Below are positions 1 through 26,796 of a DNA stretch of 26,796 nt, one piece after another. The DNA comes from a virus, in IMG/VR virus record IMGVR_UViG_3300021142_000155, positions 1 to 26,796 of that record; one strand, given 5' to 3'. The notes under the pieces were generated by a model. It saw only the letters and a program-made list of their open reading frames with translations. It did not search any database and was not told the DNA's origin. The number at the start of each line of letters is the position of its first letter. The stretch's first letter is position 1. Position numbers and translations under genes: made by a program.

Positions 1-742
1 AAGAATACGGAGTCGATGGGTTAGTTGATTCGTCTATGTTTAGAGAAATACCTCCGTTACCTGGAGCTAGTGCCAATGCGGCTGGGTTTAATATAATAGT
101 GCCTATATCTGGTAAAAATAATCCGTAAGATCCTGAAGCAGTATAGCCTAATTGAGAAGATCCCGCAACGGTCGCGGAAGTTGCGTAACCATTAGATCCA
201 GAAATAACGTTAAACACTCTTCCGCAATCTAAGTAACTAATAACGCTAGATACATTACTGTTATCAGTAAGTTGAACCGATCCAAAAGAACTTGATATTG
301 TAAGATTGAAAGATCCAGGCAGCAAGCTCTCTTTATATCTATTTCTGTCTATATTGATAGCATAAATATATCGTGAGTTAGTATTTGCTCCACCAAAATT
401 AAATCCTTGAGACCCAGTAACAAAAGGGCCATAAACTAGGTTTTTGTACTGTTTGTACGTAGTGTAAGAAGGAGAAACTCCAGGCACTAAAGGATTATAA
501 TATTGAGAACCTGATCCGTACACGTGACCGTAAGCAATCGAAAATTGTACTGATGCTGTAGCAGCTGAAGTATTAGCTTGATATACATTCAAATAAAACG
601 CATCAGATGTGATAGTCGTAGACGGATTAACTGAAGATGTAAAAAATGAAGTTAACGTTGGAGAGTTTGTGCTCCAAGCTGGTGCTGTGATTGCATCAGA
701 AGATACTACGAAATCGGTTGCCTCTAGCGGTGTATATGACAT
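1..742 (-). CDS. Virion structural protein, C-terminus cut by window edge
   Basis: This reading frame starts with ATG at 742 on the minus strand and stays open to the left edge, giving at least 247 residues (start MSYTPLEATDF). It is rich in Ser, Thr, Gly, Asn and Tyr and has many SGS/TSS turns, like the other tail proteins in this block. No transmembrane or catalytic motif is seen. A segment of the type FYLNVYQ, followed by IAYGHVYGSGS and then YKQYKNLVYG, resembles conserved structural proteins I recall from uncultured marine T4-like phages, whose exact role I do not know. It follows the 218-aa gene by 18 bases and probably shares its transcript. A tail or fibre-attachment role is inferred from position and composition only. 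Confidence 0.7.
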   Translation of the reverse strand, partial: MSYTPLEATDFVVSSDAITAPAWSTNSPTLTSFFTSSVNPSTTITSDAFYLNVYQANTSAATASVQFSIAYGHVYGSGSQYYNPLVPGVSPSYTTYKQYKNLVYGPFVTGSQGFNFGGANTNSRYIYAINIDRNRYKESLLPGSFNLTISSSFGSVQLTDNSNVSSVISYLDCGRVFNVISGSNGYATSATVAGSSQLGYTASGSYGLFLPDIGTIILNPAALALAPGNGGISLNIDESTNPSTPYS

Positions 743-760
743 AAGTTATTTTTTATTTAA

Positions 761-1417
761 TTACTGATTCTTGTTAATTTGTACGGCTACATTAATTCTA
801 GCGCCAGAGTCTCTACCAACTACGGTTAATAGTGTGTAAAGAGTTGTGTTAGACCCAAACAATGTATTTACCGTCGTGGCTGTTAAATTCAACGTAGTGC
901 CTATAACTGTAGAACTAACGTTAGTACCTAAAGTTTGAGTGCTATTTGCGTTGGTTGCAGCAGGCGTATTAATACCAACTCCAGTGAAAGTACTAGTAGT
1001 TCTAACATCTCCGATAGTGAATGTGTAACCATCTGTCTCGTAAGTAGAAGTAGCGCCTAGGTAATTTAAAGTTTGCGGAGTGATTGATATAGAAGCTCCT
1101 TGAGTTAATACGATAGTACTGTAACCGATACTAACTACTGGTAGTTGAGAGGTTCCTCTAGGTAGAGTAACCAATCTGTACTTCATTATCTCATTATCTG
1201 CCGGAAATGCTTGAATGATTGGCATGTTTACAATAGCTTCACCGTAAAAAGCCGATCCCGATGGGTGATTTGGATTATAAAGCGTATAATCTACTTCGTC
1301 ATCGGACAAAGAAAATTGTGTAATTTGAAACGAACCATCGTTTCTTGCCATTAACTCTCTACCTTTTTTTGTGAGAATAGCGTCTATAACAACCGATGTG
1401 TTATTTAAATATGCCAT
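761..1417 (-). CDS. Virion structural protein (baseplate/tail region), 218 aa
   Basis: The N-terminal third has a distinctive pattern: VVIDAILTKKGRELMA, then FSLSDDEVDYTLYNPNHP, then EAIVNMPIIQAFPADNEIMKY. I recognise this as a family recurring beside baseplate genes in marine T4-like phages, but it has no assigned function that I know. The C-terminal half is Thr/Asn/Val-rich and looks beta-structured. There is no signal peptide or membrane segment. It lies immediately downstream of the 1536-aa wedge-like gene. An octamer TATTTATA sits 22 bases before the ATG, and the leader is A-rich without a Shine-Dalgarno sequence. A virion role is inferred from neighbours and composition. Confidence 0.75.
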   Translation of the reverse strand: MAYLNNTSVVIDAILTKKGRELMARNDGSFQITQFSLSDDEVDYTLYNPNHPSGSAFYGEAIVNMPIIQAFPADNEIMKYRLVTLPRGTSQLPVVSIGYSTIVLTQGASISITPQTLNYLGATSTYETDGYTFTIGDVRTTSTFTGVGINTPAATNANSTQTLGTNVSSTVIGTTLNLTATTVNTLFGSNTTLYTLLTVVGRDSGARINVAVQINKNQ

Positions 1418-1439
1418 GTTTTTAGTTTGTTTTTCTTTT

Positions 1440-1447
1440 TATAAATA
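1440..1447 (-). promoter_or_regulatory. TATTTATA octamer upstream of the 218-aa gene
   Basis: On the minus strand TATTTATA ends 22 bases before the ATG at 1417, in the 48-base gap after the 1536-aa gene. It is the reverse complement of the T4 late promoter core TATAAATA. The same octamer in the same orientation relative to its gene precedes several other genes in this window. A promoter role is a guess, because AT-rich DNA yields such octamers by chance. Confidence 0.3.
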
Positions 1448-1465
1448 TATGCAAATTACAAATCC

Positions 1466-4400
1466 TTATTGACCTGTATTAGCTTGATTTGATAATAATT
1501 GTGCTTGAACCTGTGACTGTATACTATTAATATTGGCCAGTACCGTCGGATTAATGTTCTGAGGGATTATAAATCCGTAAGACGTTTGACCTGCTTTTTT
1601 ATTAAACGTCAATTGCAAACTCTGCTCGTCTTTGTATTTTTTTACCAATAAAAATTGATATATCAATGAAGGATTAGCTATCCAGTTACTTAGTATTGTT
1701 GGCACAACAGATATATTAACTCTGCTATTTCCATCTATGCTATAACCTATTACATCAAATGTTTGAGATATCCCTGAATAATCTGACATCACTATCTTAT
1801 CTCCTAGTGTAGGTTGGAATACATACGATGTATCTCCGTAAGAGGCCGTAGTACTGGATCCTGCGTATAAACTACTTGAGTATACGGTTGAACCAGAGAT
1901 AAAGTATGGCACAAACTGATAACCCAAATAACTCGATAAGTTAGAGCTCAAAATAATAGAACCCGTTGGAGAATTAGAAGCTGCTATATAACCGTTAGCT
2001 ACAGAATTTATAAAGTTACCTTGACTAGAAGTAGCGTAAGGGTATCCTCCAGCTCCAACAGAAACAGATCCGAGAGCCAAAGAACTTACTCCACTAAAGC
2101 TTGCTGTGTAATTAGAAGTCGACATACTTCTCTGTATTAATTGAAACGACACTTTGTCATTTTTACTTAAATACGTTGCTGGAGTAGTATAGCTTATATT
2201 AAACGATTTATTGTAAGTAGAAGACGCAGGTGTATTAGATGCTGCGACTGGGTTATAGATAATGGTAGTTCCGAAAGGTGGAGTGGTATATCCATTATAA
2301 TCTTGAATCTCTGTCACATTAGATAAACTAGCTAATCCTCCAAATTGAGTTCCTCCATAACTTGGAGAATACCACGACCAATAAGCCAATGTTATACTAG
2401 ATCCTCCTGAATTATAAAAGTGAGAAGTACCGTTTTTATATACGCTAAGAGGCGTATTAAAAGTTATATCTGCCCCAACTTTGGAAAAATTTGATTCGTT
2501 CCCTTGTAAAATACCGCTAGCTGTCAAAGTATTGGGAGTCGATACCGCTGCAGTATAGCTAGAAGTAAAGTCCATTATCTGTTGAGTACTACCAGGAAGT
2601 ATAGCTCCATTGGGACCAATAATTTGGTATAAGAAAGACCCAGAGTCTATATTACCTGATTGTAACTGAGGATCTTGAAACTGTAAATTTAAAGTGAACT
2701 GTGTAGTAAACGTATATTGCGTAGAAGCTTGAGCAGAGTACGTAGGAAACTGATTAGCTACACCAAAGTAGTATCCAAGATTTCCACTTGATCCTCCGCT
2801 TGATACGGTATAGATGTTGTAAATATTTCCCGTTCTAGTAGTGCTATTAGTTATACTTACAGGGAAAGACGGATTTGAAGCTCCACTGATATACGAATTA
2901 ATAGAATAGTCGTTCTGCGCAACAAACCCAGTAATTATAGCATTACCAGTGTTATTAAAATACAACGCATTATCTGCTCCAGTCAAAAAGTATAGTTGAG
3001 GAGAGTACGAATAACCACTACTATAGATAGTCTTTACTCCGTCTGTAGTTTTTTGATTGTTGTATTTCTTGTTATCAAATTGCTTTATAGTTAGAGTATT
3101 TCCGCCTTTGAATATATTTTGAACATCTGTCCAATGCGTATTATTTTGGTTTAATTCCTGTAATCCGCCTGAAACATCAACTAAATAAGCTAAAGACGCG
3201 TTTATTTGACCAGGTATATAGGAACTTGTTTCTAGTTGCGTAAATAGACCTAGCTTATTTGTGTAGTAGGCGATCATTGGATCGTTACCGTACGTTACGT
3301 CTCCTGCGTAAGTTGAACTAGCAGTCGTGTACACGTTATATGCTGCTGCTCTAGAATAAGATCCACTGTATTTGGATATAACGCTTCTCCTTAAATTATA
3401 ATTGTAATCCTGTACACTGGCCAATTGACTGTTCGGGTTATTTCTATAACTTGATCCAAGCGCTATAGATTGGGTTATTAATCCATAATTCGTTGCTGAA
3501 TTCTTCGATACACCGCTAAAATCTAGCCTATAGAACATGGTAGATTTAACAGACCCAGTAACGTTTTGATATAAAGCCCCCAAATTAATACTTTGACTAG
3601 GTGTGTAAGTTATACTCTTTTGAAAAGGTTGATAAGACTTTTCTATCTGGCTTTTATTTCTATTCGTTCCTACAAAAGAAGATCCTCCAAATTCGCCTGT
3701 AAACTTCTCAAAGCCTAGACTTTTTGAAACCGGTATTAACCCCTTTCGAGTATACTCTGTTTTGACGTAAGACGTAGAAGCTTTTAAATCCAATGCGTTA
3801 GACCCAGTAATTCTACTTCCACTGATTTCAGACGATAAAGCTTTACTACTATCGATAGCTACTGGTTCGTGTCTAGCGTATTTACTTCTCTCTAAGATAT
3901 GTGGCTTTACAATGATCCCCGTAGACACATCCGCTCTCGCAGGCACAAAATCTTTGATCATCTTAAACAAACTATTGTTGTAAAATTTGATCATCCTCAA
4001 GTACTCCCAAACGCTGTGTTGATACGTTGCATTAGAGAATACGCTCTTCTTTAAATTGTCTAAATTTTGATACGAAGAAGAGTAAGCGTCCGTTGGATTA
4101 CCTATTAATTGGTCTATATTAAAATAGCCCAGTGAACCAGTAATATACGCGTTAATAGAATCAGAAGGAGAAAATCCTACTTCTATTTTTGGTAGATCTG
4201 GCCTTCTATTAGTTTGATTATATTGTAATGTAGTGTACGGAGACAATACAGAAGATGAGATCAATAAACTGCTTGTTACTGCGTAAGTCTTTCGATTGTT
4301 GACTTCTAAAAGACCGTCTTGTAATCTTTTATCGTACCCTCCAAATTCGTTTACAGACAACACATTCTCAGGTATACCAAAACAAGCGATCAACGCTTTT

Positions 4401-6076
4401 AAGCCTCTATGAGTTCCTTTTGTTTTTAGTAAGTAAGGTAAATTGTGATATATTCTTTTGTATATTTCATTTTGTATGGTCTGAGCCGGAAGCGTAGCGA
4501 TACCAGAAGTAACGTAATTAGTTATACGCTCTGACCCGGTTGGAGGTAACAAACTACCGTCTGCGTTTATACCAAACAAAGAATAATATAAATTATCAGA
4601 TAGATTAGAGTTAGTGTACAAAGAAATTCCTAGACCCTTTAACGCATCTCCAACTAGGTCCAAAGATATACCAGTGTTTGGATTATTTGTGTTATTATAC
4701 TTATTCGTTACGTCTTTGTAATAAACCCATATGTTATCGAAATGCTGACCTATCATATGCACAAACGTTTCGTAAGGCATATTATTGGGATCGTCTAACA
4801 AATATTGAGGAATCGTGTTAATCAGCATGTCTTTGTTAGTAGCATCGTAATAAGATGCTGAATATAACATAGATACACCGTTGGTAGAAGGCAAAGTGTT
4901 TGCGCTTCCCAACCAATTTAAACCCGCTGTCGAATTTACAGACGCTTGTTGATAAGGTTGAGTATTATTTATTTTTGGCCAAGCGAATGAAGCCGATGTG
5001 TAGTATAGATAATATTCGTAATTGTCAAAGTTTTTTATAATGTTACTTATAGATTGACTCAAAAATCCTATCGAAGAAGACGCGACTAAGTTACCGCCTA
5101 CTACGGATTGCTGAGCGTTTATCTGAGAGGTATACGATTCGATTAATCCAAGCTTGTAAGTAAAATTATTTAATCTTTCTGTTGCACTTGAGAAGTGTAT
5201 AAAATTAGAAAAATTAGTGTAATCTACATTGATATTTATAGACTTATCTTGGTAATAACTGTTCAATTGATTCAAAGACGCAGTTATTGGGCTCGCTATT
5301 AAGTTATTGTAATTATAGTAAGGAGTCGTTAATCCAACTTTTTGATTGACGTCTATCTTAAAATTAGGCCCTCTTAAAGCATTATTATTTATTACAGGCT
5401 CTGCTTCTATTTGTATATTTACGTTATAGCTTACAGATTGAGCAATTTGATCCACAATCCATAAAGTAGATTTAACATCGAAATCTAAAGGAAGCGGTTC
5501 GTATAGTTTTATTAGTAAATTAGCTCCATTTGAATCCGTAGAGTACGCTACGTTAACGGCAATTATATATTGATTATTACCAAAATTAAGATAGAAATCA
5601 GCAAAATAACTTTTATTCGAAGCATAAGTTTGATAATTATTAAATCCCCTTAATATATCGCTATCGCTTATGGTCTGAGATGATAAAATTAATTCCTTTC
5701 TTGACGGAGATATTTGTTTAATCCAGTAAAAATTACCGTAAGAAGAATTAAATAAATTTCTTACAAAGTTATATTGTACATTAATAGAGCCTCTATCGAA
5801 ACCCAATCCCATTGCGTAAGATTGCGGATCCAATATTATATTTCCGTACGAGCCATTATTAGTACTAGCTTGAGAAGGTAACTTATAAGATGTATAATTA
5901 TAATCACTATTTAGTAGGTTATTATTATCATCGTAGATAAAAGCTTCTATGTAATCATTACTATTACTAAGAAAGCTAGTATTAATATAGTTGTTTGTAA
6001 TAAGAGTTAAATCAGAATTATTATATTGCTGAGCTTCAACTCCTTGGCCTTGATATATTACGTTTACTAATTCCAT
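1466..6076 (-). CDS. Large baseplate wedge/tail protein, gp7-like, 1536 aa
   Basis: This is the largest protein in the window: soluble, Asn/Ser/Tyr-rich, with no membrane segment. Around residues 540-575 it contains NLPYLLKTKGTHRGLKALI followed by CFGIP. That resembles the phage tail protein I (P2 gpI) helix, in which a KGT(R/H)xxL segment precedes a short hydrophobic helix; T4 gp7 carries an equivalent domain in the wedge core. The following GYDKRLQDG and a Lys/Arg-rich stretch near residues 720-760 are also unlike the flanking beta-rich repeats. The C-terminal half (about 900-1500) is Ser/Thr/Gly-rich and probably made of beta-sandwich modules. Gene order after gp25-like and gp6-like matches T4 25-6-7, which supports gp7, although at 1536 aa it is much longer than T4 gp7 (about 1030 aa). 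The start overlaps the upstream stop as TAATG. Confidence 0.65.
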   Translation of the reverse strand: MELVNVIYQGQGVEAQQYNNSDLTLITNNYINTSFLSNSNDYIEAFIYDDNNNLLNSDYNYTSYKLPSQASTNNGSYGNIILDPQSYAMGLGFDRGSINVQYNFVRNLFNSSYGNFYWIKQISPSRKELILSSQTISDSDILRGFNNYQTYASNKSYFADFYLNFGNNQYIIAVNVAYSTDSNGANLLIKLYEPLPLDFDVKSTLWIVDQIAQSVSYNVNIQIEAEPVINNNALRGPNFKIDVNQKVGLTTPYYNYNNLIASPITASLNQLNSYYQDKSININVDYTNFSNFIHFSSATERLNNFTYKLGLIESYTSQINAQQSVVGGNLVASSSIGFLSQSISNIIKNFDNYEYYLYYTSASFAWPKINNTQPYQQASVNSTAGLNWLGSANTLPSTNGVSMLYSASYYDATNKDMLINTIPQYLLDDPNNMPYETFVHMIGQHFDNIWVYYKDVTNKYNNTNNPNTGISLDLVGDALKGLGISLYTNSNLSDNLYYSLFGINADGSLLPPTGSERITNYVTSGIATLPAQTIQNEIYKRIYHNLPYLLKTKGTHRGLKALIACFGIPENVLSVNEFGGYDKRLQDGLLEVNNRKTYAVTSSLLISSSVLSPYTTLQYNQTNRRPDLPKIEVGFSPSDSINAYITGSLGYFNIDQLIGNPTDAYSSSYQNLDNLKKSVFSNATYQHSVWEYLRMIKFYNNSLFKMIKDFVPARADVSTGIIVKPHILERSKYARHEPVAIDSSKALSSEISGSRITGSNALDLKASTSYVKTEYTRKGLIPVSKSLGFEKFTGEFGGSSFVGTNRNKSQIEKSYQPFQKSITYTPSQSINLGALYQNVTGSVKSTMFYRLDFSGVSKNSATNYGLITQSIALGSSYRNNPNSQLASVQDYNYNLRRSVISKYSGSYSRAAAYNVYTTASSTYAGDVTYGNDPMIAYYTNKLGLFTQLETSSYIPGQINASLAYLVDVSGGLQELNQNNTHWTDVQNIFKGGNTLTIKQFDNKKYNNQKTTDGVKTIYSSGYSYSPQLYFLTGADNALYFNNTGNAIITGFVAQNDYSINSYISGASNPSFPVSITNSTTRTGNIYNIYTVSSGGSSGNLGYYFGVANQFPTYSAQASTQYTFTTQFTLNLQFQDPQLQSGNIDSGSFLYQIIGPNGAILPGSTQQIMDFTSSYTAAVSTPNTLTASGILQGNESNFSKVGADITFNTPLSVYKNGTSHFYNSGGSSITLAYWSWYSPSYGGTQFGGLASLSNVTEIQDYNGYTTPPFGTTIIYNPVAASNTPASSTYNKSFNISYTTPATYLSKNDKVSFQLIQRSMSTSNYTASFSGVSSLALGSVSVGAGGYPYATSSQGNFINSVANGYIAASNSPTGSIILSSNLSSYLGYQFVPYFISGSTVYSSSLYAGSSTTASYGDTSYVFQPTLGDKIVMSDYSGISQTFDVIGYSIDGNSRVNISVVPTILSNWIANPSLIYQFLLVKKYKDEQSLQLTFNKKAGQTSYGFIIPQNINPTVLANINSIQSQVQAQLLSNQANTGQ

Positions 6077-6420
6077 TATTGTGTTATATTACTTATGTTT
6101 AAGTAAGTTTGACTAAGATCAACTAATTGCTGTCTTAGCGTATTAATTTCATCTATTAAAGCCTGTTCTTGAGCGTTAATTGTAGAACCTCCAATATATT
6201 GAGTGCTTCTTTGAACTAGCTCCTGATGAGAATTAGTAGAACCACTTACTGGTATATCGTAAAATAGTTGATCATAGTATTCAAAGAATTGCGGTATACT
6301 TATAGTAGAACTAGATACTATAGGAGTCGCGGCTATAAGCTCAGAAAAACTTGTATCTATTACTTTACTGTAAGTATTTACACCGTATACTTGTTTTACT
6401 AAATTTACTGTTTCTGTCAT
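6076..6420 (-). CDS. Small baseplate-region protein with C-terminal coiled coil, 114 aa
   Basis: No family is recognised. The N-terminal 70 residues are mixed (start MTETVNLVKQVYGVNT). Residues about 80-110, including QALIDEINTLRQQLVDLSQ, have the heptad spacing of a short coiled coil. It is fixed between two virion genes by one-base TAATG overlaps on both sides (shared bases 6420 and 6076), so it is very likely translated in coupling with the DNRLRE-like protein and the 1536-aa wedge protein. It may be an assembly partner or chaperone of the latter, which is inferred from this linkage alone. Confidence 0.7.
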   Translation of the reverse strand: MTETVNLVKQVYGVNTYSKVIDTSFSELIAATPIVSSSTISIPQFFEYYDQLFYDIPVSGSTNSHQELVQRSTQYIGGSTINAQEQALIDEINTLRQQLVDLSQTYLNISNITQ

Positions 6421-7520
6421 TACCTAACAATTTTAAAAATCAAGTTACTATCTATATTTAAAGTTTCATTCGTAGATGGTAATACTGTTTGTACTAATAG
6501 CTTATAATATCTCTCTGACTCTAATCCATTCATGTACAAATTAAAGTAGTTATACGTTCCATCTGAACTGATTTTGGTATATGTGTTATCAAAGTCTATA
6601 ACCATCTCTTCTGTTTTATAGTCCTGTATTGCCCAATAAGAACTAGAGGGTAGAAGTAGCGTATTTAAATAAATAGACGAAGTTACAAATTGTCTAGTAG
6701 GAAATATAGGTCTAGTTGCCAATCTAACTCTATATTTTTGAGTTCCGTATTTAAACTCTCTTTGATTGTTAACAAAATTAACCACAAAATCATCGCTAGT
6801 TACAGTCGACCCAGTTACGTAATTGCTATCGTCCCACTTTATTTCTAACGTAGGCGGATAAATAGTATGGGTATCCGTACTAAAGAACTTTGTTTCTATA
6901 TAAGATCCAGAATTATTTTCTATTGACGTTGGATACTTTACTAGTATACCGTAGTTAGGAAAAGATCCAGAGAACCACGAAGAAACTATTGCACTAACGT
7001 CTGCGTTAACGTCTTTAAAATCAGAGTATCCAAAGCTTTGTGTCGTATAAATATTAGTCCAAGAACCTCCTCCTGGAATCGTATAGTAGCTAGAGCTAAC
7101 GCTATTCCATGTTGTAGAAGAGCCACTCACATACGCATTTGGTGAATTCCAACAAACTCCATTTTTAGTATCGGGATAATCTACAAATTTACCTGTGCCC
7201 ATATCCCAAGATTGACTAATTTGCCTGAATTCTAGAGAATATGTTGTAGCAAGATTCTCTGCCGTTGCTAGATACAGTCTAAGATTGGCTTGAAAAGAAG
7301 ATCCTGTAGAGATAGATTTTATTGTGGCTAAATCTGTATTTGAAAATTGAATTACAGATCTTCGTATGTCTTCTATATTAGAAGTCAAATAAGTACCGTT
7401 TGTAGTCGCACCATAGTTTTTGACACCGACTTCTAGTATCTCGTCTAACCCTGTATTTTTACCTGCGTTCGAAGAATATATCGATGCGTCTGCGCTTGCG
7501 AATATTTTATATACTGCCAT
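6420..7520 (-). CDS. DNRLRE/CBM96-like beta protein of the tail, 366 aa
   Basis: Residues 8-230 follow the pattern of the DNRLRE (disaggregatase-related, CBM96-like) beta-sandwich: ASADASIYSSNAG with GLDEILEVG at the start, then RRSVIQFSNTDL, then SQSWDMGTGK with GVCW, then DVNADVSAIVSSW with NYGILVKYP, and near the end FFSTDTHTIYPPTLEIKW. In bacteria this fold is often linked to carbohydrate binding in secreted or surface proteins. The C-terminal 120 residues (VVNFVNNQREF, then SYWAIQDYKTEEMVIDF) look like an immunoglobulin-type sandwich. Between gp6-like and gp7-like genes it is most likely a baseplate-peripheral or receptor-contacting protein. The ligand is unknown. The leader has no Shine-Dalgarno sequence. 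The 3' end overlaps the next gene as TAATG. Confidence 0.7.
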   Translation of the reverse strand: MAVYKIFASADASIYSSNAGKNTGLDEILEVGVKNYGATTNGTYLTSNIEDIRRSVIQFSNTDLATIKSISTGSSFQANLRLYLATAENLATTYSLEFRQISQSWDMGTGKFVDYPDTKNGVCWNSPNAYVSGSSTTWNSVSSSYYTIPGGGSWTNIYTTQSFGYSDFKDVNADVSAIVSSWFSGSFPNYGILVKYPTSIENNSGSYIETKFFSTDTHTIYPPTLEIKWDDSNYVTGSTVTSDDFVVNFVNNQREFKYGTQKYRVRLATRPIFPTRQFVTSSIYLNTLLLPSSSYWAIQDYKTEEMVIDFDNTYTKISSDGTYNYFNLYMNGLESERYYKLLVQTVLPSTNETLNIDSNLIFKIVR

Positions 7521-7530
7521 TGTTTAATTA

Positions 7531-9390
7531 TTAAAAGGTGACGATACGTCCTTGTATATCTGTGTTTGGATACAATACTTCAAAAATGCATGGATCTAAT
7601 GAAGGATATATCACATTGTTGATAGTTGCCCCAGCCATGTCGTAAGCGTAAGGTGAATAAGTAGCTCCAGTAGAATCCACTAAATTTGTTATAGTAACAT
7701 TTTTAACTGTCTGAACTCCTTGTACTTGATCTAATAGAGAATACAAATTAGTCAATATGATAGGTTGATTAATCTGCCAATTATCTATATTAAAAAAGTT
7801 TTGTGCAGCCGTAATACATCTAGATATCACATCTTGACCGTTATAATTGGGCGATATGACTACATCAAAATTAACTCCTATATTAATTATATAAGCTTGT
7901 TGAATTTTGACTGAATCAGTTAGCATCCTATAATCTTGTACATAAGTTTGTATGTTTTGTAATAAGGCTGGGGTTGGAGCCGCTAAATTACCGTTTGTAT
8001 CCAGTCCTAAAACGTATAACGTAATTAGTAGTGGATTTTGTAAAGCCGGGACTCCGTTTGTATAATTTGAAAAGGTTTGATCATTTTTAGTTACGTACGC
8101 TTTAGCTACTTTACCGTATATCGGAGGCATACATAACACTCTTGATAAATAGTCTTGTTGAGTTACTGCTCTTAATTGGGTAGGAAACTCGGCCAAAGTA
8201 TTCATCCTTAATTCTTCTATTGTGTCTCCGTCTCCACCTCCGACAGAAGAACTTACATTGTTTGTTACTAACGTAGATGCGTTACCGTTTACGCTAGTAT
8301 ATTGAACAGATACAACGTTGGTTAATTCTCCTATTGAAGCATTAGAAGAAGCTCCACCGCCGGCCAAGTAATTAAACGTGATTGTCGTATTATTAGGCGC
8401 CAAACCATAGGTTTGAGTAGTAACAAAGTTAGTAGGGTCCCACGAACTTGATAAGTAACTTAAACCTCCTCCAGTAAAACCAACGCTGACGTTGTTAAGA
8501 TTGGGTAAAATAGCGGTATCAGCAACAGAGTTAACACCAGGACCAAATTCTATTTGCAGCGTATTATTAGAAGTAAATCTAGACGTAAATCGTCTTGGAA
8601 CTACTTGCTTTTGAATTATATAAGGTACTTGATTTTGATATTGGTTTAGAGTCGGGTAATTAGCTGCTGTGTTAGCTACTGGAGTTAGTATATAATCTTG
8701 AGCTAAATATGGAACTTCGTACCAATTGTTACCGTTAGAATCTACAGCGCTTTGTATAGAAATAATATTAGAATCGTTTATAGTGACAGTAGAAAATCTT
8801 TGCGACGCTCCAAAAGTAAAACTCGTACTTTTTAATTGGCCTGATATGGCCGTAGTTGATTTTTTTAATAGATAAGATGTTGGTACTGAGCCTCCATTTA
8901 CTTGATAAACAGATACAGTAGTAGGATTCAATGAAGACGATACGGTAAAATCTACAACGTCTCCAACGTAATAGTAAGAGCTATTGTTAAGATTAGATTG
9001 AACCTGCATTCCAGATTGGATAGTCAACGCGTAATTGAAATCGGGCACTGGTTGCCCATTTACTGTTTTCGCTGGAACTTGTTGATAAACGTCCAAATTC
9101 ACTATTGCAGCAGAAGTAACTTTTGGTCTATAACCAAGCATGTAAGCTAAAGTGTATAGATTATTTGGCTGTTTTGCGTATTGTAAAAATGTTTCTTGAA
9201 TTTGGTTATCTAAGTAGAAAGACATCACATCTCCAACATAAGCAGCCATTTCTATAAACATGGTACCTGGAGATGCTTGGCTAAAATCGTTATAAACAGT
9301 TGGATAATACGATTTTGCGTACTCAATCAAATCAGATTTGAATGAAGTAAAATTTTTGTTTAAATATGTAACGTCTATCTGATTAGGCAT
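7531..9390 (-). CDS. 6: Baseplate wedge protein gp6-like (baseplate J family)
   Basis: This protein forms the ring of wedges that closes the T4-type baseplate. Residues 16-65 hold the conserved N-terminal signature: FKSDLIEYAKSYYPTVYNDF, SPGTMFIEMAAYVGDVMSFY, then LDNQIQETFL. This is the pattern of gp6 proteins in marine T4-like phages. Around residues 387-423 the baseplate-J hallmark appears: GGGDGDTIEELR followed by LRAVTQQDYL. At 619 aa it is close to T4 gp6 (660 aa). It follows the gp25-like gene with a one-base gap, the T4 order. The first ATG is used and no upstream alternative fits the gap. Confidence 0.92.
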   Translation of the reverse strand: MPNQIDVTYLNKNFTSFKSDLIEYAKSYYPTVYNDFSQASPGTMFIEMAAYVGDVMSFYLDNQIQETFLQYAKQPNNLYTLAYMLGYRPKVTSAAIVNLDVYQQVPAKTVNGQPVPDFNYALTIQSGMQVQSNLNNSSYYYVGDVVDFTVSSSLNPTTVSVYQVNGGSVPTSYLLKKSTTAISGQLKSTSFTFGASQRFSTVTINDSNIISIQSAVDSNGNNWYEVPYLAQDYILTPVANTAANYPTLNQYQNQVPYIIQKQVVPRRFTSRFTSNNTLQIEFGPGVNSVADTAILPNLNNVSVGFTGGGLSYLSSSWDPTNFVTTQTYGLAPNNTTITFNYLAGGGASSNASIGELTNVVSVQYTSVNGNASTLVTNNVSSSVGGGDGDTIEELRMNTLAEFPTQLRAVTQQDYLSRVLCMPPIYGKVAKAYVTKNDQTFSNYTNGVPALQNPLLITLYVLGLDTNGNLAAPTPALLQNIQTYVQDYRMLTDSVKIQQAYIINIGVNFDVVISPNYNGQDVISRCITAAQNFFNIDNWQINQPIILTNLYSLLDQVQGVQTVKNVTITNLVDSTGATYSPYAYDMAGATINNVIYPSLDPCIFEVLYPNTDIQGRIVTF

Positions 9391-9391
9391 C

Positions 9392-9805
9392 TTAAGAGTT
9401 TTGTATGTTTATCACCGCAGTATCCTGCTGATTATTATTATTTAATACATAACTAACTGTTATTGTTACAGAATTAGTATCAGGTTGCGCAACTATAGAA
9501 AGCTCTCTTACGGTTATATTTTTAAAATATGCTTCTAATTTACTAGTTAGTGAAGCCTTTAATTCCTCTAAACTAAAATTAGTTATCGGATCAAATAACA
9601 TTCTTCTTAAGCCGGCTCCAAAGTTTAAATTAAAAGGTCTTTCGTTAACATCTGTTAATAAAAAATTAATAAGATTGTACTTAGTCTGCTCTTGAGACGT
9701 ATACACAGGAGTAAATACGTTATTAGCTGAAAACGGTATCTTGACACCTAACGATGTTGAAGGTTTAAGATCTAAAGCTGGTATTTTTACTAATCCGTAT
9801 GCCAT
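9392..9805 (-). CDS. 25: Baseplate wedge protein gp25-like (GPW/gp25 family)
   Basis: This is a small baseplate protein that stabilises the wedge-hub contact and starts sheath assembly in contractile tails. Length (137 aa) matches T4 gp25 (132 aa). The family core is present: LINFLLTDVNERPFNLNFG at residues 45-63, with the conserved E55-R56-P57, then GLRRMLFDP at 65-73. A C-terminal beta unit (SVTITVSYVLNN) follows, as in the family. Despite the old lysozyme-like name, no catalytic residues are expected. It lies between a 175-aa protein of unknown role (3-base gap) and the gp6-like gene (1-base gap). Confidence 0.92.
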   Translation of the reverse strand: MAYGLVKIPALDLKPSTSLGVKIPFSANNVFTPVYTSQEQTKYNLINFLLTDVNERPFNLNFGAGLRRMLFDPITNFSLEELKASLTSKLEAYFKNITVRELSIVAQPDTNSVTITVSYVLNNNNQQDTAVINIQNS

Positions 9806-9808
9806 ATA

Positions 9809-10336
9809 TTACATCACTCCTTTTGCTCTTAATTTAGACATCAATTCTGTAAAATCAGGAACCGCATTTACTTGAACCATTTCGACGGCCGAACTAGCTC
9901 TTGAAGTAGCCAACATATCGTTTATATCTCCTACTGGAGCTTCAATGTTCTGTATATAACTCATTCCATCCATTTCTACATCAGGAGATCCAAAAGTCGT
10001 TACATCTTCTTGTAGCATGTTAGTAGCAGTTTCGTTCAGTAACTGACTCATAGGATCTTTTCCTGCAAAGGGTTTTTGTTTTTGGCTAGCAGCAAATGCA
10101 GCGGCTGCATTGTACGGCTTAGCATTTAAAGTCCCAGGTATTTTAGCCTGACTTTTAGGTTTAAAAGTCTCTTGTATAGGACTAACTACACGTTTGCTTT
10201 TTGATTCTAATAATCTATTTTGTTTAGCCAATGCCTCCATGATTAAAACAGGCATCTCTTCGTTAATTGCATTTTTGACCTCTTCTCTAATGAGAATTCT
10301 TAATTTGTCTAAAGCGCTTTGTTTTTTTACTGCCAT
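9809..10336 (-). CDS. Unknown virion-block protein with helical N-terminus, 175 aa
   Basis: I do not recognise a family. Residues 5-50 are charged and helical (LRILIREEVKNAINEEM), probably a coiled coil. The middle (55-110) is Lys/Gln/Ala/Pro-rich and likely disordered, including a run AAAAFAASQ. The C-terminus ends in a short amphipathic helix (DFTELMSKLRAKGVM). It sits directly before the gp25-like gene in the baseplate operon and could be a linker or assembly protein. The leader is CAAT directly before ATG, with the octamer TATTTATA just upstream. Function is not inferable from sequence. Confidence 0.7.
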   Translation of the reverse strand: MAVKKQSALDKLRILIREEVKNAINEEMPVLIMEALAKQNRLLESKSKRVVSPIQETFKPKSQAKIPGTLNAKPYNAAAAFAASQKQKPFAGKDPMSQLLNETATNMLQEDVTTFGSPDVEMDGMSYIQNIEAPVGDINDMLATSRASSAVEMVQVNAVPDFTELMSKLRAKGVM

Positions 10337-10340
10337 ATTG

Positions 10341-10348
10341 TATAAATA
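10341..10348 (-). promoter_or_regulatory. TATTTATA octamer directly before the 175-aa gene
   Basis: The octamer lies in the 27-base gap after the 581-aa gene, only 4 bases from the ATG at 10336. That is too close for an ordinary -10 box with a 5' leader, so it could only act as a promoter for a nearly leaderless transcript. It may instead be part of the A/T-rich translation leader. Confidence 0.2.
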
Positions 10349-10363
10349 TCAATTTAGTTAAAA

Positions 10364-12109
10364 TTATCCATGATTTGCGTTATTAAGATTTTGTTGTAGC
10401 TGAGCGTTAGCGTTTGCCATTTGAGCTCTCATTCTATTTCTTAATGCTTTACCGCCTTTTTGTTTATTTATAAATGCGTTTAATCCAAGACCATTATTTT
10501 CGTCTTCGTTGTCCGGTGAATCTACTCCGTAATTTATATCAACAAATACGTCTGGTGTAACTGTACTATCTTCTATGTAAGATAATGCCTGGTTAATACT
10601 CGCTTGTTGATCTGTTGATAAAGAACTAGGTTGTATCTTTATTAATTTTTTTGACTCTAAAAGTAATTTAACCTCTTCTATTATGATACTGTCATTAGAA
10701 GCAAAAGTAGGAGTTGATTTCACAACTTCTATTCCGTCTTTATCTAAAGCAATGCCGTAACGTCTTGGTATGTTACTAGATCTCTGTAATAATTCTTCTT
10801 TTATGATTTGAATAGTGTAATCTCCGTAAGTATTATTAATTTGTGTTGATTTGTTTTGTTTGTTTTGAACAAACGTATTCAATTGATTTGAAGTATCTTG
10901 AAGAGTAGCTAAAGTATCTTTGAGATCATTTACTAATCCTTGAGGAGCGTTACTACAAGATTCTAAATTACCTATAATCTTAGATATGTCGTTTATGATA
11001 CTTTGAATATCGTTATAAATGTCAGAAATTACAAGACTCAATAAGTTAAGCAATCCAGATACGCTATTAAGATCTTGTGTTACAGTATCTACAAAATCGC
11101 TTATCTTTTTTAAAGCGTCTCCAAATCTTACGTTTATACCCACTATAGTAAACATATTTGGTATGGGTAAACTCTTTAAAAACTCAGACACTATCGTAAG
11201 TACTTTAACTAAGCCTACTGCTATATTTACGTAAGATTGAGCGGCTCTAATAGTCGATAGGATTAATTGACAAAATTTTGTAATGGCTGCTAATTGTGTT
11301 CTTATTGTCTGCAGCATAGGAATTAACTTAGATAAGTCGTTTCCTATTATAGAATTTAATTGTTTGAGTTGACTCTGCAATACAGAATCTACAACTTGAG
11401 AAGCTGGATTTAATATATAATTATAGCCAGCATAAATATTTATAGACTGTATCTTTATGCAATGTGTTCTAGTATCATTGACGAACAACATTATTTTTTT
11501 TACCGTTATTTTTTTGTTTTCTTCAGTTTGATTGTTTAAAATATTTATATTATTATTAGTAGTACTAAAATAAGTTAGAGCAGAATTAAGATATACGTAA
11601 CTAGGTAACAAAGAAGGAAAAGCCTTTAGTAAATTTTTATTGGCAACAGAATAATCTTTTGTATTGTCTAATATATCCTTTAATTGATTTACGAGATCAT
11701 TTAGTATGGTATCGAAGTCTTTTAATTGAATATCTCTAGTCTCTGACTTTATAAATCCATCTATATTAGATTGTATCACATAGGATTTATATTGAAGGTT
11801 ATAAGCATTTTTTACAAGGCTTGAATCAGATTGACTGGGTTGTTTTGTCGGATCAAACTGATAGCCTTGAATATTTTTAGTTAGATTAACTTGATAAGAC
11901 AACAAGGAACAAAGGTTCAATGAAGACACTTGATCTAAGATTCCTAATATACCAACGTCTGCGATCCGATCCTTTAAAGTCGACTTCCTATATTCTCCAG
12001 GAGAGAGCATTTGAGTTCCATGAAATATTTGATCAATATTCTTTTTAAAATCGTCTATCTTTTCGTTAGATGATTTAATGGAATTCTCAAATACAGATTT
12101 ATTAGGCAT
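10364..12109 (-). CDS. Long alpha-helical baseplate/tail protein, 581 aa
   Basis: No named family is recognised. The protein is almost wholly helical. Residues about 245-400 form a run of long amphipathic and hydrophobic helices (QLKQLNSIIGNDLSKLIPML, RTQLAAITKFCQLILSTI, LVKVLTIVSEFLKSLPI, SVSGLLNLLSLVISDIY). Charged coiled coils flank them near the N-terminus (EKIDDFKKNIDQ) and at 400-440. The hydrophobic part could look like membrane segments but is broken by polar residues, which suits a bundled structural protein. The C-terminal tail is Asn/Gln/Ala-rich. It lies between the spike-like gene and the gp25-like block, where T4-type phages encode hub or wedge-initiator proteins. A hub-associated role is a weak inference from position. 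Confidence 0.7.
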   Translation of the reverse strand: MPNKSVFENSIKSSNEKIDDFKKNIDQIFHGTQMLSPGEYRKSTLKDRIADVGILGILDQVSSLNLCSLLSYQVNLTKNIQGYQFDPTKQPSQSDSSLVKNAYNLQYKSYVIQSNIDGFIKSETRDIQLKDFDTILNDLVNQLKDILDNTKDYSVANKNLLKAFPSLLPSYVYLNSALTYFSTTNNNINILNNQTEENKKITVKKIMLFVNDTRTHCIKIQSINIYAGYNYILNPASQVVDSVLQSQLKQLNSIIGNDLSKLIPMLQTIRTQLAAITKFCQLILSTIRAAQSYVNIAVGLVKVLTIVSEFLKSLPIPNMFTIVGINVRFGDALKKISDFVDTVTQDLNSVSGLLNLLSLVISDIYNDIQSIINDISKIIGNLESCSNAPQGLVNDLKDTLATLQDTSNQLNTFVQNKQNKSTQINNTYGDYTIQIIKEELLQRSSNIPRRYGIALDKDGIEVVKSTPTFASNDSIIIEEVKLLLESKKLIKIQPSSLSTDQQASINQALSYIEDSTVTPDVFVDINYGVDSPDNEDENNGLGLNAFINKQKGGKALRNRMRAQMANANAQLQQNLNNANHG

Positions 12110-12110
12110 T

Positions 12111-12557
12111 TTATGCTAAGTTATTTTTTGGTAAAAATACAACTTGAGATCTAGTAGAGTTTTGAATAGCGTTTCGTATTTGTGGTAATTTTAAAGCCAA
12201 AGCATTTGAAGGAGCACTTATATTGGTCCTCAAAGTAGAAGGCACAGAATATTGTACGTCTTTTGCTTGACTGAAAAATGCTGTCAATTCGTCTATTAGA
12301 CTTAATAACTCGTTAACTAAAGTATCTCCTAATAACGCAGGTTCTCCGTTTTGATCAGAGTCTCTTTGACCCAAATTTATAATTGGAGAACTTATTGTTA
12401 CGCTTGTTTTTGCATCTATATTAACTGTATTAATACTAGATAAGCTTACTGCCTCTCTTCCAAAAACAAACACAGAATCTTTATCTGCCAATAGAGTAAC
12501 TCTATCAGATGTGATAATTGCTTGGTTGCCTGTGTATGGAAATTTTGGTGTATACAT
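12111..12557 (-). CDS. Baseplate spike/beta-helix protein (gp5 C-terminal or VgrG-tip-like)
   Basis: Residues 12-65 consist of short beta strands with regular spacing (QAIITSDRVTLLAD, DSVFVFGREAVSLSS, VNIDAKTSVTISSPIINLG), as in the trimeric beta-helix of T4 gp5, VgrG and P2 gpV spikes. It is followed by the segment GEPALLGDTLVNELLSLIDE and a short helix, which I associate with the same proteins. It would form or cap the membrane-puncturing needle below the hub. It is coupled to the OB-like hub gene by a TAATG overlap at 12557. There is no lysozyme domain. A one-base gap separates it from the 581-aa gene. Confidence 0.65.
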   Translation of the reverse strand: MYTPKFPYTGNQAIITSDRVTLLADKDSVFVFGREAVSLSSINTVNIDAKTSVTISSPIINLGQRDSDQNGEPALLGDTLVNELLSLIDELTAFFSQAKDVQYSVPSTLRTNISAPSNALALKLPQIRNAIQNSTRSQVVFLPKNNLA

Positions 12558-13468
12558 TATTGTAAACTATTTAAAACAAATGAATCTTGACTTGCTGCAT
12601 CTTGCGAATCGTTAGAAATCGGAGGCTGATAGTAAGACGCGATAACATTTTGTTGATCTATTTGAACTTTTACTCCTCCAAAAGAATCAAGTGGATACTC
12701 GTAAATAGAATTTAAAACTATCCTTTGGCCCGCGGTTAAATATATGGAAGCAGCATCGCTATTTATGTCTTCTACCGTAGTCGCAAATTTATCGGAAGAA
12801 TTAGAAACTTTACCTTGCCCGTTTCTAATGATCATAATTGGATCTCCATTATTTCCAGAGTTAGACCAATTATTGAAATTTCTCATAGAAGTAGTAGTAG
12901 ATCCAAATCTAATAGATTGACCAAACCTAGATTCTATGATAGTGTCTCCTTCAAACGGTGTTAAAGATTTTATATCTTTCTCTGAAAACGAATAACCTTT
13001 AGGAAGCTCTATACTATCTGTATTAGTTTTACCTGGGTAAGAAGCTTTCTTTTTGTATTGAGCAGTAAAATTTGCCCACTCTTCCATATTTGGAAACGCA
13101 TTGTGGTTAACAGAATTCCAAACTTGGAATGGAGGAAAATAAAATAATCTTTGACTGTTAAAATTATCGTTGAGTCCATGGTAAGGTCCTCTGGTTATGA
13201 AGACTATTTCTCCTATAATTGGAAGTTGCTTAATAACGCTAAATATAGGATAAGCATTCTTAGAAGTAGCTCCCAAAGAAATGCTATTTGGACTATATAA
13301 AAATTCAAAGGATATCTTTCCTATGTCATCGTAAGTATTAAAGTTGTCGTCTTTTATATTTGGATCACCGCTTTTAAACGGGCCTAACACTATATCCTTT
13401 ACGCGTCCAATTATTATCTCTGACCCTATGTCTTCTACTTTTGATATACTTGGATTGCTAAACGCCAT
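12557..13468 (-). CDS. Baseplate hub protein with OB-like N-terminus (gp5-like)
   Basis: Residues 15-110 look like an OB-type beta barrel (SEIIIGRVKDIVLGP, then FSVIKQLPIIGEIVFITRGP), as at the start of T4 gp5/gpV-like hub proteins. Residues about 165-240 carry a motif I know from hub proteins of marine T4-like phages: TPFEGDTIIESRFGQSIRFG, then WSNSGNNGDPIMIIRNGQG, then VEDINSDAASIYLTAGQ. The last of these points to the start of a spike stem. It overlaps the 119-aa gene upstream and the spike-like gene downstream, both as TAATG. In T4, the OB, lysozyme and beta-helix parts are one chain. Here the OB part and the helix part are separate genes and no lysozyme is visible. Confidence 0.7.
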   Translation of the reverse strand: MAFSNPSISKVEDIGSEIIIGRVKDIVLGPFKSGDPNIKDDNFNTYDDIGKISFEFLYSPNSISLGATSKNAYPIFSVIKQLPIIGEIVFITRGPYHGLNDNFNSQRLFYFPPFQVWNSVNHNAFPNMEEWANFTAQYKKKASYPGKTNTDSIELPKGYSFSEKDIKSLTPFEGDTIIESRFGQSIRFGSTTTSMRNFNNWSNSGNNGDPIMIIRNGQGKVSNSSDKFATTVEDINSDAASIYLTAGQRIVLNSIYEYPLDSFGGVKVQIDQQNVIASYYQPPISNDSQDAASQDSFVLNSLQ

Positions 13469-13827
13469 TACTTATCTGTTATTTGTTTTGCGCCTGTACC
13501 TATGGTTGTAACTTCTCTCATTAATTGCTCGATATCCTTTTCAGAAAGGCCTCCGTCTGAGATTTCGTTTTCTTTAGCATTAGATTGAGCTGCTTTTTGA
13601 AATAGACTCAACAATTTAACTAATACTTCGTCGTTCTTTAAACTAGAGTCTATGAGACCCTTAATTTGCGGCATTATAACTATAGCATCACCAGGACCTT
13701 CTATCATGTCTGATAATTCGTCTATCTTGCTTTTTATCGCAGTATTTTGATTGCTCTGTCTATTATAAACCTCTTGTACTAGATCAGATATTTTTTTACC
13801 TTGAAAGACTTCCTTTTCTAATTCCAT
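13468..13827 (-). CDS. Small helical protein of the baseplate operon, 119 aa
   Basis: Helical throughout, with start MELEKEVFQGKKISDLVQEV, a coiled-coil-like middle, and the pattern GPGDAIVIMPQIKGLIDSSL followed by KNDEVLVKLLSLFQK. I recall similar small proteins (MELEKE start, GDA segment, KNDE segment) in uncultured T4-like phage genomes, always without an assigned function. It precedes the hub gene with a TAATG overlap, suggesting stoichiometric production and a role in hub assembly, which is inference. The octamer TATTTATA lies 13 bases before its ATG, inside the end of the sigma-factor gene. Confidence 0.7.
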   Translation of the reverse strand: MELEKEVFQGKKISDLVQEVYNRQSNQNTAIKSKIDELSDMIEGPGDAIVIMPQIKGLIDSSLKNDEVLVKLLSLFQKAAQSNAKENEISDGGLSEKDIEQLMREVTTIGTGAKQITDK

Positions 13828-13835
13828 AATTTAGT

Positions 13836-14597
13836 TTAAATATAAATATCTTGATCGTGATTTTCTATATGATCTTGCAATATTTGCGTATAAATAGTTT
13901 TTAGCTTTTTTATTACCTTTGTTATTGTGTTAGATTGTACGTCTACTATTTCTTTTACGTAGATAAACAAAGCTTTTTTATTAAAAATATCTATTCTTTC
14001 TCTCTTCTTAAAGATTTCTAAAATAGCGTCAGCAGTTTTAATCTCGTCTTCTCTTTCAAACAGATCCATTAGATTATCGTCTACTGTTTTAATAAATCTT
14101 TCAATTATATCCAATCTATCTATAGTCTCCATTTCTGGGTCTAGGACTAAACTTTCATGAGTTCCATCTTGATTATCAATCTCAGAGACTTCTATTTTTG
14201 ATACTAACCTTTTATAATTTTTGACATTGTAAATGATCAAATATCTTTTTGCTATTGTGCCAAAGTAAGAATAAGCTTTACCTTTTGATTGGTCGTAAAG
14301 ATGTAATTTTTGCAATAAGAAAGAGATAACTTCGTACTTTAAATCTTCTATATCATCTACTTCTGTGTGATAGAATTTAAAAGTGTGAATGATATTTTCA
14401 GTTAACTTGTAAAAAGCATAATGAATCTTTTTATTGTATAACTTATTTTTGTCTTCTTGATTCTCTAACAATCTATATTGCAGTATAGCCTCTTCAGTTT
14501 CAGACGTGAAGTAGTTGTTCTTAGTCTTTGGTTTTCTTTTCCTTGGTGATCCTTTCTTAGTTAATCCCAAGAACTCAGATTCTTTTTCTTCTGCCAT
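13836..14597 (-). CDS. 55: Late-transcription sigma factor, T4 gp55-like
   Basis: This phage sigma factor directs host RNA polymerase to late promoters together with the sliding clamp and co-activator. Residues 29-124 match the gp55 pattern: YFTSETEEAILQYRLLENQ, HYAFYKLTENIIHTFKFYH, then DIEDLKYEVISFLLQKLHL, and GKAYSYFGTIAKRYLIIYN. This corresponds to the sigma region 2 helices that bind polymerase and open the -10 region. It is 253 aa, longer than T4 gp55 (185 aa): the N-terminus adds about 28 basic residues (SPRKRKPKTKNN) and there is an acidic/helical C-terminal extension. It leads directly into the virion genes it should activate, with an 8-base gap. Confidence 0.88.
   Translation of the reverse strand: MAEEKESEFLGLTKKGSPRKRKPKTKNNYFTSETEEAILQYRLLENQEDKNKLYNKKIHYAFYKLTENIIHTFKFYHTEVDDIEDLKYEVISFLLQKLHLYDQSKGKAYSYFGTIAKRYLIIYNVKNYKRLVSKIEVSEIDNQDGTHESLVLDPEMETIDRLDIIERFIKTVDDNLMDLFEREDEIKTADAILEIFKKRERIDIFNKKALFIYVKEIVDVQSNTITKVIKKLKTIYTQILQDHIENHDQDIYI
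13841..13848 (-). promoter_or_regulatory. TATTTATA octamer before the 119-aa/hub genes
   Basis: This octamer overlaps the last codons of the sigma-factor gene and ends 13 bases before the ATG at 13827. Its orientation is the same as at the other such sites. It would be well placed to start the baseplate operon, but its place inside codons (Asp-Ile-Tyr-Ile) means it may simply be coding sequence. Confidence 0.25.
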
Positions 14598-14600
14598 AAT

Positions 14601-14876
14601 TTATTTTCTTCCGGTGAATTCTTGAACTCTTTTTTGAACTTGCTTTATCGTTTCGAAAAGTTGTAACAATTCTGGATCGGATTGTACCCACATTGTCATA
14701 TCGATTTTATTGACTAAAGCATTGAATTCGTCTAACATTACAACTGTTTCGTTGACAAATGTTGATTGATTAATGACTATATCTTCTAATTTTCTATTTT
14801 TTTGTAGAAGATTCCAGATCACATAACCAATCAATGCTCCAACCCATAAAATAATTGAGATAGTTCCTAGTATCAT
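14601..14876 (-). CDS. Small inner-membrane protein, one N-terminal transmembrane segment, 91 aa
   Basis: Residues 2-24 form one strongly hydrophobic segment (ILGTISIILWVGALIGYVIW) with very few charged residues, followed by a basic stop (KNRK) at about 26-29. The remaining 60 residues are a charged helix, probably cytoplasmic or periplasmic coiled coil, ending in FTGRK. No lipobox is present. Topology alone would allow a pinholin- or spanin-like role or a membrane anchor, but neither is supported by a family match. It sits between the HD hydrolase (1-base gap) and the sigma factor (3-base gap), so it is made with regulatory rather than lysis genes. Confidence 0.75.
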   Translation of the reverse strand: MILGTISIILWVGALIGYVIWNLLQKNRKLEDIVINQSTFVNETVVMLDEFNALVNKIDMTMWVQSDPELLQLFETIKQVQKRVQEFTGRK

Positions 14877-14877
14877 T

Positions 14878-15516
14878 TTATTTATTTATTTGATTTTCAA
14901 CCCTTGAAGCCATTAGATCTGCTTGATGTAATACATAAGGAAGATTGCTTTTTATTTCAGCTTCAGGACTGTATGTTATATAGTATGATTTATTCGATTC
15001 TTCGTATAATCCATCATGTAATTTTATGGCTAAAAATTCGTTTTCACTAATCTTAATATTTGCTTGTTGCAAGTAGAACAGACTTCTATCAGCTATTCTC
15101 ATGTGTACAATATTTGGATTATATTTAAAATATACACCTTGATTTTCCATATGCCATTGAGAAGTATTAGGAATATAAAAAGGCTCCTCATTAGTGCCCA
15201 ATTTACCTAGGTCATGATTAATTGCTGAGAATACTAATTCCTCAATAGTATAGTCTTTCTTCTGACCAAAGCGCTCCCATACTTTATCCATAACTAAAGA
15301 AGCTTCTACAACTCTGTTAACATGTTCAACGTATCCACCAGCGAAGCAATTATGATTACTTAATCTAGTAGATGCTGGACTAGTTGCTAAAGTTACTTCT
15401 CTATCTTTGTAAAAATTTAATAAAGTAGTTTTTCTATCTGAAGTGATATATTTTTCTATATACTGGTAGAACTTATTTAGATTATCTAAAATCTGCTGAT
15501 CTGTTAATTTCTTCAT
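14878..15516 (-). CDS. HD-domain metal-dependent phosphohydrolase, 212 aa
   Basis: The HD superfamily uses a His/Asp cluster to hydrolyse phosphate esters of nucleotides or RNA ends. Visible ligands in order: H65 in GGYVEHVNRV, the doublet H101-D102 in INHDLGKLG, H138, H167-D168 in KLHDGLY, and D200 in LHQADLMASR. GGYVEH followed by NHDLGK resembles the YhaM-like or nucleotide-cleaving HD proteins more than the HDc signalling domains. The substrate cannot be read from sequence. Candidates are nucleotide scavenging or removal of a host alarmone or defence nucleotide, both inference. The start ATG is preceded by AAAAGTT without a clear Shine-Dalgarno sequence. Confidence 0.85.
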   Translation of the reverse strand: MKKLTDQQILDNLNKFYQYIEKYITSDRKTTLLNFYKDREVTLATSPASTRLSNHNCFAGGYVEHVNRVVEASLVMDKVWERFGQKKDYTIEELVFSAINHDLGKLGTNEEPFYIPNTSQWHMENQGVYFKYNPNIVHMRIADRSLFYLQQANIKISENEFLAIKLHDGLYEESNKSYYITYSPEAEIKSNLPYVLHQADLMASRVENQINK

Positions 15517-15530
15517 AACTTTTATTTAGT

Positions 15531-15716
15531 TTAGTTAAATTGTTGTTGATCTTCGTTATTAATTAAGATCTCAATTTCTGTAAGTTTCATTCTCATTCTC
15601 TCTAGTTGGTGCTTCAATACATCTGGATGCTCTAGTCTTGAGATTGATGATGCCTGGCCAGCGATTAGGTTAGTTAACTCTGTAAATTTTCTGATAATTA
15701 AATCTTTGTGTTTCAT
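15531..15716 (-). CDS. Small helical protein, 61 aa
   Basis: Charged, fully helical short protein (start MKHKDLIIRKF, then LERMRMKLTEIEILINNED) with coiled-coil spacing. No family is recognised. It lies in the same transcript as the glutaredoxin-like and HD genes, with 3- and 14-base gaps. It has a normal start and codon use like its neighbours, so it is probably a real gene. Function unknown. Confidence 0.6.
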   Translation of the reverse strand: MKHKDLIIRKFTELTNLIAGQASSISRLEHPDVLKHQLERMRMKLTEIEILINNEDQQQFN

Positions 15717-15719
15717 ATT

Positions 15720-16004
15720 TTATTTTTTTAATTTCTCTATCATTTGTTCAAGAGAAGCTTGTGGTTTTAGAATATACCCATCTTTTTTTGTATTAATTAA
15801 TTTAAGATCCTCGTATGACTCTGCAATATAGTAAAGTTCTGAATTGTTTACTATAGCCATTGGATAAGTACAAGAATTTGAGATAAGCTCAAGTAAATCA
15901 CACAAGTCGTCGTGACTATCACATTCAAACTCTATAAATTTCCCCAGTTTAGACTTTAACTTAGCACATTGGCTACAACCTTTAAGCGTTATTACTTTCA
16001 ACAT
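15720..16004 (-). CDS. Glutaredoxin/thioredoxin-like protein, 94 aa
   Basis: This small redox protein has the active-site pair C10-S-Q-C13 after a short beta strand (MLKVITLKGCSQC) and a likely cis-proline loop, TYPMAIV, where thioredoxin-fold proteins place their conserved Pro. In T4-like phages such proteins reduce ribonucleotide reductase. No reductase gene is in this window, so the partner is not shown. The frame extends two codons further to a TTG at 16010, but the ATG at 16004 is the better start. This start lies inside the preceding 57-aa gene (23-base overlap), so translation is probably coupled. Confidence 0.8.
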   Translation of the reverse strand: MLKVITLKGCSQCAKLKSKLGKFIEFECDSHDDLCDLLELISNSCTYPMAIVNNSELYYIAESYEDLKLINTKKDGYILKPQASLEQMIEKLKK

Positions 16005-16155
16005 GATCAAACTCTTTATCTATTAATTTTAAGATGCCTATCCACATAATTTTTTCTTCATTAGACATAAATTTAAATTGTGCATCTAGGTAGATATATA
16101 TAATATCTAGATCTTCTTCTTTTATATTATCTATCTTTATATCTTCTATATTCAT
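15982..16155 (-). CDS. Small acidic helical protein, 57 aa, first gene after the divergent region
   Basis: A short complete frame runs from ATG at 16155 to TAA at 15984-15982. The product starts MNIEDIKIDNIKEEDLD and continues YLDAQFKFMSNEEKIMWIGI to KEFDHVESNNA. It is acidic and helical, with a conserved-looking segment, FMSNEEKIMWI. The leader contains AGAGAGAG directly before the ATG, a purine-rich run that could serve as ribosome-binding site. Its 3' end overlaps the glutaredoxin-like start by 23 bases in another frame. No family assigned. Being the first gene of the minus-strand block, it may be expressed early. Confidence 0.6.
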   Translation of the reverse strand: MNIEDIKIDNIKEEDLDIIYIYLDAQFKFMSNEEKIMWIGILKLIDKEFDHVESNNA

Positions 16156-16317
16156 TCTCTCTCTAGTTGTTTCTCCCCTTGGTTATTATCTAAGGACAGA
16201 TTAAATATAATTAGGTGTGATATACAAAAGAAGAATATTTTTCTAGTGTATTAATTTATTTTTTACACTTAAATTATTTATTTTTTAATTAAATTTTATT
16301 TAGTACATTAACGTAAT
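16156..16317. promoter_or_regulatory. Divergent intergenic region between the two transcription blocks
   Basis: These 162 bases separate the minus block from the plus block and are the largest gene-free stretch, so promoters for both directions should lie here. The content is extremely A/T-rich. AGTGTA at 16245-16250 and TACACT at 16264-16269 form a 6-bp inverted repeat with a 13-base spacer, a possible operator or weak hairpin. I see no confident -35/-10 pair, no TATAAATA, and no good terminator. The plus-strand leader (ending ACGTAAT before ATG) has no Shine-Dalgarno sequence. Confidence 0.45.
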
Positions 16318-17250
16318 ATGGAACTACATGACTACGTATTAGGTTTATTGGAATCTTTGCTAGGTAAAGGCAAGAAAGATCGTCACTCTTTCGATTATGC
16401 GTTTCAGTGTCCTTTCTGTAATCACAAAAAGCCAAAGCTAATCGTTAACGTAAAAACCGGTCAATACAATTGCTGGACATGTTATCCTCCAACGAAAGGT
16501 AAAACTCCAGTATCATTGCTTGTAAAGCTTGGAGCTGACAACGATAGAGTTTTGGAGATGAAGAGCTATTTTAAAGAAGATAGAACTAAGATAGAAAAGG
16601 ATAGAGATAAGAGTGTTTTTTTACCAGAAGAATTTGAATCTTTTACTAACAAAGATGGATCTTTGGAGTATCGTAGAGCAGCTTCTTATTTAAAAAATAG
16701 AGGCATTGAAGCCCAAGACGTGCTAAAATACAATCTCGGATATTGTAAAACTGGCCGATATAGAAATAAAATTATCGTTCCATCTTACGATAAAAACGGA
16801 AAATTAAATTATTTTGTAGCAAGATCTTACGAAAAAAATCCCGTATTAAAGTACGATGCTCCATCTGTAAATAAGACAGAAATAATCGGCATGGAATACT
16901 TTATCAATTGGAATATCCCAGTGATTTTATGCGAAGGCGCATTTGACGCCATAGCCATAAAACGTAATGCAATACCGCTATTTGGAAAATATATTCCTGA
17001 AGCGTTGATGCTAAAATTGGTAGAATCTAAAGTCAAAACAGTTTACTTAGCGTTAGATAACGATGCGCTCAAGGAAGCTCTGGCGTGCTCACAGACACTG
17101 CTTGATTACGGTAAAGAAGTATACTTAATAGAATTAGACGGCAAAGACCCAAGCGATCTGGGGTTCGAAAAAATGACGCAGTTATTACAAAAAGCTAAAC
17201 CATTAACATTCGGTGATCTTTTATTAAGAAGATTAGAAATTGGAAAATAA
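16318..17250 (+). CDS. 61: DNA primase, gp61-like, zinc finger plus TOPRIM
   Basis: This primase makes RNA primers for lagging-strand synthesis and works with a gp41-type helicase. The zinc module holds C31-P-F-C34 and C52-W-T-C55 around a short beta ribbon. The TOPRIM core has its acidic residues in order: E206 in VILCEGAFDAIAIKR, D247-N-D249 in VYLALDNDA, and D277/D280 in GKDPSDLG. These are the DnaG-type metal-binding positions. At 310 aa it is near T4 gp61 (342 aa) and shorter than bacterial DnaG; no helicase domain is fused. It is the first gene of the plus block, with 3 bases before the SbcDC-like gene, so priming and recombination genes are co-transcribed. Confidence 0.9.
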   Translation: MELHDYVLGLLESLLGKGKKDRHSFDYAFQCPFCNHKKPKLIVNVKTGQYNCWTCYPPTKGKTPVSLLVKLGADNDRVLEMKSYFKEDRTKIEKDRDKSVFLPEEFESFTNKDGSLEYRRAASYLKNRGIEAQDVLKYNLGYCKTGRYRNKIIVPSYDKNGKLNYFVARSYEKNPVLKYDAPSVNKTEIIGMEYFINWNIPVILCEGAFDAIAIKRNAIPLFGKYIPEALMLKLVESKVKTVYLALDNDALKEALACSQTLLDYGKEVYLIELDGKDPSDLGFEKMTQLLQKAKPLTFGDLLLRRLEIGK

Positions 17251-17253
17251 AAT

Positions 17254-20200
17254 ATGCGAAAGATACACAGTACTATTGAATTGTCAAAGCTTGATAAGAT
17301 ATATCATATAAGTGATATTCACATTAGAAATTTTAAAAGACACGAAGAGTATAATAGAGTCTTTGAAAGATTATATAAACACATAAGAGATACTTACACA
17401 GAAAATAGTTTGATTGTAATAACCGGTGACATAGTGCACTCTAAAACGGATGTAACACCGGAATTGGTTGAAATGGTGCATAAGTTTTTAAGAAATCTGT
17501 GTGCTATACACAAAGTCTTAATGATTCCTGGTAATCACGACGCTAATTTAAATAATGCTTATAGGATGGACGCTTTGACTCCTATAGTTAATGCGTTAAA
17601 TGAGCCAAATTTAATGTACGTAAAAGATACGTGCCATTTTAAAATAGCAGATAAGACATTTGTGCATTGGTCTGTCTTTGACAAAGAAGATAAATACACA
17701 AAAGCTATTGATATAGAAGGAGATTATAAGATAGCTTTATATCATGCTCCCGTAACTGGAGTTCAAATAAAAGAGAACGCACAATTACTAAATCAAAATC
17801 TTAATATATCTGACTTTGAAGGCTTTGATATAGTCCTCTTAGGAGACATTCACACAAGACAATTCTTAAATCCAGAACAAACTATTGGTTACCCAGGATC
17901 ACTAATACAGCAAAATCATGGAGAGACTATAGGTAAAGGTATATATGTTTGGGACTTAGAAAATAAAAAAGCTGAGTATGTAGAAATATACAACGATACT
18001 GCATTTTATACTATCGAAGTTAACTTTGGAGTGTACGATCCATTACCATCTTATTTACCTAATAATTTATATCTACGGATTAGATACAATCACACAACTC
18101 AATCTGTTATTAAAGACATAATAGAGGATATAAAACAGAAAAGAAATGTCATAGAAGCATCTATACAAAAGATAAATGATTTTTCTACTACAGAAGGAGC
18201 AGAGAAAAGACTTCACAATATAGACATTAGAGATATCAAGTATCAAAATACAATATTGGCAGATTTTTTAGAAGATACTTTCGCAGAAGACGATGACATA
18301 GAAACTGTAAAGAGGATTTTGGAGATAAATACCAATTTAAATAAGCTCTTGTCTAAGTCTGAAGTTCCAAGAAATTCTATGTGGATACCTAAAGTATTTG
18401 AGTTAGATAACATGTTCTCTTACGGTAAAGGAAACGTAATAGATTTTTCAAGCATGCAAGGAACTTACGGAATATTTGCTCCAAACGCTAGCGGTAAATC
18501 TACTTTATTGGATTCTATTACTTATTGCATCTTTGATAAGTGCTCAAAGACAACAAAGGCGAATCAGGTGATGAACAATCAATCCACTAATTTTCGCTGT
18601 AAATTAACGTTCGAATTGCATGGAAAAGAGTATTGCATAGAAAGAAATGGGGTAAAACAAAAACAAGGCAACGTTAAAGTTAATGTAAATTTCTCTTATA
18701 AAGAAGGAGATGATAGTATATCGTTAAACGGCAAAGATCGCAGCGATACTAACTCTAATATTAGAGCTTTGATGGGTAATTACGAAGATTTTGTATTAAC
18801 TGCTTTATCTGTGCAAAACAATAATACTGGCTTTATTGATATGTCCCAAAGCGATAGAAAGGACTTACTATCCCAATTTTTGGACGTAAATATTTACGAA
18901 GAATTGTATCAATTGGCTAACAATGAAATGAAAGAGGTTTTAGTACTATTGAAAGAGTACAATAAAGAAGACTACCAACACTTGTTAAGAAAATCTGAAT
19001 TCAATATAGAAACTTACGATATCGCTCTAGAAGATGCAAAAAATAGGAAATTAGCTGTAGAATTAAAAAGAAGCGATGTTAACACAAAGATCTTAGATAA
19101 AGCTGCTAAACTAATTCCAGTTGATAAAGACATAGTGGATATAGATGGTCTAGAGGATCAAAAATCTACAATAGAGTCAGGTATACAAAAAGTAATTTCT
19201 TTAATAGACAGTAATTTATTAGAACTAAATAATATTGAGACTAAAATATTAGAATTAAACAAAAAGACAGTAGATAATAATTTGATTAAAGACGTTAATC
19301 TAGAAGATTATAGTCATAAATTAAAATCTTATAAATTAGATACAGAAACTTTACAGCAAAAGCAAATAGAGCTAAATAATGCCAAAAATAATTTGAAGAA
19401 TAGTAAAAAGAAGATGGAGAAATTGGCAGAATTAAAATACGATCCTATGTGTAAATTCTGCATGGACAATGTATTTGTTAAGGACGCAATAGAAACTAAA
19501 AATACCATAGCATCAGAAGAGCAAGCAGTAACAGACATAGAAGACGAAGTAAAATTTTTACAAGAGACTATAAAAAATAATTCTATAGTACTGCAAATAA
19601 AAGAAGCGAAAGATCAATACAATAAAGATCTACAAAATTTAGAATCACAAAAAAATAGATTAAATTCTGAAGATAATAAATTAAATAAAAAATTAAATGA
19701 CGCTCGAATGTTGTTAACTTCTATAGAATTAAAAATAGAAGCTCATAACTATCAACAAAAGGCTATAGAAACTAATAAAATATTAAATACAGAAATAGAA
19801 GAATTAAATAAAAGTCTAAAAGAAATTGAGAGAGATCTAAATAAAGAAAACGAAAAGATCGTAGACATTTCTTCGAATAAAAAGTTAGAAGAGGGTAATA
19901 GAGTTAAGTATAGAGCTGCAATACAAAAATTAAAAGATTTAGAATTAAAGTCAAAAGACTATCAATATTATTTGACAGCTACACACAGAGATGGTATACC
20001 ACACACTTTAATCGTAAGTATTATACCGTCAGTTGAAGAAGAGATTAATAACATTTTAGCGCAGATAGTTGATTTTTCTATTGTATTACAAGCGGAAGAT
20101 AAATCTATAAACGCTTACATAGCCTATTCAGATCAAGATTACTGGCCTTTGGAACTAACTTCAGGTATGGAAAAATTTATAGCGAGTCTAGCCATTAGAA

Positions 20201-20433
20201 CGTCTTTAATTAATGTATCTTCTCTACCAAAGCCTAACTTTTTAGCTATAGACGAAGGTTTTGGCGCTTTAGATTCTACTAATTTAAACTCCATGGTGAT
20301 GCTATTTGATTACTTGAAGACTCAATTTAAATTTATTGTAATTATCTCTCACATAGATTCTATGAGAGATATAGTGGATTCTCATATAGAAATTAGTAAG
20401 ACAAACGGTAAATCTAAAATAGAACACGTGTAG
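17254..20433 (+). CDS. Single-chain recombination nuclease, SbcD-SbcC / gp47-gp46 fusion
   Basis: The Mre11-Rad50-type complex processes DNA ends for recombination-dependent replication. The N-terminal half is the Mre11/gp47 phosphoesterase: D21-I-H23, G58-D59, G93-N-H-D96, H164 and G197-D-I-H200. The C-terminal half is the Rad50/gp46 ATPase: Walker A GIFAPNASGKST (406-417), a Q-loop-like segment near LSVQNNNTG, long coiled coils (about 570-930) with a zinc hook C733-K-F-C736 between them, signature TSGME (969-973), Walker B FLAIDEGFGALD (996-1007) and H-loop ISH1033. In T4 these are two genes (about 340 and 560 aa). The open frame runs through the junction at about 350-390 with no stop. The signature lacks the usual LSGG form. 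No frameshift is seen. Confidence 0.92.
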   Translation: MRKIHSTIELSKLDKIYHISDIHIRNFKRHEEYNRVFERLYKHIRDTYTENSLIVITGDIVHSKTDVTPELVEMVHKFLRNLCAIHKVLMIPGNHDANLNNAYRMDALTPIVNALNEPNLMYVKDTCHFKIADKTFVHWSVFDKEDKYTKAIDIEGDYKIALYHAPVTGVQIKENAQLLNQNLNISDFEGFDIVLLGDIHTRQFLNPEQTIGYPGSLIQQNHGETIGKGIYVWDLENKKAEYVEIYNDTAFYTIEVNFGVYDPLPSYLPNNLYLRIRYNHTTQSVIKDIIEDIKQKRNVIEASIQKINDFSTTEGAEKRLHNIDIRDIKYQNTILADFLEDTFAEDDDIETVKRILEINTNLNKLLSKSEVPRNSMWIPKVFELDNMFSYGKGNVIDFSSMQGTYGIFAPNASGKSTLLDSITYCIFDKCSKTTKANQVMNNQSTNFRCKLTFELHGKEYCIERNGVKQKQGNVKVNVNFSYKEGDDSISLNGKDRSDTNSNIRALMGNYEDFVLTALSVQNNNTGFIDMSQSDRKDLLSQFLDVNIYEELYQLANNEMKEVLVLLKEYNKEDYQHLLRKSEFNIETYDIALEDAKNRKLAVELKRSDVNTKILDKAAKLIPVDKDIVDIDGLEDQKSTIESGIQKVISLIDSNLLELNNIETKILELNKKTVDNNLIKDVNLEDYSHKLKSYKLDTETLQQKQIELNNAKNNLKNSKKKMEKLAELKYDPMCKFCMDNVFVKDAIETKNTIASEEQAVTDIEDEVKFLQETIKNNSIVLQIKEAKDQYNKDLQNLESQKNRLNSEDNKLNKKLNDARMLLTSIELKIEAHNYQQKAIETNKILNTEIEELNKSLKEIERDLNKENEKIVDISSNKKLEEGNRVKYRAAIQKLKDLELKSKDYQYYLTATHRDGIPHTLIVSIIPSVEEEINNILAQIVDFSIVLQAEDKSINAYIAYSDQDYWPLELTSGMEKFIASLAIRTSLINVSSLPKPNFLAIDEGFGALDSTNLNSMVMLFDYLKTQFKFIVIISHIDSMRDIVDSHIEISKTNGKSKIEHV

Positions 20434-20436
20434 CTA

Positions 20437-20444
20437 TATTTATT
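20437..20444 (+). promoter_or_regulatory. TATTTATT, variant of the TATTTATA octamer
   Basis: This lies in the 22-base gap between the SbcDC-like gene and the 564-aa gene, 11 bases before the ATG at 20456. It matches the octamer in 7 of 8 bases and has the same orientation. Weak on its own. Confidence 0.2.
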
Positions 20445-20455
20445 AAGAAAGTTAA

Positions 20456-22150
20456 ATGGAATTTAATGTAATAAAAACAGTTATTGCCGTGTTTCCTGGA
20501 CGTTTCCAACCGTTTGGAAAGCATCATGCTGATTCGTTTAGGTGGCTGCAATCAAAGTTTGGTGTTGCAGATACGTTCATAGCTACTACAGACAAAGTAG
20601 ATCCTCCAAGGAGCCCATTAAATTTTAAAGAGAAGAAAGAAATCATATCAAAGTATGGATTTGGAGATAGGGTAGTATTAGTTAAAAATCCGTATAAAGC
20701 AGAAGAAATTACTTCTAAATACGATCCAAATACTACTGCTGTTGTATTCATGGTAGGCCAAAAAGACATGCAAGAAGATCCAAGATTTAAAATTGGAAAA
20801 AAGAAAGACGGCACAGACTCTTATTTTAGAGCATACGATTCAGATCAAGCGTTAAAATCATACACATCTCATGGATATCTAATAGTAGCTCCACATGCAT
20901 CTCACCAAATTCCTGGTATAGGAGAAATGAGTGGCACAAACATTAGACGAGCGCTATCTATGCCAACTACTGTAACTCAATATAAGAAAAATTTTGAAGG
21001 CGTATTTGGTTGGTGGGATGAAAGATTGGCAAAACTAATGAAACAAAAATTTTCTTCTCAACCATTAAAAGAGACTAAGCTATTAAGTTTTCTTTTTAAA
21101 TCTTTGTTAACAGAGGGCGGGGCTGGTGGCCATATGGCCCATCCATTTGATTTAGATAGAGTAAAAACCGGTAAAGATCTAATAGCAGTATTTGAACAAA
21201 CCATAAAATTCTTACAAAATAATCCAGCACCAGTAAAAATAGATGGCGTTAACTCATCTATAAGATTGGGAGATATAAACGGTAAAAGAGAGTTTGTAAT
21301 AGATAGAGGTTCGGCCAAAGAGTTAGATGTTAAAGGTGTGACTAAAGCAGATCTACCGGCTAGATTCGATACACCGGGACACGGTATGATTAAAGTTGGT
21401 GGTAAAGTATTAGATATATTTAACTCTGCGTTACCTGCTATTAAATCAGAATTGAGCCAATTGGGAATGATCAAGAATCCTAATATACTGTTTAATATAG
21501 AATATGTAGAAGGTAAAACAAACGTACAAGATTACGGTAAAAATTTCTTAGCCATACATAATTTGCTTGAGATATCCCCAAATCCAGGTAAAAAATCAAG
21601 ATCTACCCATGAAATTCCATACTCTAAAGAAGTACTTAAATCTCTTATAGAAAAATTACAACCCTTTGCTAAGAAGCAAGGATTTGAAGTCTTATCTTCT
21701 ATACCTGCTAAAATTAAAAAAACCCCTAATCTAGGATCTGTTTTATCAAAAAGTTATCCAATCGTGTTGACAAAAGGCAAAAAACAAACTAAAAGTTTAG
21801 GTGATTGGATAAATGATGCTAAAAACACAAAAGGTATAAAACTTAAATTAAAGGACGGCAAAGTCGTTGATGCTTTAAGTAAATTTGTCTTCTTAGAGGT
21901 TAAAAAAGGAACCCCAGTCACAGAATTGGTAGCAGATCCTAAGGACGCTAAAATAGCTATAGATTCCTTTGCGATATACGAAGCTACAATGGAATTGGGA
22001 GACGCAATACTAAAGTCTATGACTAGTCCACTAGGACCTGTGGATCAGCAAGAAGGCATAGTTGTGAGAGATCCAGCGATAGCAAAAGAACCATTTAAGA
22101 TCACTGGCTCATTTATTATTAGAGGTTTACAAACAACATTTACAAAATAA
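20456..22150 (+). CDS. Nucleotidyltransferase fused to a ligase-like (KxDG) domain, 564 aa
   Basis: Two domains are visible. Residues 8-200 are a cytidylyltransferase-like Rossmann domain of the NMN/pantetheine adenylyltransferase superfamily: FPGRFQPFGKHH (13-24) is the HxGH-type nucleotide loop and SGTNIRRAL (159-167) the ISGTxIR motif. Residues 223-564 belong to a phage family I know as DUF6267-like (GGAGGHMAHPFD). They carry the covalent-nucleotidyltransferase (DNA/RNA ligase) signatures: motif I K261-I-D-G264, IIIa-like FNIEYVEG (346-353), motif IV E533-G-I-V-V-R538 and a following FKITG (motif V-like). The junction, LLTE220 then GG, resembles a prohead-protease site. NAD metabolism or nucleic-acid repair are both possible and the substrate is unknown. 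The end overlaps the peptidase gene as TAATG. Confidence 0.75.
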   Translation: MEFNVIKTVIAVFPGRFQPFGKHHADSFRWLQSKFGVADTFIATTDKVDPPRSPLNFKEKKEIISKYGFGDRVVLVKNPYKAEEITSKYDPNTTAVVFMVGQKDMQEDPRFKIGKKKDGTDSYFRAYDSDQALKSYTSHGYLIVAPHASHQIPGIGEMSGTNIRRALSMPTTVTQYKKNFEGVFGWWDERLAKLMKQKFSSQPLKETKLLSFLFKSLLTEGGAGGHMAHPFDLDRVKTGKDLIAVFEQTIKFLQNNPAPVKIDGVNSSIRLGDINGKREFVIDRGSAKELDVKGVTKADLPARFDTPGHGMIKVGGKVLDIFNSALPAIKSELSQLGMIKNPNILFNIEYVEGKTNVQDYGKNFLAIHNLLEISPNPGKKSRSTHEIPYSKEVLKSLIEKLQPFAKKQGFEVLSSIPAKIKKTPNLGSVLSKSYPIVLTKGKKQTKSLGDWINDAKNTKGIKLKLKDGKVVDALSKFVFLEVKKGTPVTELVADPKDAKIAIDSFAIYEATMELGDAILKSMTSPLGPVDQQEGIVVRDPAIAKEPFKITGSFIIRGLQTTFTK

Positions 22151-22548
22151 TGACTACACAAGAGCGCATAAGCTTGATTGAAGACTTTATAGACTTTGCT
22201 AGCTATCATCTAAAAATAGAGAAGCTTCCAAAGATGACTTTTATCGGAGACAAAAGCTGGGTATTAGCTAGACATAGTTTCGGTGAATACGCGAATCAAA
22301 CTAATTCTATAGTGATGTATATAGCCAATAGAAATTTAGCAGATGTGCTTAGAACCCTTGGTCACGAATTAACGCATCATAGACAAAATGAACTCGGATT
22401 ATTGTACGCAAAATCAGGAGAAACTGGATCTCCAGTAGAAGATGAAGCAAACATAGTTGCCGGAATATTAATGAGAGAATTCGGTAAGAAGCATGAATTA
22501 ATATACGAAGGTATCAAAACAAACGTATTGAAACAACTTATAAAATAA
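22150..22548 (+). CDS. Small HExxH zinc metallopeptidase, 132 aa
   Basis: The zinc site is clear: H72-E-L-T-H76 in RTLGHELTHHRQNELG, with a downstream acidic ligand in SPVEDEANIVAG (E97 or E99) within a helix, the gluzincin-type arrangement. This compact form (HExxHxxQ, then a SGETGSP loop, then an E-x-E/D-A-N helix) recurs in marine T4-like phages as an unassigned family. There is no signal peptide, so it acts in the cytoplasm or inside the virion. Substrate unknown. It is translationally coupled to the upstream fusion gene by a TAATG overlap. Confidence 0.82.
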   Translation: MTTQERISLIEDFIDFASYHLKIEKLPKMTFIGDKSWVLARHSFGEYANQTNSIVMYIANRNLADVLRTLGHELTHHRQNELGLLYAKSGETGSPVEDEANIVAGILMREFGKKHELIYEGIKTNVLKQLIK

Positions 22549-22553
22549 TAAAC

Positions 22554-23123
22554 ATGAAAGAAACAGTTTTGAAGAGAGAATTCTCTAAGAAAGATGTCCA
22601 AAGAATGAGAAATATCATTACCAAAAGGACAGGTGATAGGACTCAAGTACTAGCGGGTTGGGAAAAGAAAAGTCAAGATCACATAGAAGGAGACATATGG
22701 GAAGAGCATGGGCGCAAATGGACCATATCAAACGGTATAAAGCAAACTGTAACTAAGCTAGACGATTTAAAGAGACTGGTAGTGATGCCACTGTGTTGCC
22801 CAAAATGCAATAAGCCAATGAGATTGGATAACCTAAATAAAAAAATGTATGGTATCCACAAGATATGTTTTGATTGCGTAATAGATATGGAAGCCGAAAT
22901 TAAGAGACAAGGCAAATGGGAAGAGTACGTAAGTCAACAACAAAACGCAAATAAGAACGCTAAGTTAGACGATCTAGAAAAACAGATAGAATCGTGGTTA
23001 AATCAGAGAGATTCTTTTGTATCAGAGGCCGGAGAAGTTGAAAGTTGGACAGAGGGCGACAAATCAAGGATGTACGAAGAGATAAAGCAGTGGATATCTC
23101 AGCAAAAGGATGTTAAACTATAA
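22554..23123 (+). CDS. Conserved phage protein with a C4 zinc ribbon, 189 aa
   Basis: I recognise this as a conserved unassigned family of marine T4-like phages. It has DVQRMRNIITKRTGD at residues 14-28, then EGDIWEEHGRKWTISNGIKQ, then a zinc ribbon C82-P-K-C85 with C105-F-D-C108 (LNKKMYGIHKICFDCVIDME). The C-terminal 60 residues are charged helices with coiled-coil character. The ribbon suggests nucleic-acid or protein binding. No catalytic residues are evident. Five bases separate it from the metallopeptidase gene. It lacks the [L/I]-x-E leader of the genes further right. Confidence 0.75.
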   Translation: MKETVLKREFSKKDVQRMRNIITKRTGDRTQVLAGWEKKSQDHIEGDIWEEHGRKWTISNGIKQTVTKLDDLKRLVVMPLCCPKCNKPMRLDNLNKKMYGIHKICFDCVIDMEAEIKRQGKWEEYVSQQQNANKNAKLDDLEKQIESWLNQRDSFVSEAGEVESWTEGDKSRMYEEIKQWISQQKDVKL

Positions 23124-23125
23124 CA

Positions 23126-23133
23126 TATTTATA
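23126..23133 (+). promoter_or_regulatory. TATTTATA octamer before the 198-aa gene
   Basis: An exact copy in the 27-base gap after the zinc-ribbon gene, 17 bases before the ATG at 23151. A related TTTATAAG follows at 23141. The spacing would suit a promoter core with a short leader. No -35 element is identified. Confidence 0.3.
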
Positions 23134-23150
23134 AGTAAAATTTATAAGAG

Positions 23151-23747
23151 ATGCCAATTACAAAGAAGACTCCGATTGGAAAAGCTGTAAAAGATTTTGA
23201 AAAATCAAAAGCTCCTCAATTCAAAGGAAAGAGTAAAGAGAAACGTGCGCAAATGGGAGTAGCAGCTGCATTACACGCAAAAAATCCTAGTGGACTTAAG
23301 AAAAAACCCAAGTACGAAAATCACGTAGGAGAGATCCATGCTGTCTTGCATCCACACGAAGGTTCTACTGTAGCTGGTATGATTAAAGAAATCGATCCAT
23401 TGAAAGGATTAGCTCCTCACTCTATAGTAGCCGAAGACGTACATAGTATACACAATAATAGAAAAGACGCTATAGGAACTGCGAAAAGATTACACGCAGA
23501 ACATTTAGATAAGCTTGAAGAGATTGAGCAAAAGAAAGATCACGTGGCTAAAAAGATTACCACAGCAATAGACAAGTTAGAAAAGAAGAGAAAAGGCCAT
23601 ATTGATTTGGCTAAAAAAGATCCAAAAAATGCTGGAGTTCACAAAGAGCACATTGCACATCTAGCTCATCAAATAGACGATTTAATGACTAAACTGCAAA
23701 AAGTAGAAAGATCTAAGAAACACGACAAAGAAGAAAAAAAGAAATAA
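23151..23747 (+). CDS. Basic Lys/His-rich phage protein, DUF6321-like N-terminus, 198 aa
   Basis: The N-terminus (TPIGKAVKDFEKSKAPQFKG, then KSKEKRAQMGVAAALHA, then KNPSGLKKKP) is a widespread phage motif that I associate with DUF6321-like proteins. It is strongly basic. Residues 85-198 are a long Lys/Glu/His-rich helix (LHAEHLDKLEEIEQKKDHV) ending in a Lys-rich tail, probably coiled coil. No catalytic motif is visible. Composition would suit DNA binding or packaging with the genome, which is inference. It overlaps the following gene as TAATG at 23747. Confidence 0.7.
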   Translation: MPITKKTPIGKAVKDFEKSKAPQFKGKSKEKRAQMGVAAALHAKNPSGLKKKPKYENHVGEIHAVLHPHEGSTVAGMIKEIDPLKGLAPHSIVAEDVHSIHNNRKDAIGTAKRLHAEHLDKLEEIEQKKDHVAKKITTAIDKLEKKRKGHIDLAKKDPKNAGVHKEHIAHLAHQIDDLMTKLQKVERSKKHDKEEKKK

Positions 23748-24208
23748 TGATAAAGCTTTCAACTCTTCTTAACGAAGAATTAAATCAAGAGAGAAAAAAT
23801 CCTTGCTGGAGAAGTTATCGTCATTTCGGAACAAAGAACAAAAATGGAAAACAAGTTCATGATTGTAGAAAGATATATGAAGAAGACGAGATAGAAGAGG
23901 TAGAAGACTTTTGTCCTCAATGTTTGGCAGAGTACATAAAAAAGCATGCTAACTCTCTACAAGAGGCAGAATATCACGGTAAAAAAGTCACTCTAGGAAA
24001 ACCATTCTTAACACCGGATGGTCCTAAAAAGAGATCAGTGTACGTTAAAAACGATAAAGGTAAAGTAGTAAAAGTTAATTTTGGCCAAAAAGGAGTAGCG
24101 ATTAAAAAGTATTTACCCAAACACAGAAAATCTTATAGAGCGAGACATCACTGTGAAAATCCAGGGCCTAGAGATCGTGCTAATTATTGGTCATGTCGAT
24201 TTTGGTAG
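23747..24208 (+). CDS. Cys-rich two-module protein with capsid-targeting-like leader, 153 aa
   Basis: The protein starts MIKLSTLLNE and then ELNQ, a leader closely resembling T4 internal-protein capsid-targeting sequences that end in [L/I]-x-E at residue 10. Module 1 has NPC20WRSYRHFGTKNKNGKQV, then C40, and a CPQC pair (56-59). Module 2, after a second candidate site SLQE73, contains YHGKKVTLGKPF, then VYVKNDKGKVVKVNFGQKG and the end pattern KSYRARHHC136ENPGPRD followed by YWSC150RFW. Both modules recall small proteins that occur separately in marine T4-like phages. Cys/His content suggests zinc binding. Function unknown; a virion-internal basic protein is a reasonable inference. Confidence 0.75.
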   Translation: MIKLSTLLNEELNQERKNPCWRSYRHFGTKNKNGKQVHDCRKIYEEDEIEEVEDFCPQCLAEYIKKHANSLQEAEYHGKKVTLGKPFLTPDGPKKRSVYVKNDKGKVVKVNFGQKGVAIKKYLPKHRKSYRARHHCENPGPRDRANYWSCRFW

Positions 24209-24241
24209 ACGAATTATACGCTCTAATTAAAAAGTAAATAG

Positions 24242-24751
24242 ATGATAAAGTTACTCAGCATCTTAAAAGAGGTGAAAGACGCTCAAAGAACTAAAGCAGG
24301 AAAGAAAGTCAATAAAGCATATTTGACTAAAAATAAGGCTGCTATGAAGAGGGAGATCGATAGAGTTGCAAAACTAAAAAATGATGATCCTTCTGCTTAT
24401 AGAAAGTGGGATGCTGACTACTCTGATAAATCAAAAACTAAACCTTATAAGACAAAAGAATCTTCTGCTACAAAAGCTTATAAAGAGAAGTTTGGAGAAG
24501 GCATAAATGAAGGTAACGAAGACGTTGCCTTGGACCATAAAGCTAAAGCTACTGGTATATCGAAATCTGTACTAAAAGCAGTGTACGATAAAGGCCTTGC
24601 TGCCTGGAAAACTGGTCATAGACCTGGAGTCAGCCAGCATCAGTGGGCAATGGCTAGAGTTAACTCTTTTGTCACTGGAAAGGGTGGATCCAGAAAAGCA
24701 GATAAAGATCTTTGGAAGAGAGCGTCTAATAAATCAAAACATAAAAAATAA
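24242..24751 (+). CDS. DUF5824-like basic protein with capsid-targeting-like leader, 169 aa
   Basis: It starts MIKLLSILKE and then VKD, again a 10-residue leader ending in L-K-E. Residues 95-160 match a widespread phage motif I associate with DUF5824: LDHKAKATGISKSVLKAVYD, then AAWKTGHRPGVSQHQWAMAR, then VNSFVTGKGGSRKADKDLW. The middle is Lys/Ala-rich (DPSAYRKWDADYSDKSKTK) with a second I-N-E site at 88-90 just before the conserved module. The protein is very basic and has no catalytic motif. Similar modules are common in phages without known function. A packaged, DNA-associated protein is inferred from the leader and charge. Confidence 0.75.
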   Translation: MIKLLSILKEVKDAQRTKAGKKVNKAYLTKNKAAMKREIDRVAKLKNDDPSAYRKWDADYSDKSKTKPYKTKESSATKAYKEKFGEGINEGNEDVALDHKAKATGISKSVLKAVYDKGLAAWKTGHRPGVSQHQWAMARVNSFVTGKGGSRKADKDLWKRASNKSKHKK

Positions 24752-24763
24752 ATAACTTATAGT

Positions 24764-25510
24764 GTGAATATCAAGAACCATAAACCATTAAGGAAGCACC
24801 TTACTCTGATAAGAGAAAACGCTAAACAGGCAAAAGGCTATTTTGAACAAGGTAAAATATCCAAAGAAGATTTAGATGCATTAATGAATGCAGATCCTAC
24901 CAAACAAAAAAAATACGTAGGCTGGATGACAAAAATTTTTCTAAAGGATAGGCCTGATATAGATGATTTGAGAAATAAAATAGAAGAGTTTGATACTCTT
25001 CTAAATAAAGGAAGGATTAATACAAAAGATATTAATCAATTTAAATCCTTCAATGATTTAAAAAAAGAGGTAGATGATATAAATAATTCAGGTGCTGGAA
25101 TAACGGACAGAGATTTGGAAAATGACTACGAAACAATTTTAGATAATTCTGATCTTTTGGTCATGTGTCCTCATACTCACGAAGCATCTCGTAAATTAGG
25201 CCTATCAAAATTTGCATTTAGAGACTGCGAAGGAGGAGGTAAAGATTCTGCGTGGTGTACTACCTATAAAGCACCAGATCATTTTAATGATTATTATTAC
25301 AATCGTAACGTAACATTTTACTATATTAGAGTAAAATCTAATAGATTAATTGAAAAATTAAAGGATCAGTTTCCTAATAGATACAAAAAATTAGAAGTAG
25401 TAGCTTTAGCCATACTTCCAGACGAGAATATAGACGCGTACGATGGATTAGATAAACAATTAACGAGCAGCGACATAAATAAATTTCTTAAAACAATTAA
25501 TATTAAATAA
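24764..25510 (+). CDS. Conserved phage protein with a DSAWCTT motif, GTG start, 248 aa
   Basis: The start is GTG at 24764 (no ATG fits), giving an N-terminus that ends in LTLIRE18 then NAKQ, another [L/I]-x-E leader. The core (about 45-245) is a family I recall from uncultured T4-like phages: WMTKIFL and DIDDLRNKIEEF, then ENDYETILDNSDLLVMCPHT, HEASRKLGLSKFAF, and a Cys/Trp site, GKDSAWCTTYKAPDHFNDYY followed by VTFYYIRVKS. WCTxx(Y/F)xxYYxxVxFYYI-like cores also occur in phage proteins that carry leucine-rich repeats in the same chain. Here the repeats are in the next gene, 2 bases downstream. H133/H135, C150 and C157 might form a catalytic or metal site, but this is unproven. Confidence 0.7.
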   Translation: MNIKNHKPLRKHLTLIRENAKQAKGYFEQGKISKEDLDALMNADPTKQKKYVGWMTKIFLKDRPDIDDLRNKIEEFDTLLNKGRINTKDINQFKSFNDLKKEVDDINNSGAGITDRDLENDYETILDNSDLLVMCPHTHEASRKLGLSKFAFRDCEGGGKDSAWCTTYKAPDHFNDYYYNRNVTFYYIRVKSNRLIEKLKDQFPNRYKKLEVVALAILPDENIDAYDGLDKQLTSSDINKFLKTINIK

Positions 25511-25512
25511 CC

Positions 25513-26124
25513 ATGACTACAATAAAATTAATAAGATTACTTCTTGAAGAAGATCAATCCAATAAGTTTGATCTTATTACAAAGCGTTCTCCTGAAGAGA
25601 GGCAGAAGAATTACTCTATTGTTGTTCAAAAAAAAATACAACAGTATATAAAAGATGGAAGTAAAGGAAATCTTAATTTAAGAAATACTCCAATTACAGC
25701 TTTACCTGACAACTTAACCGTCGGAGGTTATCTTGATTTAGAAAATACTAAAATTACAGCTTTACCTAACAACTTAACCGTCGGAGGTTATCTTGATTTA
25801 GAAAATACTAAAATTACATCGTTACCTGACAACTTAACTGTTAGAGGTAATCTTAATTTAAGAAATACTCCAATTACAGCTTTACCTGACAACTTAACCG
25901 TTGATGGTGGTCTTTATTTATCAAATACTAAAATTACATCGTTACCTGACAACTTAACCGTCGGAGGTTATCTTGATTTAGAAAATACTAAAATTACAGC
26001 TTTACCTGACAACTTAACTGTTAGAGGTAATCTTGATTTAGCAAATACTCCAATCTCTAAAAAATATACAAAAGAAGAAATAAAACAAATGGTGCCTAGA
26101 GTAAAAGGCGATATATATCTATAA
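25513..26124 (+). CDS. Leucine-rich-repeat protein with capsid-targeting-like leader, 203 aa
   Basis: The start is MTTIKLIRLLLE12 then ED, an [L/I]-x-E leader. After a charged helix (about 20-50), residues 51-180 are 20-residue leucine-rich repeats: LDLENTKITALPDNLTVGGY and variants, six full copies plus partial ones. The form LxLxxTxIxxLPxNLxVxG resembles the short LPx type found in YopM/IpaH-like bacterial effectors, a fold for protein binding. The end (KEEIKQMVPRVKGDIYL) caps the solenoid. No ubiquitin-ligase or other catalytic domain is fused. It is in the same transcript as the WCTT protein. Target unknown. The near-identical repeats suggest recent expansion. Confidence 0.85.
   Translation: MTTIKLIRLLLEEDQSNKFDLITKRSPEERQKNYSIVVQKKIQQYIKDGSKGNLNLRNTPITALPDNLTVGGYLDLENTKITALPNNLTVGGYLDLENTKITSLPDNLTVRGNLNLRNTPITALPDNLTVDGGLYLSNTKITSLPDNLTVGGYLDLENTKITALPDNLTVRGNLDLANTPISKKYTKEEIKQMVPRVKGDIYL
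25681..26040 (+). repeat. Six 60-bp tandem repeats encoding leucine-rich repeats
   Basis: Six consecutive 60-bp units keep exact phase from 25681 to 26040, with a partial unit after. Units share AATACT, CAATTACA/AAATTACA, TTACCTGACAACTTAAC and a variable tail. Two tail types recur as blocks: CGTCGGAGGTTATCTTGATT (25681, 25741 and 25921 units) and CTGTTAGAGGTAATCTT (25801 and 25981 units). This mosaic pattern indicates duplication or recombination between units. Confidence 0.95.
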
Positions 26125-26138
26125 TCAATTTTTAATAA

Positions 26139-26146
26139 TATTTATA
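26139..26146 (+). promoter_or_regulatory. TATTTATA octamer before the last gene
   Basis: Exact copy in the 36-base gap after the leucine-rich-repeat gene, 14 bases before the ATG at 26161. Same orientation relative to its gene as the other copies. Promoter role unproven. Confidence 0.3.
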
Positions 26147-26160
26147 TCAATACAAATAAT

Positions 26161-26796
26161 ATGAAAACTAGCACTAAACTAAAATTGGCTCTTCTACAAG
26201 AATTCGGTCATCTTAAAGGACCTATAGAGAAAGATTTTGATGAAGAAGGTGAAAACGATGTTACATTTGGAAACGAAACACATCGTCCTCATCGTGAAGA
26301 ACAAGAGTATGGAATGTGTCAAGAGTGCGGAGTTCCTGCTATGTACGAAGGCGAATGTATGGAATGTGGTCATATGGAAGAAGGACATCATTTAGAAGAG
26401 GAAAAGCATGAAGTATTTATGGCTCAAAAAAATCTTGAGACTATAATCAAATCAGCGACAGAGTTACTACATAAGTTAGGTGACGAAGAAAGAGAAGTCC
26501 CGGCTTGGATAGCTGATCATATTACTAAGGCAGAAACTTATATAGAACAAGCAAACGATGGATTCTATTTTGAAGACGAAGAAGAACAAGACGTCGCGTA
26601 TACTACAGAAGAAGAACCTGAACACGATGATGCTATGAATCTATCTAATTTGATGGAAGACATAAAAGCTAAAGTTAAACCTTCTAAAGGATTGACTAAG
26701 AAACAAAAGAGCTCTATTGAAAAGAAAGCTCATAAAGGTAAAAAAATTGGTCACGGTGGATTCGCTAAACTTGCCAAAGCAGCTGCTAAAGAATAC
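26161..26796 (+). CDS. Zinc-ribbon acidic protein with capsid-targeting-like leader, cut by right edge
   Basis: The frame opens at ATG 26161 and is still open at the edge (212 residues visible). The N-terminus MKTSTKLKLALLQE14 then FGHL is a basic/hydrophobic leader ending in L-Q-E. Residues 59-80 hold a compact zinc ribbon, MCQECGVPAMYEGECMECGH. Residues about 95-140 contain KNLETIIKSATELLHKLGD and VPAWIADHITKAETYIEQA, a helix pair common in proteins of marine T4-like phages. A strongly acidic stretch follows (FEDEEEQD), then a basic end, LTKKQKSSIEKKAHKGKK and GGFAKLAKAAAKEY. Function unknown. Likely the next member of the leader-bearing gene run. Confidence 0.75.
   Translation, partial: MKTSTKLKLALLQEFGHLKGPIEKDFDEEGENDVTFGNETHRPHREEQEYGMCQECGVPAMYEGECMECGHMEEGHHLEEEKHEVFMAQKNLETIIKSATELLHKLGDEEREVPAWIADHITKAETYIEQANDGFYFEDEEEQDVAYTTEEEPEHDDAMNLSNLMEDIKAKVKPSKGLTKKQKSSIEKKAHKGKKIGHGGFAKLAKAAAKEY

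Follow-up and report, generated by a model that had tools for sequence, protein, structure and literature searches.

A phage gene joining an NMNAT-like domain to an RNA-ligase-like domain through a leader-like junction: a possible capsid-packaged precursor

The gene and its surroundings

The viral DNA analysed here encodes a chain in which an NMNAT-like domain precedes a domain with ligase motifs, which raises the question of whether the product works as one fused enzyme or as two, and where in the phage life cycle it does so. The window, meaning the whole stretch of DNA under analysis, covers a virus-record fragment of 26.8 kb, in which head genes are absent. The sequence-only reading had described a single chain in which an NMNAT-type half is joined to a KxDG half; the gene is indeed one intact frame, with its motifs where they had been placed (FPGRFQPFGKHH at residues 13-24, FNIEYVEG at 346-353, and SGTNIR, KIDG and EGIVVR as in Table 1). 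Read on the opposite strand in the corresponding frame, the same stretch is interrupted by stops throughout, and full-length homologues of the 564-aa chain, with 52-88% identity, are carried by viral contigs.

The left part of the window is a run of minus-strand genes, one of which matches a baseplate wedge family. The plus-strand genes that precede the chain encode a primase-like protein and a 1059-aa protein that combines an SbcD-like phosphoesterase with an SbcC/Rad50-like ATPase; the counterparts of the latter in cyanophage S-PM2 are the separate genes gp47 and gp46, and the relative G001 has a 1054-aa chain in the matching position (L194 10030-13194). A small zincin-like protein is encoded directly 3′ of the chain, followed by several small genes. 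PADLOC gave no defence-system match. A scan of bacterial and archaeal genomes returned six loci, five in titled MAGs and one in an uncultured-bacterium assembly, and the ligase-domain family therefore looks viral.

Table 1. Features of the 564-aa chain, its gene and neighbouring genes in the window
Feature	Residues	Coordinates	Strand	Basis or remark
Primase-like gene		16318-17250	+	Upstream of the gene for the 564-aa chain
Single-chain SbcD/SbcC-like gene		17254-20433	+	Pfam Metallophos and AAA_23; upstream of the gene for the 564-aa chain
Whole gene, NMNAT-like and RNA-ligase-like chain		20456..22150	+	Intact ORF, ATG start, 564 aa
NMNAT-like (HIGH superfamily) nucleotidyltransferase domain	1-205	20456..21070	+	Profile A7
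GKHH in place of the HxGH signature	21-24	20516..20527	+	A7 alignment, motif list
SGTNIR, second nucleotide-binding motif	159-164	20930..20947	+	T161 and R164 invariant in A7; S159 and G160 nearly so
Leader-like junction TKLLSFLFKSLLTE; LLTE/GG candidate prohead-protease site	207-220	21074..21115	+	Conserved P1 Glu
RNA-ligase-like covalent nucleotidyltransferase domain	221-564	21116..22147	+	AlphaFold model and structure comparison
GGAGGHMAHPFD, family signature at the predicted mature N-terminus	221-232	21116..21151	+	G221, G222, G225, H226, M227 and H229 invariant in A4
Motif I KIDG, candidate lysyl-AMP site K261	261-264	21236..21247	+	K, D and G invariant in A4
Motif III NIE	347-349	21494..21502	+	N347 and E349 invariant in A4
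Motif IV EGIVVR	533-538	22052..22069	+	E533, G534 and V536 invariant in A4
Motif V KITG	548-551	22097..22108	+	K548, T550 and G551 invariant in A4
Small zincin-like protein with HELTHHRQ (by eye)		22150-22548	+	Directly 3′ of the gene for the 564-aa chain

The ligase-like second half

No Pfam or PHROG family was found for the window-type ligase domain. A single-sequence search of solved structures gave chance matches only, mostly to ribosomal protein S7, and the family profile reached no ligase by sequence among solved structures; among known RNA ligase families, PF09414 was matched at E 0.035 by one giant relative (L048) only, and by the window protein not at all. The evidence in the sequence comes instead from an alignment (A4) of 38 ligase-like domains in three diverged viral subfamilies: window-like (A1), L077-like (A2) and L072-like (A3). 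A2 and A3 are about 20% identical to the window domain, and hhalign profile comparison joins A1 to each of them at 97% probability (E about 1e-10). The columns that are invariant in all 38 sequences include GGxxGHMxH, KxDG, NxE, NVxxY with a following H, EGxV and KxTGxF. Covalent nucleotidyltransferases carry their motifs in the order I, III, IIIa, IV, V, and A4 has the same order. With KxDG, NxE, EGxV and KxTG unchanged throughout three subfamilies, the ligase motifs are not due to chance. The lysine K261, on whose conservation the ligase assignment had been staked, is among the invariant positions and, judging from its motif, is likely to be the AMP carrier.

An AlphaFold model of residues 207-564 has a pLDDT of 88.3 and a pTM of 0.83, and a second model, of the L077-type domain, has a pLDDT of 86.4. 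When VIA-align was run with the window model on the 1000 PDB chains ranked first by Foldseek, all 50 of the best 50 of those chains were ligases. T4 Rnl1 had a Z of 8.4 (rmsd 4.2, 188 residues aligned), followed by Naegleria RNA ligase with 7.4, T4 Rnl2 with 6.4 and human Lig1 with 5.9. The L077-type model gave Z 9.3 with the Naegleria ligase and 8.8 with T4 Rnl1, and again the best 50 were all ligases; with both models, RNA ligases stand above DNA ligases by Z. Foldseek against the PDB on its own returned nothing at E 0.001 or better, with ligases among its first rows. At the ends of the structural alignments, K548 lies no more than 1-2 residues from the motif V lysines of known RNA ligases, and K396 of the L077-type model aligns with residue 326 of the Naegleria ligase (the site of K326A entries) if there is no gap near the end. 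Z values of 8-9 are modest by themselves, and no solved ligase was reached by sequence search; however, the uniform list of ligases, the replicate model and the invariant catalytic set together make a ligase-type fold of the second half very likely. Thus the prediction that this half would resemble covalent nucleotidyltransferases has held, with RNA ligases first and a second subfamily in agreement, and the ligase reading is right for the fold and the catalytic set, making the second half an RNA-ligase-like enzyme that had so far escaped recognition.

On structural rank, RNA is the somewhat favoured prediction for its substrate. An NAD-using ligase, which the sequence-only reading had allowed, has become less well supported, as the domain's closest structural neighbours are RNA ligases that depend on ATP, and neither Pfam nor the listed structure results for the ligase half showed an NAD-binding Ia domain. 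The ATP-dependent RNA ligases (T4 Rnl1, Naegleria, TbREL1, T4 Rnl2, Trl1) share with the window family the predicted nucleotidyltransferase fold and the succession of KxDG, motif III Glu, EGxV and motif V Lys. The window family differs from them in having no sequence-level match to a solved ligase, in its GGxxGHMxH N-terminus, in a stretch of 150-220 residues between motifs IIIa and IV, and in lacking a C-terminal domain.

A further family with similar features is DUF6267 (PF19782) of T4-type cyanophages, present in 471 phage records, in which KxDG, EGxV and the motif V Lys are likewise invariant and which is fused or adjacent to a cytidyltransferase. Its S-PM2 representative A0A0M6VVW4, equated with S-PM2d138 by length and phage, structurally matches the window model (E 3.7e-5). 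In contrast, hhalign gives a probability of 1.4% between DUF6267 and the window family, the window domain has no PF19782 match, DUF6267 has neither the GGxxGHMxH start nor the leader, its gene order is reversed, and its partner keeps an HxGH-type motif (TTGH) where the window protein has GKHH. Because the profile comparison failed, the link is one of motif order and a single structural match, and DUF6267 is probably a distant relative of the window family, not a member. Searches of the open-licence literature found neither the term DUF6267 nor any account of an NMNAT paired with an RNA ligase.

The NMNAT-like first half and its recurrent pairing

A profile of 16 homologues of the first half (A7) matches Francisella NMNAT (2qjt, 1.9e-5) and archaeal NMNAT MJ0541 (1f9a, 2.1e-5) in the PDB, and the homologue in L070 matches Pfam CTP_transf_like at 3.7e-9. 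Archaeal NMNAT, NadM and NadR, which provide the best solved profile matches, share the GRFQP opening and the SGTxxR motif with the first half, which differs from them in its GKHH, in weak mid-domain similarity and in having no Nudix or kinase partner. The HxGH-type signature contacts ATP in this nucleotidyltransferase superfamily. The NMNAT/PPAT-type assignment stands as NMNAT-like by profile, but not in the signature itself, of which the first His is lost and the Gly is now His. Fused relatives have GxHH, or AxHH and SxHH, at this position, whereas HxGH is intact in L070, L077 and L080. The change to GKHH suggests that the activity of the NMNAT-like half may be altered, and nucleotidyl transfer may even be lost; the earlier idea of a cofactor-supplying first half is to that extent less well supported, the GxHH type being that of fused relatives.

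A HIGH-type nucleotidyltransferase is fused to or lies beside the ligase domain in 106 of 124 loci when four groups are summed, although the paired loci are related by descent and do not count as independent events. All 39 window-type loci are paired (35 fused, 4 near), as are 33 of 43 A2 loci, 12 of 12 A3 loci and 22 of 30 DUF6267 loci, the window-type loci having been sampled by the ligase domain alone and the other three counts being near, not strictly, domain-only, since they include a few loci from two-domain queries and later genome stretches. Each locus had at least 2.5 kb on both sides and was scored with profiles for HIGH-type nucleotidyltransferases. The order is nucleotidyltransferase-ligase in the window, ligase-nucleotidyltransferase in L072 and ligase-cytidyltransferase in S-PM2, and the halves are separate genes in L047, L053 and L070. 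In the genomes of three relatives there is one NMNAT hit per genome, in or beside the ligase gene. Gene orders and fusion states differ among loci, and the pairing is not accidental; it could nevertheless reflect shared delivery instead of a shared pathway, if phages group their packaged effectors.

Larger chains were also observed. In L037-L041, an insert of about 190 residues separates the NMNAT and ligase domains, and in L037 it is flanked by two cut-like sites (LLKE/S at 220 and LLRE/GG at 412, the slash marking the candidate cut here and below). L048-L069 are chains of approximately 850-1320 aa that end in this ligase domain; several start with a PPAT-like nucleotidyltransferase (MKIALLPGGFKPPHLGHYN), and they may contain metallopeptidase-like and DUF5661 segments.

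The junction and the case for capsid packaging

The sequence-only reading took the chain for a stable two-domain enzyme; the junction is itself a leader-like segment (residues 207-222) ending in LLTE/GG. Among 112 distinct sequences, Glu occupies P1, just ahead of GG, in 105 and Met in seven, while 108 have Leu, Ile or Val at P3. The seven begin Met-Gly-Gly, and this Met is their likely start because a stop codon lies 2-17 residues upstream. The sequence upstream of the junction Glu varies widely while the Glu itself is kept, and the leader is disordered in both AlphaFold models (pLDDT below 50 in the window model). A hydrophobic leader with a P1 Glu is thereby present ahead of the predicted mature ligase domain. 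In the window protein, the only site of the form [LIVMF][LIV]xE is the one at 217-220. Such sites number 7 in the domain cores of 13 non-redundant fused proteins, where 21.4 would be expected (6,918 aa), and 36 in their linkers and N-termini, where 13.2 would be expected (2,447 aa), with up to 13 of the 36 supplied by the conserved junction. Further sites lie near other domain borders in L072, L077, L078 and L080. As the sequence-only reading had stated, some relatives encode the second domain by itself, preceded by a leader: L047 and L053 (MNLIKILLSE/GG) and L070 (MLTFKQFLLE/GG). With a leader and a cut-like site in the linker, and with the halves separate in some relatives, the chain is more likely a precursor, and a stable fused enzyme is less well supported.

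The competing interpretation is that an uncut two-domain repair enzyme acts after infection and that the junction is a flexible linker with an amphipathic helix. It would account for the in-frame fusion in those 35 of the 39 well-flanked window-type loci, for fusion in both orders (ligase-first in L072 and S-PM2) and for the position of the window gene after the primase and SbcCD-like genes, but it leaves unexplained the separate genes of L047, L053 and L070, the retention of Glu before GG beside a variable upstream sequence, the seven members that start with Met-GG at exactly that point and the avoidance of domain cores by cut-like sites, and we consider it unlikely.

The genomic setting of the relatives is that of T4-type heads. 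A T4-type S77 prohead protease is encoded in 15 of 18 records with the ligase family, the window fragment being without head genes. In G003, which holds a relative at 87% identity (L006), the gene is part of a same-strand run leading to the terminase, T4-type portal, S77 protease and Gp23, and many of the intervening genes in G003 and G001 have short leaders ending in Glu. Such leaders number 6 in the window against 1.5 in shuffled sequences, 9 against 2.5 in G003, 12 against 5.3 in G015 and 21 against 13 in G001.

Several other genes near these loci are of interest as candidates for packaging. In the window, four consecutive plus-strand genes at 23747-26124 have leaders ending in Glu (MIKLSTLLNE, MIKLLSILKE, MNIKNHKPLRKHLTLIRE and MTTIKLIRLLLEE); one encodes DUF5824 and one leucine-rich repeats, and their products are candidate capsid-packaged proteins. 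In G001, a battery of small leader-bearing genes lies between the ligase and the terminase (L194 1315-7108), some of them with a second leader type, KRMQQLAGIxKE. In Microcystis phage Mel-JY01 (PP395634), a cultured relative whose own chain (ORF 11243-13162) has the junction IAE/GG with GGLGGHMNHPF as the predicted new N-terminus, a gene close to the prohead protease (L188 22429-23595) encodes a protein that is ADP-ribosyltransferase-like by eye, a candidate head-packaged effector.

In T4, a 10-residue N-terminal sequence that is cut after Glu is enough for packaging (PMC9026906), and T4-type prohead proteases cleave after Glu (PMC5694885). Virion proteomics detected a cytidylyltransferase in cyanophage S-CREM2 (PMC10665884) and an NMNAT in S-SCSM1 (PMC9602691), although the authors of both studies allow for carry-over after CsCl purification. 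The NMNAT-like virion protein of S-SCSM1 begins with the leader MKSFLQFLKE/A. The S-SCSM1 virion protein beside it, ORF90, was considered as a ligase and rejected, as no KxDG-type motif set was seen by eye. The window family resembles T4 internal proteins and Alt, with their capsid targeting sequence, in its short hydrophobic leader ending in Glu and in the T4-type head with S77 protease of its relatives; it differs in that its leader is internal, between two enzymes, and that packaging is here inferred.

The explanation that we prefer, with a probability of roughly 0.5, is that the chain is a capsid-packaged precursor. It would be packaged in a T4-type prohead, where the S77 (gp21-type) protease would cut after LLTE-220 and free the NMNAT-like nucleotidyltransferase from an RNA-ligase-like enzyme beginning with GGAGGHM; both products would remain in the capsid and enter the cell together with the DNA. 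There K261 of the ligase might accept AMP from a nucleotide, in all likelihood ATP, and the enzyme might reseal nucleic acid that has been broken, the most probable target being RNA, for instance cleaved tRNA; its NMNAT-like partner might replenish NAD or a related dinucleotide. As infection begins, the pair would then weaken defences that cut RNA or deplete NAD. At about even odds, the working form would be two separate injected enzymes, not one fused enzyme. Against packaging, the proteins detected in virions are NMNAT-like relatives and not window-type chains, and because the window chain has no N-terminal leader, the NMNAT half would have to rely on the internal one to be packaged. The GKHH of the first half and the lack of a domain after motif V in the second also count against the proposed activities.

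The last of these points bears on a further alternative, that the ligase fold does not join nucleic acids but belongs to an internal head protein that binds nucleotides or to an enzyme that modifies proteins with AMP. In many ligases a C-terminal domain such as an OB-fold assists nick or end joining. The window chain ends just after motif V, with no OB-fold or other C-terminal domain, and the long insert between motifs IIIa and IV would also suit a non-joining protein; however, the catalytic positions are invariant in three subfamilies and for the most part shared with DUF6267, a degree of conservation uncommon in dead enzymes, and the nearest structures are RNA ligases, making this alternative quite improbable. 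Cutting of the junction by the downstream zincin-like metallopeptidase, and not by the prohead protease, is very improbable despite its HELTHHRQ, the close homologue that directly follows in G003, the similar HEIEH segment inside the giant L048 and L050 chains that end in the ligase domain and the proposal of such processing for polyvalent proteins by Iyer et al. (PMC5512222), because the conserved P1 Glu fits a T4-type prohead protease (PMC5694885) and no Pfam peptidase reaches its cut-off for the zincin-like gene.

Phage polyvalent proteins (Iyer et al. 2017, PMC5512222) combine several enzyme domains in one polypeptide and are proposed to be delivered with DNA; the giant relatives L048-L069 match that description. 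Term searches of PMC5512222 found no NMNAT or ligase domain among polyvalent proteins, and the window family differs from them in that cut-like sites mark its domain borders. More tentative, at somewhat less than even odds, is the general proposal that T4-type phages make capsid polyproteins, multi-enzyme precursors with cut sites at domain borders from which the prohead protease frees injected enzymes that would be in place ahead of phage gene expression. In this case they would be a nucleotidyltransferase and RNA ligases of a new family.

A large phage family that had been uncharacterised now has an assigned fold and catalytic set, and the structural match extends these to DUF6267. The pairing offers a possible reason for the repeated presence of NMNAT-like proteins in cyanophage virions, and the junction makes a sharp prediction about polyprotein cutting within phage heads. 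Phage pathways that restore NAD are known (NARP1, PMC12774641). Should both enzymes be injected, the phage could start repairing RNA and supplying NAD before it transcribes its own genes, a point relevant to how phages outrun defences that cut tRNA or deplete NAD.
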